From Candidatus Nitrotoga sp. LAW (GTDB taxonomy: Bacteria; Pseudomonadota; Gammaproteobacteria; Burkholderiales; Gallionellaceae), in assembly GCA_003402315.1 (NCBI GenBank), contig QFXI01000021.1, positions 186,001-250,000 on the forward strand: a DNA stretch of 64,000 nucleotides, written 5' to 3'. Positions 1 to 64,000 of the stretch are shown one piece after another. The stretch's first letter is position 1. Each line of letters opens with the position of its first letter. The notes below the pieces were generated by a model. The model saw nothing but the letters and a program-made list of their open reading frames with translations. It did not search any database and was not told the DNA's origin. The translations under genes and the position numbers were made by a program.

Positions 1-1
1 T

Positions 2-544
2 AACCGTCAGTATGGAACACGCTATCTGGCGGTGATGCCGACTAACCTTTATGGTCCGGGGGACAACTACGATTTGAGCAATAGTCATGTCATTCCGGCC
101 CTGATCCGCAAATTTCACGAAGCCAAAGTGCGCAATGAGCAGCAAGTGGTGGTTTGGGGTACCGGGTCGCCCAAGCGGGAGTTTCTTTACAGTGAAGACA
201 TGGCCGATGCCTGTGTTTATCTGATGAATTTACCGGACGACTCTTATTACAGGTTACTGGGCAGCGATGAAACAGTGAGTGGTAAATTTGAGCCACCTTT
301 GGTAAACATTGGTGTTGGTGAAGATGTGACCATCGGTGAATTGGCAGCATTGGTAAAGGAGACGGTAGGGTTTGATGGCAAGATCATTTTTGATATCTCC
401 AAACAGGATGGACCTCCGCGAAAATTACTGGATGTTTCCCGCCTGAATGCGATAGGTTGGCATGCGCCCACTTCACTGCAGGCTGGATTGGTAAAAGCCT
501 ATGTGGATTTTCTCAACAATTATGCATCTATCGGGACTCATTGA
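2..544 (+). CDS. fcl: GDP-L-fucose synthase, C-terminal part (5' truncated by window edge)
   Basis: This is the C-terminal 180 residues of a short-chain dehydrogenase/epimerase that makes GDP-L-fucose from GDP-4-keto-6-deoxymannose, a sugar donor for surface polysaccharide. The frame is open from base 2. The residues MPTNLYGPGDNYD just after the edge are the family's typical stretch following the catalytic Tyr-Lys region, and the later VWGTGSPKREFLYSEDMADA is equally characteristic. The catalytic YxxxK and the NAD-binding end lie outside the window. The stop overlaps the next start by one base (TGATG), so the two genes are probably translationally coupled in a polysaccharide operon. Confidence 0.88.
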   Translation, partial: NRQYGTRYLAVMPTNLYGPGDNYDLSNSHVIPALIRKFHEAKVRNEQQVVVWGTGSPKREFLYSEDMADACVYLMNLPDDSYYRLLGSDETVSGKFEPPLVNIGVGEDVTIGELAALVKETVGFDGKIIFDISKQDGPPRKLLDVSRLNAIGWHAPTSLQAGLVKAYVDFLNNYASIGTH

Positions 545-1308
545 TGGTTTTGCCTGTTGCACCCCTGATCACTGTTGCGATTCCGTCTTTCAATCAGGGC
601 CGTTATCTTGCCGATGCACTGGAGTCGATTTTCAACCAAGGTCTACCTGTAGAAGTTTTCGTTGCGGATGGAGGCTCCACCGACAATACCCTGTCCATCA
701 TCGAAAAATGGCAAGATAAACTAGCTTGGTGGCGTAGTGGCTCGGATGACGGGCAAGCCGCCGCGGTCAATGAAGCAATATCGTATGGAACAGCTCCTTT
801 TGTATGCTGGTTGAACTCTGACGACACTTATCTTGAGAATGGGTTGACAATTCTGCTGTCTTTCCTCCAATCTCATCCGGAAGTACCCTTTGCCTATGGT
901 CGAACCTGGAATACGGATGAGCATGGGAAACCCACCAAGCCCTACTGGACAGGAAAATTTTCGGAATGGCACTTGGCGCAGAGGTGCCTAATCTCACAAC
1001 CAGCGACTCTGATTCGGCGCGAGGTATGGGAAGCGGTAGGCGGCCTTGATGAAAGCCTCAAGTTTTCTATGGATTACGATCTGTGGTGGAAGATTCTACG
1101 CCGTTCTGGCCCCCCCGTTTTCGTTCCCGAATTTGTGGCTACCAACCGAATTCACGTGCAAACCAAAACCTCCAGCCAAAGATACCAGCACCATGCCGAG
1201 TCCGTGGCCGTAGTTAAAAAATATGCTGGCGGGGTGCCACTCAAATGGCATCTGGCCTGGCCATGGTCAGTATGGTTCAGGTCAAAAATAAACAAGCAAC
1301 AGGCATGA
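544..1308 (+). CDS. Family 2 glycosyltransferase
   Basis: Predicted cytoplasmic GT-A fold glycosyltransferase of 254 residues, probably adding a sugar to a lipid-linked surface polysaccharide. The N-terminus LITVAIPSFNQGRYL is the usual GT2 opening, VADGGSTDNT is the nucleotide-binding strand, and CWLNSDDTY contains the DD metal-binding motif. GLDESLKFSMDYDLWWKI is the acceptor-side motif. The ATG at 544 is chosen because it overlaps the preceding stop; the frame is open further upstream but that would overrun the fucose synthase gene. Donor and acceptor cannot be read from sequence. Confidence 0.85.
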   Translation: MVLPVAPLITVAIPSFNQGRYLADALESIFNQGLPVEVFVADGGSTDNTLSIIEKWQDKLAWWRSGSDDGQAAAVNEAISYGTAPFVCWLNSDDTYLENGLTILLSFLQSHPEVPFAYGRTWNTDEHGKPTKPYWTGKFSEWHLAQRCLISQPATLIRREVWEAVGGLDESLKFSMDYDLWWKILRRSGPPVFVPEFVATNRIHVQTKTSSQRYQHHAESVAVVKKYAGGVPLKWHLAWPWSVWFRSKINKQQA

Positions 1309-1399
1309 ACTTGTTCGTACCTACTATTGACGGACAACTTCAGTTCTTCGGCACCTTGGAGAAGGTAGCCAAGACTCGGAGTAATGGGGGGTTGTCTTG

Positions 1400-2563
1400 A
1401 TGAAAATAGCTGTAATTCATGATTGGCTAACAGTCTATGCGGGAGCCGAGCGGGTTCTGGAACAAATATTATTATGCTATCCAAATGCTGAGTTATATGG
1501 CGTAGTAGATTTTATTCCATCTAAAAAACGAGGCTTTCTACTGGGGAAAACAGTAACCACTTCGTTTGTGCAAAACTTGCCTTTCGCCAGAACTAAATAC
1601 AGACAGTATTTATCCTTAATGCCTTTAGCTATCGAGCAATTCGACCTGTCCGGCTATGACTTAGTACTTTCCAGTAGCCATGCAGTCGCAAAAGGCGTTA
1701 TTACAGGGCCAGACCAGCTTCATATCAGCTATGTTAATTCACCTATGCGCTATGCATGGGATTTACAACATCAATATTTGAAAGATTCGGGTTTGGATAG
1801 GGGCGTAAAGGGGTGGGTCGCCAAATGGCTACTGCACAAAATGCGAATATGGGATGTAAGAACGGCGAATGGCGTTGATTGCTTTATAGCAAACTCACAA
1901 TTTATTAGACGGCGGATTTTAAAAACCTATCGCCGCGATGCGGCGGTAATTCACCCGCCAGTAGAAATTTCGAGGTTTTCCTTACGTGAAAACAAGGAAA
2001 ATTTTTATTTGGCTGCCTCCCGTCTGGTACCTTACAAAAAAATGAATCTAATCGCGGAAGCATTTACTGCCATGCCGGAGCGACGTTTGGTGATCATTGG
2101 CGACGGACCAGAAATACAAAAAGTAAGAGCGAAGGCAGGACCCAATGTAACGGTGCTGGGATACCAGACTGATGATGTTATGTGCAATTACATGCAGCGC
2201 GCCAAAGCATTTGTATTTGCCGCAGAAGAGGATTTCGGCATTACCCCATTAGAAGCACAAGCTTGTGGTACGCCCGTCATTGCGTATGGCAGAGGCGGTG
2301 TTCTGGAAACAATTCGCGGCCTGGATGATGAACAGCCGACCGGGGTATTTTTTGCGGAGCAATCCATTCAATCCATTCAAGCAGCAGTGATTTCTTTTGA
2401 ACAGGAAGCCACCCGTATTTTACCAGTGTTCTGCCGTAATAATGCCTGTCGTTTTGCACCCGAGAGATTTCGTACAGAGTTTATGGCGTTCGTAGAAAAT
2501 GAGTGGCATCGATTCCAACAATCGCTGACGACGGCCACATCGGACAAAATGGGGTTGCCATGA
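1400..2563 (+). CDS. Family 4 glycosyltransferase
   Basis: GT-B fold glycosyltransferase of 387 residues, a retaining enzyme likely working in the same polysaccharide pathway as its neighbours. The N-terminal half opens MKIAVIHDWLTVYAGAERVL with the glycine-containing loop. The C-terminal half has AASRLVPYKKMNLI and the EEDFGITPLE motif (the E-x7-E of GT4 enzymes), followed by ACGTPVIAYGRGGVLE. A G-run a few bases upstream serves as ribosome binding site for the ATG at 1400. The stop overlaps the next ATG (ATGA). The 5' half is more AT-rich than the flanking genes. Confidence 0.88.
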   Translation: MKIAVIHDWLTVYAGAERVLEQILLCYPNAELYGVVDFIPSKKRGFLLGKTVTTSFVQNLPFARTKYRQYLSLMPLAIEQFDLSGYDLVLSSSHAVAKGVITGPDQLHISYVNSPMRYAWDLQHQYLKDSGLDRGVKGWVAKWLLHKMRIWDVRTANGVDCFIANSQFIRRRILKTYRRDAAVIHPPVEISRFSLRENKENFYLAASRLVPYKKMNLIAEAFTAMPERRLVIIGDGPEIQKVRAKAGPNVTVLGYQTDDVMCNYMQRAKAFVFAAEEDFGITPLEAQACGTPVIAYGRGGVLETIRGLDDEQPTGVFFAEQSIQSIQAAVISFEQEATRILPVFCRNNACRFAPERFRTEFMAFVENEWHRFQQSLTTATSDKMGLP

Positions 2564-3969
2564 CCTCGCGTAGCTTGCTTAAAGAAAATGCTGGCATTCT
2601 TGAATTAATCCAACGTTTTCTGGACCCTTTTGTGGTGGTAGCCACCGGAATGATGCTTTACGCGATCAAGTTCGGGTCTTGGGATTTTTCGGAAAATTAC
2701 GTTTTTGCGCTAATCGGTGTATTTCTGTTTTGCCTCGCAGTGTTTCCGTTTTTCGATCTATATCGCCCCCATCGGGGGGCCAGTCTGTGGGCTGAAATAC
2801 AGATTTTGGCAACCGCCTGGACCGTGGTTTGCGCTGGATTGATTATTGTGCTGTTTGCAACCAAATCCAGCACCTATTTTTCCCGTATATGGATTGGCCA
2901 ATGGGCAATAGCCGGGTTTGTCTCTTTGGTCGCCTTCAGAGTAGCGTTACGAATCGGACTGCGTTTTTTCCGTCGCCGTGGTTTTAATCTCCGTTTTATC
3001 GTTATCGCCGGCGCAGGAAAACTTGGGCAAGACGTGGCGCACCGCCTTGCCGCTTCACCATGGACCGGCTTGAAAGTGGTAAGCTTTTATGATGATGATC
3101 CGCGGATGCAGAAGCAGGTATTCGAGGGTATTCCGGTTCGTGGTGGCCTGCATCACCTTCCCCAAGAAGTAGCGGAACTCGGTATTGATCAAGTATGGAT
3201 TGCCCTGCCATTACAACACGATAAGCAAGTCAAATCACTGGTGGCACAGCTAAGTCATTTACCGGTACAAGTCACTTTCGTTCCTGACATTTACGGAGTT
3301 CATTTGCTCAACCATTCCATCGGCGAGGTAGCCGGTTTTCCAGTCATCCATTTGTTGGAATCACCTTTGTCTGGAGTACAAGGCATCGTTAAAGCCGTCG
3401 AGGACAAAATTATGGCGACATTGATTCTGCTGGTAGCCAGCCCCCTCATGTTACTTATCATGATCGGGGTCAAACTCAGTTCTCCGGGACCCATTTTCTT
3501 CGGGCAACTACGTGGCGGGTTGCACGGTGAACGCATCTGGGTTTGGAAATTCCGCACGATGAAACATCATGCCGAGCCATCTGAAAAAGTGCCTCAAGCA
3601 ATACCCGGCGATCACCGCATTACTGCCTTTGGCGCTTTTCTGCGCCGCACAAGCCTGGACGAGCTACCTCAGTTTTTTAATGTACTTAAAGGTGATATGT
3701 CAATTGTAGGGCCCCGTCCGCATGCGGTGGCGCATGACGAATTTTACCAGCAGCAAATCGATGCCTACATGCTGCGGCATCATGTCAAGCCAGGCATTAC
3801 CGGTTGGGCGCAGGTTAATGGCTGGAGAGGCGAAACGGGAGAGATCGAAAAAATGGAAATGCGAGTAAAGTACGATCTGTATTATATTAACAACTGGTCT
3901 TTATGGTTCGACCTGCGGATTATTTTTATGACGGTTTTTATGATGATCACAGGCAAAAATGCGCATTAA
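2560..3969 (+). CDS. Undecaprenyl-phosphate glucose phosphotransferase (WcaJ/polyprenyl glycosylphosphotransferase family)
   Basis: Initiating enzyme of exopolysaccharide repeat-unit synthesis: it moves a sugar-1-phosphate from a UDP-sugar to undecaprenyl phosphate at the inner membrane. The 469 residues show the family order: about four N-terminal membrane helices, a CoA-binding-like Rossmann domain (VIAGAGKLGQDVA, about 145-260), another hydrophobic helix near residue 285, and the C-terminal sugar-transferase domain with KFRTM, LRRTSLDELPQFFNVLKGD and SIVGPRP. The ATG at 2560 overlaps the previous stop and is preferred over a GTG at 2503. Sugar specificity (glucose or galactose) is not provable from sequence. 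Confidence 0.9.
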   Translation: MTSRSLLKENAGILELIQRFLDPFVVVATGMMLYAIKFGSWDFSENYVFALIGVFLFCLAVFPFFDLYRPHRGASLWAEIQILATAWTVVCAGLIIVLFATKSSTYFSRIWIGQWAIAGFVSLVAFRVALRIGLRFFRRRGFNLRFIVIAGAGKLGQDVAHRLAASPWTGLKVVSFYDDDPRMQKQVFEGIPVRGGLHHLPQEVAELGIDQVWIALPLQHDKQVKSLVAQLSHLPVQVTFVPDIYGVHLLNHSIGEVAGFPVIHLLESPLSGVQGIVKAVEDKIMATLILLVASPLMLLIMIGVKLSSPGPIFFGQLRGGLHGERIWVWKFRTMKHHAEPSEKVPQAIPGDHRITAFGAFLRRTSLDELPQFFNVLKGDMSIVGPRPHAVAHDEFYQQQIDAYMLRHHVKPGITGWAQVNGWRGETGEIEKMEMRVKYDLYYINNWSLWFDLRIIFMTVFMMITGKNAH

Positions 3970-4030
3970 ATAATAATTTTTGCGTGTACTTTAAATCAAC
4001 TATGTCATTTTTAATTGAAGATATTATGGT

Positions 4031-5218
4031 ATGCCCATTCAACTTGAACCCCACTCTGCACCCTCTAAAAAAATCCTGCACCAGGAGTGGCTAGCTGTAC
4101 CTCTGCTATTTTTTGCAAGCGCTTTGATTTTGTCGCTTGTCTACCTTCAACATAGCTGGACAGGAAAATGGATGGGCGGCACCAAGCCTTTAAACTGGAA
4201 CGGTGCGGCACTAACCATGAACAAGGGCCAAGGTTATAGCGACCAGGGCAAACTGGTAATCAAGACGCTAACGGGTCAAGGTATTGCTGTCGCTTCACTA
4301 TCCCCACCAGCTTTTCAGGCAGAAAATTATTCCACCGTCCTTTGGGCTGTTTCAGGTGCCACACCGAGCGTTGAAATGGAGTTTTTATGGCGCACTGCGG
4401 ATAATCGTGTTTTTGTGCGTCCGCTTGTTTGGACAGCTAATACCCTGGAACCATTAGAGATAGCGGAAGATGAAAATTGGCACGGGCAAATTATAGACCT
4501 GGCTATCATTGTCAAGGGAACACTGGCTGCGCCGATTTTGGTGAGTGGTGTTTCACTTGAGTCTGCGTCTTTGCCAGAAGCGCTACCGAATATGGTGAAA
4601 AAATGGTTTGCGCTTGACCGATGGCAGGGAACTTCGATCAACTTTGTAGACGGAGATGCCATCAACAAAAGCGTTCCTCCTGTTTTAGCCATCGCCGCGA
4701 TTATATTGCTGGCATTGGCCTTAAGTTTAATCTTGGCCATAGCAAAAATCATGCCCCTAAATGTTGCCATGGTATGGGGCATGGTGTTTCTCGGCTGGTT
4801 CATATTGGATGTCCGCTGGCAGACAAACTTGTTTCAGCAGCTAGAGCTGACGCACCAGCAGTTTTCCGGTAAAACTTGGGAAGGCAAACATCTTGCTGCC
4901 GAAGATGGCGCCTTGTTCGACTTCATGAGAAAAGTAAACGCAAAATTGCCTCCCGCTAGTAGCCGCATCCTTTATTTTTCCGATGACGCTTACTCGCGGG
5001 GAAAAGGCGCTTACCATTTATATCCTCATAATGTACTAGCCCGTAATGACCTGCCTCCGGCATTGCAGATCAAAACCGGGGACTATATTGCCCTGTTCGT
5101 AAAAAAAAATGTGAAATATGATCGTTCGCATCAATCATTAATGTGGGGGGATGGCCAATCCCTAAAAGTCGACTTGCTGTTTTTGTCTGAGGGCAATGCT
5201 TTATTCAAGGTGCGTTAA
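4031..5218 (+). CDS. Membrane-anchored protein of unknown function in polysaccharide cluster
   Basis: I do not recognise a named family. The 395-residue product has one N-terminal membrane helix (about 22-42), a large presumably periplasmic region of about 170 residues with a beta-rich pattern, then two close hydrophobic segments (about 218-265) and a soluble C-terminal domain of about 130 residues (DDAYSRGKGAYHLYPHNV). Its stop codon directly abuts the next start, so it is almost certainly co-translated with the GT-C-like protein that follows. That suggests a partner role in exporting or modifying a lipid-linked glycan, which is inference from position only. Confidence 0.7.
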   Translation: MPIQLEPHSAPSKKILHQEWLAVPLLFFASALILSLVYLQHSWTGKWMGGTKPLNWNGAALTMNKGQGYSDQGKLVIKTLTGQGIAVASLSPPAFQAENYSTVLWAVSGATPSVEMEFLWRTADNRVFVRPLVWTANTLEPLEIAEDENWHGQIIDLAIIVKGTLAAPILVSGVSLESASLPEALPNMVKKWFALDRWQGTSINFVDGDAINKSVPPVLAIAAIILLALALSLILAIAKIMPLNVAMVWGMVFLGWFILDVRWQTNLFQQLELTHQQFSGKTWEGKHLAAEDGALFDFMRKVNAKLPPASSRILYFSDDAYSRGKGAYHLYPHNVLARNDLPPALQIKTGDYIALFVKKNVKYDRSHQSLMWGDGQSLKVDLLFLSEGNALFKVR

Positions 5219-6598
5219 ATGGAATTATTTACGTTAGTGGCTGGTTTATGTCTGCCTTGGCTATTGGGGGTAGTGTGGTTGCGTGCACCTTGGCTCAGGG
5301 CCACTGGAGTCACATGGCCGACGCTCTTGGGGTATGGCTATCTAGGCGGAATATTATTAACCACACTTGTGATGCGTTTGTTGGATGCGCTGGAAATTCG
5401 CCTCGGCTTCTTCAGTATTGGACTGTCACTTTTATTATTGACAGTTGCCGGTGCTTGGCTTGGCCGTAAGGAACCTTGGCGAACCAAGCGGCCCGGAGCA
5501 GATTGGCGCAGCTTAGCCGGGTGGCGAAAAATCGTGTATGCCGTCGTGTTGGCCGCTATTGTAATTCGGCTTGCAGGGCTGGGACTGGAAATCATGTGGC
5601 GCCCGCTATTTCCTTGGGATGCCTGGTCACAGTGGGCAACCAAGGCTCGGGTTTGGTATGAGCTTGGGCACTTGGCGAAATTCGTACCCGCTGACATTTG
5701 GCTTAGCGGCGAATTGAGAGACGCTTACACTGATGCAGCCCCCCACTACCCCCCTGCCATACCGCTAATACAAGTATGGATGAGCTACAGCCTGGGCAGA
5801 TGGGACGATACTCTGATGAACTTACCCTGGCTACTATGCGCAGTCGCCTTAGGCCTGGCATTTTATGGTCAGGCTAGGCAATGGCAGGTATCGCCATTGT
5901 TTGCTCTGATGTTTACCTATTTCCTGCTTTCACTTCCTATTTTGGATGTTCATGTGGCTTTGGCAGGATATGCGGATTTATTTATGGGCGCATTTTACGG
6001 CTTGGCAACAATGGCTTTTTTCCACTGGGTCAGGAAGCGCGATTTCTGGCAGGGAACCATGGCATTGCTGTTTGGGTTAGGGTGTATCTTGATCAAGCAA
6101 CCTGGCATTGCGTGGGCGTTGACGTTTCTTCCCGCGTTGTTGATTGCGTTCATGCCGCGTGCTGGGCTAGTGGGGACGTCCGTGCTGGCAGCAGTAGGTG
6201 TGGCAGTTTTGTTTGTTCTTGGAGAAAAAGATTTTCATTTGTTTGGCTATCACGTGCATCTGCGCTTCGCGGCGGATTGGCAACCATTTTGGCAAAATAT
6301 GATGGTGATGGACAACTGGCACCTGCTCTGGTATCTGGTAGTGGCGGCGCTTGTTTTGTCGTTTCCGCGGCTTCTTGCCCCCTCTTTTCGATGCATGACT
6401 ATTTTGCTGCTCTCCGCTGTTTCGTTTCTCGCGGTGGTTTTCTTTTTTACCCATGCTCAAGCATGGGCGGAAGACTACACTACGATCAATCGCGCTTTAT
6501 TGCATGTTGTGCCCATGCTTTTGTTTTATGTAATGGTGTTATTCCGGGAAGCTGTCAATTTCCCGATGATCGTAACTACCCGCCAAAAATTTACGTAA
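5219..6598 (+). CDS. Polytopic membrane protein, GT-C glycosyltransferase-like
   Basis: A 459-residue protein with about ten to twelve predicted membrane helices. The motif PWDAWSQWATKARVWY in the first large loop and HYPPAIPLIQVW shortly after resemble the acidic loop of GT-C enzymes (the PMT/ArnT-type family), which use polyprenyl-phosphate sugars on the periplasmic side. Last gene of the + strand polysaccharide cluster; it converges on the minus-strand binding-protein gene 24 bases later. It could instead be an O-antigen ligase- or polymerase-like protein. A 271-codon open frame at 5881-6696 lies inside it in another frame and is taken to be spurious. Confidence 0.7.
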   Translation: MELFTLVAGLCLPWLLGVVWLRAPWLRATGVTWPTLLGYGYLGGILLTTLVMRLLDALEIRLGFFSIGLSLLLLTVAGAWLGRKEPWRTKRPGADWRSLAGWRKIVYAVVLAAIVIRLAGLGLEIMWRPLFPWDAWSQWATKARVWYELGHLAKFVPADIWLSGELRDAYTDAAPHYPPAIPLIQVWMSYSLGRWDDTLMNLPWLLCAVALGLAFYGQARQWQVSPLFALMFTYFLLSLPILDVHVALAGYADLFMGAFYGLATMAFFHWVRKRDFWQGTMALLFGLGCILIKQPGIAWALTFLPALLIAFMPRAGLVGTSVLAAVGVAVLFVLGEKDFHLFGYHVHLRFAADWQPFWQNMMVMDNWHLLWYLVVAALVLSFPRLLAPSFRCMTILLLSAVSFLAVVFFFTHAQAWAEDYTTINRALLHVVPMLLFYVMVLFREAVNFPMIVTTRQKFT

Positions 6599-6622
6599 TT
6601 AGCAGACGCAATCGCTCACCTC

Positions 6623-7591
6623 TTAATGCCGAGCTGACTCTATCTGTTCGCATATTCGTTTGGCGCCAAGCAAAATGCGCGGCGTGGAGCGGCTGATCTG
6701 GTCGGGGTGAATAAAAGCCATGCGGCCTTGCCGAACAGCAATCAAAGGCAAACCGCGCCATATTTTTTTCGTCTCTTCTTCCTGTTCATGCGTGGCGGCG
6801 ACAGCCAGCATCACCTGCGGATTTTCTTTTACCAGTGCCTCGTTCGAAATGGCAGGAGTCAGCAGGGGCACAGCGGTAAATACGTTCTGTGCACCGCACA
6901 AACGCAGCACGTCACTAATGATATGTGCATCATTTACCGTAAGCAGCGGCGCTGCGGCAATTTGAAAATAAGCGCGCACCTTAGTGCGTCCGGCATATTG
7001 CCGGCGCAAAGCATCAAGCTGCTGCACGAAGGCGTGCGCGGCAGCTTCGGCTACTGTCTCATTGTCGACGATGCGTCCCAGCAAGCCCAATGTCTTGGGA
7101 ATATCATCAAGACGGCGTGGTTCCAGCACCAGCACTTTCAACTTTAGCTTTTCAAATGTGGCTCGGTCACGCAACGACAGGCCGCTGCCCCATGCCAGCA
7201 CCAGATCGGGCTTTAACGCGACCAAACGCTCCCAGTCAAGTCGAAATGCATCGCCTACTTGCGGCAGTTGTTTGGCTTGCTGTGGATAGTCGCTATATGC
7301 CGTAACTGCCACCAAATGACTACCCATGCCTGCGGCATAAGCGAGTTCGGTAAGGTTGGGAGCTAACGAGATAATGCGCTGCGGCGGTGTGGCAAATACT
7401 ACTTGCGTGCCGCTGGCATCGGTGACAGTAAATGGCATCGCGGCCTGCGAAGTTGCGCAAAACAGCAGCAGACAGAAAAAAATGGCATGCTTTACAACAA
7501 TATAATTATTTTCATCCTCGCCTCTCGCGCTTATCTCCAGCACATGGGAAGAAGAAAGCGAACCAGGCTGAAATGAAAAGCCTCCACTCAC
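6623..7591 (-). CDS. Cobalamin/iron-type ABC transporter substrate-binding protein (BtuF-like)
   Basis: Periplasmic binding protein of the helical-backbone metal-receptor class that hands vitamin B12 or a chelate to an ABC importer. The mature part shows PQRIISLAPNLTELAYAAG, VAVTAYSDYP and LKPDLVLAWGSG, all typical of BtuF-like proteins. No permease or ATPase gene is adjacent. The start is unclear: the secretion signal (HAIFFCLLLFCATSQAA) begins about 35 residues into the frame and has no ATG, GTG or TTG immediately before it. The GTG at 7591 overlaps the DAHP synthase stop (GTGA), which suggests coupling but gives an unusually long n-region; an internal GTG near residue 17 is an alternative. 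Confidence 0.78.
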   Translation of the reverse strand: MSGGFSFQPGSLSSSHVLEISARGEDENNYIVVKHAIFFCLLLFCATSQAAMPFTVTDASGTQVVFATPPQRIISLAPNLTELAYAAGMGSHLVAVTAYSDYPQQAKQLPQVGDAFRLDWERLVALKPDLVLAWGSGLSLRDRATFEKLKLKVLVLEPRRLDDIPKTLGLLGRIVDNETVAEAAAHAFVQQLDALRRQYAGRTKVRAYFQIAAAPLLTVNDAHIISDVLRLCGAQNVFTAVPLLTPAISNEALVKENPQVMLAVAATHEQEEETKKIWRGLPLIAVRQGRMAFIHPDQISRSTPRILLGAKRICEQIESARH

Positions 7592-8703
7592 TGAGCAAAA
7601 CGTTGCGCCAATGCCACACGCTTGAGATACGCATCGCGCGCGATTTGTACGTCCTCAAGGAAGTGAGGCAATTCTTTCAGCAATAATGCCTGTGGCCCAT
7701 CCACCAAAGCTTTTAAGGGAACGGGATGAAAATCCACCAGCACCATATTGGCACCAGCCATGACTCCCTGCGCGGTGATATGCATCAAATCGAGAATGCC
7801 ATCGGGCGCGGCACTGCGCGTGCCAACTGAATGCGATGGATCAATACACACAGGCATCCGGGTCAGGCGCTTGACCACCGGCACATGCGCAAAGTCCACC
7901 AAGTTGCGGTGCGGATCGCCCATGTTGGTCTTCATACCCCGCAAGCCAAACACCACATTGCGATTACCTTCAGACGCCAGGTATTCAGCGGCGTTGAGTG
8001 ATTCGTCCAGCGTGATACCAAAACCGCGTTTGAGCAGCACCGGGAATTCCTGCTGGCGCCCAACGATTTTCAGCAGTTCGAAATTCTGTGTATTGCGTGT
8101 GCCGATCTGTAGCATCACGCCAGTGGGGTTGCCGGTCTGCTGCAATGCTGCACGGATTTCGTTGAGATGCGACTCATGCGTAATTTCCATCGCAATCACC
8201 TTAATGCCGTACTTTCCCGCCAAGTCGAAAACAAAAGGCAAACAATTCTTGCCATGCCCCTGAAAAGCATAGGGGCTGGTGCGCGGCTTGTATGCCCCCA
8301 TACGCGTGCAAATCTGGCCATTATCACGCAATGCTTTTAGCATGATCTCGACATGTTCGGCGTTATCCACCGCACAAAGTCCGGCAAACACGTTGAGCGT
8401 GTCCTGACCAAAGCGCACGCCGTTATAGTCGAAATACGTCGGACGCGGATCGTCTTTATGCTGCCCAAGGATACGATACTCCTCCGACACGCGCACCACT
8501 CGCTCGACGCAGGGCAAACATTGCATCTCTTTGATATCCAAAGATTTTGTGTTGCCAATTAGGTAAATCTCGGTTAATACCTGCTCTGCACCGCGCTCGA
8601 CATGCACACGCATCTGAACACCCATTAACCCGGCAAGATAGGCAATCAGTTGCTGATAATCTCCGCTCTGCTGGTTGGTATTGGAAGAAAGAATCAATAT
8701 CAT
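7588..8703 (-). CDS. aroF: 3-deoxy-7-phosphoheptulonate synthase (DAHP synthase, type I-beta)
   Basis: First step of aromatic amino acid synthesis: phosphoenolpyruvate plus erythrose 4-phosphate to DAHP. At 371 residues it has an N-terminal ferredoxin-like regulatory domain (about 1-90) and the TIM-barrel catalytic domain with GAYKPRTSPYAFQGHG, LLKRGFG and PVCIDPSHSVG, the metal- and substrate-binding signatures of the I-beta/KDO8P-synthase-like group. An AGGAG sequence lies 7-8 bases upstream of the ATG at 8703. The binding-protein gene follows with a 4-base overlap. The gene symbol is approximate because the E. coli AroF/G/H enzymes belong to the I-alpha group. Confidence 0.9.
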   Translation of the reverse strand: MILILSSNTNQQSGDYQQLIAYLAGLMGVQMRVHVERGAEQVLTEIYLIGNTKSLDIKEMQCLPCVERVVRVSEEYRILGQHKDDPRPTYFDYNGVRFGQDTLNVFAGLCAVDNAEHVEIMLKALRDNGQICTRMGAYKPRTSPYAFQGHGKNCLPFVFDLAGKYGIKVIAMEITHESHLNEIRAALQQTGNPTGVMLQIGTRNTQNFELLKIVGRQQEFPVLLKRGFGITLDESLNAAEYLASEGNRNVVFGLRGMKTNMGDPHRNLVDFAHVPVVKRLTRMPVCIDPSHSVGTRSAAPDGILDLMHITAQGVMAGANMVLVDFHPVPLKALVDGPQALLLKELPHFLEDVQIARDAYLKRVALAQRFAQ

Positions 8704-8886
8704 GGTGAAGCTCCTGTTGTTTGCATACCAATCATTTTCGAGAAAGAGGATCCATTGCTACGACCACTGCACCATTGGATCTCGCGTAAGGTCATTCTTA
8801 CCGAATTGTTGCTATTTACTCAGGCTGTTCCAACATTTTTACAACAGTTTGCATTATCTGAAACTTATATTCGTCCGGTTTGCTGT

Positions 8887-10514
<1,628 letters not shown>

Positions 10515-10560
10515 CTACATACATAATCCGCGCTTACTTTAGTGACGCATCATTGAAGTA

Positions 10561-11019
10561 CTAATGGGTATGATGTCCGTGCTCATCGCGGCTTGCGGTA
10601 AGTGGTTTAACTTCGGCGCTTACATTCACCGTCTCTTTGCGCTTATCAGAAAATTCTACGGTAATGGTGAGTGGCACACTCTCACCTGCTTTAAGCGGAT
10701 TCTTAAGGTTAAGCAGCATCACATGATTTCCACTTGCTCCCAGCTTAACCATCTTACCTGCCGGTAGCGGCAAAAATTCAATCGCACGCATTTTCATCAC
10801 GCCATTATCATGCGTCATGCCGTGAATCTCGACTGCACCCGCAACCGGGCTGGCAATCGCCACCAGCCGTGCTTTTTTCTTGCTGGTGATGGAAAACCGA
10901 ATTGCGGCACTTTCTTGTCCTGGCGCCGTAGCGCGCGCTGATGCGTCGCTCACTACCACATTTTCTGCCCATGCTTGTGCCGCGCAAAAAAACATAACGA
11001 TTGCAATTGCATAACGCAT
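10561..11019 (-). CDS. Periplasmic copper chaperone, PCu(A)C family
   Basis: Secreted Cu(I) carrier that helps load the CuA or CuB site of cytochrome oxidase. The 152-residue protein has a signal peptide ending near AQAWA (residue 18). It also has the complete family metal site H-x10-M-x21-H-x-M at His66, Met77, His99 and Met101. A histidine-rich tail (DEHGHHTH) may add a second copper site, as in some relatives. It stands alone, with a terminator behind it and the HDOD gene diverging upstream. Confidence 0.9.
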   Translation of the reverse strand: MRYAIAIVMFFCAAQAWAENVVVSDASARATAPGQESAAIRFSITSKKKARLVAIASPVAGAVEIHGMTHDNGVMKMRAIEFLPLPAGKMVKLGASGNHVMLLNLKNPLKAGESVPLTITVEFSDKRKETVNVSAEVKPLTASRDEHGHHTH

Positions 11020-11231
11020 CTAAATCCCCTTAATTTGAAAGATGTACAGGCAACTAAGATACATGAATTACACAAAAGAAAACAAGCACCACCCTGCAAT
11101 AGCATCTAAAAAAACAGGACACCTACCTAAATTTGGCAAAATATTAAGCATCTATACGTTAGCAATTTAGGTAAACTATTGGCCATAAATATTTCACATG
11201 TTCACAATATCAAACAGGATTAATTCGAAAA

Positions 11232-12125
11232 ATGAATATGCCAACCAACAGTACAGATGCAGTTTGCAGCAACCCAAACATTGATCTTAGACAGGCTGTT
11301 AAACAGATTGATGCACTACCCGCTATGCCAGTCATTGCGCAAAAGTTACTGGCGCTACATATAAATACCGATGAAGACGAACGGGAAATGCTAATGCTGA
11401 TCGAGCAAGACCCACAAATTTCAGCAAAAATTATCGGGCTGTCTAATTCATCAATAATTGGCGCCACTCGCAAATCAACCTCAGTAAAAGAGGCTGCGAT
11501 ATTGCTTGGCATGAACCGGGTCAAATCGGTTGCAATTAGCATCGCCATCATGTCCTTATCGACCAAAGTAGCCACAGGTAAGTTTAAGATACAAGATCTT
11601 TGGTTACACAGCTTTGGCATCGCATTTGCCATGATCGGCATCGCCCGTGCCATGCCCGCAAAGATCCGTCCTAAAGATGACCAAGTTTTTTTGGCCGGCA
11701 TACTGCACGATATAGGCTATCTTGCGCTCGCTTTCCTGGATCCAAAACGGAGTGATGATCTGCACGCCCTCTTATCAGCAGAATCTGATAGCCCTGTTCT
11801 GAGTGTAGAACGGGAAATGCTGGGAATATGCCACGACGAACTGGGCGCGGAGCTAGCGCGCCATTGGAATTTGCCGGATGAAATTATTGCCGTACTACGC
11901 TACCACCATACACCGGATGCAGTTGAGGCGGCAGCAGGACAACCAATAGTACATATGATTAATTTAGCGGAAAAATTACTGGCTTCCTTTGGAATTAGTG
12001 AACACGTCGATACCAACATCAGCGACGAAGATTGGGAAATTCTGGGAATTGATCCAAGTAAATCCGAGGAAATCAGTGTACAAGTAGCTGAACAAGCAGA
12101 ACAAGCTGCGGCAGTTTACGGATAA
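11232..12125 (+). CDS. HDOD domain protein
   Basis: A 297-residue protein made almost wholly of one HDOD domain, a catalytically degenerate HD-like output or scaffold domain seen in bacterial signalling proteins. DALPAMPVIAQKLLAL and the run IEQDPQISAKIIGLSNSS are the characteristic first helices, followed by VKEAAILLGMNRVKSVAIS and FLAGILHDIGYLAL, which retains an HD pair. No receiver or GGDEF domain is attached. The 210 bases upstream (11020-11231) carry its promoter and that of the diverging chaperone gene; I saw no clear operator there. Confidence 0.88.
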   Translation: MNMPTNSTDAVCSNPNIDLRQAVKQIDALPAMPVIAQKLLALHINTDEDEREMLMLIEQDPQISAKIIGLSNSSIIGATRKSTSVKEAAILLGMNRVKSVAISIAIMSLSTKVATGKFKIQDLWLHSFGIAFAMIGIARAMPAKIRPKDDQVFLAGILHDIGYLALAFLDPKRSDDLHALLSAESDSPVLSVEREMLGICHDELGAELARHWNLPDEIIAVLRYHHTPDAVEAAAGQPIVHMINLAEKLLASFGISEHVDTNISDEDWEILGIDPSKSEEISVQVAEQAEQAAAVYG

Positions 12126-12231
12126 AGTGTTCGACTTTTCGATACATTTAGCTTTGGCAATCTTAAAGTCAGCCCATAGCCCAACCAATCTCACACGTCT
12201 ATAATTACCGGTTTTGGTAACTAACCTCAAT

Positions 12232-13371
12232 ATGAAGTTTTCGCTGTTATTTTTCTTCGCCCTATTATCCCCTTTGCTTGCCCAAGCGCAGGTAGCCAAC
12301 CTGCCGCCCGCTCCAGTGCTGGCAGCCAAGTCATATCTGTTATATGACTTTACCAGCAATCAGATCCTGGTCGACCAAAACGGCAATGAACGCACTGAAC
12401 CAGCATCTATTACCAAATTGATGACGGCCTACCTAACCTTCAGCGCCCTCAAACTGAACAAGTTTTCGCTAGATCAGACAATAACCCCTTCAACAGAAGC
12501 ACTGCGCGCCCAAGGCGTGGAATCACGCATGTTTCTGGACAAGAATAAACCCGTGACGATTGCAGAATTACTGCGTGGCCTCATCGTACAGTCTGGTAAC
12601 GATGCCGCGCGCGTGTTGGCAACCACCATAGCTGGCAGCGAGGAAAATTTCGTTAAACTGATGAACCAAGAAGCGCAACGATTGGGCATGAACAACACGC
12701 ATTACACCAACGCCACCGGAATGCCACATCCACAGCACTATTCCAGTGCATATGACACTGCGATACTTGCCGCTGCCATAGTGCGCGATTTTCCCGAATA
12801 CTATCCAATCTATAGCTTGCGCGAATATCAGTACAATAATATTAATCAAGCCAACCGCAATCGCTTATTGTGGATGGATCCCTATGTGGATGGAATGAAA
12901 ACAGGACATACTGAAAGTGCAGGCTTCTGTTTAGTGGCTTCGGCTAAGCGCAACCAACGGCGGCTAATATCAGTAGTGCTGGGCACAACCTCTGACAACT
13001 TGCGGGCTACCGAAAGCCAGAAGCTGCTAAATTACGGCTTCCAAAATTTCGAAGCAGTGCGCCTATATAAGAAGAACGAACCGGTAGCCAACTTACATCT
13101 GTGGAAAGGCACTGAAAGCAAAGTCAAAGTGGGGTTCCGTAGTGACCTGTTTCTGTCCATCCCTACGGGACAAATGGCACAATTAAAGGCGACCATGGAA
13201 ACACAACAACCTCTTATTGCGCCACTTTCTGGTGGACAAAAAGTCGGTATGATAAAAATTTCGCTGGGCGGTAAACCCTATGCCGAGTACAAGCTGGTGG
13301 CACTGGAACCTGTACCGCTTGCCAATGTATTTTCACGCGGTTGGGACAGCATCCGCTTGCTTTTCAAATAA
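12232..13371 (+). CDS. dacA: D-alanyl-D-alanine carboxypeptidase (PBP5/6 class)
   Basis: Trims the terminal D-alanine from peptidoglycan pentapeptides in the periplasm. It is 379 residues with a signal peptide (LLFFFALLSPLLAQAQ). All three active-site motifs are present: SITK with Ser59 and Lys62, SGN at 121-123, and KTG at 223-225. A C-terminal beta domain and a likely amphipathic anchor (VFSRGWDSIRLLFK) follow. The ATG at 12232 is preferred over a TTG six codons upstream because the signal peptide begins right after it. First gene of a dacA-dat-ybeD-lipB-lipA series. Confidence 0.93.
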   Translation: MKFSLLFFFALLSPLLAQAQVANLPPAPVLAAKSYLLYDFTSNQILVDQNGNERTEPASITKLMTAYLTFSALKLNKFSLDQTITPSTEALRAQGVESRMFLDKNKPVTIAELLRGLIVQSGNDAARVLATTIAGSEENFVKLMNQEAQRLGMNNTHYTNATGMPHPQHYSSAYDTAILAAAIVRDFPEYYPIYSLREYQYNNINQANRNRLLWMDPYVDGMKTGHTESAGFCLVASAKRNQRRLISVVLGTTSDNLRATESQKLLNYGFQNFEAVRLYKKNEPVANLHLWKGTESKVKVGFRSDLFLSIPTGQMAQLKATMETQQPLIAPLSGGQKVGMIKISLGGKPYAEYKLVALEPVPLANVFSRGWDSIRLLFK

Positions 13372-13393
13372 AATCCCCTTTAAGGATCATAAA

Positions 13394-14251
13394 ATGACAA
13401 TCTATTTGAACGGGAAATTCATGCCCATTGAAGAAGCCTACATTCCCGTGCTGGACCGTGGCTTCATTTTCGGCGACGGCGTATATGAAGTTATCCCGGT
13501 GTATTCGCGCTTTGCTTTCCGTCTGGCCGAACATCTCAAGCGGCTGCAATTCAGCTTGGACGGCATACGCCTGGCAAACCCGCACAGTGACCAGGAGTGG
13601 ACTAGGCTCATCACGGAGCTGATCGGGCGCAATACGGCGGAAGACCAATATTTATATCTGCATATCACGCGCGGAGTGGCCAAACGCGATCATGCCTTCC
13701 CTAATCCTTCGGTTCAGCCGACCGTATTTATGATGAGCAACCCACTTCTCACCCCACCCACCGCGTTACTTACCAGTGGCGTGGGGGCGGTAAGCGCGCC
13801 GGATAACCGCTGGCTACGCTGCGACATCAAGGCTATCTCACTTTTACCTAATGTACTGCTACGGCAAATGGCGATAGATGCCGGCTGTGCCGAAACTATT
13901 TTGATACGTGATGATGATTTCATGACTGAAGGCGCAGCCAGCAACATTTTTTTGGTAAAAAATGGCGTCCTACTCGCACCGCCTAAAGATAATCTTATGT
14001 TGCCTGGAATCACCTATGACGTCTTACTGGAAATCGCCGCTGCCCACAATATACCTCATGAAGTTCGCAAGATTGCCAAGGACGAATTATTCAACGCCGA
14101 CGAGCTATTACTCACCTCCTCCACCAAGGAAGTTCTGGCCATTACCACATTAGACAATAAACCGGTAGGCGATGGTAAACCCGGAGCGATGTTCGCCAAA
14201 CTACATAAACATTATCAGGACTACAAGCGCGACGTGATGCGGAAGACGTAA
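13394..14251 (+). CDS. dat: D-amino acid aminotransferase (class IV, PLP)
   Basis: PLP enzyme of fold type IV, 285 residues. The N-terminus MTIYLNGKFM and VLDRGFIFGDGVYEVIPV are typical of D-alanine aminotransferases, and the Schiff-base lysine is Lys146 in RCDIKAISLLPNVL. MTEGAASNIFLV and LPGITYDVLLE are the phosphate-binding region. It likely interconverts D-alanine and D-glutamate for the cell wall, which fits its place 22 bases after the carboxypeptidase gene. A branched-chain aminotransferase activity cannot be excluded. The start at 13394 has AAGGA upstream. Confidence 0.88.
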   Translation: MTIYLNGKFMPIEEAYIPVLDRGFIFGDGVYEVIPVYSRFAFRLAEHLKRLQFSLDGIRLANPHSDQEWTRLITELIGRNTAEDQYLYLHITRGVAKRDHAFPNPSVQPTVFMMSNPLLTPPTALLTSGVGAVSAPDNRWLRCDIKAISLLPNVLLRQMAIDAGCAETILIRDDDFMTEGAASNIFLVKNGVLLAPPKDNLMLPGITYDVLLEIAAAHNIPHEVRKIAKDELFNADELLLTSSTKEVLAITTLDNKPVGDGKPGAMFAKLHKHYQDYKRDVMRKT

Positions 14252-14391
14252 AAAAGCTCGATATTCCCGTGTAGTCAGCCAACAACTTGGCAGATATCGG
14301 GGGTAATAGATTTGCTCGGACTGCAATCAAATAAATAAGCTGAATCCCTGCCTTCACGGGGACAGAAGAACCTAACCCTACCAACTTATCC

Positions 14392-14658
14392 ATGGCACTT
14401 ACTGACAGCCTTATCGAATATCCATGCAACTTCCCAATCAAGGTGTTAGGGCTGTCGCATCAAGGCTTCGCTCAAGCAGTAGCGGAAGTAGTTATGCATT
14501 ACGATCATAACTTTAACGCCGCTACCATGGAAATGCGCCCCAGTAGAGGAGCACGTTACATCGGTTTGACCTGCACCGTGCGCGCCACTTCACGCGAACA
14601 ACTTAATGCACTATATCAAGAATTGTGCGACCACCCACAAGTAGTGATGGTACTTTAG
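14392..14658 (+). CDS. ybeD: YbeD/DUF493 family protein
   Basis: A small 88-residue ACT-like fold protein. The sequence IEYPCNFPIKVLGLS at the start and TMEMRPSRGARYIGLTCTV in the middle are characteristic of the family, which nearly always lies next to lipB. Its biochemical role is not settled. It is separated by only four bases from lipB. Upstream, 14252-14391 holds a decayed palindrome (CCCTGCC...CACGGGG) but no gene. Confidence 0.88.
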   Translation: MALTDSLIEYPCNFPIKVLGLSHQGFAQAVAEVVMHYDHNFNAATMEMRPSRGARYIGLTCTVRATSREQLNALYQELCDHPQVVMVL

Positions 14659-14662
14659 TGAA

Positions 14663-15295
14663 ATGGTACCGCTGATTAAACATCTAGGTCTGGTCGAATA
14701 CCAACAAACCTGGCAAGCAATGCAACAGTTTACCGCTGCGCGTAACGCCGACACGCAAGACGAAATCTGGTTACTACATCATTTTCCCGTCTATACCCAA
14801 GGCTTGGCAGGAAAACCGGAGCATCTTTTACATGCCAGCGACATACCGGTGGTCAAAATCGACCGTGGCGGCCAAATTACCTACCATGGCCCCGGCCAGA
14901 TCGTTGCCTACCTGATGCTGAATTTACGTCGCTGGAAACTTAACGTGCGCGGGCTGGTACGGTTAATGGAACAGGCGGTGATAGATTTGCTTGCGCCATT
15001 CGGCGTAATAGCACAGGGGCGGGAGGAAGCACCGGGCGTGTATGTAGATAACGCAAAAATTGCCGCACTCGGATTAAAAATCCGCAATGGATGCTGCTAC
15101 CACGGATTGGCATTCAACGTAGATATGGATCTTGCCCCGTTCGCATACATTAACCCATGTGGCTTTGCCGGATTGCGTGTTATCCAAGCAAAAGATTTGG
15201 GTATAAGTGCTCCGCGGCCTGAACTGGAGCTGCAACTTGCACAGAATTTGATCAGATTACTACAGCAACATAAATCAGAGAAATCCACCCAATAA
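14663..15295 (+). CDS. lipB: Octanoyl-[ACP]:protein N-octanoyltransferase
   Basis: Transfers the octanoyl group from acyl carrier protein to lipoyl domains, the first step of lipoate assembly. It is 210 residues, the usual length. The family signature RGGQITYHGPGQ is at 68-79, and the catalytic pair is Lys132 (in DNAKIAALGL) and Cys166 (in INPCGFAGL). It works directly with LipA encoded 130 bases downstream. Confidence 0.95.
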   Translation: MVPLIKHLGLVEYQQTWQAMQQFTAARNADTQDEIWLLHHFPVYTQGLAGKPEHLLHASDIPVVKIDRGGQITYHGPGQIVAYLMLNLRRWKLNVRGLVRLMEQAVIDLLAPFGVIAQGREEAPGVYVDNAKIAALGLKIRNGCCYHGLAFNVDMDLAPFAYINPCGFAGLRVIQAKDLGISAPRPELELQLAQNLIRLLQQHKSEKSTQ

Positions 15296-15425
15296 TGTAT
15301 ATTTGCAGAAACAGGCTCCTGCGAATGATTAAAATTTCACATTAAACACGCTCCTAAAACAAAATAAACAACAGCTTATGTAAGAGCACGCATTGCATGC
15401 AAACGAGCTAAAAGGAAAAACCATT

Positions 15426-16364
15426 ATGACTATCACAGAAAAGCAAACTGGCGCCGCTAAAACAACACGTAATCCGATCAAAATAGTCCAGTTAGAACAA
15501 CGACTACGCAAACCAGAATGGATACGCGTTAAATCCGGTAGCGGACAAGGTTATCACGACGTCAAACGGCTGCTACGCGAACACAAATTGCATACTGTGT
15601 GCGAAGAAGCATCTTGCCCCAACATTGGCGAATGTTTCAGCAAGGGCACGGCCACTTTCATGATTCTAGGCGACCTCTGCACACGACGTTGCCCCTTCTG
15701 TGACGTAGGGCACGGCAAACCGCTGCCACCAGATGTTAACGAACCGGCACATCTGGCACAATCCATTGCGATACTCAAGCTTAAGTACGTGGTTATCACC
15801 AGTGTGGACCGCGACGATCTGCGGGATGGCGGCGCCCAGCATTTCGTCGATTGCCTGACCGCCATTCGCGCGTCTTCACCCCATACCAAGCTGGAAACGC
15901 TGGTTCCGGATTTTCGTGGCCGCTTGGAAACCGCATTGGACATTCTGGCAAATAGCCTGCCTGATGTACTTAACCACAATATGGAAACCGTGCCACGCCT
16001 CTACAAACTGGCGCGTCCCGGCGCAGACTACGCCCATTCGCTCAAATTATTAAAAGATTTCAAAACACGCTTTCCACAAGTGATAACCAAATCCGGCCTG
16101 ATGTTGGGACTAGGCGAAACAGACGATGAGGTGCTACAGGTAATGAGGGACATGCGCGCACACGATGTACAAATGCTCACGCTGGGACAATATTTGCAAC
16201 CCTCCAACAGCCATCTACCGGTGTTACGTTATGTCCACCCGGACACCTTCAAGATGTTCGAGCAGTCCGCGCTAGAAATGGGATTTTCACATGCAGCCTG
16301 CGGGCCAATGGTACGTAGCAGCTACCATGCTGATGAGCAGGCACACCAGGCTGGCGCTATATAA
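15426..16364 (+). CDS. lipA: Lipoyl synthase (radical SAM)
   Basis: Inserts two sulfurs into the protein-bound octanoyl chain. It is 312 residues with both iron-sulfur clusters intact: the auxiliary cluster cysteines 59, 64 and 70 ([12 protein letters not shown]) and the radical-SAM CxxxCxxC at 85, 89 and 92 (CTRRCPFC). The C-terminal RSSYHADEQ carries the conserved serine that ligates the auxiliary cluster. AAAGGAAA lies before the ATG at 15426; an upstream TTG in frame has no comparable site. Confidence 0.95.
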
Positions 16365-16699
16365 CTCCCCTATTCAAGAAAAATTATTGGTAGTTGCGGC
16401 ACTTCCGTTCAAAACAGATTATGACGTTAGGTCATCCGAAGATGCATGGTATAGGTAAATCGTCAAACCCACCTGCCCAAACCTGAAGAAACTTAACGTG
16501 GGCGCATCATGTTATTAACGAGCATCAAGGCATAACATTAACTAAACCGGCGCGCCGCGATAGCCCATTGCCTAAATGGTTACTCTACCCACAGAGTTTC
16601 CCATAGTAAAATCGTTGCTTACTTGCCGAGCATTCGCGATTACAAGTGCACAGCGAAATCCGCTAAAATAACAGCCTGCAGAAAGCAAATAAAATTCAT
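16365..16699. other. Intergenic stretch between lipA and the DUF4254 gene
   Basis: About 335 bases with no convincing reading frame, hairpin with T-run or repeat match elsewhere in the window. It presumably holds the promoter for the DUF4254 gene; the AT-rich bases shortly before 16700 are the likeliest place, but I cannot point to convincing -35 and -10 boxes. Confidence 0.5.
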
Positions 16700-17344
16700 A
16701 TGTGTCTGATTGCCAGTCATTTTGTTATCACTTTTCACGACAATTACTTGGCTAATCCAGTTTGGCCTGTTTCTTCGGTCATACATAATACCGATGGGAC
16801 TGAGTTATGGCGGTGGATCATCAAAAATCATTGCAGCAATTGCCTGCTTTGGGCAGAGGAGGATTTGGCTCGCCGTATTAAGGTCAGCGACATGGATATC
16901 GCCATTAATAAACGCGCTATTGATCGCCACAATCAGGCCCGCAACGATGCCATTGAATGCATTGATGAACAGTTATTAATTGCCCTTAAGCTAGTGGATG
17001 TTGTCTCTGCACAAACCGATTCGCCAACCATCAAAGTAACAAAGGGTGCGCGTTTGAATAGCGAGACCGCTGGCAGCATGGTGGATAGGTTGTCAATTCT
17101 TGCACTGAAGATATGCGCCATGCGTCAGCAGACCGAGCGTATTGAAGTTGATGAAGCTCATCGTTTAGCGTGCCGTAGAAAATTGGAGCGGTTGAATGAG
17201 CAACGCAGCGACTTGGGTGCTTGCTTGGACGAGTTGCTAACTGACACACAGGCGGGCCGAGCATACTTCAAAGTTTATCGCCAGTTCAAAATGTACAACG
17301 ACCCGCAGTTAAATCCGGCGTTGGTGGCAGAAAATAAATTATGA
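16700..17344 (+). CDS. DUF4254 family protein
   Basis: A 214-residue, mostly helical cytoplasmic protein. The pattern HNTDGTELWRWIIKNHCSNCLLWAEEDLARR at the N-terminus, the ETAGSMVDRLSILALKI core and the MRQQTER segment match what I recall of DUF4254, a family of unknown biochemical role often found beside heptosyltransferase-like and TPR glycosyltransferase genes. Here it converges on such a gene, with only 46 bases between the two stops. The ATG at 16700 is the first in frame. Confidence 0.75.
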   Translation: MCLIASHFVITFHDNYLANPVWPVSSVIHNTDGTELWRWIIKNHCSNCLLWAEEDLARRIKVSDMDIAINKRAIDRHNQARNDAIECIDEQLLIALKLVDVVSAQTDSPTIKVTKGARLNSETAGSMVDRLSILALKICAMRQQTERIEVDEAHRLACRRKLERLNEQRSDLGACLDELLTDTQAGRAYFKVYRQFKMYNDPQLNPALVAENKL

Positions 17345-17390
17345 ATATTTTAATTTTTATCCAAAAACGTAATGAAATTCTCATGAGCGA

Positions 17391-19700
17391 TCACGCTGCC
17401 ATCTTGCACAACGCGTCCCGCACTCTCACCACCACCTCTTCCCAGTTGCCAATATTACATTGTCGGAATAAGCGAAGGGACGGGTACCACGGACTATCTT
17501 CCCTCTCCAGCAACCAGCGCCAGTCCGCCGCAAATGGCAATAGCACCCATGCCGGTTTGCCAATCGCCCCCGCAAGATGGGCAACCGATGTGTCGACACA
17601 AATCACGAGATCAAGATTGGCAATTAATGCCGCTGTACTGGCGAAATCTCCGATGTCTTCCGTCAAGCCGATGAAATGGAGATTGGTAAGCGGATCATTA
17701 GCTTGAGCCTCCCCAGAGCCCTTCTGCAGGTTAAAGAACACCACATTTTCTACGGTTCCAAACAAATCAAATTGACTTAGGGCTATGGAGCGATTCAGAT
17801 CGTTCTTGTTTCCAGGGCTTCCAGCCCACACCAAACCCACTTTTAATGCTGACCCTGTATCTGGCATGCGTTTCCGCCAATCTTCAACCAAGCCTTCATC
17901 CGGGAAAAGGTAAGGAGCCGCCACTGGTATTTCCACCTCAGCTGTGCGGAACCTGGGTGGCAGGCTGAGTAATGGACAGTGGAAATCGTATTGAGATAGG
18001 GGGTCGCCTCGCAAGATGATTTCGTGTATTCCTTCCACCTCTTTAAACAGGCGTTTCAGCGCAGGTTTGCATTCAAATAAGATGTGTCCCCCAAGGGAAG
18101 CCACCAGTGGCGCATATCGAATGAACTGTATAGCATCGCCAAAACCCTGTTCTGCGTGCAAAAGTATTGTTTTGCCGCGGAGGTCTTCGCCATTCCATAA
18201 CGGGCGTGTAAAACGATTTCCTTCACCAGCCAGTTCTGGCGTCTTCAGCCGCCATTCATATTCATCCCAGCCACGCAAAAAATTACCTGTTGCGAGTAAC
18301 GCCAGTGAAAGGTTCCAGTGTGCCTGAGCAAAATCGGGCCGTAAGGCAATTGCTCTTTCGTAATAAGTAACTGCTTCAGCGGGACGTCCTGTGGCTTCGA
18401 GAATCAAACCCAAGTTGTTATATGCATCCACATAGTTGGCGTTCAGGGCAATTGCTTGGCGATAACATTCAGTAGCCCGTTGATGATCCCCTATGGCTTG
18501 AAACACCAATCCTAGATTATTATGAAAATCCGGAATTGAAGGCTGAATCTGGATGGCTTGCTCAATCAATTTCAAGGCTTTTTCGTGGGAACCTGACTGA
18601 TAAGCGATGACCCCAGAATATTGCAACGCAACCGCGTTTTGCGGTTGTTCGTGCAAAATCAAGCCATACATTGTGTTGGCATGAACGATATGGCCCAACT
18701 GATGGTGCTTTAATGCGACGGACAGCATCCATTGAATGTCCTCCTCACGGGTTGCGCCACGTGGTATAGATGTCACTGCAATTTTTCCACAGCAGTTCTT
18801 GTACCGTTCACCGCTACCGCACGCACATGTCGCGTTTCGGCTTATCGTTTTTGAAGCAGGGGGGCTTGCCATTGCCGCCAATTGACTACGGGCATCCGAA
18901 TGCGCGGGATTGTTTTCAAGAATGCGTTGAAAGACCGCCTCAGCGAAACGAAACTGTCGCAGATCCCGGTAATTGATTCCAAGCCGGAAAAACTGGATAG
19001 AATTTGTAACATTGGATGGCAGGCTATGGATAAACTGTTCCACTTCATTCGGAGCAAGGGTCATCCATATGTTAAATAACCCGTGAAAGCCGAAAGGCTG
19101 GCGGGCTGGATAAGTGGTTTCGAAGGAAAATTTTTCTGCCTCGGATTCTGGCGCGAACCGCACTTGGTATTGCTCTTCCAGCAGGGGGCGATATTTGCGG
19201 CCGATCAGTTCATCTTCAGCCAACTCTTCATCGAATGGAATTGCCCTCGTGGCAAGTAACAATTTACGCGACCGCAGCGAAAATCCACCGTTACCAACTC
19301 TGAATCCATCTTTATGATGACCCCACACCGCACCGATATAGTCAAAGTTTAAAAATTCATTCGTCCATGCGTTGGGGTTAATGATGTAGCCGTCCCACTG
19401 AACAAGAAGAACAAAATCACTATCAATATAACGATGCAGTTCATGCAGTACAAACATCGAATATTCCTGCCGTGAGCGGATCGGAAGTATTTTTATTGTT
19501 TCAATATCTGGAAGGGAGAAATCTCGGTCCGTCAGGAAAAGGACGCGGTCAAAGACGCATTTTTCTTTAGATTTTTTCAATGCCTCGATGGCAAGTTCAT
19601 GATTGATGCAGTCCACGCAGCAAAGCGTGATAGTGATATCTTGTCCGATTTCCATCGCGAAGCCAGTTAATTTTGAACTTGAAGAATCAACAATTTTCAT
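17391..19700 (-). CDS. Large multidomain protein: DUF5672-like, SEC-C zinc motif, TPR repeats, GT9-like glycosyltransferase
   Basis: A 769-residue cytoplasmic protein. Residues 20-225 resemble DUF5672 (VLLVQWDGYIINPNAW, VGNGGFSLRSRKLLLA), a glycosyltransferase-like domain. A SEC-C zinc knuckle follows at about 289-305 (CACGSGERYKNCCG). Then come four or so TPR units at about 325-470 (the repeats containing NNLGLVF and NNLGLIL). The C-terminal 260 residues look like a heptosyltransferase/GT9 module (LLHAEQGFGDAIQFIRYAP, GLVWAGSPGNKND, CVDTSVAHLAGAIGKPAW). The last is usual for TPR-GT9 proteins that act on surface or protein glycans. The combination with SEC-C is unusual. The ATG at 19700 is well placed. 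Confidence 0.78.
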   Translation of the reverse strand: MKIVDSSSSKLTGFAMEIGQDITITLCCVDCINHELAIEALKKSKEKCVFDRVLFLTDRDFSLPDIETIKILPIRSRQEYSMFVLHELHRYIDSDFVLLVQWDGYIINPNAWTNEFLNFDYIGAVWGHHKDGFRVGNGGFSLRSRKLLLATRAIPFDEELAEDELIGRKYRPLLEEQYQVRFAPESEAEKFSFETTYPARQPFGFHGLFNIWMTLAPNEVEQFIHSLPSNVTNSIQFFRLGINYRDLRQFRFAEAVFQRILENNPAHSDARSQLAAMASPPASKTISRNATCACGSGERYKNCCGKIAVTSIPRGATREEDIQWMLSVALKHHQLGHIVHANTMYGLILHEQPQNAVALQYSGVIAYQSGSHEKALKLIEQAIQIQPSIPDFHNNLGLVFQAIGDHQRATECYRQAIALNANYVDAYNNLGLILEATGRPAEAVTYYERAIALRPDFAQAHWNLSLALLATGNFLRGWDEYEWRLKTPELAGEGNRFTRPLWNGEDLRGKTILLHAEQGFGDAIQFIRYAPLVASLGGHILFECKPALKRLFKEVEGIHEIILRGDPLSQYDFHCPLLSLPPRFRTAEVEIPVAAPYLFPDEGLVEDWRKRMPDTGSALKVGLVWAGSPGNKNDLNRSIALSQFDLFGTVENVVFFNLQKGSGEAQANDPLTNLHFIGLTEDIGDFASTAALIANLDLVICVDTSVAHLAGAIGKPAWVLLPFAADWRWLLEREDSPWYPSLRLFRQCNIGNWEEVVVRVRDALCKMAA

Positions 19701-19718
19701 TTGAAGTTTTGGTAGTTC

Positions 19719-19742
19719 GCGAGTTCAAGTTTGAAGTGCAAT
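19719..19742. repeat. Degenerate IS30-type terminal sequence
   Basis: The bases GAGTTCAAGTTTGAAGTGCAA closely resemble the IS30-type ends found intact at 23102 and 46371 (GGATTCAA.TTCGAAGTGCAACAG). No other part of an element is visible beside it, so it is probably a relic of an old insertion or excision next to the start of the 769-residue gene. Confidence 0.45.
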
Positions 19743-19782
19743 GCCTGATTTGAAGAATGCCTGACTGGGTGTTTTGTATTCA

Positions 19783-19964
19783 AGGGCACCTCTAAAAATT
19801 CAGATTGGCGGGCATCTCCTTCGGGGATTGCCTGCTTAACCCATCTCGTCACAATACGTTGTTGCCCACAAAAAATATTTCCTTACCTATTAATTATATG
19901 CTGCGCCAACATTTTTTATTTACGCCTAGTCTTGTTTAGAACTCTTAACTTTTAGAGGTGCCCT
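19783..19964. mobile_element. Small non-coding element with terminal inverted repeats (MITE-like), complete copy
   Basis: A 182-bp AT-rich unit bounded by perfect 15-bp inverted repeats, AGGGCACCTCTAAAA at the left and its complement at the right. It encodes no protein. A second copy, truncated at its right end, lies at 22942-23101 in the same orientation. The ends resemble those of IS5-group elements, which may have supplied the transposase. I see no clear target-site duplication. Confidence 0.75.
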
Positions 19965-20023
19965 GGAATAAACCAGTCCGCAGGAAATCATGCCTGTCGG
20001 ATCAGTACATCCGTTAAAATTAT

Positions 20024-22915
20024 TCAAAGAGACACGTATTTGGCGCTGCCCGGCATGGGCATGACTGCAGAATGCTCTGCATTGAACAGATAGCTCATAT
20101 GTTGCTTGGTGAGCAGGTTAAGCGGGGGTGGTAACCGATCATCGTTACGTCCTTGCAGCGGGCTACGGGACATGCCGCTTACCCCAATAATCCCGCAAAT
20201 TTTATCGGCTATATCCAATTGTACTGGAGTCATTTCATCATTACGATGTGCCGAGTACCGGGTTTCACCACTTAAATACATATCAATCTCGTTGGCAAGA
20301 GCAATCATCTCCACTTCGGCTTCAAAAACAGTGAATCGACCGACATCCATCACCACGGCCTGATGTTTCGACGATCTAATTCCCCTTAACGTATAACCCC
20401 TGACCAGTCGCTCCACCATGTTGCGCTCGCCGCCGAGTTTATTGCACACGTCATCACTCGCGGCCTGCTTGCCTTCCGGATGTGCAGGGCAATGGCTATA
20501 TGCCGCGTGCAGCAGCCCGGCCACCACGACTTCAATCCGAAAATCATAGCGCAGGAGCACGCTGGCGGTACCTGATAGATGGTTAATAAATGGCCGTCCA
20601 CACGAGCGATATCCACCGGTTACGAGTGCCTGTGCAATGAAATAGGCATTTCCTAACAAGGCAATCTCATCGGGTTGATAACCGCGCTCCATGGCCATAT
20701 CCAACAAGCCTGAACGGGTCTGCTGCAGCTCCTCCTTGCGCATGGCAGTGTTCCAGTCCGGGCGCGGAGGGATATTTGCCCTGAGCGGATCGATGCGGCC
20801 AACATGCTTGCTCAGAAAAGTACGTAATACGCCAAAGGAACGCTGATCGTTGCAAACGCCCCATTTTTTTGCAAAATGCAGAATGCATTGTTCGCCTGCT
20901 TCACGCGACCAGCGCAACCTGAAAATGGAAAGATCCCCTAGCAGAAAATCGGCGAAAGCAATGTAGTTCACACGCGATGCAGGTTCCATGTAAGTAGAGT
21001 AACCCAGCCGCTTAGCTGCAAGTGAAACATCGACATGATCGTTGACAGAAATGATTTCGTCGTCGAGCAGGCCATGCTCCAGCAGAAGCTGTGTACGAAC
21101 CAGCATGCAGTGGTATTCAACAAAATCCCAGGGCTTCCTGAAAAGCTGTTCGGGTACATCCTCTGGCCGGCGATTGATGAGCAGATGCTCCAATTCCATG
21201 ACAAGCCCATCACTGCCGACGTCATGGTAAAAATTAATCCTGCCGCCCGCCATGTGAATTTTTGGAACAGATTTGCCGTCGCTCCAGAGGTACAAAGGCC
21301 CCACAATACCGGCACCCGTCTCATCAGCGCAAGCGACTAACTTCTCAAGCCAGCCCGTTTCAACCTGAACATCGTTGTCGATGAATACGGTGTATTCAGA
21401 CGATATGCGATCCAGAACTTTTGTTCTGGCTTGATTGGGCCAAAGGAACTCTTCGGCGTGCACCAATTCAATCCCGTATTGGCGAGCCAGAGTTTCAAGT
21501 TGCTCACGAATCCAGACTGGTGAATGGCAATCCACGAAAATGAGTCGGAAAATGGGAGGTGTATTGGACAGGATAGACTTCAAGGCTTGGATTGTCAGAC
21601 TGTAACGTTCCCGTATCGTCATGACGATCGTAACGCGAGAGTTGCGGTCAGCATTTGTCATGTAGGGTACTTGATTTGGCCGGATAGCTCCGCAACATTC
21701 TTTAACGCGGCGTCCACTGCCGCATGGGCATGGCGCCAATCGGCTAACGCCTGCAGCGGGCGGCTGGACGGGAAGTGTTGCTCGAGCAGCTACAGGCAGG
21801 CGTCGGGCGAGAGCATCGGCAACAGCCCGAAATGTCGGATTGATTCCCGCTTGCCGGGCAAATTCAAGTGCATCTTCGTATTTATGGGAGGCCTCTAGAA
21901 TGAGCGCCATGGTCATGCTAAATTCGCCGACTGATGGATTGATTTCGATTGCCCGTCGGGCCAATTTTTCTGCCGTGGCCAACTGTCCGTCGTGAAGGTC
22001 CAGGCGGGCGAGCCCGTGCAAGGCACTGGGGTCGTCGGGGTACGCTTCAAGCGTTTTGTCGAACAGGGCGCGGGAGAGTACAAAATTCCCGTCATGAAAG
22101 GCGCGAACTGCCTCCATGCACATCTCCGTAAGCCTGCGGGTGTGATAGGACAATGCATCAACCCATTTGGCGCGCAACAGATTTTCCGAACGTAGAGTGC
22201 GGGATATATCCCGGTTCGCTCCAGGACCCGTGCCCGAGGTACCCAAGTCGGGCCGATAGTTGAATCCCACCACCGGAACAAATACAAAATCGCAGTGCTC
22301 TGCAATTTGATGCAAAAAATCGCGATCCTCACAAATTTCAAATGTTTCATCAAAACGGCAGCCCAAATCAATGACTTTGCGGCGGATAATTGCTGCCTGC
22401 CAGTAAAACAACGGTCCGTAGTACATCATTGCGCGGTTAAACGGGCCACCGAACAATTTTGTGACGTTCCCATGCTCATCAAGCATTCTGGTTCGACCGT
22501 AAAGTAGCAGCGTTTCAGGATGTTCACGGGAGGCGCTCAGCATTGCCGAAAGGAAGTCAAAATCGTAAGTGTCGTCGTCATCCAGAAAGCAAAACCACTC
22601 ACCATGCACGGCTTGCAAGCCTTCGTTGGCGGCATGTGGTCGAGGCAATTGGCGATGGCCGTCGACGATTCGAATCGAATGACCAGTCTGCCACGCTACA
22701 GCCGGCAGTGTCGGGTGGTTTCCACCGGTTGCATCAACAACTATTACTTCAACGTTCGGATAATCCTGCCGTGCGATTGATTCCAGCGCAACGCGAAGTT
22801 CTGGTCGCCCCATACTGCGCACAATGACGGAGACAAGTGGTAGAGTTGACTGATTGCCAGGACATACTGTAAGTGTCTTTTGTGAAGAATGGGTAGAGGA
22901 AAAGGTATGGAACAT
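20024..22915 (-). CDS. Giant fusion: GT2 - TPR - SEC-C - GT2 - HD-like domain
   Basis: A 963-residue cytoplasmic protein with five recognisable parts. Residues 26-225 are a GT2 glycosyltransferase (VSVIVRSMGRPELR, FCFLDDDDTYDFD). Residues about 265-360 are TPR-like helices. A SEC-C zinc motif is at 396-409 (CPCGSGRRVKECCG). Residues 427-690 are a second GT2-like domain (VTIVMTIRERYSLT, TVFIDNDVQVETGWL). The C-terminal 200 residues are HD-like (INHLSGTASVLL, VAGLLHAAYSH) and recall DUF6817 from memory. The role may be processive or dual-specificity protein or polysaccharide glycosylation; this is inference. It is bracketed by two copies of a small mobile element. Confidence 0.75.
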   Translation of the reverse strand: MFHTFSSTHSSQKTLTVCPGNQSTLPLVSVIVRSMGRPELRVALESIARQDYPNVEVIVVDATGGNHPTLPAVAWQTGHSIRIVDGHRQLPRPHAANEGLQAVHGEWFCFLDDDDTYDFDFLSAMLSASREHPETLLLYGRTRMLDEHGNVTKLFGGPFNRAMMYYGPLFYWQAAIIRRKVIDLGCRFDETFEICEDRDFLHQIAEHCDFVFVPVVGFNYRPDLGTSGTGPGANRDISRTLRSENLLRAKWVDALSYHTRRLTEMCMEAVRAFHDGNFVLSRALFDKTLEAYPDDPSALHGLARLDLHDGQLATAEKLARRAIEINPSVGEFSMTMALILEASHKYEDALEFARQAGINPTFRAVADALARRLPVAARATLPVQPPAAGVSRLAPCPCGSGRRVKECCGAIRPNQVPYMTNADRNSRVTIVMTIRERYSLTIQALKSILSNTPPIFRLIFVDCHSPVWIREQLETLARQYGIELVHAEEFLWPNQARTKVLDRISSEYTVFIDNDVQVETGWLEKLVACADETGAGIVGPLYLWSDGKSVPKIHMAGGRINFYHDVGSDGLVMELEHLLINRRPEDVPEQLFRKPWDFVEYHCMLVRTQLLLEHGLLDDEIISVNDHVDVSLAAKRLGYSTYMEPASRVNYIAFADFLLGDLSIFRLRWSREAGEQCILHFAKKWGVCNDQRSFGVLRTFLSKHVGRIDPLRANIPPRPDWNTAMRKEELQQTRSGLLDMAMERGYQPDEIALLGNAYFIAQALVTGGYRSCGRPFINHLSGTASVLLRYDFRIEVVVAGLLHAAYSHCPAHPEGKQAASDDVCNKLGGERNMVERLVRGYTLRGIRSSKHQAVVMDVGRFTVFEAEVEMIALANEIDMYLSGETRYSAHRNDEMTPVQLDIADKICGIIGVSGMSRSPLQGRNDDRLPPPLNLLTKQHMSYLFNAEHSAVMPMPGSAKYVSL

Positions 22916-22941
22916 GAACTTAAATTTGCCAGGATAGTTAT

Positions 22942-23101
22942 GGGCACTTCTAAAAATTCAGATTTGCGAGCATCCCTTCGGGGATTGCCTGCTTAACCCG
23001 TCTCGTCACAATACGTTGTTGCTCACAAAAAATGTTTCCTTACATATCAACTATATGCTGCGTCAACATTTTTTATTCGCGCCTAGTCTTGTTTAGAACT
23101 C
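22942..23101. mobile_element. Second, right-truncated copy of the MITE-like element
   Basis: This 160-bp sequence matches 19784-19944 with about 13 differences and one single-base gap, in the same orientation. It keeps the left end (GGGCACTTCTAAAA, one mismatch) but stops at AGAACTC, exactly where the IS30 end begins at 23102. The IS30 insertion, or a deletion after it, removed the right terminal repeat, which is not found beyond the IS30 copy. Confidence 0.75.
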
Positions 23102-23713
23102 GGCGGATTCAACTTCGAAGTGCAACAGCTAATGTTGGTTTGGTGTAGCGCACTTCTATCTCAAATAATATTTCATGCAATGATCTAAAACCCAGCACTT
23201 TTCGTGGCCGGTGGTTGCGCCGTTCTACCGCCTACCACACTTGCTCCTCGGTAACGCCAGTCAACTCCATGCCTTTGGGAAAGTATTGCCGGAATAACCC
23301 ATTGTTGTTCTCGTTCTCCAGCCGATTGGCAGCCTGTTCCGGACTGAGGCCTCCCCGGATCAACCGCTCGACTTCCACCCAGCTCCCCGATGAGAATTGC
23401 TTGCCATTGATACAAGCTTGCCGGCGCTGGTCACGTAACGATTGCGCCTGTTTTGGCCGCCAGCTGCGTTGACCTTTGTTTTGCCTGAACTCCCGTAAAA
23501 TCGTCGACTTGTCCACGCCTATCTTTTGGGCAGTCCGAGTTTGATTCAAACCCGCTTGTTTTAATCCGTCAATCTGATATCGTTGCCCGCTGGTGAGCTG
23601 CTTATATTTCTTCATCTGTGCTCCTTATTGCTGGGTCGTTTAAATGGCTCCGATATTAACGCAGCTCGTCACCTAAATTCGCTTACAAAAGTCGCGCTTC
23701 AGAGCTGAATCCG
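23102..23713 (-). mobile_element. Internally deleted IS30-family insertion sequence
   Basis: An element of about 612 bp with both IS30-type ends: GGCGGATTCAACTTCGAAG at the left and, on the opposite strand at the right, CGGATTCAGCTCTGAAG. A complete member would be about 1.0-1.1 kb. It contains only a shortened transposase gene. Both end types are found again at 46337-46412. It interrupts or abuts the second copy of the MITE-like element. Confidence 0.8.
23109..23615 (-). pseudogene. IS30 transposase with catalytic core deleted and an in-frame stop
   Basis: The frame starts MKKYKQLTSGQRYQIDGLK with the IS30 helix-turn-helix (STILREFRQNK) and continues to GLSPEQAANRLE. It then jumps directly to the C-terminal motif LFRQYFPKGMELTG; the DDE catalytic domain, about 150 residues, is missing without loss of frame. 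A TAG at 23232-23234 follows VW, where relatives have Gln. Reading through it gives 40 further residues in frame (NHRPRKVLGFRSLHEILF), the normal C-terminus, ending inside the left terminal repeat. Not functional as a transposase; the N-terminal DNA-binding half could still be made. Confidence 0.85.
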
Positions 23714-23810
23714 ATCTTTATAAAACTTTCATACAGGATAAATACGAATAGAGCACCTTAACACGCAGTGGACAGCTTGGGCGCCGAAGCTATTTTTCAG
23801 CAAAGCGGGA

Positions 23811-24335
23811 TTAGATAATGCTCACCAACGAGTTCCGATAGCGATTAAGATTTTCCACATAACGCGCAGCATTAGTATGCAGGGCTGCGATTTCTTCTTC
23901 TCTCAAGCTGCGCAACACCTTACCGGGCGAACCTACTACCAGCGAATTATCCGGAATTACTTTGCCTTCGGTAATCAGCGTGTTCGCCCCTATCAGGCAG
24001 TTGCGCCCAATTACAGCGTGATTCAGAATAGTGCTGTGAATACCAATCAGACTGCCATCGCCGATGATGCAGCCATGGAGCATCACCAAATGACCGACAG
24101 TGACATTATTGCCTATAGTGAGCGGTGCGCCGGGATCAGTGTGCAGCACTGAGCCATCCTGAATATTGCTGTTTTCACCGATGTGGATAGGTTCATTATC
24201 ACCACGTATCACCGCATTGAACCAGACGCTGACATTATTTTCGAGAATGACCGAGCCGATGACACTGGCATTGGGCGCGATGAAATGCTGTTGTCCGCGT
24301 AATTCCGGCGTGCGGTCTGACAGGGTGTAAAGCAT
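23811..24335 (-). CDS. Gamma-class carbonic anhydrase-like protein
   Basis: A left-handed beta-helix hexapeptide-repeat protein of 174 residues, probably a trimer with a metal at the subunit interface. The three expected histidine ligands are present at 65, 82 and 87 ([13 protein letters not shown]), and the [14 protein letters not shown] segment is typical of the YrdA/PaaY group. Activity as a carbonic anhydrase is plausible but many relatives are untested. It starts three bases after the stop of the upstream GlcG-type gene and ends the long coupled operon. Confidence 0.87.
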
Positions 24336-24338
24336 AAA

Positions 24339-26207
<1,869 letters not shown>

Positions 26208-26211
<4 letters not shown>

Positions 26212-26396
26212 CGGAGCCGTTCGATTTCTTCCGGGGTAAGTTTACGCGCCTCATCTGCCAGCATCACGGGAATATCATCCTGTATGGGGAATGCCAGACG
26301 ATCCGCCTTACAAATTAATTCCTGTTCGGTTTTACGGTAAATCAACGGAGATTTGCACAGTGGGCAAACCAAGATTTCAAGCAGTTTAGCGTCCAT
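26208..26396 (-). CDS. Trm112-family small zinc-ribbon-like protein
   Basis: A 62-residue protein of the YcaR/Trm112 type. [16 protein letters not shown] holds a CxxC pair, and [17 protein letters not shown] is the family C-terminus; the second CxxC of eukaryotic Trm112 is absent, as usual for bacterial members. It overlaps lpxK by 11 bases and kdsB by four, the standard betaproteobacterial arrangement. Role unknown in bacteria; partners of methyltransferases in other domains. Confidence 0.9.
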
Positions 26397-27369
26397 CAGG
26401 AGTAAGCCTTTCTAGGATTTGTTGGGTAAGCAAAGAATCTAACTGCGCATCCACGCGCAGCACCCAGCATTTTTCGTTGGCGAATGTCGTGCATTTTACC
26501 GCATCTTTTTCCGTCATGAGTATTGCGTCTGCATCAGTGTAGTCCAGATCAGCAGGTATGAAGCGATGATGATCGGGGAAAGGATGGGCTTTTACCCTCA
26601 ACCCAAGACGGTTCAGATGCGCGAAAAAGCGCTGCGGGTGGCCGATCCCGGCAATGGCGTGCATATGTTGACCGTTAAAATCGGCAATTTGGGCTATGGT
26701 ATTCGGATTGAGCAGGTTGTAAAAACTCTCACCATGTAATTGCATACTGTGTTGGCCTGTGGCGACCATTCCCCCGTTAATAACTACAGCATCCACCTCA
26801 GCCAGGCGTGAAAGTGGTTCGCGCAACGGACCGGCCGGGAGCAGGAAGCCATTGCCAAAGCGACGTACACCATCTATTACCACGATTTCGAAATCGCGCT
26901 GCAAACGGTAATGTTGCAGGCCGTCATCACTAAGCACAATATCGCATTCGGGATGGGCCCGTAACAACGCGCGTGCCGCGCCAACGCGGTCACGCCCGAT
27001 CCACACTGGGCACAGCTTGCGTTGTGCCATCAGCACTGCTTCATCGCCCGCCTCATCGGGACTGCTTGACGCATACACGGCCTGCGGGGATAGGGTGGTA
27101 CCACCATAGCCACGGCTGATGATGCCGGGATGCCAGCCGTTATCAATTAATTGCTGCGCCAGCCATAGTGTAAGCGGTGTTTTGCCGCTGCCACCAACGG
27201 TAATATTGCCCACTATGATGATAGGTATCGGCAACTTTACGCTAGTTAAAATTCCGCTACGGTAAAGCGCACGTCGGGTTGCCGCCAGCATGCGGAATAT
27301 AAAACTGACAGGCAACAGGATGAGGTGTAGCGGAGTAGTGCGATACCAGTGTTGCTCTAGCCACTGCAT
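26386..27369 (-). CDS. lpxK: Tetraacyldisaccharide 4'-kinase
   Basis: Phosphorylates the lipid A precursor at the inner membrane. The 327-residue protein has an N-terminal membrane helix, the Walker [18 protein letters not shown] at about 53-69, GIISRGYGG, and [11 protein letters not shown] with the catalytic aspartates. The C-terminal half keeps [12 protein letters not shown] and FPDHHRF. It sits between exbD and the Trm112-like gene in one operon. Confidence 0.94.
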
Positions 27370-27389
27370 TGCCTTAGCCTGACCGCCCG

Positions 27390-27803
27390 TTATTTTCGGC
27401 TGGTGGTGAAGGTGATGCGGCCATAACCAGCGAGACGCGCTGCTTCCATAATGTTAATTACGGCTTGGTGTGGCGCCTTGGCATCAGCGTTGATGACAAT
27501 GGTTGGGTCTTTTTGCTCGCCTGCGGCAGTACGCAACGCTTGCGACATATTCTGTACATTATTGAATGTCGTGGCCGCATTGTTGATGGCGTAGTGCTCC
27601 GAAGCATCGACGGACACATTGATTTGTTTTGCTTGAGGAGTCGTTTCATCGCCACTGGCCTGCGGCAAATTAATCTGTAATTCAGAAAATTTGGCATAGG
27701 TGGTCGACACCATTAGAAAAATTATGATTACCAGGAATATATCGATCATTGGAATCAGGTTGATTTCTGGTTCCTCACGCATACGGCCGCGTTGAAAGTT
27801 CAT
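27390..27803 (-). CDS. exbD: ExbD/TolR-family protein
   Basis: Proton-channel partner of the ExbB-like protein encoded four bases upstream. It is 137 residues: a short cytoplasmic end, one membrane helix (NLIPMIDIFLVIIIFLMVST, with the essential Asp in PMID), and a periplasmic domain. In betaproteobacteria this pair often precedes lpxK. There is no tonB gene here, so it may serve the TonB encoded at 56 kb or a Tol-like function. Confidence 0.88.
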   Translation of the reverse strand: MNFQRGRMREEPEINLIPMIDIFLVIIIFLMVSTTYAKFSELQINLPQASGDETTPQAKQINVSVDASEHYAINNAATTFNNVQNMSQALRTAAGEQKDPTIVINADAKAPHQAVINIMEAARLAGYGRITFTTSRK

Positions 27804-27806
27804 GGT

Positions 27807-28415
27807 TTAACCTCGGCGTGCGCCATGTATAATTTCAATCAACTTGATTGCTTGCTGTTCCATTTCGATAGTCAGGCCATCTACCTTGGCGCGGAAATGA
27901 CGATAGAAAATCATACTGGGAATAGCCACCATCAGACCGAATGCTGTGTTATACAAGGCTATCGAAATACCATGGGCAAGTGCAGCAGGGGCGTTTTCTG
28001 TAGTATTTTGTGCGCCGAAAATTTCAATCATTCCCACCATCGTGCCGAACAGGCCTAACAGCGGACTTATTGAAGCGATTGTGCCTAAGGTGGTAAGGAA
28101 GCGTTCAAGTTCGTGTGCGGCAGCGCGCCCTGCTTCCTCGACAGATTCTTTCATCACTGTGGATGGGCTTTTAATATTCTTAAGGCCAGCGGCGAAAATA
28201 CGACCGAGCGGGGATTCCGCTTCTAAACGGGAAAGCATGGCATCGCTGACCCCACGCTGTTTAAGTTCCTGAACCACTTCATTGAATAGCTCTGCGGGTG
28301 CAATTTTTTTGCTGCGCAAGGTCATCAAACGTTCCGCAATTAACGCAACGGCAATTACAGATGCAATTATCAGAAACCAAATCGGCCAACCAGCCGCTTC
28401 TACAAGAACGAACAC
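27807..28415 (-). CDS. exbB: ExbB/TolQ/MotA-family proton channel protein
   Basis: Inner-membrane protein of 202 residues with three hydrophobic segments, near 8-25, 105-130 and 150-170. The conserved stretch LTTLGTIASISPLLGLFGTMVGMIEIF is diagnostic. It forms a pentameric channel with ExbD and converts the proton gradient into movement. First gene of the operon running to the gamma carbonic anhydrase. Its promoter lies in 28416-28572, divergent from xseA. Confidence 0.9.
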   Translation of the reverse strand: MFVLVEAAGWPIWFLIIASVIAVALIAERLMTLRSKKIAPAELFNEVVQELKQRGVSDAMLSRLEAESPLGRIFAAGLKNIKSPSTVMKESVEEAGRAAAHELERFLTTLGTIASISPLLGLFGTMVGMIEIFGAQNTTENAPAALAHGISIALYNTAFGLMVAIPSMIFYRHFRAKVDGLTIEMEQQAIKLIEIIHGARRG

Positions 28416-28572
28416 TGAATTTCTCCAAATATGCTTAAATTAATAAAGCGGAACTGTATCTGGTCGCACTTGTTTGAGCAAGATTTCTCCAGTTACTTTC
28501 ACCCGAATACCCTTTAAGTTTATATCATGATTATTTTAAGATGCTTAACAGCATCATTGAAGTGAAGGAGCT

Positions 28573-28617
28573 ATGATGTTTAATTCATGCACAAAAATTG
28601 TGGCTTACTATTAAAGA
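28573..28617 (+). other. Possible 14-codon leader reading frame before xseA
   Basis: GAAGGAG at about 28563-28569 is the best ribosome binding site in the region. It precedes ATGATG at 28573, which opens a frame of 14 codons (MMFNSCTKIVAYY) ending at 28617. XseA itself begins at 28626 (or 28587 with an extension) without a strong site. The short frame may couple ribosomes into xseA or may be chance. Confidence 0.35.
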
Positions 28618-28625
28618 ACATCAAT

Positions 28626-30005
28626 ATGGCTTTTAAATTAATTGAAGATAAAAAAAATCATATCTTCAGTGTGCAAGAACTCAACATGGCAGCCAAGCAG
28701 ATATTGGAAAGTAGTTTGCCACTGCTATGGGTGCGCGGTGAGATTTCCAATTTTGTCTGCGCTACTTCCAAACATTGGTATTTTTCCCTAAAAGATGGGC
28801 AGGCGCAGGTGCGCTGCGTAATGTTCCGCCACAAAAGTCAATACCTTGACTGGCTACCAAAAAATGGCATGCAAGTGGAGGTATTGGCTCTGGCCACATT
28901 GTATGAAGCTCGTGGCGAATTTCAATTGACGCTGGAGCAGATGCGACCAGCGGGGTTGGGTGCGCTGTATGATGCATTCGAGCGCCTCAAACGCAAACTA
29001 GAAACCGAGGGGTTATTCGATGCTGCGCGAAAACGGCCACTGCCGTTCTTCCCTGCACAAATTGGCATTATCACCTCACCGCAGGCAGCAGCGTTACGCG
29101 ATGTGTTGATTACCTTAGCTAAGCGTATGCCAAGCATTTCTATCGTGCTGTATCCCACACCGGTACAGGGGGAGGAAGCGGCGCAAAAGATCGCTCAAGC
29201 CATTCAATTGGCTAATGAGCGCGCGGAATGCGACGTGCTGATGTTATGTCGCGGTGGTGGCAGCATCGAAGATCTATGGGCGTTTAACGAAGAAATAGTG
29301 GCGCGTGCCATCTTTGCCAGCCGCATTCTGATGGTGAGCGGCATTGGACACGAAACTGATTTTACCATCACTGATTTTGTTGTTGATCAGCGTGCTGCTA
29401 CACCCACTGCGGCCGCGCAACTGGTTGTACCGGAGCGGCAAGAGTTATTACAACGCGTATATCATTTGGCACAGCGATTAGCACGCGGCAAACAACGTCA
29501 ATTCGAACATGTAATGCAGCAGCTCGACTACTTACAGCGTCGCTTGGTGCATCCCGCACAGCGAATGCAGCAACAAACTCAACACCTTAACCATCTGCAG
29601 CAACGCTTACAGACCGTGTTAACCTATACTTTGCAACGCCAACAATGGCATTGGCAGTCGTTACAGCAGCGTTTACGCGCGGCATGTCCAAATATTGAAC
29701 AGCTTGGCGCACGACAGATGGCTTTAACTCACCACTTGCAGGGAATTATGCAACACACACTGGAACGCTTCAATGCCCACCTAGGCGTCTTACAACAACA
29801 TCTCGACCATCTCGATCCGCAACAGGTGCTGGCGCGCGGCTACAGTATGGTACGTGATGCACACGGTACCATTATTTTGGACAGCGCTACTTTGCCTGTA
29901 GGCGCACGCCTCGATATCACCTTCGCGCATGGTTGGGCACATGTAGAATTAACAAAAAAGGGAGAGTCTTTACCCAATCTGGACATAGGTGAGAACAAAA
30001 GATAG
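28626..30005 (+). CDS. xseA: Exodeoxyribonuclease VII large subunit
   Basis: Large subunit of the ATP-independent single-strand exonuclease, 459 residues. The N-terminal OB domain (IFSVQELNMAAKQIL, WVRGEISNFVCATSKHWYFSLKD) binds DNA. The catalytic domain has the CRGGGSIEDLWAFNEE signature and ASRILMVSGIGHETDFTI. A long glutamine-rich coiled coil spans about 285-410 and LARGYSMV marks the C-terminal end. Start chosen at MAFKLIEDKK; an ATG 13 codons upstream at 28587 is possible. No xseB is seen in the window. Confidence 0.93.
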   Translation: MAFKLIEDKKNHIFSVQELNMAAKQILESSLPLLWVRGEISNFVCATSKHWYFSLKDGQAQVRCVMFRHKSQYLDWLPKNGMQVEVLALATLYEARGEFQLTLEQMRPAGLGALYDAFERLKRKLETEGLFDAARKRPLPFFPAQIGIITSPQAAALRDVLITLAKRMPSISIVLYPTPVQGEEAAQKIAQAIQLANERAECDVLMLCRGGGSIEDLWAFNEEIVARAIFASRILMVSGIGHETDFTITDFVVDQRAATPTAAAQLVVPERQELLQRVYHLAQRLARGKQRQFEHVMQQLDYLQRRLVHPAQRMQQQTQHLNHLQQRLQTVLTYTLQRQQWHWQSLQQRLRAACPNIEQLGARQMALTHHLQGIMQHTLERFNAHLGVLQQHLDHLDPQQVLARGYSMVRDAHGTIILDSATLPVGARLDITFAHGWAHVELTKKGESLPNLDIGENKR

Positions 30006-30156
30006 GAATGCTGAATTGTCGTAACTCAGGGGATTTAACGTTAGAGAAAGCGGGTATCGTTATTTCGCCAACCTGATGAAACAACCGCAGGTTGATCAAG
30101 GAGAGGGTTTTAGAGTATAATTGCACTTCTTTTGTAAACTAGTTGGAGAAATAGCT

Positions 30157-30393
30157 ATGGCTCGCGTCTGTCAAGTAACGGGGAAACGCCCGATGGTGGG
30201 AAACAATGTATCTCACGCCAATAATAAAACAAAGCGTCGTTTCCTGCCAAACTTGCAACGTCGCCGCTTGTGGGTTGAAACTGAAAATCGCTGGGTATCC
30301 TTGCGCCTGACAAATGCCGGGTTACGTACCATTGACAAAAATGGTATCGATGCGGTGTTGTTTGAAATGCGCGCACGCGGCGAAAACGTTTAA
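30157..30393 (+). CDS. rpmB: 50S ribosomal protein L28
   Basis: A 78-residue ribosomal protein, complete: [29 protein letters not shown] begins like other L28 proteins, with no zinc-type CxxC pairs. GGAGAAATAGCT precedes the ATG. The operon continues 13 bases later with rpmG. The frame extends 12 codons further upstream but the family start is clear. Confidence 0.96.
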
Positions 30394-30406
30394 GGAGTAA
30401 CAAAAA

Positions 30407-30562
30407 ATGCGTGAAAAAATCAAACTTGAATCCAGCGCTGGCACTGGTCATTTCTATACAACGGACAAAAATAAGCGTACTACGCCGGAAAAGCTTGAGA
30501 TCAAGAAGTTTGATCCAGTGGTGCGCAAACATGTGATGTACAAAGAAACCAAGCTAAAGTAA
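30407..30562 (+). CDS. rpmG: 50S ribosomal protein L33
   Basis: A 51-residue protein starting [19 protein letters not shown] and ending VMYKETKLK, the standard L33 form. It lacks the zinc-binding cysteines found in some versions, matching the zinc-free L28 beside it. TAAGGAG overlaps the rpmB stop and serves as ribosome binding site. A strong terminator follows 28 bases after the stop. Confidence 0.96.
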
Positions 30563-30590
30563 GCCCTTCTCTTTGGTTCACAAACGCATG

Positions 30591-30616
30591 AAAAAACCCG
30601 CTTAAGCGGGTTTTTT
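30591..30616. terminator. Symmetrical bidirectional terminator after rpmG
   Basis: A 26-bp perfect palindrome: six A, CCCGC, TTAA, GCGGG, six T. It will end transcription from rpmB-rpmG on the + strand, and equally from the desaturase gene on the - strand, whose stop is 18 bases away. Confidence 0.92.
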
Positions 30617-30633
30617 GTTTAGGTTAACAAATA

Positions 30634-31800
30634 CTAAGCGTAGCAACGCAACCGTTGGGAAAATTCCTGTAATGCCACAATCCCACTGTTTTCCGCCCGA
30701 TGACACCAATCTTCCAATTGTTTTACTAATTGCTCCTTGGTAGCAGTAGAGCTTTGCCAGATAACAGCCAACTCTTGGCGTAAGGTATAAGTTGTCCGTA
30801 GGATGCCGCTAGCTTTAATCACCACACTGAGTTTTGTTTTTTGTTGTTCGGTCAAAACGCTCTCATCCAAGTGCAACCAATGTTTTATACGCGCCACGTC
30901 AATTTTATCTGAGGCTTGTAGTTTGAGCCGAGCTATCTCTATTGAGTAAGTTTTTTTCAGTAATTGGGCATATCTGGCTGTCACTTCGTAGCGGTTAGCG
31001 ATAACGGCGTGTAGTGTCTCCATATCGCATGAAGTCTTGGCTTGATTCAGGCGTACCCGTGGAGCACGCCTCTTCACTTGTGCTAGACCGAGCGCTGCTA
31101 TGACACGAATGTAGAGCCAACCGATATCAACCTCATACCATTTGTTTGAAAGTTTAGCGGAAGAAGCATAAGCATGGTGATTGTTGTGTAGCTCTTCACC
31201 GCCAATGAATATACCCCACGGCACGATGTTGGTGGAAGCGTCCGCCGTCTGGAAGTTGCGATAACCCCAGTAATGTCCGATACCGTTGACAATGCCAGCC
31301 GCATTAATAGGTATCCATGCCATTTGCACGGCCCAGATGGTTAGGCCGATCGGGCCAAACAAAAGTATGTCGATAATAAGCATCAACGTGATGCCAAGTT
31401 CGCTGCGTTTGCTATAAAGATTATTTTCCAACCAGTCGTTCGGTGTGCCGTGGCCATATTTGGCTAGTGTTTCTTGGTTCTCAGCTTCTTTTCGGTAGAG
31501 AGCAGCCCCTTCCAATAGCACTTTCTTGATTCCCAGAATAACCGGGCTATGAGGATCGTCCTCTGTCTCACATTTAGCATGGTGTTTGCGGTGAATGGCA
31601 ACCCACTCTTTTGTGACGATAGCGGTAGTTAGCCATAACCAAAAACGAAAAAAATGACTAGGAATAGCATGCAAATCCAGGGCGCGATGTGCCTGGTGGC
31701 GGTGCAAAAAAATGGTAACAGATGCAATGGTAATATGGGTGAAAGTCAGTGCAACAACTATATAACCCCACCATGGCAAATCAATAAAACCTGAAAGCAT
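30634..31800 (-). CDS. Acyl-CoA/acyl-lipid delta-9 desaturase family protein
   Basis: Membrane di-iron fatty-acid desaturase of 388 residues that introduces a double bond into a saturated acyl chain. All three histidine boxes are present: HRHQAH at 33-38, HRKHH at 70-74 and HNNHH at 205-209. Hydrophobic spans lie near 10-32, 48-66, 135-155 and 158-175. The last 150 residues form a soluble, helix-rich extension that exceeds the minimal desaturase core. AGGAG precedes the ATG. Converges on rpmG and shares its terminator. Confidence 0.9.
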   Translation of the reverse strand: MLSGFIDLPWWGYIVVALTFTHITIASVTIFLHRHQAHRALDLHAIPSHFFRFWLWLTTAIVTKEWVAIHRKHHAKCETEDDPHSPVILGIKKVLLEGAALYRKEAENQETLAKYGHGTPNDWLENNLYSKRSELGITLMLIIDILLFGPIGLTIWAVQMAWIPINAAGIVNGIGHYWGYRNFQTADASTNIVPWGIFIGGEELHNNHHAYASSAKLSNKWYEVDIGWLYIRVIAALGLAQVKRRAPRVRLNQAKTSCDMETLHAVIANRYEVTARYAQLLKKTYSIEIARLKLQASDKIDVARIKHWLHLDESVLTEQQKTKLSVVIKASGILRTTYTLRQELAVIWQSSTATKEQLVKQLEDWCHRAENSGIVALQEFSQRLRCYA

Positions 31801-31863
31801 TCATTTATCTCCTGGAAATTAGCTATGAATTACGCTGAGCTATTTTAACATAGTAAGGACTTA

Positions 31864-32214
31864 TCAAGCTGCGGCCGCCCAAGTTTTTGCTTCTTCATAA
31901 TCGGTAAAGACGCGTATATCGGCATCCACGAACATGCGCGATAGCCAAGCCTGCCATGTGATCCACTGATCATCAGTTATAACGGCAATTCTGCTGAAAT
32001 CATGCATGTGTTCGCGATTGAAAAATTTGATTTCCTCCCATGCTACATCCACCGTGTAGTTGATCATGTCACGTAGATCAAACAACAGGTTGGCCATGCC
32101 GGGTGATTTAAGCATGTAGAGTGCATGTTCCTCGAATTGCTTAAAATCGGCCAAGGTGAATTCGCCTAGTACAGCAATATTAAGCAGGGTGGGAGTTTGT
32201 TCGATTGTAATCAT
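31864..32214 (-). CDS. SpoIIAA-like/STAS-fold protein
   Basis: A 116-residue cytoplasmic protein. LGEFTLADFKQFEEHA, LLFDLRDMINYTVDVAWEEIKFFNREH and VFTDYEEAKTWAA fit the SpoIIAA-like family (formerly DUF3478), whose fold resembles anti-sigma antagonists and CRAL-TRIO domains. The usual phosphorylated serine is not evident. Its role is unknown. It lies between the desaturase and a metabolite exporter, all on the minus strand with modest gaps. Confidence 0.8.
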   Translation of the reverse strand: MITIEQTPTLLNIAVLGEFTLADFKQFEEHALYMLKSPGMANLLFDLRDMINYTVDVAWEEIKFFNREHMHDFSRIAVITDDQWITWQAWLSRMFVDADIRVFTDYEEAKTWAAAA

Positions 32215-32235
32215 GTTAAGTCTCTTCTTCGTTAG

Positions 32236-33084
32236 TTATGCACCGCCATGCTTGGGCGTCAGTTTCAAGCTTAACACACTGCCTGCAATGATAAGCCCTA
32301 CGCCTATCCATCCCATCAGTGGCAATGTCTCACCCCACAAGATCATGCCAAATATGCTGGCAAATATCACAGTGCTGTAGGACAAACTACCTGCCACCAG
32401 CGTTTTCCCGGTGCGGTAGGCACGGGTCATGGCTAATTGTGCTAGCGTGGCCGTGCTGCCGAGTCCGAGCAAGATGAATAAACCAAGCGTGGTGATCGGG
32501 TGGATAGTTCCAAGCAACATGCCAACGCCGCTGCCAATAGCGGCAATCAGACTGAAATAGAACACCACACGCCACTCTGGTTCGCCCCTTAACCCAAGTT
32601 GTTTAACATTGAGGTAGGCGACGCCGGCCAAGAGTCCAGAAATCAGCCCGATAAGACCGGGAATAAGTTGATCCTGGGCCAACGTGGGGTGTAATAGCAA
32701 TATCACGCCACAAAACCCTAACAGGATAGCGCTGGAAAGAGCAGGCCGAAAATGTTCCTTAAAAACTAACATGGTCAAAATAGTGAGATAGAGCGGCGCG
32801 GTGTAATTTAGCGTGACTGCAGTGGCCAGCGGCAACACAGTAATACAGTAAAAATACAACATCAATGCGATGGTGCCAGAAATGCCGCGCCACAGATGCT
32901 GCTTTAAGTGACAGGTCGACAACGACAGCCCTTGCTGGCGGATAACGGTGTAGATCATCAATAATCCGAGGAAAGAGCGGTAGAATACTAATTCAATATG
33001 AGAAAAATATTCTGCACCGAGTTTGACAAACACCCCCATGCAGCCGAAAAGGAATCCGGCGACTAGCATCCATAGCGCACCCAT
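32236..33084 (-). CDS. EamA/DMT superfamily transporter
   Basis: Inner-membrane protein of 282 residues with about ten predicted helices in two EamA repeats (LVAGFLFGCMGVFVKLGAEY, and LISGLLAGVAYLNVKQLG). The family exports small metabolites such as amino acids or takes up nucleotide-sugar-like compounds; the substrate cannot be told from sequence. The ATG at 33084 is the first in frame. The 137 bases upstream contain a decayed palindrome (CCCGCCTGCACGGG) and no gene. Confidence 0.88.
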   Translation of the reverse strand: MGALWMLVAGFLFGCMGVFVKLGAEYFSHIELVFYRSFLGLLMIYTVIRQQGLSLSTCHLKQHLWRGISGTIALMLYFYCITVLPLATAVTLNYTAPLYLTILTMLVFKEHFRPALSSAILLGFCGVILLLHPTLAQDQLIPGLIGLISGLLAGVAYLNVKQLGLRGEPEWRVVFYFSLIAAIGSGVGMLLGTIHPITTLGLFILLGLGSTATLAQLAMTRAYRTGKTLVAGSLSYSTVIFASIFGMILWGETLPLMGWIGVGLIIAGSVLSLKLTPKHGGA

Positions 33085-33221
33085 TCCAATAGATTATTTA
33101 AGCGGATTGCCAAAAAAAATACTAACCCCGCACAGGGGAAAATATGGCCGTTTAACTAAACTAAAGTCCCGCCTGCACGGGTAGAGTAATGCGCAAAATT
33201 TTATGATGGCGACTAGTATGA

Positions 33222-34331
33222 TCATTCCCCTAAATGCGGATCAAGCTGGCGCCGCAGAAACTCATGGAAATGCAGCAAACCGTCCTCGGTCGGAGATTGA
33301 TACGGTCCAGCATCTTCGATCCCATGCTGGTACAACCATTTGCGCCCCTGATGCATTTTCAGGCAGATGATATCGTCCTCAAGCGCGGTTTCGCGGTAAG
33401 CAGCCTTTTCTGCCTCGACAAAATCACGCTCGAATAACACGATGTCTTCAGGGTAGTAAAACTCCATAATGTTAGTGCAGGCATCGACCCCGCGCGGAAT
33501 GACAGTACTAACCACTAATGTATTGGGGTACCACTCAACCATGATATTAGGGTAATAGGTCAGCCAGATCGCGCCGTATTTAGGTAGCGTGCCATTGTTA
33601 TAACGCAGTACCTGTTCCTGCCATTTGCCATAAACAGCACTGCCAGCTTTGCGCAGACCATGGTTGATGCCTACAGTTTGCACGCTGTACCAGTCGCCAA
33701 ATTCCCAGCGCAGATCATCGCAATTGACGAATTTACCCAAGCCCGGATGAAACGGCGCGACATGATAGTCCTCCTGATATACCTCAATGAAAGTCTTCCA
33801 ATTGAAAGCATATTCATCTATCTCGACACGATCCAGTTGATAATTGGAAAAATCCAGTTCTTTTAGGACAGGGATATCCGCCAGATCCTTAGCAATATTT
33901 CGTTTGCCTGCGAACAGTAAGCCATTCCAGTTTTGCAACGGAGTTTTATTTAGATGCCGGCAGGGACGCTGCGGGAAGCGCGGTGCACCCAACAGCTGGC
34001 CATCCAGTTGGTATGTCCAACGGTGCAGCGGGCATACAATATTTTTCACGCTACCACGACCTTCAAGCATAGTGGCCTGACGATGGCGGCAAATATTGGA
34101 GAGCAATTCCACCCCATTTTGATTACGCACCAACATCTTAGCGTTATCCATCCAGTTTAAAACATGGTAATCGCCGATATCTGGAACCAACAGTTCGTGC
34201 CCGATATAGCCAGGGCCGTTATCAAATAGCGCGCGCTGCTCAATCTCCAAAATTTTTGGATCGAAATACCATCGCAATGGCGGTTGTGTGTGAACTTGGG
34301 TGAGCTGATAGATCTTGGCGATCTCGGACAT
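33222..34331 (-). CDS. Rieske non-haem iron oxygenase, alpha subunit
   Basis: A 369-residue oxygenase. The N-terminal Rieske [2Fe-2S] site is complete: Cys81, His83, Cys100 and His103 (CRHRQ...CPLHRW). The catalytic domain has NWKTFIEVYQEDYHVAPFHP with mononuclear iron ligands His190 and His195, and probable carboxylate in a later DD pair. The pattern is closest to ring-hydroxylating and choline/betaine-type monooxygenases; the substrate is unknown. I chose the ATG at 34331 for its AAGGAAG site; the frame continues 49 codons upstream. No reductase gene is adjacent, but a cytochrome c gene is just upstream. Confidence 0.85.
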   Translation of the reverse strand: MSEIAKIYQLTQVHTQPPLRWYFDPKILEIEQRALFDNGPGYIGHELLVPDIGDYHVLNWMDNAKMLVRNQNGVELLSNICRHRQATMLEGRGSVKNIVCPLHRWTYQLDGQLLGAPRFPQRPCRHLNKTPLQNWNGLLFAGKRNIAKDLADIPVLKELDFSNYQLDRVEIDEYAFNWKTFIEVYQEDYHVAPFHPGLGKFVNCDDLRWEFGDWYSVQTVGINHGLRKAGSAVYGKWQEQVLRYNNGTLPKYGAIWLTYYPNIMVEWYPNTLVVSTVIPRGVDACTNIMEFYYPEDIVLFERDFVEAEKAAYRETALEDDIICLKMHQGRKWLYQHGIEDAGPYQSPTEDGLLHFHEFLRRQLDPHLGE

Positions 34332-34479
34332 ACCAACATCTTCCTTGCAAAAAGTGAATACGTTACCGACAAAAAGACTAAATTGTCCCTTAAAATGGTA
34401 GGGGGGGGCAACAAAAACTGTCATTCTATAGCGAGCAAATGAATTTGCCTTACTCATTTCATAGGAACAGGCAGGCACA

Positions 34480-35370
34480 TCAGTGAATGTCTTTAGGCTT
34501 TGGACTACGTTTGGTAGTACTCATTGCCTTGAGATAAGCGATGATTTCTTTTGTGACATTCGCTCGATTAGGAATCTCTTGTGCAAGTCCCGGCATCAGC
34601 GTGTTGTGTCGGATACTCAATGGATTCTCGATCCAGCGCGTCAAGTACTCAGGCTTGATGTACTCGACCACACTCGTCGGGTAATTGAGTTCAGGTGCCT
34701 TGCCGCCGCCTTCACCATTGATCATATGGCATGCCATGCAATACTTGCGAAAGTGCAAGAAACCAAGCTGCACTTCTGCGGATGCCTTGACTGGCGGGAA
34801 AAGATTCGGAAAGCGAGTTGCAAATGCGGTGAGTTCGATACTCTTCACTTGGTAAGGCATATCAGACGCGCCATCCTCAAGCAATTCTTTTGACTTTTTG
34901 TTGTCCCAGATTAAGTAGAGTGGCCCGAGTTGTACTACCTCGTTATTTTGTAGTATGTTGGTCATCATAAATGGCGAGTCGCTGTCGTGTGCAAAAGCGA
35001 AATAGGCATCATAAGAGTGAAATTTTGCTATTGGTATGCTCGCCTGATATCCATCCATCGAAATGAATACGACCTCCTCTGCTTTCTCCCACTCTTTGCC
35101 AAATATGTTGTCAAAAAGTGACCGGGCAGGATAAGCCTTGTAGACGCGGTCTTTTTTCTCATGGATCTCAAAAATTTTTAACGAAACTGCTGGAGCGACA
35201 GTAGCAAGATCGCTTAAAGTCAGATTCTTGACGATTTGACCTTTATCCTTAAATTCAATGCCAATGTCGCTTTGTGAAAATGCTAGCGTAGATAAACAAA
35301 CGACGTTGCCGCAAACTGCAATAAGAGTTAGAAAAATATTTTGGAGATTTCTTGAGATTCGATTATTCAT
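34480..35370 (-). CDS. Secreted protein: molybdopterin-oxidoreductase-like domain fused to monohaem cytochrome c
   Basis: A 296-residue protein with a signal peptide (LIAVCGNVVCLSTLAFSQ). Residues about 30-180 resemble the fold of sulfite-oxidase-type molybdopterin-binding domains (NLTLSDLATVAP, VVFISMDGYQASIPI) but I see no cofactor-binding cysteine. The C-terminal 100 residues are a class I cytochrome c with CMACH at 211-215 and a likely axial Met in TLMPG near 259. Start chosen at 35370, with GAGGCAG upstream. It is transcribed ahead of the Rieske gene, so it may be an electron partner; this is inference. Confidence 0.72.
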   Translation of the reverse strand: MNNRISRNLQNIFLTLIAVCGNVVCLSTLAFSQSDIGIEFKDKGQIVKNLTLSDLATVAPAVSLKIFEIHEKKDRVYKAYPARSLFDNIFGKEWEKAEEVVFISMDGYQASIPIAKFHSYDAYFAFAHDSDSPFMMTNILQNNEVVQLGPLYLIWDNKKSKELLEDGASDMPYQVKSIELTAFATRFPNLFPPVKASAEVQLGFLHFRKYCMACHMINGEGGGKAPELNYPTSVVEYIKPEYLTRWIENPLSIRHNTLMPGLAQEIPNRANVTKEIIAYLKAMSTTKRSPKPKDIH

Positions 35371-35580
35371 ATTCTGCCTCACAGGCGGTACATATTCTTG
35401 AAATGATGGCATCATTGGATACGAACTTTTAGCAAAAAACAATATGAAAGAAGTTTTACCAGGGCCTAAAAAATACCTTGGCTTCGGCGTTTTTTAAATT
35501 TTTATGAGCGCTAGCGAACTGAAAGTTAATCAAAGAAGTGTTATTTTAATAACTCTGTATTTTTATCAAGGAGGGAAGTC

Positions 35581-35925
35581 ATGAAAGTCAAAATTACGAC
35601 AATTTGTTTTATGGCCGGTATATCGCTGATACCCATCAGAGGCTTTACCGCCGATTCAACAATAGACCATCCAGATCCTATGACAATAGTTAAGGACTCG
35701 GATATAGCAAATAAAATAAAAACCAGACTGAACGCTGACAAACATTTGGGCAAATTCAAGAGTATTAAAGTTGATATGGATAACAATGGTGTTGTATGGT
35801 TGAGCGGTACTGCTCACCTTTTATCAGAAGAGGAAAAAGCTGTTGAAATCGCTCGGGGTACCGAAGGTGTAGTTATAGTTAAAAGCAACATCCAAATCAA
35901 GAATGGGCACCCCATACATGAGTAA
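35581..35925 (+). CDS. BON-domain periplasmic protein
   Basis: A 114-residue secreted protein: signal peptide to about residue 24 (GFTA) and one BON domain (SDIANKIKTRLNADKHLGKFKSIKVD...NGVVWLSGTAHLLSEEEKAVEIARGTEGV). BON proteins of this OsmY type are linked to envelope stress. An AAGGAGGGA site lies before the ATG. It stands alone, diverging from the cytochrome c gene across 210 bases. Confidence 0.86.
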   Translation: MKVKITTICFMAGISLIPIRGFTADSTIDHPDPMTIVKDSDIANKIKTRLNADKHLGKFKSIKVDMDNNGVVWLSGTAHLLSEEEKAVEIARGTEGVVIVKSNIQIKNGHPIHE

Positions 35926-36477
35926 TGTCATAGGTAGCTTCTTATAAAACGCATGTTTGTATACCATGACGATATTCGTTAACGCCACCGAGACGTTTGG
36001 CCAGAGTTGCTCTAACAGCTTGAGGCTTGAAATTCACTGAAGTAAACCCGGCTCTGCTGGGAAATTCACAAACGTTATTTATACCTCGGTGAGAATGAAT
36101 CTGTTAGGGAAACCCTGATTTATTTCCGCGCACTGCTTAGAATAATTCGTCAATCTGAAGGAATGTCACTAAACTAATTTTCAGAAGGAGCAAGTGGTGC
36201 AAACGTTTTCCAGAACTGGAATACGCGGCCAAAAAAACAAACCTACCAAGATCAATTTTTAAGCGAAACTGAAGCGATCACGCCGTCAGTTAAGTTGGAA
36301 AGAGGCGGTGTCATCCACCCATTAATTTGATGCTGGCTCGCCGGAGGAACTACTTCCTGTTAATTAATTGATGAATTATTTGATGGTAAAGCCTTTTTAT
36401 ATTGGGCCAACAGGGCACGCCATGAAAACGACGACATGCCTCCGCACTCACCGTAAAACATTGGACATTTTTGAGCT
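35926..36477. other. Gene-poor stretch, probably eroded mobile DNA
   Basis: About 550 bases without an intact gene. Near 36107 the bases AGGGAAACCCTGATTTATT resemble the ends of IS5-group elements. At 36200-36310 one + frame reads KKQTYQDQFLSETEAITP, which recalls the N-terminus of IS5-type transposases, then breaks at stops and frame changes. Both matches are from memory and weak. The remainder shows nothing I can name. No terminator with a T-run was found for thrC. Confidence 0.35.
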
Positions 36478-37911
36478 CTAATTCAGAATTTTGGCGGCGA
36501 TGTACGCCTTAAGCTTTTCCAAATCTGGGTCCATCACCTCAACGCATTGTGGTAATTTCTCGATACATTCTAATCCGGCAGGCCGCTCCGGATTGCGTCC
36601 GAGCGCTTCGATGATGGTGTCTTCAAACTTGGCTGGCAATGCGGTTTCCAAGCAGATTAGCGGCAAGCTAGGGCGGCGTTGTTCGAGGCCAACTTTGATC
36701 CCATCCGCAGTATGGGTATCGACCATTACGTCATAGTCTTCCCACAGTTCGCGGATGATCTTAAGGCGGTCAAGGTGCGTACTTTTGCCGGAAGCGAAAC
36801 CAAATTTAGACAGCTCATGCCAATAGGGCGTGCCCTTGATATCGAACGCGCCCCCTGCATCAATGCTGCTCCAGAATTCACGCACCTTGGCTGCATCGCG
36901 CCCAACCAGATCAAATATAAAACGTTCAAAATTGGATGCCTTGGAGATATCCATCGACGGGCTGCTGGTGTGATAGGTATGATCCGTCGCGCGCGGGCGA
37001 TAGACACCGGTTCTAAAGAACTCATCCAATACATCGTTTTCGTTAGTGGCAAGGATAAGCTGGCCAATGGGCAGACCCATCATGCGCGCAATGTGGCCTG
37101 CGCAGATGTTACCGAAATTACCGGAAGGCACAGAAAACGCAACTTTTTCATCATTGGATTGCGTCGCAGCAAAGTAGCCCTTGAAATAATAGACTATTTG
37201 CGCCGATACGCGCGCCCAGTTAATCGAATTGACTGTGCCGATTTTATATTTGGCCTTGAAGGCATGATCATTGGATACCGCCTTAACCAAGTCCTGCGCC
37301 TCGTCAAACACGCCACGGATGGCGATATTGAAGATGTTTGGATCTTGCAGTGAATACATCTGCGCACGCTGGAAAGCGGACATTTTGCCGTGCGGCGACA
37401 ACATGAATACGCGAATGCCGCGCTTGCCCCGCATGGCGTATTCCGCCGCTGAGCCGGTGTCACCGGAAGTGGCGCCGAGGATATTAAGTTCTTCGCGCTG
37501 TTTGTCCAGCACGTACTCGAACAAATTGCCCAGCAATTGCATCGCCATGTCCTTGAACGATAAGGTCGGTCCGTTGGATAATTCTAAAATATGCATTCCC
37601 GGCTCCAGCGTACGTAGCGGGGTAATTTGCTGAGTGTCAGAATCGGCGCGGGCGTTGTGATAGTTGGCAGATGTGTAGGTCTTGTTAACGATCGCTTTAA
37701 GGTCGTCTGCAGGAATATCCGTTGCAAATTTGGACAGCACAGCATAAGCGAGATCAACGTAAGACAGATTGCGCCAGCCATCCAAATCGGCTCGCGTTAC
37801 TTGTGGGTATTTTTCCGGCAAGTACAGGCCGCCATCTGGCGCAAGTCCACCGAGCAGAATTTCGGTGAAATTTTTAGCGGGTGAATTACCGCGTGTAGAG
37901 ATGTATTTCAT
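36478..37911 (-). CDS. thrC: Threonine synthase
   Basis: PLP enzyme that makes threonine from O-phosphohomoserine. The 477-residue protein starts MKYISTRGNSPAKNFTEILL, with the PLP lysine in NGPTLSFKDMAMQLLGN and the phosphate loop GATSGDTGSAAEYA. The long form is typical of proteobacteria. A GTG four codons upstream (37923) is an alternative start; neither has a strong ribosome site. It follows hom on the same strand. Confidence 0.94.
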   Translation of the reverse strand: MKYISTRGNSPAKNFTEILLGGLAPDGGLYLPEKYPQVTRADLDGWRNLSYVDLAYAVLSKFATDIPADDLKAIVNKTYTSANYHNARADSDTQQITPLRTLEPGMHILELSNGPTLSFKDMAMQLLGNLFEYVLDKQREELNILGATSGDTGSAAEYAMRGKRGIRVFMLSPHGKMSAFQRAQMYSLQDPNIFNIAIRGVFDEAQDLVKAVSNDHAFKAKYKIGTVNSINWARVSAQIVYYFKGYFAATQSNDEKVAFSVPSGNFGNICAGHIARMMGLPIGQLILATNENDVLDEFFRTGVYRPRATDHTYHTSSPSMDISKASNFERFIFDLVGRDAAKVREFWSSIDAGGAFDIKGTPYWHELSKFGFASGKSTHLDRLKIIRELWEDYDVMVDTHTADGIKVGLEQRRPSLPLICLETALPAKFEDTIIEALGRNPERPAGLECIEKLPQCVEVMDPDLEKLKAYIAAKILN

Positions 37912-38008
37912 TGCTTTGCTCACTTAGTTTTTAGTCTCTACCCTTTGTTATAGGAGAGAGGGGGAGAGAGTACGTTTTTACAACTACTCTGAGTAATGAC
38001 GGAATGCC

Positions 38009-39322
38009 TTATTTGCCCAATTCTTCCATACGAATGCGCGTAACCTTGCCCACTACTACTGGCAATTTTTCAAGTCTGACAATAGCGGCATTGACGCGCT
38101 TTTCACGTGTCAAATGAGTAAGCAAAATCAAGTCCGTCTCGTCTTCACCCTCACCCGGCTCTTTCTGAATCAAGGCATCAATTGAAATCTGCTCATCAGC
38201 CAGCACGCGTGTGATATCGGCCAGCACACCAGGTTCATCATGCACCCGCAGGCGCAGATAGTAACAGGTCAGCACCTCGACTATTGGCAGAATGGGCAGG
38301 TCGACCAATTGATCCGGTTGGAATGCCAAATGCGGCACCCGATGTTCCGGGTCAGCAGTGTGCATGCGCGTCACATCAACCAAATCGGCAATCACCGCAC
38401 TGGCGGTTGGCTCCGCACCCGCGCCCTTGCCATAATACAAGGTCGCACCGACTGCGTCGCCCTGTACTACCACCGCGTTCATTGCACCTTCCACGTTAGC
38501 GATCAGTCGTTTGGCGGGAATCAAAGTGGGATGCACGCGTAACTCAACACCTGCCGTAGTGCGTTTGGTAATTCCGAGCAGTTTGATGCGGTAGCCGAGC
38601 TGTTCGGCATACTTTATGTCTTTCGCATTAAGCTGGGAAATACCCTCAATAAACGCCTTGTCGAATTGCATCGGAATGCCGAATGCAATCGCAGAAAGTA
38701 TGGTGATCTTGTGCGCGGCATCCACCCCTTCAATATCGAAGGTCGGATCGGCCTCGGCGTAACCCAAACGCTGCGCCTCTTTCAGCACGGTATCGAAACT
38801 CAGCCCCTTATCGCGCATCTCGGATAGGATGAAGTTGGTCGTTCCGTTAATGATTCCGGCAATCCATTCAATGCGATTGGCGCTCAGACCCTCGCGTACC
38901 GCTTTGACAATCGGCACTCCGCCCGCCACAGCCGCTTCGAATGCAACCATCACGCCCTGCTTTTGTGCCTCGGCAAATATTTCGTTGCCATGCATAGCCA
39001 GTAACGCCTTGTTTGCAGTGACCACATGCTTGCCATTAGCAATGGCCTTAAGCACCAATTCCTTGGCCACACCGTAGCCGCCGATCAGCTCGATAACGAT
39101 ATCCACTTCCGGGTCGCTCACCACAGCGAATGCATCATTAACCACACGACAGGCACCCTGGACAATTTCATTGGCACGCGCCACATCCTTTTCCGCCACC
39201 ACGACAATACGTATGGGACGGCCCGCACGGCGGGAAATTTCTTCAGCATTACGCGACAACACCGTAAATGTGCCCGCACCTACGGTACCTATACCCAGTA
39301 GACCTACGTTCATTGGTTTCAT
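38009..39322 (-). CDS. hom: Homoserine dehydrogenase
   Basis: Reduces aspartate semialdehyde to homoserine. The 437 residues show the NAD(P) loop MNVGLLGIGTVGAGTF, the catalytic-domain signature GIINGTTNFILSEM, EADPTFDIEGVDAAHKI, and a C-terminal ACT domain (LRVHDEPGVLADITRVLADEQISIDALIQKE) for feedback by threonine. It is monofunctional, with no aspartokinase. It leads into thrC across an 86-97 base gap containing a small palindrome. Confidence 0.95.
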   Translation of the reverse strand: MKPMNVGLLGIGTVGAGTFTVLSRNAEEISRRAGRPIRIVVVAEKDVARANEIVQGACRVVNDAFAVVSDPEVDIVIELIGGYGVAKELVLKAIANGKHVVTANKALLAMHGNEIFAEAQKQGVMVAFEAAVAGGVPIVKAVREGLSANRIEWIAGIINGTTNFILSEMRDKGLSFDTVLKEAQRLGYAEADPTFDIEGVDAAHKITILSAIAFGIPMQFDKAFIEGISQLNAKDIKYAEQLGYRIKLLGITKRTTAGVELRVHPTLIPAKRLIANVEGAMNAVVVQGDAVGATLYYGKGAGAEPTASAVIADLVDVTRMHTADPEHRVPHLAFQPDQLVDLPILPIVEVLTCYYLRLRVHDEPGVLADITRVLADEQISIDALIQKEPGEGEDETDLILLTHLTREKRVNAAIVRLEKLPVVVGKVTRIRMEELGK

Positions 39323-39415
39323 TATTTTTTACTCCAAAATTCAATTCGTTTATTCATTCCCTCTCAGCTCCCTATCAATAGGGATTGGGAAGGGTTAGGA
39401 CACATTTAGATCCCT

Positions 39416-40678
39416 TTATTTATTCCCATAACGTTTGCGGTAATATTCCAGAAAACGCGCAATTCGGCCAATCGCTTCGACTAAATCATCCGCATTAGGC
39501 AAGAACACCACGCGGAAGTGGTCGGGATCCAGCCAGTTAAAGCCCGTGCCCTGAACCACGAGCACTTTCTCAGTTTCCAGCAATTCAAGGATAAATTTCT
39601 GATCATCATTGATTGGGTACATCCTGGAGTCTAAACGCGGAAACATATATAGCGCGGCTTTCGGCTTGACGCATGACACACCCGGAATAGCGGTAAGCAA
39701 TTGGTGTGCAAGATCCCGCTGCTTGCACAGACGTCCGGCAGGCGCGACCAAATCATTGATGCTTTGATAACCTCCCAGCGCGGTCTGGATGGCAAATTGC
39801 CCGGGCACGTTTGAACACAGACGCATCGAAGCGAGAATGCCCAGGCCATCAATATAATCCTGCGCGTGTTTCTTTCTGCCCGACACAATCATCCAGCCAG
39901 CACGATAGCCGCAAGCGCGATAATTCTTGGATAGGCCATTAAACGTAACGAACAGTACATCATCCGCCAGCGAAGCAATTGAGGTATGGCTCACACCGTC
40001 ATAGAGCACCTTGTCATAAATCTCGTCAGCAAACACAATGAGTCTGTTTTTACGTGCGATTTCAATAATCTCTTGCAACAACGAATCCGGGTATATCGCA
40101 CCAGTGGGATTATTCGGGTTGATCAACACGATGGCGCGTGTGTTGGGTGTAATTTTGCTGCTGATGTCAGCCACGTCCGGCAACCAATCAGCTTGTTCAT
40201 CGCATAAATAGTGGCGTGGCGTGCCGCCTGCCAAGGTGACCGCCGCCGTCCACAACGGGTAATCCGGTGCTGGCACCAACACTTCGTCTCCCGTATTAAG
40301 CAGTCCCTGCATGGACATTACAATTAATTCGGATGCGCCATTGCCAATAAAAATATCCTCCAACCCAACTCCGGCAATATTTTTTTGCTGAGCGTAATGC
40401 ATGATGGCTTTGCGCGCGGCAAACAATCCTTTTGAATCAGAATAGCCGGAAGAGTTAGGTAGGTTATGAATTACGTCCTGCTGAATTTCTTCTGGCGCTT
40501 CGAATCCAAACGACGCCAAATTGCCAATATTCAGTTTTATAATACGATGGCCATCTTCTTCCATTTGCTTGGCGCGCGTCATTACGGGGCCGCGAATGTC
40601 ATAGCAGACACTGGTTAGCTTGGTGGATTTCAATACAAGGGGCACCATTTCCATATCTGTACTATCAGGTTGTTTCAA
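39416..40678 (-). CDS. alaA: Pyridoxal-phosphate aminotransferase, AlaA type
   Basis: A class I aminotransferase of 420 residues, similar to AlaA (glutamate-pyruvate transaminase). GNGASELIVMSMQGLLNTGDEV, INPNNPTGAIY and FADEIYDKVLYDG are standard, and the PLP lysine is in NGLSKNYRACGYRAGW. In many betaproteobacteria it precedes hom and thrC, as here, and likely supplies alanine. Substrate preference is inferred. Its promoter region diverges from the Mth938-like gene. Confidence 0.88.
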   Translation of the reverse strand: MKQPDSTDMEMVPLVLKSTKLTSVCYDIRGPVMTRAKQMEEDGHRIIKLNIGNLASFGFEAPEEIQQDVIHNLPNSSGYSDSKGLFAARKAIMHYAQQKNIAGVGLEDIFIGNGASELIVMSMQGLLNTGDEVLVPAPDYPLWTAAVTLAGGTPRHYLCDEQADWLPDVADISSKITPNTRAIVLINPNNPTGAIYPDSLLQEIIEIARKNRLIVFADEIYDKVLYDGVSHTSIASLADDVLFVTFNGLSKNYRACGYRAGWMIVSGRKKHAQDYIDGLGILASMRLCSNVPGQFAIQTALGGYQSINDLVAPAGRLCKQRDLAHQLLTAIPGVSCVKPKAALYMFPRLDSRMYPINDDQKFILELLETEKVLVVQGTGFNWLDPDHFRVVFLPNADDLVEAIGRIARFLEYYRKRYGNK

Positions 40679-40845
40679 TTGGTTCTCTCAATCTGTTACT
40701 TCTAAACTGTGACATCAATCCGCTGGATGGTAGAATTTGACACGAACAAAAAATGTCATAAATACACTTATTGCCCTTGAAATTACTGACCGCAAAGGGC
40801 GTGATTCTAACCGAGCGCGCCTGGGTCAGCAAATGGAGAACTCGC

Positions 40846-41214
40846 GTGAAACTGCATCTCAACACCCGCACAAACCAAAATATTTTTACTGCCCACGGCA
40901 CTGGCTATGTCACGGTCAGCGGCCAACGCTTTGAACATTCCATAGTGGTTACGCCGGAACAGGTATTCACCGATTGGCAACCGCAAGGTTTCAATACATT
41001 AAGCGAATCAGATTTCGCCTATTTGCTAGCCATGAAACCAGAAATTGTGCTACTCGGAACAGGCACGCAGCAGCGCTTTCCGCATCCACGTCTATATCAG
41101 CAATTGGCTGCGGCGGGCATCGGCGTAGACAGTATGGATACTCCCGCCGCCTGCCGCACTTACAACATCTTAATGGGAGAAGACCGCAAAGTGGTTGCCG
41201 CCATCTTGTTATAA
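40846..41214 (+). CDS. Mth938-like (DUF498) domain protein
   Basis: A 122-residue protein of the Mth938/NDUFAF3 group: IVVTPEQVFTDWQP, KPEIVLLGTGTQQRFPHP and GVDSMDTPAACRTYNILMGEDRKVVAAIL. The bacterial role is unknown; the mitochondrial relative helps complex I assembly. I use the GTG at 40846, preceded by GGAGA, since upstream codons in the frame do not look like family sequence. Confidence 0.85.
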   Translation: MKLHLNTRTNQNIFTAHGTGYVTVSGQRFEHSIVVTPEQVFTDWQPQGFNTLSESDFAYLLAMKPEIVLLGTGTQQRFPHPRLYQQLAAAGIGVDSMDTPAACRTYNILMGEDRKVVAAILL

Positions 41215-41269
41215 CTTTTTATGGGTAGCTTAATCATCCATCCGAATAAGCCTCGCAACAACATATTAG

Positions 41270-42343
41270 TTACTCCGCCAACGCGGCCGTTTTAATCATT
41301 GCATATACGTTCACTCCATTATGCAATTGCAACCGACCACATGACCACGCAGTGATTTCAGCAAATAGATTTTGTCCTCCACTTAATCGTAATCCGAGTA
41401 GCACATGTCCTTCGCGGGCGTGCTCTATATACTGTATTGTCACCGGCAAAATATTCAACAGACTTGTGTTCTCCGGCTTAGTGAGCACAATACCGACATC
41501 CTTCGCAAGAATACGCAAACGTTGCGATCTACCAACGCCATCCGAATAAATAGGATTACTCAGCCAAAAACAATCTTCGCCAACATGAAAAAGAGTTAAC
41601 CCATGTTCTTTTTTTAGCCCTAATTGACCCTCAATGACCGACACCACGCCTTCGTCGTTAAATAGCGGTGAATCCGATCGTGATAAGGCGTGCTTAATCG
41701 TTTCAACACGATCAATGTGCCCATCCCGCAGAAACACCACGCGATCTGCAAGACGCTCTACTTCGGCTGGCGCATGGGTAACATACACAATCGGCACGTC
41801 CGCTTCCATTGCCAAGCGTTCGAAATAGGGAAGGATGTCACGCTTAGTCTGCGTGTCAAGCGCCGAAAGTGGTTCATCCATCAATAGCAGGCGTGGACTT
41901 GTCAACAACGCACGCCCCAAGGCAACACGCTGACGTTCCCCACCGGAAAGTTGATTAACATTACGTTCAATCAAGTTCTCAATGGCCAACATACGGACGA
42001 CCTCATCTAAATGGAGTTTACGTTCAGCAATCGGTGTGCGCTTGTAACCATAGAGGAGGTTTTCGCGTACAGACAGATGCGGCAACAAACTTGCCTCTTG
42101 AAAAACCATAGCGATCCGCCGCCGATACAACGGTACCCAACAACGTCCATTCAGCCAAATTTCGTTACGAAAACTCACGCGTGCGCCGCTCGGACGCTCC
42201 AAACCAGCAATCAGTCGCAGCAATGTCGTCTTGCCTGAGCCAGAACGTCCAAACAGAACAGTGACACCCTCTGCAGGCCAATCAACATCGACATCAAAAA
42301 TAAAGTTTGGGTGAGCAATCCGGGCGCGTACTGACAAAGTCAT
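41270..42343 (-). CDS. modC: Molybdate ABC transporter ATP-binding protein
   Basis: The ATPase of the molybdate importer, 357 residues. Walker A FGRSGSGKTTLLRLIAGLE, Q-loop MVFQEASLLPHL, signature NQLSGGERQRVALGRAL and Walker B LLLMDEPLSALD are all intact. The C-terminal 120 residues form a TOBE/Mop-type domain that senses oxyanion. It overlaps modB by four bases. Last gene of the porin-modA-modB-modC set. Confidence 0.94.
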   Translation of the reverse strand: MTLSVRARIAHPNFIFDVDVDWPAEGVTVLFGRSGSGKTTLLRLIAGLERPSGARVSFRNEIWLNGRCWVPLYRRRIAMVFQEASLLPHLSVRENLLYGYKRTPIAERKLHLDEVVRMLAIENLIERNVNQLSGGERQRVALGRALLTSPRLLLMDEPLSALDTQTKRDILPYFERLAMEADVPIVYVTHAPAEVERLADRVVFLRDGHIDRVETIKHALSRSDSPLFNDEGVVSVIEGQLGLKKEHGLTLFHVGEDCFWLSNPIYSDGVGRSQRLRILAKDVGIVLTKPENTSLLNILPVTIQYIEHAREGHVLLGLRLSGGQNLFAEITAWSCGRLQLHNGVNVYAMIKTAALAE

Positions 42344-43044
42344 GGTTTTACCATCTCAAAACCTCGATTAAACCAGTACACCACAAAAAGCACGATAAAC
42401 GCAAAAATCAATAACATCAAACTCAGTCTTCCTGCAGCGGCATACTGCATACCTTCAGTATAGCCATAGATGGTGGTTGATAATACGTGGGTCACGCCCG
42501 GAATATTGCCGCCCACCATCAGAATTACTCCAAATTCGCCCATCGTGTGAGCGAAAGTAAGCGTCATGGCGACGATGAAGCCACTTTTTGTCATTGGTAA
42601 AATGACACTAATAAAACGATCTATCAGACCAGCCCCCAGCGAAGCAGCCACCTCAATCGGGCGTCGCCCCAGATTAGCAAAGGCTTCCTGCAAGGGCTGT
42701 ACGGCAAATGGCATGGAATACAACACTGAGCCGATCAATATACCCTCGAACGTAAAGGCGAGATGATGGAACCCCATGTCCTCTAACGTTCCGCCGATGA
42801 AGCCGCGCGGGCCAAGCGTGATCAAGAGATAAAATCCCAGCACAGTGGGGGGTAACACCAGCGGCAAGGCAACCACAGCCTGCACGGCGGTTCGACTGGC
42901 AGAACGTCCGCTAGCCAACCACCACGCAATCGGCGTGGCAATAATCATCAAAATTAATGTCGTGTATAAACAAAGCCGTAGCGTAAGCCAGATTGCCGTC
43001 CAATCCTCTGCACTCAAACTCAAGCTTTGTCTTAAGTACTCCAA
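42340..43044 (-). CDS. modB: Molybdate ABC transporter permease
   Basis: Inner-membrane channel subunit of 234 residues with five or six helices. The EAA loop is EVAASLGAGLIDRFISVILP and the segment LPPTVLGFYLLITLG is typical of ModB. It starts 18 bases after modA ends. Partner of ModC and ModA. Confidence 0.93.
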   Translation of the reverse strand: MEYLRQSLSLSAEDWTAIWLTLRLCLYTTLILMIIATPIAWWLASGRSASRTAVQAVVALPLVLPPTVLGFYLLITLGPRGFIGGTLEDMGFHHLAFTFEGILIGSVLYSMPFAVQPLQEAFANLGRRPIEVAASLGAGLIDRFISVILPMTKSGFIVAMTLTFAHTMGEFGVILMVGGNIPGVTHVLSTTIYGYTEGMQYAAAGRLSLMLLIFAFIVLFVVYWFNRGFEMVKP

Positions 43045-43062
43045 AATCTATTTCTCAACCTA

Positions 43063-43827
43063 TTATTTTTTAGGCACCACAAAACCATAGCTTTCCATGA
43101 TTTTGCGCGCTTCGGGGGTCTGGAAGTAAGCCGCAAATTGCCGCGCAAGCGCACTGCCCTTGGCACGCTTCGTGATTACGAAGGCTTGGGCCAACGGTTC
43201 ATGAATACCATCATCAATTAAACTATAGCCGCCTTGTTTAACCATTGCAGGATTAAGTGCCAGGGAAAGGGGAATAATCCCGGCATCGGCTGCCCCAGTA
43301 CTGACCATCTGTGCGGTATGTTCAACATTTTCACCAAAAACGAGCTTGTCCTTGATTTTTTCCCATACTCCGGCTGATTTCATCGCTTCCTTGGCACGCA
43401 TACCGTAAGGTGCCAGTTCGGGGTTGGCGATGGCCAGTTTACGAATGGCTGGTTCAGACAGTTTTTGCAGGGTCAGCTTAGTGGCATCCATCGTTGAAGA
43501 CCAAATTACCAGTTTACCAATCGCATAAACTACTGGATCAGTGCTCGTTAGTCCCTCTATCTTCAATATCTGCGGAAAATTAGTGTCCGCCGCAAAAAAC
43601 ATATCAAAAGGCGCGCCATTCTGAATTTGTGAGGTGAATTTTCCTGATGCGCCATAAATAGGCTTTACCTCATTGTTATGGTGTTCGGCATTAAATTTAT
43701 TCACAATATCGGTCATAGCGAATTTAATACTGGAAGCGGCGACGATTGTGATGGTTTCCGCCATGGCGATGCTGGATCCAAATGCGAATGCTACCGCGAT
43801 AACAAGGGTGTGAAATATTTTAATCAT
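43063..43827 (-). CDS. modA: Molybdate-binding periplasmic protein
   Basis: Periplasmic molybdate receptor of 254 residues with a signal peptide (VIAVAFAFGSSIAMA). AASSIKFAMTDIVNKF, YGASGKFTSQIQNGAPFDMFFAADTNFP and FGENVEHTAQMVSTGAADAGI are the ligand-binding regions of ModA. It starts 28 bases after the porin gene ends, so the porin is probably in the same transcript. Confidence 0.93.
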   Translation of the reverse strand: MIKIFHTLVIAVAFAFGSSIAMAETITIVAASSIKFAMTDIVNKFNAEHHNNEVKPIYGASGKFTSQIQNGAPFDMFFAADTNFPQILKIEGLTSTDPVVYAIGKLVIWSSTMDATKLTLQKLSEPAIRKLAIANPELAPYGMRAKEAMKSAGVWEKIKDKLVFGENVEHTAQMVSTGAADAGIIPLSLALNPAMVKQGGYSLIDDGIHEPLAQAFVITKRAKGSALARQFAAYFQTPEARKIMESYGFVVPKK

Positions 43828-43855
43828 GGTAAAAGCTCCTGTTCATTGATTGGAA

Positions 43856-45487
43856 TTAAAATGCAACTACAGTAGCGTCTATCCAGACTAGGTGTGAGTT
43901 TTCACCTCGTCCAAGCGTCACTTTCTGGGACGTTGCTTTGGCAAAATCTCCCGCCATGAAGTAGGAATAGCCTACAACCATCGATAAGTGTTTATTGACT
44001 GAAAATTGTGCACGCATGTCAAACTCATCACCTATATCCTTGCCGCTTTTTCCCGTTATGTCGCGCAAGTTGTTTCCCCCAGCCCAGCGGTCTGTGGCAC
44101 TGGCTAGTTTGTACCAGCTATAACCAAAATCAAGTTTTAAGGTAGCGATAGGGTTGAACTCTCCGCGAAGCTTAGTGGCGCGGATGTTTTCCATCTGAAT
44201 ATAATCAGTATGGGACCATGGTCTGGCAAAGCCGAATAAACGCTCAAAACGTTGACTTTTATTGTCATTTGGATTTTTATCGCCGCTAGCATAGCCTAAA
44301 TTAGCCATAACACGGGGTTTCCATGCATGGTTGAAGGTATAGCCTGATTCCATGTTATAACCATAGGCATCATGATCCTGCCCGTTATCGCTACCCCATT
44401 GCTTGACATAGTTCAAATCCCAATCGACACCGGTATTGCCTACTATCCCATAGGCACGCAAGCCCCCGGTGTTAATTTCACGATTTGTTTTGTCAACTGC
44501 AGTGGCAAGTGCGCCCGTTGAAGCATATTTTACCTTACTGCCATTTTGTTGTAGTAAGTAGTAATAAGGTTGGAATGTGGCTACATCTGACCATTTGCGC
44601 ACATCAAACATAGCCCCGTAGAACCACTGGGCTTCATTGGCTTTGTCCGCTTGCTCCATAAAACGAACTACTGGGTTAAAGGCAAAGACAGTTCCTTGCC
44701 AGTCACTATTTTTCTGGCCTAAAACTGCACGGTAACCTTGGAAATTATTCGTGGTATTACGATATTCATTTCGTGCAACCAAGCGTTTATCCGTTAACTC
44801 AAAAGCCATGCGCCCAGCCCGCAGGCTGAGTGGCCTGTCGTTGCCCCGATCATCTACCCCCAGCGCATCTTTAAAGAACAATTCCCCATAACCTTGAATA
44901 AACTCTGTTTTATTGACCTCTAAATTGGTATACGGGTATCCCTGGTTAAAACGTCTAGAATCTTGAAACTCAAAGGTAGCGCGTAATGGGTCAAATATGT
45001 TTTTTACCGCAGCATAGAGGCGTGTCCGTAATGAAATTGGTTCATCCACGGTATCTGTCTTTCGGCGATAGTCATTTTCACGAGATTCATAACGAAGCCG
45101 AGCTTCTACACCAATGTCCAACCAATTAACATCTTGCCAACCATCAATATCTTTAAGCCATGTTTTATTGACTTGCTTGACATAGCGAGGGGGTTCAGTT
45201 TGTATGGTTAACCCAGAACTACGGAATTGAACATAATAACTAGGCGTCTGGGCCGAAACCTTAACTGGGGTCTTAACTTCTGATGTGTCAGTTTTAGTCG
45301 TTTTCTTGACTTGCAAGGCAGAATTTTCCTTGTCGGTTTCCTTCGATTGTGCTATGTCCTGTACTTCTTGCCCCACCGACTTTTCATTTTGCAGTTTCAA
45401 CTGCATGTTTTCCTGAGCAAGGACACAGGGTGACACCACTAACAAACTACTAGCCAAAATACTGGTTTTTATTTTCGACCCAGACAT
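43856..45487 (-). CDS. Outer-membrane porin (alginate-export/AlgE-like beta-barrel), head of the mod operon
   Basis: A beta-barrel porin of about 543 residues from this start. The signal peptide is SILASSLLVVSPCVLAQ, followed by a charged linker and then a region rich in alternating aromatic strands: WLDIGVEARLRYESREND, RATFEFQDSRRFNQ, LSLRAGRMAFEL. It ends with a terminal phenylalanine (WIDATVVAF), the outer-membrane assembly signal. The frame extends upstream to ATG 45598 or TTG 45622; I prefer 45487 because the signal peptide starts there, though no strong ribosome site is seen. A ModE-like operator lies upstream and modA follows. It may admit molybdate, which is inference. Confidence 0.78.
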   Translation of the reverse strand: MSGSKIKTSILASSLLVVSPCVLAQENMQLKLQNEKSVGQEVQDIAQSKETDKENSALQVKKTTKTDTSEVKTPVKVSAQTPSYYVQFRSSGLTIQTEPPRYVKQVNKTWLKDIDGWQDVNWLDIGVEARLRYESRENDYRRKTDTVDEPISLRTRLYAAVKNIFDPLRATFEFQDSRRFNQGYPYTNLEVNKTEFIQGYGELFFKDALGVDDRGNDRPLSLRAGRMAFELTDKRLVARNEYRNTTNNFQGYRAVLGQKNSDWQGTVFAFNPVVRFMEQADKANEAQWFYGAMFDVRKWSDVATFQPYYYLLQQNGSKVKYASTGALATAVDKTNREINTGGLRAYGIVGNTGVDWDLNYVKQWGSDNGQDHDAYGYNMESGYTFNHAWKPRVMANLGYASGDKNPNDNKSQRFERLFGFARPWSHTDYIQMENIRATKLRGEFNPIATLKLDFGYSWYKLASATDRWAGGNNLRDITGKSGKDIGDEFDMRAQFSVNKHLSMVVGYSYFMAGDFAKATSQKVTLGRGENSHLVWIDATVVAF

Positions 45488-45622
45488 TTTAATTTTGACA
45501 AGAGCCAAATCTTGAAACTCTATTAATTTCGTAACTCTCTTGAAATTGATAGCCTGACTAATCATTTTGTCTAATGGGTCATGAAAAGTTTTTAGCATAA
45601 TTGCCCCTGAAGAATTATCCAA

Positions 45623-45650
45623 ATCAAAATGTACAAAACTACATAACGAT
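45623..45650 (-). promoter_or_regulatory. ModE-like operator upstream of the porin-modABC operon
   Basis: On the + strand this reads ATCAAAATGTA, six bases, TACATAACGAT: two imperfect inverted half-sites with the spacing of the E. coli ModE consensus (ATCGnTATATA-N6-TATATAACGAT, from memory). The right half matches strongly. A second copy with the same layout lies at 46279-46306. The position just before the porin start suits molybdate-dependent repression. No modE gene is in the window. Confidence 0.68.
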
Positions 45651-45684
45651 AGTTAAAAAAAACCGTAGGCTGTGGTTTTACTCT

Positions 45685-46113
45685 CTATGCATCTACGGCA
45701 AGAAGAACATTAGATGCCTTGATTAAGGCACAAGCCGGGCTACCAATCGAGAATTTGAGTAAGTTTTGCGATTCATTGGTGATGATCGCAACAAGCGTAT
45801 TGTCATTGCCGAAATCAAGAGTCACTTCGGTATTTACAGCACCTTTCTCTATTCGGTTGACCACCCCGCACAGCCGATTACGCGCTGACGTTATGATCTT
45901 CTCATCCGCTAATGTCAAAATCACCCATGAAGACTTGATTAACGCGTATGCAGCTTTGCCTGGCACAAGGCCCAATAACCGTGCACTTTCGATTGTTACA
46001 ATGGCATACACCGTTACACCACTTTCTAGCCTAAGCGTCACTTCTGAATTAACTGCCCCATCAATCACTGTTACAACAGTACCTTTCAACGTATTACGTG
46101 CACTTGTTTTCAT
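45685..46113 (-). CDS. modG: Two-domain molbindin (tandem Mop domains)
   Basis: A 142-residue cytoplasmic protein made of two Mop domains (about 1-70 and 72-142), both starting SARN.L.G.V..I..GAVN.EVTL. This is the ModG arrangement, which stores or buffers molybdate or tungstate as a trimer. No DNA-binding domain is attached, so it is not ModE. It lies directly upstream of the porin gene, with its own ModE-like site about 165 bases ahead of its start. Confidence 0.88.
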   Translation of the reverse strand: MKTSARNTLKGTVVTVIDGAVNSEVTLRLESGVTVYAIVTIESARLLGLVPGKAAYALIKSSWVILTLADEKIITSARNRLCGVVNRIEKGAVNTEVTLDFGNDNTLVAIITNESQNLLKFSIGSPACALIKASNVLLAVDA

Positions 46114-46278
46114 CTTAAATTCTCCTTAATTAAAATATCCAACGCTTTTTCATCGAGTACCGCAAATAACTGGGTTTATAGTGCTCTGCGGCGGCCCAAT
46201 TAAACTCCCAAACGTACCCTACTCAGTCAGGCTGACCCGTCACCACACCGTATACATCCACTTTATTTCGAAGCGGTC

Positions 46279-46306
46279 ATCAAAGTATATATTACTACAT
46301 AACGAT
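46279..46306 (-). promoter_or_regulatory. ModE-like operator upstream of the molbindin gene
   Basis: Reads ATCAAAGTATA, six bases, TACATAACGAT on the + strand. The right half and the next three bases are identical to the site at 45623-45650, and the left half differs only at two positions. The two matched sites, one before each transcription unit, make a shared regulator likely. Confidence 0.65.
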
Positions 46307-46336
46307 AGACAATAAATTATATTATTTAAAATTATT

Positions 46337-46412
46337 GGCGGATTCAACTCTGAAGTGCAACTTTTGTAAGGGTGGATTCAAGTTCGAAGTGCAACAGCTA
46401 ATGCTGGCTTTG
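46337..46412. repeat. Two adjoining IS30-type ends in the same direction
   Basis: 46337-46370 matches the transposase-start end of the 23 kb IS30 copy (CAACTTTTGTAAG) and 46371-46412 matches the other end (CAACAGCTAATGCTGG). Both point rightwards. This is not the head-to-tail junction of an IS30 circle. It suggests one element nested inside another and then deleted. Confidence 0.7.
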
Positions 46413-46418
46413 TGGATG

Positions 46419-46697
46419 ACCGCCCCAAATCAGATCTGGGTAGCCGACATCACTCATCTCCCTACTGATGAGGGTTGACTTTGTCTGGCAAGCCACAAAG
46501 GTTTGTTCAGTGACGACCTGGCCAGCTACACAGGGTAGCCAGTATTGCGCCCATGAGTACAGAAATTGCTCGATCAGCGGCCATGGCGCCATCAATATCA
46601 CGCCAGAGGAACGGCTACAGCAAAGCCCCATGAAAAGAGAACTACTCAATATGAAAATAGATTGGCGGCATGAACCCATCGGTGTCCATTATTGACA
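46419..46697 (+). pseudogene. Decayed IS3-family transposase (orfB) fragment
   Basis: The frame from 46422 reads APNQIWVADITHLPTDEG, the IS3 orfB catalytic-domain start, then a TGA where Trp is expected (46476-46478), then LASHKGLF. It breaks into another frame reading GSQYCAHEYRN, the next conserved block, with the stretch between them deleted. A third frame gives SRQRNGYSKAP, the block with the last catalytic region. It is a multiply broken remnant. Confidence 0.7.
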
Positions 46698-46770
46698 ACC
46701 AATCTCACTTATAGTTTTTTGTTACAGCAGACTACCATCTAAATGATGGTCTAAAACCAGAGGATTCTTA

Positions 46771-47139
46771 CTACCCTAGTAGGGCGATAATTTCACTGAT
46801 TTCACGACGTAATTCGGACAAATTAGCGGATGATTGAAGCGGTTGCGGCTGATTTTCTATTCGTTGTTCAACAAAATCACTCAAGCGACCACGAGCTCCA
46901 CTGATAGTAAAACCCTCTTCATACAACAATTGCCTGATACGACGGATAAGTAAAACTTCATGATGCTGATAATAACGTCGATTGCCACCCCGTTTAACGG
47001 GTTTAAGTTGGGTAAACTCCTGCTCCCAATAACGCAATACATGCGCCTTCACCCCGCATAACTCACTTACTTCGCCAATAGTGAAATACCGCTTAGCCGG
47101 AATCGATGGCAGGACGGCATTAAGCTTGTGGTTTTCCAT
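46771..47139 (-). CDS. MerR-family transcriptional regulator
   Basis: A 122-residue DNA-binding protein: [26 protein letters not shown] is the helix-turn-helix, [20 protein letters not shown] the wing, followed by a short helix. No metal-binding cysteines at the C-terminus. In proteobacteria this gene usually follows ihfA, as here; it overlaps ihfA by 20 bases. Its targets are unknown. Confidence 0.9.
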
Positions 47140-47425
47140 GATAATTTATCTCTACCATACTCTTGAGTTTCTGGCTGGGATGAAAAGTTACTACGCGACG
47201 TGCCGTTATGGGAATGTCTTCGCCTGTCTTTGGATTGCGCCCAGGCCGTTGGGGCTTGTCGCGTAGCTGAAAATTGCCAAAACCGGACAGCTTGACACTT
47301 TCACCATGTTCAAGCTGAGCACGAATTTCTTCGAAATAAGACTCAACCATATCCTTGGCTTCACGCTTATTCAAGCCAACTTTTTCAAACAATAAATCCG
47401 CAAGCTCTGCTTTGGTTAATGTCAT
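47120..47425 (-). CDS. ihfA: Integration host factor alpha subunit
   Basis: A 101-residue DNA-bending protein of the HU/IHF family. [27 protein letters not shown] opens it, and the beta-arm [22 protein letters not shown] with the intercalating proline is complete. It lies just after pheT, as in E. coli. Confidence 0.95.
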
Positions 47426-47435
47426 TGATCACCCC

Positions 47436-49790
47436 TTATATACGTAACTGCGCACCATGCTGTTGCAAAACTGCGGCCAAGCGCACGATACTTTGTTCAA
47501 TTTCACTATCAATTAATGTTTTTTGAGTATCTTGCAATAACACACGGAAAGCAAGGCTTTTTTTTCCGTCCCCTACACCCTTACCACGATACAGATCAAA
47601 CAACGCGATTTCTACCACATACAAGGTATTGCTACCCAACATAGCATCCAATAAAGATTGGGTTGATACACTTTCATCCACGACTACCGCAAGATCACGG
47701 CGCACCCGCGGAAATTTAGAAATCTCGCTGGCATGTGGTACATTTGCTGATATCAAGGCATCCAACTCAACCTCGAACCACACCACTGCCTGTGGAATTC
47801 CATACTGCTGCAACCACTTCGGATGCAACTCTCCTATCCAACCCACCACTTGCCCATGCAGCAAGACTTGTGCCGAACGTCCGGGGTGAGAAGCAGAGTG
47901 TGGCGACGCCGAAAAACTTAATAGTGCCGGAGCAAACAACGCTTCTATATCTGCCTTTACATCATAAAAATCCACGTTACGCGCCGCCACCCCCCATTGT
48001 TCCGGCAGCGCCGTTCCATAAGCCAATCCGGTCACACGTTCGTACTGTGCATAACTTCCCGCCTCGGCAGCAAAACAAGCGCCCATCTCAAACAGGCGAA
48101 CACGCGGCTCCTTGCGTGCGAGGTTGGATCGCAAAACGGCGAGCAGTCCACCCAGCAAACTGCTGCGCATCACACTCATCTGGCTGGCGATTGGATTCTT
48201 CAATGCGACCGGCGCGGTATTGCCGCATAGGTCACGCTCCCACTCCGCGTCCACAAAGGCGTAGGTGATTGCTTCCTGATAATCGCGCAGCACCAGCGCT
48301 TGGCGCAGCTTCGCCAAGGGGCGCTGCGCCTCGGCCAGTGGCAACATGGTCATGCGCGCTTGCGGCGGTACAGCCTGTATTCGCTCGTAACCATGTACGC
48401 GTGCGATTTCCTCAATTAGATCTTCCTCAATGGCGATATCGAACCGATAACTGGGCGGTGTGACACTGAATTCATCGCCTTTTTGCTGAGCAACCATGCC
48501 TAGGCGCGGCAGCATCTGCAAGACCTCTTGCGCTTCCAGTGACATGCCCAACACGCGCTCAATCCGTGGTAGGCGCAATTTCACCGGATTGCGCGCGGGT
48601 AATTCACCCAGCACTTCACTCACCACACCAGCTTGTCCGCCGCAGATATCAAGGATCAATTGCGTAGCCCTGTCTAGTGCTTCCTTAGTAGCTGCAAAAT
48701 CCACACCTCGCTCGAAACGAAAAGAAGAATCAGAGCCGAAACCCAAACGGCGCGACTTGCCGACAATCACGCCAGGTGCGAAGAACGCGCTCTCCAGAAA
48801 AATATCCGTGGTCGCGTCGCCCACCGCGCTGTCCGCCCCGCCCATCACGCCTGCCAATGCAATCGGCTGCATATCATCAGCGATCACCAGCATGTCTTCT
48901 TGCAGGTTCACAACTTGCTCGTTCAGCAGCTTCAGGCTTTCACCTATACGTGCGAAACGCACTTCGATGCCGCCATTCAATTTGTTCAGGTCAAAAGCAT
49001 GCAACGGCTGACCCAACTCAAGCAATACGTAGTTGGTCACGTCCACCAGCGCACTGATGCTACGCAAACCGCAGCGCTTCAGACGCCGCACCATCCATGC
49101 TGGCGTGGCTGACTTTGCGTTTACGCCGGTAATTACGCGTCCCGTATAGCGTGGGCAAGCGGCTGATGCAGCCACCTGAACCTTACAGCTACGGTCGCAG
49201 CCTTGTTTGAAATCTGCTTGGGGCAAGGCTTGTAACGGTGAACCTGTCAAGGCAGAAACTTCGCGCGCGATACCATACAACGACAGACAATCGCTGCGGT
49301 TTGGCGTCAACTTTAGCGTAATCTGATGATCGTTAAGATCAAGGTGCTCGCGTATGCCCTGCCCGATCACTGCATCAACAGCTAACTCCATAAGACCCTG
49401 GCTCTCTTCCGTCAAACCGAGCTCTTTCTCCGAACACATCATGCCGAACGATGCGACACCGCGCACCTTGGCTTGCTTGATCTCGATGCCCGGCAGCTTC
49501 GCTCCAACCAGCGCGCAAGGCGCTTTCATGCCGACACTGACGTTCTGCGCGCCGCACACGATACTCAGTGGCTCGGCTTGACCGATATCCACGGTCAACA
49601 CGTTCAGGCGGTCGGCGTCAGCATGCTTATCCTTGGTCAACACCTGTGCGACAACGACCTTGTCAAAAACTGGCGCAACCGCAACCATTGCCTCCACTTC
49701 CAATCCAGCCATTGTCAACAGATGTGCTAGCTCATCGCTGGAGAGCGATGGGTTGACGAATGAGCGCAGCCAAGATTCTGAAAATTGCAT
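47436..49790 (-). CDS. pheT: Phenylalanyl-tRNA synthetase beta subunit
   Basis: A 784-residue subunit of the alpha2-beta2 enzyme. In order: an N-terminal tRNA-binding OB domain (about 39-150), B3/B4 editing domain (KLTPNRSDCLSLYGIAREVSAL onward), B5 (DNA-binding-like) region, catalytic-like domain, and a C-terminal ferredoxin-fold anticodon-binding domain (ISKFPRVRRDLAVVVDESV). Ten bases separate it from ihfA. Confidence 0.95.
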   Translation of the reverse strand: MQFSESWLRSFVNPSLSSDELAHLLTMAGLEVEAMVAVAPVFDKVVVAQVLTKDKHADADRLNVLTVDIGQAEPLSIVCGAQNVSVGMKAPCALVGAKLPGIEIKQAKVRGVASFGMMCSEKELGLTEESQGLMELAVDAVIGQGIREHLDLNDHQITLKLTPNRSDCLSLYGIAREVSALTGSPLQALPQADFKQGCDRSCKVQVAASAACPRYTGRVITGVNAKSATPAWMVRRLKRCGLRSISALVDVTNYVLLELGQPLHAFDLNKLNGGIEVRFARIGESLKLLNEQVVNLQEDMLVIADDMQPIALAGVMGGADSAVGDATTDIFLESAFFAPGVIVGKSRRLGFGSDSSFRFERGVDFAATKEALDRATQLILDICGGQAGVVSEVLGELPARNPVKLRLPRIERVLGMSLEAQEVLQMLPRLGMVAQQKGDEFSVTPPSYRFDIAIEEDLIEEIARVHGYERIQAVPPQARMTMLPLAEAQRPLAKLRQALVLRDYQEAITYAFVDAEWERDLCGNTAPVALKNPIASQMSVMRSSLLGGLLAVLRSNLARKEPRVRLFEMGACFAAEAGSYAQYERVTGLAYGTALPEQWGVAARNVDFYDVKADIEALFAPALLSFSASPHSASHPGRSAQVLLHGQVVGWIGELHPKWLQQYGIPQAVVWFEVELDALISANVPHASEISKFPRVRRDLAVVVDESVSTQSLLDAMLGSNTLYVVEIALFDLYRGKGVGDGKKSLAFRVLLQDTQKTLIDSEIEQSIVRLAAVLQQHGAQLRI

Positions 49791-49792
49791 AA

Positions 49793-50812
<1,020 letters not shown>

Positions 50813-50944
50813 TTATTAATAATCTCCTCTGAAAGGGGAGATGGAGAAGTTAGCGACATAATTGGGCCAAGATCGCAAATCGCCCTAAAGTCTCTCAAAA
50901 AAGATTAATTTCTAATCAAGAACATAACTTGAGCGGCTTTATAA

Positions 50945-50975
50945 AAAACAAAAAAGAGGCGCCGAACGCCTCTTT
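50945..50975 (-). terminator. Rho-independent terminator after rplT
   Basis: On the minus strand: AAAGAGGCG, five-base loop, CGCCTCTTT, continuing into T-rich sequence. It starts about 20 bases past the rplT stop, so pheST-ihfA-merR must have its own promoter or depend on readthrough. Confidence 0.88.
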
Positions 50976-50994
50976 AATGTAGTTTAACTTGAGC

Positions 50995-51354
50995 TTAAAC
51001 GCCGAGGCTGGCTTTGGCCTGTCCGACAATCTGTATAAAGGCAAGCTTATCAAATACGGCAATATCCGCCAACACCTTGCGGTCGATGCTAATCGCAGCT
51101 TTCTTAAGGCCGTTCATGAAAACGCTGTAGCTCAATCCTTGCTCACGTGCCGCTGCATTGATACGTGCAATCCACAATGTGCGGAACTGGCGCTTGCGTT
51201 GCCGACGATCACGGTAGGCGTATTGACCAGCCTTCATTACTGCTTCTTTGGCAATACGATAGACGTTTTTACGGCGGCCACGATAACCCTTGGCCAGGTC
51301 TAAAACTTTCTTATGGCGCGCTCGCGCCGTTACACCACGTTTAACTCTTGGCAT
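50995..51354 (-). CDS. rplT: 50S ribosomal protein L20
   Basis: A 119-residue protein: [35 protein letters not shown] and [22 protein letters not shown] are standard for L20. In E. coli L20 represses its own operon by binding the mRNA; whether this occurs here is untested. Ten bases after rpmI. Confidence 0.96.
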
Positions 51355-51364
51355 GTTCTACTCC

Positions 51365-51562
51365 TTATGCGTAGGGCATCATGGCGCGAATAGACGCCGT
51401 GTTGCTTGCGTGAACTTCGGTAGTACCACGCAATTGACGCTTGCTCTTGGTGGTCTTTTTGGTCAGGATGTGGCGTTTGAATGCTTGTGCGCGCTTGATA
51501 CTGCCGCCTGCACGCACTTTGAAGCGCTTCGCAGCACCACTTTTTGTTTTCATTTTAGGCAT
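51365..51562 (-). CDS. rpmI: 50S ribosomal protein L35
   Basis: A 65-residue basic protein: [20 protein letters not shown] at the start, [24 protein letters not shown] in the middle. Standard length and order between infC and rplT. AAAGGAG precedes the ATG. Confidence 0.96.
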
Positions 51563-51686
51563 AATTACTCCTTTATTTTATGACATCAGGAGGCTCCTGG
51601 TAGGAACTCTTTAAAACCTGGAATCACTTATCTGGGACTGTTTACTACTAATCTGCTCTGACCAGTCCCTTAACCCGAGCAGCATC

Positions 51687-51715
51687 AAAAAAATCACCTC
51701 GGCATGACCGGAGGT
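51687..51715 (-). terminator. Hairpin with T-run between infC and rpmI
   Basis: On the minus strand: ACCT, a bulged C, CGG, five-base loop, CCG, AGGT, then GA and seven T. It lies 12 bases past the infC stop. It may reduce or condition transcription of rpmI-rplT, or just be a partial terminator. Confidence 0.55.
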
Positions 51716-51727
51716 TTACCTCATAAA

Positions 51728-52246
51728 TTATTTTTTTTTCGGCGCCAGTACCATTACCATCTGACGACCTTCCATTTTAGGATACTGTTCAACAGTACCA
51801 TACTCTCCAAGATCAGCCATAACCCGCTCTATCATTTGCATACCAATATTCTGATGTGCGATCTCACGCCCACGAAAACGTAACGTAATTTTGGTTTTAT
51901 CACCTTCCCCTAGAAATCGAATTAGATTACGCAACTTAATATTGTAATCACCATCATCCGTACCAGGCCTGAACTTGACTTCCTTTATCTGAATCTGCTT
52001 TTGTTTAAGCTTAGCCTCATGCTGCTTCTTACTCTCAGCATACTTGAACTTGCCAATATCCATGATGCGACAAACCGGTGGTTCCGCCATTGGCGCAACT
52101 TCCACCAGATCCAAATCAGCCTCTTCAGCCAAACGTAAGGCTTCCGCGACTGCCACGACACCAAGTGGCTCCCCTTCTACACCAACAAGCCGCACCTGAG
52201 GTGCTGTTATTTGCTCGTTAAGGCGTTGTTCTTTATCCTGAGCTAT
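51728..52246 (-). CDS. infC: Translation initiation factor IF-3 with AUA start codon
   Basis: IF-3 checks start codons and keeps subunits apart. From the AUA at 52246 the product is 172 residues, the normal size, and begins (M)[21 protein letters not shown] as in relatives. The first ATG, GTG or TTG in frame is a GTG 17 codons in, which would cut the N-terminal domain. GGAG stands eight bases before the AUA. Rare start codons in infC permit self-repression by IF-3, known in E. coli with AUU. N- and C-terminal domains are otherwise intact ([31 protein letters not shown]). Confidence 0.9.
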
Positions 52247-52266
52247 TGCAGTTTCTCCATTAAAAA

Positions 52267-54180
52267 TTAAACCGTGCTACCCGCTTGCAGTTCCAATTGC
52301 AGGTGTTGTAATAACACCGCCATCGACATCTGCCCAAGATCCTCACCTTTTCGGGTTCGCACGGCAACCAAATCAGCAGCCATTTCCTTATCACCGATTA
52401 CCAGTATATAAGGCAATTTCTGTAAGCTATATTCTCGTATTTTATAGGTAATTTTCTCATTGCGCAAATCCAAGTGCACACGGAACCCGGCTGCTCGCAA
52501 AGTTTCCGCCACTTGAGTAGCATAACCATTTTGTGCCTGCGAAATATTCACTACCGCCATTTGCACCGGCGACAACCACAGCGGAAAAGCTCCGGCGTGG
52601 TGTTCAATAAGAATCCCCATAAAACGCTCTAATGAACCAAGAATGGCGCGGTGCAGCATCACCGGTGCTTTGCGCGTGTTGTCCTCGTCCACATATTCCG
52701 CGCCCAAACGTACCGGCAGGTTAAAATCCAACTGAATAGTGCCGCATTGCCACACACGTCCTAACGTGTCTTTCAGAGAAAATTCTATTTTCGGCCCATA
52801 GAATGCCCCCTCACCGGGCTGCAATTCATATTCCAGATCATTCTGACGTAATGCCGCAGCCAGTGCCGCCTCCGCCTTATCCCAAGTTTCGTCGGAACCA
52901 ACACGTTTCTCCGGACGAGTAGAAAGTTTTACCAAAACATCATTAAAACCAAAATCTGCGTATACCTTTTGCAACATCACGATGAAATCCGCTACTTCAA
53001 TTTCGATCTGGTGTTCGGTACAGAAAACATGTGCATCATCTTGGGTAAAACCACGCACACGCATCAAGCCATGCAGAGAACCAGACGGCTCGTTACGATG
53101 ACAAGATCCAAATTCGGCCAACCGCAAGGGCAACTCGCGATAACTGCGCAGGCCATAATTGAAAATCTGTACGTGTCCCGGACAATTCATCGGCTTCACC
53201 GCAAAATCCCGCGCCTCTGAATGGGTAGTGAACATATTGTCGTGATAATTTTCCCAATGCCCAGATTTTTCCCACAGCGTGCGATCCATCATGGTGGGCG
53301 TGCGAACTTCCTGATAACCATACTCGCGGAACTTGCCGCGCATGTAGTTCTCGACTACCTGCCAAATGGTCCAACCATTCGGATGCCAAAACACCATGCC
53401 AGGCGCATCGTCTTGCATGTGGAACAAATTGAGTTGCTTGGCAAGTTTTCGATGATCACGTTTCTCCGCCTCCTCCAAGCGGTGTAGGTAGGCATCAAGA
53501 TCTTCCTTCTTAGCCCAAGCTGTGCCATAAATACGTTGCAACATGGCATTGCGTTGATCCCCGCGCCAGTAAGCGCCAGCCACACTCATCAACTTGAACG
53601 CCTTAAGCTTGCCAGTGGACGGTACATGCGGGCCACGGCACAGATCGGTGAAATCACCCTCCGTATAAAGTGACACGGCCTGCTCGACGGGAATAGATTC
53701 GATAATCTCCGCCTTATAATACTCCCCTATACTTTTGAAATAGGCCACCGCTTCGTCGCGCGGCAGCTCTTTACGCGTTACCGGAATATCGCGCTTGGCT
53801 AACTCCGCCATGCGTTTTTCAAGCGCTGCCAAATCGTCCGGGGTAAACGGGCGTGCATAAGAGAAATCATAGTAAAACCCATTTTCAATCACCGGGCCAA
53901 TCGTTACTTGAGCCTCGGGAAATAACTCCTTAACTGCGTAGGCCAAAAGGTGGGCAGTGGAATGGCGAATAATCTCCAACCCATCCCCGTCCTTATCGGT
54001 GATGATGGACAAAGCTGCATCAGAGATAATAAGGTGTGAGGTATCAACCAGATGCCCATCAACCTTACCGGCCAGCGCCGCACGCGCCAAGCCCGCGCCT
54101 ATACTTTGCGCAATTTCAGCGACGGTAACGGGTTGCGCAAAACTGCGTTGCGAGCCATCTGGCAATGTAATACAAGGCAT
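52267..54180 (-). CDS. thrS: Threonyl-tRNA synthetase
   Basis: A 637-residue class II synthetase. N-terminal TGS domain (1-60), the editing domain with [16 protein letters not shown], the catalytic core with [26 protein letters not shown] and zinc ligands in MNCPGH, and a C-terminal anticodon-binding domain. The ATG at 54180 is the expected family start. infC follows 20 bases after its stop. Confidence 0.96.
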
Positions 54181-54689
54181 ATATATATCTTAATTAAAGT
54201 AAAAATGAGACACCTGCACACATAAACAAATTACGGAAAACCTCTAAAATGCTTAACGTGCGGCAGAGCCGTATTGATTATATTGATATTTTGGTAAGGG
54301 TGTGAATAATTTTATTTATGTGATCATATGGCAAGCCCCCAATCACCCATACACATCTTAAGGTGAACTTCAAACACCAACAAAGACAGAGCTAGTAGTA
54401 GTGCGACCGTAAAAGAAAGCGTGCTGTCCATAGGTGACGGCGGGGCGCTGTGGTCGAAATCAAGGGGGATCATCTGCGTTGCGTCAACAGATCGTGCAGG
54501 GATGTTTAATGTAGCTGGGCGTAACAAAAGTTAGTAATAGCTGCAACCAGGTGATCAACCAGATCAATACGGTGATCCACGTTATTCGCCATTTTTATGA
54601 AGAATAAGCTATATAAATAAATACCAAAATGGCTTGCTGCGTCGTTATTAGCCCAGTACACCCACTTCCATATACGCCATTACCGCCCG
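54181..54689. other. Intergenic stretch between exbD and thrS
   Basis: About 510 bases. It holds the thrS promoter (AT-rich, 54181-54320). A minus frame at 54324-54527 (or from an internal ATG) would give a short protein with one hydrophobic helix (STLSFTVALLLALSLLVFEV), but no ribosome site or family match supports it. Nothing else recognised. Confidence 0.4.
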
Positions 54690-55106
54690 TTATTTATTTT
54701 TCGGATCAGTTATAAATCCAATTTTACTCAAGCCGCCAGACTGTGCGGCAGCCATTATTTCTACAATTTTCTCATATTGAGTAGTACGTTCTGCACGTAT
54801 ATGCAGCTCAGGCTGCGGTGTCTTTTTCGAAGCCTCAGCGATACGGACATTCATTTGCGCCGCATCAACAGTTTCATTATTCCAATACATAAGGCCTTGC
54901 GCGTCAATCGACAAGTTGATGTTCTCCGGTTTAATTTCATCGCGCTGGTTGGTCGCGCGTGGCAAATCAATTTTTACGCTATGGTTTATCACCGGAATTG
55001 TAATGATAAATATAATTAACAACACCAGCATGACATCAACTAACGGTGTAGTGTTAATCTCCGGGTTAAAGTCATCGTCCGTATCAGACAGAGAGCCCAT
55101 TCCCAT
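54690..55106 (-). CDS. exbD: ExbD-family TonB energiser
   Basis: A 138-residue protein: one membrane helix near 22-42 with the essential Asp in TTPLVDVMLVLLIIFII, then a periplasmic domain. Its start overlaps the exbB stop by one base (TAATG). It is distinct from the ExbD encoded at 27.4 kb and belongs to the tonB set. Confidence 0.92.
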   Translation of the reverse strand: MGMGSLSDTDDDFNPEINTTPLVDVMLVLLIIFIITIPVINHSVKIDLPRATNQRDEIKPENINLSIDAQGLMYWNNETVDAAQMNVRIAEASKKTPQPELHIRAERTTQYEKIVEIMAAAQSGGLSKIGFITDPKNK

Positions 55107-55834
55107 TATGCACTCCTGACGGCGGCAATTTTAGCGCCAGTATCGCCGACAATCTCGGTACTGCTAGAGCGGGCGCCAGTAATAAACAGCGCATGCAAAT
55201 CGAATCCAAATTTATTCAGTTTTGCAATAGTCGATTTATTGCTTCGGACTAATGCGTTATAGCCAAAGGTGGCCGGAATCGCTACTGCCAACCCTAGCGC
55301 GGTCATAATCAATGCTTCGCCTACTGGTCCGGCGACCTTGTCGATACTAGCTTGTCCCGCAGTGCCGATCGATACAAGAGCGTGATAAATACCCCACACC
55401 GTACCGAGCAGGCCGACAAATGGCGCGGTCGAACCGACCGATGCCAATACAGCCATACCGGTTTGCAACTTACCGGAAGTGTCATCTATCGCTTGCCGCA
55501 ATGACAGCGTAACCCAATCGCTGACTAATAGCTGGTCGTGCAAATGACCTTTATGCGCAGCATGATGGCGCATGGCAATCACGCCTGCCTGTGCGATATC
55601 GGAAAATGGATTATTGGTGCCAAGCGTAGCAACACCTTCGGCCAAGTTTGTGGTATCCCAGAATGCGTGACCGGCAGCATGTGACGCACGACGATAGCTC
55701 AATAGTTGAAGAGCTTTAGTGACAATCACGTACCAAGATGCGATCGACATAACAACAAGTAGTACAGTGACGCCCTTGGTGATTAAATCACCTTGAATCC
55801 ATAAACTATCTAGTCCATAAGGAGTTGCTTGCAT
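55106..55834 (-). CDS. exbB: ExbB-family TonB energiser
   Basis: A 242-residue inner-membrane protein with three helices. ASVGSTAPFVGLLGTVWGIYHALVSIG and GEALIMTALGLAVAIPATFGYN are diagnostic. The ATG at 55834 (MQATPYGLDSLW) has GAAGAAAGA ahead of it; the open frame continues 62 codons upstream into tonB but is not family-like there. Confidence 0.93.
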   Translation of the reverse strand: MQATPYGLDSLWIQGDLITKGVTVLLVVMSIASWYVIVTKALQLLSYRRASHAAGHAFWDTTNLAEGVATLGTNNPFSDIAQAGVIAMRHHAAHKGHLHDQLLVSDWVTLSLRQAIDDTSGKLQTGMAVLASVGSTAPFVGLLGTVWGIYHALVSIGTAGQASIDKVAGPVGEALIMTALGLAVAIPATFGYNALVRSNKSTIAKLNKFGFDLHALFITGARSSSTEIVGDTGAKIAAVRSA

Positions 55835-55847
55835 GATGATTCTTTCT

Positions 55848-56597
55848 TCAATTATCCAAATGAAAGGTAATAGGCACGATAGCATAAACAGTGGTTGCTC
55901 TGCCATCTTCGATATGCGGCTTGAACATTGCATGTAGGGCTGCTTGCCGCGCCGCTTCGTCGAGTCGAGGCGAGCCCGATGTTTTTTGTACATCGACCCG
56001 GATGGGGCGGCCAATTTCATTCACCAATACGCGAAGGGTAACCCGTCCTTCTTCACCCATGCGCCTGGCGAGGGGCGGATATTCCGGTACAGGCGCTTGT
56101 AGATACTCCACACCAGTTGAAACAGTCTTAGGTTGGGAAGGTGGAGGTGGAGGCGCAGGCGGAGCGGACAACACCGGTTCAGCGGGTGGAGCCACTACGG
56201 CTGGCTGAGGCGGAACAGGCGGTTGCGGAGGAACGGGCGGCGTTGTGATAGCTTGTTCTGACGGTGTTCTGTTAATAACCGGAATTACCGGTGGCGGAGT
56301 GATAGTTTGCTTGACGACCGGCACTGGTTTTGGTGGTGTTACTGGTGTTGGCTGAGGTTCTGGTGGCATTGGCTCTGGTGTATTGTCAACTGTAATTAAA
56401 CTGACGAATACTTCTTTTGGCAATCCTTGTTCAGCTTTTGGTAATACTTGCTCGGTTTGGTAAAGCCAGCCGTTTAGCAATGCATAGATAAAACCGATGT
56501 GAAACAAGATGATTAACAGCAGCGGTACTAAGCGCTTGACCTGTGGCCAAGTCATTATGGGGAGATGTGGTGCTGAAAATAATGATATTGCGCTCAT
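55848..56597 (-). CDS. tonB: TonB
   Basis: Spans the periplasm to power outer-membrane receptors. 249 residues: a membrane helix at about 24-43, a proline-rich arm with many PP, PV and PE pairs (about 75-160), and a C-terminal domain (YPPLARRMGEEGRVTLRVLVNEIGRPI, SGSPRLDEAARQAALHAMFKP). It is followed 13 bases later by exbB. No TonB-dependent receptor gene is in the window. Confidence 0.93.
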   Translation of the reverse strand: MSAISLFSAPHLPIMTWPQVKRLVPLLLIILFHIGFIYALLNGWLYQTEQVLPKAEQGLPKEVFVSLITVDNTPEPMPPEPQPTPVTPPKPVPVVKQTITPPPVIPVINRTPSEQAITTPPVPPQPPVPPQPAVVAPPAEPVLSAPPAPPPPPSQPKTVSTGVEYLQAPVPEYPPLARRMGEEGRVTLRVLVNEIGRPIRVDVQKTSGSPRLDEAARQAALHAMFKPHIEDGRATTVYAIVPITFHLDN

Positions 56598-56689
56598 GTA
56601 CCGTTTCTATATTGCAATTGCCATTGCACGAGGTTAGCAAACCATTGCCTGAACTAAACATTAGGGCATATTAAATGAGAGTTGACAAG

Positions 56690-57469
56690 CTAAGAAGCTA
56701 GTTTAGCGGCATTCGTTTTTCGATCAGAGAAATAGGTATAGATTAACCAACCTAACGGTAAAATGCCAAAACTGTACGAAAACCATTGACTATATTCACC
56801 TTCCGGCGACCAAGGTTCAGTGGCCACATGCCAATAAGCGTTATCAACCAAAGGTAGCGCACCTGCTTCAGTAAATTCATGGAACGCGTAGAATACCAAT
56901 TGCAATGCAAAGATTGTCATGAAAACAGCGGTAAACTGAAAAAATTTCTGTAAATTTATTCGCCGACCAAATTTTACCCAAGCCCATGCGAGTAAACTTG
57001 CCAGTAAAACGCCAAGCACTGCTCCGATCGCCATATGCGACGTTTCTGCTTGCGCCGCGAGCGAGGCAATCATGGTTGCTGTTTCAACTCCCTCACGTCC
57101 CACCATAAATGCGGAAAAGAAGAAAGCAATCATCCAGGCGCGGCTGGAAGACTGTTCCGATGCTTTATTAAAGCCATCGGTAATTTCTCTCTTCATAAAC
57201 TTACCCATCTTGCTCATATGCACTGTGCAATAAATGACTGATATGGCGGCGACAAGTGCCATCATCCCCATCCAAAATGAAGAAATAGCGCCAATACGAG
57301 CCAGCACTATCCCCAGCAATGCGGACAGTAGCAGCGCCAAACCTACGCCACTATATACTGCCGGAATCAATTCGCGACGACTAGTTTGTGCTAAATAAAT
57401 CAATGAAATTGCAATGATCAAAAAAGCTTCCAAGCCTTCTCGAAAAGTAATCATCAGTGTCTGAAACAT
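56690..57469 (-). CDS. FTR1-family iron permease
   Basis: High-affinity iron transporter of 259 residues with about seven helices. Both REGxE iron-binding motifs are present: REGLE at 10-14 and REGVE at 124-128. The ATG at 57469 has AGGAGA just upstream; the frame extends 27 codons further without family similarity. FTR1/EfeU proteins usually work with a multicopper oxidase or periplasmic partners; none is adjacent. It sits upstream of tonB on the same strand, about 90 bases apart. Confidence 0.9.
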   Translation of the reverse strand: MFQTLMITFREGLEAFLIIAISLIYLAQTSRRELIPAVYSGVGLALLLSALLGIVLARIGAISSFWMGMMALVAAISVIYCTVHMSKMGKFMKREITDGFNKASEQSSSRAWMIAFFFSAFMVGREGVETATMIASLAAQAETSHMAIGAVLGVLLASLLAWAWVKFGRRINLQKFFQFTAVFMTIFALQLVFYAFHEFTEAGALPLVDNAYWHVATEPWSPEGEYSQWFSYSFGILPLGWLIYTYFSDRKTNAAKLAS

Positions 57470-57899
57470 GACTTCTCCTGTATGGTGTGTAAACCAATGT
57501 AGCCGACATCCCGAACTTATCTGAACATTAGAATTTGCGACCAACTTCAACTTGTTGTGGAGGGGTAGCCCGAAGCCTATCTATTGAACCAATAATCATT
57601 AATTACCATCTCGCGCTTCTGAAGAAAATCCTAATTCTTAGATACGAACAACCGAACTTGTTTTAGAACGCGAAACCGATACGACCAGAATACAATTCAG
57701 AAACTGCCATCTCTTTCACCGTTAGAAAAACGACCTAAATCCATGAAATGCAAATGCGAATAATTCGTGCTTATTGTCATCTTTCCAAAAAGAAATTGCA
57801 AGTTTTTACATTACAGTGTAGTAAACCATACAGTGCTTAGTTTTAAAGATAAGAAAAGATGATTAGTTTTCAGATACAACCATAATTCATTACTCAATT
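57470..57899. other. Upstream region of the iron permease gene
   Basis: About 430 bases between the OMF and FTR1 genes. It contains the Fur-like site at 57590 and a stretch at 57660-57790 whose minus frames (VKEMAVSELYSGRIGFAF then stop) look like the last strand of an outer-membrane protein, out of frame with what lies before it. This may be a decayed gene end; support is weak. No clear terminator seen. Confidence 0.35.
57590..57608 (-). promoter_or_regulatory. Possible Fur box before the FTR1 permease gene
   Basis: The bases CCAATAATCATTAATTACC match the core of the Fur consensus (ATAATnATTA) at about ten of fourteen positions. It lies 120 bases before the FTR1 start. Iron-dependent repression would fit the gene, but AT-rich sequence makes chance matches likely. 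Confidence 0.4.
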
Positions 57900-59381
57900 T
57901 CAAGACGGCAATGGTCGCTGTACCGACTTAACAGGAAGTTGCGGCCATCCGCCAGCCAACGCCTTAAACAAATCAGCAACTGCTGTACGCTGAGCACGCT
58001 CTGCATCAATACGGTTCAATTCTGCTTGCAAGTAATTCCGCTCCACATCCAGAAATTCCAAGCGGCTGGAAATGCCTACTTGATATCGCAATTCCGCTTG
58101 TTTATGAGCTTTCAAAAGCGCCCTGCTGCGGGAACTTTCAGCGGCCAGTGTCTGATGCGCCGATTCTTGTGCGAACAAAGCGTTGCGCACATCGGCAAAA
58201 GCACTGGCGACTGCCTGCTTATATTGAGCTAACGCTTGATCACGGCGAGACTCTGCTACTTGCACCCCAAATTTAATGCGGCCGGCATTAAAGATTGGCT
58301 GGCCAATACCAGCGGCAAACTGAAAAATGCCCGCTGGTCCAGTGAAAAGATTAGAAAGAGAAATACTTTCACTACCGAGATAAGAGGTCAAACTAATTGA
58401 AGGGAAGAATTGCGCGCGTGCTGCGCCAATACGCGCATTCATTGCTATTAGCTTTTGTTCTGCTTCTTGTATATCTGGTCTACGCAATAATAATTCAGCC
58501 GGTAATCCATCGGGTACCCAAATATCAGTCAGCGTAGGATTTCCCCGCTCTAATTTGCCATTCATCACGTTGCGCGGTGAACGACCCAGCAACAGGGCAA
58601 GGCTTGCTTCTTGTTGGTCACGAGCTTTAGTAACGGAGACTAGTTGTGATTGTGCAGCGTTAGCGTCAGCCTCAGATTGGTGTAGCTCATATTCTGAAAT
58701 GACCCCTACTTCATAACGCTTTGTATCTAATGCGAGCCTTTCCTGACGTCCGGCTAATACTCGACGTATAGCTAACTCTTGTGCTTCAGCCGACAGCAAA
58801 GCAAAATATTGCTGCGCTACTTGTGCAGTTAATGATAAGCGTACAGCGTCTTTGTTAAACTGAGCCGCAAATAGATCAGCACGTGAGGCCTCGCTAGCGC
58901 GGCGGAATTTCCCCCATAGATCTAGTTCGTAGCTTGCGTCCAAGGTGACGCGGGAGAGGTCCAAGATACGTACTGGAGGTATAAAAAGCCCGGGGTTAAT
59001 ACTTCTTTTTGTGCGTGATTGAGCTCCATTGGCGTTAAGCTTTGGATACTGATCTGATTCGGTTATGCCAAGTTGGGCACGCGCTTCTAATATTCGTGCA
59101 GTGGCAACTTGGGCATCCACATTATGAGCAAGTGCCTCATCTTCGATCTTATCGAGGACTGGATCGCCATACAGACTCCACCAACGTTCTCCCGCAGCAT
59201 TAGCTGGTTTCTCTGTAGCAGGACTAATAGCGCTTGGCTGGGTTACCCAATGTTCAGGCAAATCCATTTCCGGACGTTGGTAGTTCGACCCAGTGGCGCA
59301 TGCAGCTAATAGCAAACCACTAGACAGAAGCACGAGCGATGTTCTGGCCTGCGTTAAATAGTTATTTATGCAATGTTTCAT
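57900..59381 (-). CDS. oprM: RND efflux outer-membrane factor lipoprotein (OprM/NodT family)
   Basis: Trimeric outer-membrane exit duct, 493 residues. Lipoprotein signal with Cys28 (LLAAC), N-terminal PEHWV after the linker, two OEP repeats with long helices, and the characteristic AGIGQPIFNAGRIKFGV and GISSRLEFLDVERNYLQAE. It ends the operon; the pump gene stops 26 bases upstream. Confidence 0.93.
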   Translation of the reverse strand: MKHCINNYLTQARTSLVLLSSGLLLAACATGSNYQRPEMDLPEHWVTQPSAISPATEKPANAAGERWWSLYGDPVLDKIEDEALAHNVDAQVATARILEARAQLGITESDQYPKLNANGAQSRTKRSINPGLFIPPVRILDLSRVTLDASYELDLWGKFRRASEASRADLFAAQFNKDAVRLSLTAQVAQQYFALLSAEAQELAIRRVLAGRQERLALDTKRYEVGVISEYELHQSEADANAAQSQLVSVTKARDQQEASLALLLGRSPRNVMNGKLERGNPTLTDIWVPDGLPAELLLRRPDIQEAEQKLIAMNARIGAARAQFFPSISLTSYLGSESISLSNLFTGPAGIFQFAAGIGQPIFNAGRIKFGVQVAESRRDQALAQYKQAVASAFADVRNALFAQESAHQTLAAESSRSRALLKAHKQAELRYQVGISSRLEFLDVERNYLQAELNRIDAERAQRTAVADLFKALAGGWPQLPVKSVQRPLPS

Positions 59382-59407
59382 ATCAATAGATGGCGCTATT
59401 TTTTGGG

Positions 59408-62400
59408 TTACGCATGATCGTCTTCTTGATGCCGGCGCGAATGACCGGGGAAGATGCGACGAATAACAACAAAAAATACCGGCACCAAAAATACCGCCAG
59501 AACCGTTGCCGCTATCATTCCCCCCATGACACTAGTACCAATGGCTTGGCGGCCATTAGCTCCTGCACCTGTGGAAATAGCTAAGGGCAGTACGCCCAAA
59601 ATAAATGCGATCGATGTCATTAATATGGGACGGAATCTTAACCGGGAAGCTTCCAGCGTAGCATCAAACAGGCTGTGCCCTCGCTCCTGTAAGTCACGCG
59701 CAAATTCAATAATCAAGATCGCATTTTTGGCCGAAAGACCGATGATGACAATCAGTCCTACCTTGAAATACACATCGTTTGGCATGCCTCGTAACGTCAT
59801 CGCTAGCAATGCGCCAAGGATACCAATAGGTACTACCAGCAAAACCGCCACTGGTATTGACCAGCTCTCATAAAGCGCTGCCAAGCACAAAAATACAGCA
59901 ACTAATGAAAGACCAAAGAGTAATATCGCTTGGCTGCCAGACAGTCGTTCTTCATAAGAGGTTCCAGACCATTCAAAACCAAAACCTGATGGCAATTGGT
60001 TAGCCATTTGTTCCATCGCTGCTATTGCATCGCCGCTACTTCGACCAGGTGCGGGGCCGCCAGAAATTTTCATTGACGGCAGGCCATTGTAACGATCCAG
60101 TTTTGGCGATCCAACATCCCAGCGCGGAGAAGCAAATTCGGACAGAGGTACCATTGCGCCTTGAATATTTCGTACAGGCAAGCGCAATATTTGTCCAGGT
60201 GTTGCACCCACGCTAGATTCTGCTTGCATCTGAACCCGTAGGATACGCCCTTCACGCACAAAGTCATTGATATAGGCAACGCCTAGTGCTGATTGCAGAG
60301 TTTCATTCAAATCAGCCAAATCGATACCTAATGCACGTGCTTTTAGTCGGTCAATATCCAGCCGCAATTGCGGCCCCGCTTCTTGTCCCTCTGGCCGCAC
60401 GCCCACTAATGCTGGATTTTGATTGGCTATGCCCAGTGCCATATTTCGAGCTTCAAGTAATTTTTCCCGTCCCTGACCTGAACGATCCTGCAAGCGAAAA
60501 TCGAATCCGCCCACAGCGGCTAACTCCGGAATGGGTGGTACGTTAATAGAAAAAATCATGGCCTGTTTGATGCGAAACAATGTCATGTTGGCGCGTTGAA
60601 CTAGAGAAGTAGCAGAGTTTCCTGGTGCAGGGCGCGCATCCCAGCCCTTAAGCCGAACGAAAGCAATAGCAGCATTCTGGCCACGGCCAAAGAATGAAAA
60701 GCCAGCCACCCCGATAACGTGCTCAACTTCGGATTGTTTAAGATAAAACTGCTCTACTTGAGTAAGAACCTCGAGCGTACGTTCTCGAGTAGAACCCGGC
60801 GGCAACTGGATCACGCTAATAAAATAACCTTGATCTTCCTCAGGAAGGAAGCTGGTTGGCAAACGTGAAAACAGCCCCCCCACCGCAACCAGAATGACGG
60901 CATAGATAATAAGATAGAGCCCGGTCTTTTTCAAAACATGTCCCACGCCAGATTTGTAGCGTTGGGTCGTTCTGCTGAAAAAACGATTGAACCAGCTAAA
61001 GAAACCCTTGTCAGACTTTTTCTCATTTTCCGGTGTGTGTTTCAGCAATGTGGCACACAGCGCTGGCGTTAACGTTAACGCCATCAACATTGAAAAGGCT
61101 ATAGTCAGTATCAGTGTCACTGAAAATTGGCGATAGATGGCTCCGACAGAACCACTAAAAAAAGCCATAGGAATGAATACTGCAGTTAGCACCAAAGTGA
61201 TGGCAATAATGGCATTTATAATCTGCCCCATTGCCTTGCGCGTGGCTTCGCGTGGCTGAAGTCCTTCTTCAGTCATGATGCGTTCGACATTTTCCACTAC
61301 CACAATGGCGTCATCCACCACAATGCCGATGGCCAACACCATGGCAAATAGCGTCAAAGTATTGATTGAATAACCTACAATGTACAGTCCCACGGCCGCT
61401 CCGACGAGAGCAATCGGTACAACGATAGTAGGAATGATAGTGGCACGAAAACTTCCCAAAAACAGGTACATAACTAAAAAAACGAGGACCATTGCCTCTG
61501 CCAAAGTCTTCACAACTTCCCGAATCGATATTTCAACAAATTGAGAGGTGTCGTAAGGCACCACCCAACTGACTCCTTTTGGAAAAAATTTGGCTAGCTC
61601 CGCCATCTTGGCTTTGACAGCTTTGGCTGTATCCAGGGCATTTGCATCTGGTGATAAACGAATAGCTATGGCTGAAGCCGGTTGACCATCAAGACGAGCG
61701 GTAACGGAATAATCTTGAGCCCCTAATTCCACCGACGCTATGTCTTTAATACGTACTGTAGAGCCATCCGGGTTGGCGCGCACCATGATGTTACCGAATT
61801 CTTCAGGGGTTGACAGTCTGCCTTGGGTAACGATGACAGCATTCAATTGCTGGCCATCCGGTGCTGGTAGTTGTCCAAGCTCACCCATGGCAAGCTGTAT
61901 GTTTTGCGCCCGTACAGCGCGTGAAACATCGCCTGGGGTCAAGCTAAATGCATGAAGCCGCTCTGGCTGAAGCCATATCCGCATTGAATATTCAGTGCCA
62001 AAGAGTATTCCTTCACCTACCCCGGGCACACGGCGGATGCTCTCCAGCACGTTAGCAGCCGCATAACTGCCGAGCGCAACGTTATCGCGGCTTTTATCTG
62101 GCGAAACAAGTGTGACGAACATCAAGTAATTTCGCGCTGACTTCGCCACAGTTACCCCTAAGCGGCGCACATCCTCTGGCAAGCGCGCTTCGGCACGTTT
62201 GATGCGGTTTTGGGTTTCGACCGAGGCAATGTCCAGATCAGAACCAGCTTCAAAGGTTAGAGTAATGGTGCCGCGGCCAAGCTCAGAGGACGAATCCATA
62301 TAAAGCAGGTGTTCGATGCCGTTCAATTCCTGCTCAATCAAGGCAACGGCGGTTTCCTCAACTACTTGGGCGGAAGCACCAGGGTAGCTAAGCGTAATAG

Positions 62401-62533
62401 CCAGAGCGGGAGGAGCCACAGCCGGATAAGAGGTAACCGGCAAACTACGTAGCGCAAGCCCCCCGCCAAGTAGGATGACTATGGCAATGACCCAGGCAAA
62501 GATGGGACGGTCTATAAAGAAATTAGCTAACAC
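59408..62533 (-). CDS. RND multidrug efflux pump, inner-membrane transporter (HAE1/AcrB family)
   Basis: A 1041-residue proton-driven pump. Starts MLANFFIDRPIFAWVIAI, with twelve helices in the 1+5+1+5 pattern. The TM4 proton-relay pair is intact in AIGIVVDDAIVVVENV, with the TM10 lysine in GLIVIIGLSAKNAILI. It lies between the MFP and OMF genes. It is expected to export hydrophobic drugs or detergents, but substrates are not predictable. Confidence 0.95.
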   Translation of the reverse strand: MLANFFIDRPIFAWVIAIVILLGGGLALRSLPVTSYPAVAPPALAITLSYPGASAQVVEETAVALIEQELNGIEHLLYMDSSSELGRGTITLTFEAGSDLDIASVETQNRIKRAEARLPEDVRRLGVTVAKSARNYLMFVTLVSPDKSRDNVALGSYAAANVLESIRRVPGVGEGILFGTEYSMRIWLQPERLHAFSLTPGDVSRAVRAQNIQLAMGELGQLPAPDGQQLNAVIVTQGRLSTPEEFGNIMVRANPDGSTVRIKDIASVELGAQDYSVTARLDGQPASAIAIRLSPDANALDTAKAVKAKMAELAKFFPKGVSWVVPYDTSQFVEISIREVVKTLAEAMVLVFLVMYLFLGSFRATIIPTIVVPIALVGAAVGLYIVGYSINTLTLFAMVLAIGIVVDDAIVVVENVERIMTEEGLQPREATRKAMGQIINAIIAITLVLTAVFIPMAFFSGSVGAIYRQFSVTLILTIAFSMLMALTLTPALCATLLKHTPENEKKSDKGFFSWFNRFFSRTTQRYKSGVGHVLKKTGLYLIIYAVILVAVGGLFSRLPTSFLPEEDQGYFISVIQLPPGSTRERTLEVLTQVEQFYLKQSEVEHVIGVAGFSFFGRGQNAAIAFVRLKGWDARPAPGNSATSLVQRANMTLFRIKQAMIFSINVPPIPELAAVGGFDFRLQDRSGQGREKLLEARNMALGIANQNPALVGVRPEGQEAGPQLRLDIDRLKARALGIDLADLNETLQSALGVAYINDFVREGRILRVQMQAESSVGATPGQILRLPVRNIQGAMVPLSEFASPRWDVGSPKLDRYNGLPSMKISGGPAPGRSSGDAIAAMEQMANQLPSGFGFEWSGTSYEERLSGSQAILLFGLSLVAVFLCLAALYESWSIPVAVLLVVPIGILGALLAMTLRGMPNDVYFKVGLIVIIGLSAKNAILIIEFARDLQERGHSLFDATLEASRLRFRPILMTSIAFILGVLPLAISTGAGANGRQAIGTSVMGGMIAATVLAVFLVPVFFVVIRRIFPGHSRRHQEDDHA

Positions 62534-62541
62534 GTCAGCCT

Positions 62542-63693
62542 CTATTTTTTCGTGTGGGCTATTGCCACTGGGGTATTTGTAGTTTGATTTAAGGGTACGG
62601 GCTTCACAACGCTGCCCGGTTTCACTTTTTGCAAACCGTTGACAATTAACTGTTCACCGCCCTTTAATCCCTCGGTGATGATGAAATCTCCACTCGCCAT
62701 GCTGCCCGTTTTAACCCGCTGGACTGCCACTTTACTCTGTGGATCCACAATCATCACAAATTGTCCCTGCGCATCCGCTAGCAGTGCACGTTGAGGGATC
62801 CTGATAGCATTGTCGACATTTGCCTCAGGGAAGCGAATACGAACAAACATCCCAGGTAATAGCTCTTGTTTAGGATTTGGAAATTCTGCCCGGAGTGAAA
62901 CGCTATTTGTACTGGGATCAACGGCCAAATCTGAGAATAGAAATTTTCCCGATTGGGGATAGACATTTCCATCTTCAAGAACCAGCTCAACTTTAGCTGG
63001 TTCAGTCCGCGTCAATTTTCCAGCTTTAATTGCCTGCTGAAGGCGGAGAGTATCTGCACCCGATTGCGTAAAGTTTACATAAAGAGGGTGGACTTGCTCG
63101 ATAGTTGCAAGTAGCGTGGCTTCGTTACGGCCTACAAGCGCCCCTTCGGTAATTTGGGAGCGCCCTATGCGACCCGAAATAGGAGCGGGTACACGGGTAT
63201 TGTCCAAATCTTCCCGTGCCTTGGAAAAGGTTGCTTCAACCTGCTTGAGCTTGGCCTCTGCCAATTCATATTCTTGCCGGCTAACTGCCTTTGCGTCCAA
63301 AAGGTATCTATAACGCGCCAGTGTTTGACGGGCAGCAACTACGTCCGCTTTGGACGCATCGTGAGCTGTCTGATAATTGCGTGAAAAAATTTGATACAGT
63401 GAATCACCCTCTTTAACATTACTGCCTTCGGTAAATTTTCGTTTTTCAACCACTCCTTCCACTCTGGCCCGTACTTGAGCTGTACGATATGCCTGAAGGC
63501 GGCCGGGCAGGTCTTGAGTGAGCACTACTGAACTTCGAGTAACGGTAATTACATCAACTTCAGGAGGCGGAGGGGTTGTAGCCGCCGCAGTTTTTTTTTG
63601 ACTGTCACCAGAACCGCAACCTGAAAGCAGCATAGGTAAAAATACGGCCACACAAGCTGCCTTGCAAACTGACAAGAAAATGTCTTGTTTCAT
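62542..63693 (-). CDS. RND efflux periplasmic adaptor (AcrA/MexA family)
   Basis: Links pump and outer-membrane duct, 383 residues. Lipoprotein signal with Cys26 (MLLSGC). Barrel-sandwich hybrid halves are at GRLQAYRTAQVRARVEGVVEKRKFTEGSNVKEGDSLYQI and VPAPISGRIGRS, with a helical hairpin between (about 105-165), then a beta-barrel and membrane-proximal domain. Eight bases separate it from the pump gene. Confidence 0.93.
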   Translation of the reverse strand: MKQDIFLSVCKAACVAVFLPMLLSGCGSGDSQKKTAAATTPPPPEVDVITVTRSSVVLTQDLPGRLQAYRTAQVRARVEGVVEKRKFTEGSNVKEGDSLYQIFSRNYQTAHDASKADVVAARQTLARYRYLLDAKAVSRQEYELAEAKLKQVEATFSKAREDLDNTRVPAPISGRIGRSQITEGALVGRNEATLLATIEQVHPLYVNFTQSGADTLRLQQAIKAGKLTRTEPAKVELVLEDGNVYPQSGKFLFSDLAVDPSTNSVSLRAEFPNPKQELLPGMFVRIRFPEANVDNAIRIPQRALLADAQGQFVMIVDPQSKVAVQRVKTGSMASGDFIITEGLKGGEQLIVNGLQKVKPGSVVKPVPLNQTTNTPVAIAHTKK

Positions 63694-63799
63694 TTATATC
63701 TCCAGCAAATCATTCACCTCAATTTCACCAAATCATTCGAAAAAATAATCATCCTGCAAAATATTTCAAAATAATTTCTGAATGACAAAGCACGGGGAA

Positions 63800-64000
63800 T
63801 TACGGACATTGGTTTTGAGCAATCTGCTTCAAACCAGCAAGGGAAAATTCCCCAATATGTTTCGCGATGGCTTCGATTTCTCTGTGGTCATAGCGCAATT
63901 TTGGGTGCAATCGCTGAATTACTGGCTGCCCGTGACGGTAATACATGCACTGGCCGAAAATACTGAACACACAGCGGCGCAATTCTGCTTCACTGATCTT
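63800..64000 (-). CDS. TetR/AcrR-family regulator, C-terminal end (cut by window edge)
   Basis: The last 66 residues of a protein whose frame runs out of the window. ELRRCVFSIFGQCMYYRHGQPVIQRLHP resembles the ligand-domain C-terminus of CerR/YbiH-type TetR repressors. Lying just upstream of the RND operon on the same strand, it is a likely regulator of it; the helix-turn-helix is outside the window. Confidence 0.7.
   Translation of the reverse strand, partial: KISEAELRRCVFSIFGQCMYYRHGQPVIQRLHPKLRYDHREIEAIAKHIGEFSLAGLKQIAQNQCP

Follow-up and report, generated by a model that had tools for sequence, protein, structure and literature searches.

A 963-residue Nitrotoga protein joining two GT2 domains, TPRs, a SEC-C motif and a probable pseudo-hydrolase domain

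Locus and domain order of the 963-residue protein

The window analyzed here is a 64,000-nucleotide stretch of the Candidatus Nitrotoga sp. LAW genome, and positions refer to it unless another locus is named. In the ORF list, the gene for a 963-aa protein runs on the minus strand, from 22915 to 20024; the plus strand of 20024-22915, read in the given frame, contains many stops. A sequence-only reading had proposed that this protein joins a GT2 glycosyltransferase domain (GT2a), TPRs, a SEC-C motif, a second GT2 domain (GT2b) and an HD-like domain. Pfam searches with the minus-strand product confirmed these domains and their order, and the motifs named in that reading were located at residues 112 (DDDD), 396 (CPCGSGRRVKECC), 513 (DND) and 801 (LLHA).

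Table 1. Features of the 963-aa gene and of its two neighbors in the window; residue numbers are those of the 963-aa protein.
Feature	Position	Strand	Evidence
Neighbor, 769 aa: DUF5672 - SEC-C - TPR - GT9	17391..19700	-	Pfam; SEC-C at 18783-18839
963-aa protein: GT2a - TPR - SEC-C - GT2b - probable pseudo-HD - tail	20024..22915	-	ORF, Pfam, orthologs, dN/dS
C-terminal tail, residues 935-963	20027..20113	-	dN/dS; low pLDDT; ortholog alignment
Probable degenerate RelA/SpoT-type HD domain (pseudo-hydrolase), ~residues 745-885	20261..20683	-	
Second GT2, ~residues 429-655, DND (513-515), D/E-H-[VI]-D motif (626-629)	20951..21631	-	Pfam; MftF model; ortholog alignment
Apparently exchanged (mosaic) segment of second GT2, ~residues 550-640	20996..21268	-	AU test; identity table
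SEC-C metal-binding motif, residues 391-411, CPCGSGRRVKECC	21683..21745	-	Pfam; 4 Cys in orthologs
TPR region, residues 268-356	21848..22114	-	Pfam TPR_19/TPR_17/TPR_2
First GT2, ~residues 26-230, DDDD (112-115), EDRD (196-199)	22226..22840	-	Pfam; PglI 9jma match; motifs
127-aa ORF, HTH_38 match only	23232..23615	-	Pfam; synteny

The Glycos_transf_2 family (PF00535) matched the protein in two stretches with 104.1 bits (cut-off 23.3), and the acidic motifs of D-x-D type (DDDD and DND) are kept in both GT2 domains, which places them in this family. We take both to be of GT-A fold. The closest solved glycosyltransferase relative of the first GT2 domain was PglI (9jma; phmmer E 1.2e-11), which, judged by its name, is presumably an enzyme of lipid-linked glycan synthesis. 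The next solved match was heparosan synthase B (8vh7; E 4e-4), over residues 19-151 only. The second GT2 domain matched the NCBIfam MftF model in two stretches, best at 421-541, with 75.7 bits, below the model cut-off of 280. Both GT2 domains may be catalytically active.

TPR_19 was matched with 30.0 bits at residues 273-336. SEC-C (PF02810) scored 19.2 bits at residues 395-409 in the protein scan, just missing the cut-off of 20.4, and this copy lay outside the four SEC-C matches of its own genome at E <= 0.001. The motif C-x-C-G-S-G-x(6)-C-C/H is present, five listed orthologs scored 32.9-33.3 bits, and the four cysteines were kept in all nine aligned orthologs spanning SEC-C, which assigns the motif to PF02810. 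In the C-terminal domain, DUF6817 (PF20680; cut-off 25.2) scored 20.8 bits at residues 773-815 in the protein scan and 25.4 bits, just above the cut-off, in the DNA search, where orthologs reached 31.0 bits and four genomes of the genus stayed below 25.2; HD_4 scored 14.7 bits. The Pfam matches anticipated earlier were obtained outright for Glycos_transf_2, whereas SEC-C and DUF6817 fell below their curated cut-offs in the protein scan of the window's own copy and exceeded them in orthologs. A simple hydropathy window revealed no membrane-spanning or strongly hydrophobic segment in the protein (top 19-residue mean 1.28).

The 769-aa neighbor is a second SEC-C/TPR glycosyltransferase of different make-up, and its gene is convergent with that of a DUF4254 protein at 16700-17344 (+). 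The HTH_38 fragment, which we take to be an IS30-type insertion-sequence remnant, lies upstream of the 963-aa gene at the edge of a rearranged locus. Upstream sequence was available for five ortholog loci. In four of them (L025, L026, L030, and L036), the gene comes after sucC or sucCD, so named from their sequences, and a 484-487-aa gene; the flank in L027 contains different genes. The surroundings of the window copy, between the HTH_38 remnant and the 769-aa protein, are unlike those of its orthologs. No client gene, and hence no operon with one, was evident beside the gene in the loci read. Further away, an exopolysaccharide-type cluster at 457-3969 (+) is made up of genes for GT2, GT1, and the initiating sugar transferase Bac_transf.

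Orthologs and exchange of protein parts

A GT2b-HD profile matched 10 of 150 Gallionellaceae genomes, all belonging to the genus of the window (10/19), and none of the 131 family genomes searched from other genera. The genome count that the sequence-only reading had called for gave orthologs in 9 of the 19 genomes of the genus. Of the nine orthologs, seven have ORFs of almost full length (922-966 aa), and the other two run into contig ends. In Nitrotoga sp. 1052 (G009), just ~188 C-terminal residues are left (L035:9941-10567), and this indicates that the gene can be lost. The genes beside this fragment also follow the intact gene in L025, as expected of a deletion remnant. When 84,980 species genomes were scanned with a pattern that reaches only close relatives, 15 loci were returned: 10 in Nitrotoga, 2 in MAGs (L025 and L028) and 3 in which the first GT2 domain alone was matched, at 27-30% identity.

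All domains are under purifying selection. In six ortholog pairs, dN/dS was 0.07-0.34 in every domain (GT2a not computable in one pair), with 0.09-0.23 for the linker and SEC-C and 0.18-0.29 for the HD domain. The C-terminal tail, with 0.24-0.51, is under weaker constraint and varies in length among orthologs. A chance ORF or a pseudogene was ruled out by the dN/dS values together with the orthologs. Five orthologs with apparent internal stops start near residue 17-19 and have open frames of 922-952 aa; these stops were interpreted as preceding the start used in those orthologs. Residues 415-963 had no phage match and no viral-contig relative, and the plasmid search returned a single weak match, at 23.8% identity and confined to GT2, so that a phage or plasmid origin of this part was rejected.

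Four Nitrotoga proteins of 704-722 aa (L031-L034) share most of residues 1-397 at 79-85% identity. Their back end resembles the NodZ fucosyltransferase (2hhc; E 5.5e-4 over 50 residues); the one scanned, in L033, had no Pfam match at E 1e-4. In the alignment, these NodZ-type sisters showed no SEC-C, although GT2-TPR was kept, and the front end can thus work without SEC-C. In the GT2a tree, their fronts grouped with the window and L025 and not with the other ortholog lineage (97/97). A collinear GT2-TPR-SEC-C arrangement was found at 38% identity in L017 (1144 aa) and, at profile positions 5-395 of 396 (E 2.4e-119), in L154 (852 aa), which belongs to another family of the order and whose SEC-C scored 20.2 bits against the cut-off of 20.4. 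Both proteins carry a Glycos_transf_1 (GT4-type) back end, in contrast to the GT2 and pseudo-HD domains of the 963-aa protein. Across the order, 65 of 300 genomes matched the GT2-TPR-SEC-C block at E <= 1e-15, mostly in the GT2 part alone; besides the window, L154 was the only match among those listed that spanned SEC-C in an open frame, and a match in G058 reached position 383 with three internal stops. By sequence, the GT2-TPR-SEC-C front end is an exchangeable module.

Exchange was also seen within the orthologs. Five of them (L008, L009, L026, L027, and L030) cluster as a clade in the trees of GT2a (97/97), of the N-terminal part of GT2b (98/99), and of HD (100/100). Over alignment columns 565-665, which correspond to about residues 550-640, L030 joined the window instead of its clade. 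Forcing the clade there cost dlnL 71.3 with an AU test p of 8e-62, which is not the p value of a pre-planned test because these columns were chosen after the identity table; for the TPR segment, the AU test gave p 0.42. L028 has the opposite mix to L030. The tree switch of L030 and the reverse mix in L028 indicate, at the sequence level, that a stretch of the second GT2 domain was swapped between ortholog lineages. This stretch probably lies near the acceptor site.

SEC-C motifs on Gallionellaceae transferases

A survey of 61 genomes gave 143 SEC-C matches in 37 Gallionellaceae and 49 in 24 genomes of other families (Mann-Whitney p 0.003, treating the genomes as unrelated). From these 192 matches, 41 proteins (32 from Gallionellaceae and 9 from other families) were scanned for domains; they were picked non-randomly, according to the length of the frame and their spread, frames as long as SecA were avoided, and L088b, L093, L120, and L126 were left out. 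A recognized transferase was present in 23 of the 32 Gallionellaceae proteins: GT41, to which protein O-GlcNAc transferases belong, in 11, a methyltransferase in 4, a sulfotransferase in 1, GT2, alone or alongside another transferase, in 6 (including the 963-aa protein), and GT9 in the 769-aa neighbor. No transferase was recognized in L084, L094, L097, L119, L121 (25 of 30 families visible; a transferase could be hidden), L122, L123, L129, and L131. The nine proteins scanned from other families had none; L154, found otherwise, has one. SEC-C was N-terminal in 19 of the 23 transferase-bearing proteins and internal in four (the 963-aa protein, the 769-aa neighbor, L081, and L017), and it also lies between modules in L154.

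Several of these proteins show how SEC-C is placed. In the window's own genome, L080:2568-4979 (C9) encodes an 803-aa protein with SEC-C, a long TPR array and GT41 (OGT-like), and ten more of the scanned Gallionellaceae proteins combine SEC-C with GT41. The GT41-type proteins share with the 963-aa protein the SEC-C and TPR ahead of a glycosyltransferase but have an N-terminal SEC-C and a GT41 back end, whereas the 963-aa protein has GT2 domains and an internal SEC-C. L081:354-3836 (own genome, C21:94000-98500) is an 1160-aa protein with SEC-C followed by GT2 and Glycos_transf_1 domains; its N-terminal ~340 residues, without a Pfam match, looked beta-propeller-like by eye. L097:798-3731, in a genome of the same genus, is a 977-aa AAA_22 protein with SEC-C at the extreme C-terminus.

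It was previously suggested that the position of SEC-C between two glycosyltransferases points to substrate capture. By sequence comparison, this position is not peculiar to the 963-aa protein, because GT2-TPR-SEC-C recurs, with SEC-C at the same place, ahead of other back ends. The capture idea itself fits, by analogy, since SEC-C recurs at the head or junction of TPR-transferases and the SecA metal-binding domain (MBD) binds ribosomes (PMC6620043, excerpt). YecA and YchJ have an MBD almost identical to that of SecA, and more Sec-linked MBD proteins have been suspected (PMC8076867, excerpt). The mycobacterial protein Rv0613c, which combines a SEC-C motif with a TPR-like region, interacts with HBHA, an adhesin of the cell surface (PMC6032435, excerpt). 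Alternatively, SEC-C could be just a short structural linker, or a relic left where modules meet, that binds neither client nor ribosome, in a protein that is otherwise a fused glycosyltransferase pair. Its internal position between modules in five proteins and its absence from the NodZ-type sisters agree with this explanation, which we nevertheless consider unlikely: the four conserved cysteines and the low dN/dS of the linker and SEC-C argue against it, and an N-terminal SEC-C, as in most of the transferase-bearing proteins, has nothing there to link.

The C-terminal domain and a proposed role

The predicted fold of the C-terminal domain is that of the Rel/SpoT HD domain. Its profile matched DUF6817 (hhalign E 8.1e-7, prob 91.6; the DUF6817 profile holds five sequences) as well as SpoT, whereas two unrelated control alignments gave prob 0.2 each and a direct comparison of DUF6817 with SpoT gave no detectable match (prob 1.8). 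By profile, the domain is thus intermediate between DUF6817 and the Rel/SpoT HD fold. A check of SpoT itself covered 11 loci, from each of which the longest frame with LLHD[VTA] was chosen, so that this motif is itself part of the selection; NCBIfam confirmed 2 of the 11 as SpoT. In place of HDxxED, the window copy has H803-A-A-Y-S-H808. H779 and H803 of the HD site are kept, but in each of the 10 rows of the HD alignment other residues stand in place of the Asp of HD and of the ED that follows. Pfam found no synthetase domain in the protein.

Because the Asp and ED are absent from all 10 rows, the sequence argues against filing the domain as a hydrolase. It is probably a catalytically degenerate SpoT/Rel-type hydrolase fold; the earlier term "HD-like" holds for the fold and is sharpened accordingly. 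The domain might still hydrolyze a different nucleotide or be an HD variant that depends on metal, as the two HD-site histidines and the R-S-x-G-x-P-x-I-x-H loop are kept, and in DUF6817 proteins two histidines are likewise conserved at these columns, together with an H-[AS]-x-Y-G motif. We regard this as quite unlikely: in addition to the replaced Asp and ED, the presumed later catalytic Asp (LANE versus SpoT LADR, by visual comparison) gives way to Asn in nine rows and to Lys in the tenth. With the catalytic HDxxED lost, a regulatory role is more likely, and an inactive hydrolase domain is known to regulate RelA (PMC8012599, excerpt). The C-terminal domain differs from the RelA pseudo-hydrolase and SpoT HD in being fused to glycosyltransferases without a synthetase domain and in the replacement of HDxxED.

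We infer, with a rough probability of 0.4, that the 963-aa protein is a cytoplasmic two-site protein glycosyltransferase with TPR/SEC-C client capture and an allosteric pseudo-HD domain. The TPR block and the SEC-C metal knuckle would together serve as a docking site for a client that is unfolded or nascent, modeled on the FlmG TPR holding flagellin and on the SecA MBD contacting ribosomes. GT2a and then GT2b would add sugars successively, and the pseudo-HD would serve as an allosteric or ligand-sensing domain, like the RelA pseudo-hydrolase. A protein as the client is suggested by analogy with FlmG, Rv0613c, and the SecA MBD. In Caulobacter FlmG, the TPR domain binds flagellin and gives specificity in a modular enzyme (PMC7591256, excerpt). 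FlmG-type protein O-glycosyltransferases, like the 963-aa protein, combine a TPR block and a glycosyltransferase in one chain, but FlmG consists of TPR and GT-B parts only (same excerpt); by Pfam, both glycosyltransferase domains here are GT2, with SEC-C and pseudo-HD in addition. The acidic GT2 motifs, the low dN/dS, the lack of a strongly hydrophobic segment, the recurrence of SEC-C/TPR/transferase proteins, 11 of them with GT41, and the occurrence of the block with other back ends speak for a protein glycosyltransferase. Speaking against it are the lack of an evident client gene, the sisters without SEC-C, the subthreshold SEC-C and DUF6817 in the window copy, and the solved relatives. Our confidence in a protein acceptor is held at this level because PglI and the next match, the polysaccharide synthase heparosan synthase, point the opposite way.

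These relatives suit a bifunctional GT2-GT2 enzyme for surface polysaccharide or lipid-linked glycan, in which TPR and SEC-C just assemble it with cell-envelope enzymes. The exopolysaccharide-type cluster in the window agrees with this, and exchange of second-GT2 alleles is expected of varying surface glycans. Heparosan synthase also has two glycosyltransferase domains in one chain; however, only the first GT2 domain of the 963-aa protein aligns with it, over the confined stretch noted above, and TPR, SEC-C, and HD are extra. The loci read contained no operon with glycan genes, although the window neighbor is a glycosyltransferase, and the back ends joined to SEC-C/TPR in Gallionellaceae are mostly GT41, methyltransferase, and sulfotransferase. 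We consider this polysaccharide or lipid-linked role possible but on the doubtful side.

Each of the domains is already known, as are TPR-transferases. The statement of the sequence-only reading that it knew of no characterized protein with this order agreed with a literature search on SEC-C with glycosyltransferase or TPR, in which titles and abstract openings gave no SEC-C glycosyltransferase paper. In the literature searched, no description was found of the domain combination, the fused pseudo-SpoT domain or the exchangeable GT2-TPR-SEC-C front end, nor any work on DUF6817 or joining ppGpp, an HD domain, and a glycosyltransferase domain. The term "SEC-C" is also absent from the main text of a pangenome study of Gallionellaceae (PMC10734462). 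SEC-C, best known from SecA, may be a portable tag on Gallionellaceae TPR-transferases, in agreement with the published suspicion of more SecA-like MBD proteins in the Sec pathway (PMC8076867, excerpt).

A more far-reaching version of the protein glycosyltransferase reading, which we think very unlikely, is an alarmone-gated enzyme docked to the ribosome or Sec machinery. Here, SEC-C would carry the enzyme to nascent exported proteins, the TPRs would select among them, the two GT2 domains would build a disaccharide before export, and the dead SpoT-like domain would sense starvation, still binding (p)ppGpp or a related nucleotide and tuning the enzyme up or down. A glycosyltransferase that carries a probable degenerate SpoT-like domain would allow a direct test of whether the stringent response is linked to glycosylation of proteins or of the cell surface.
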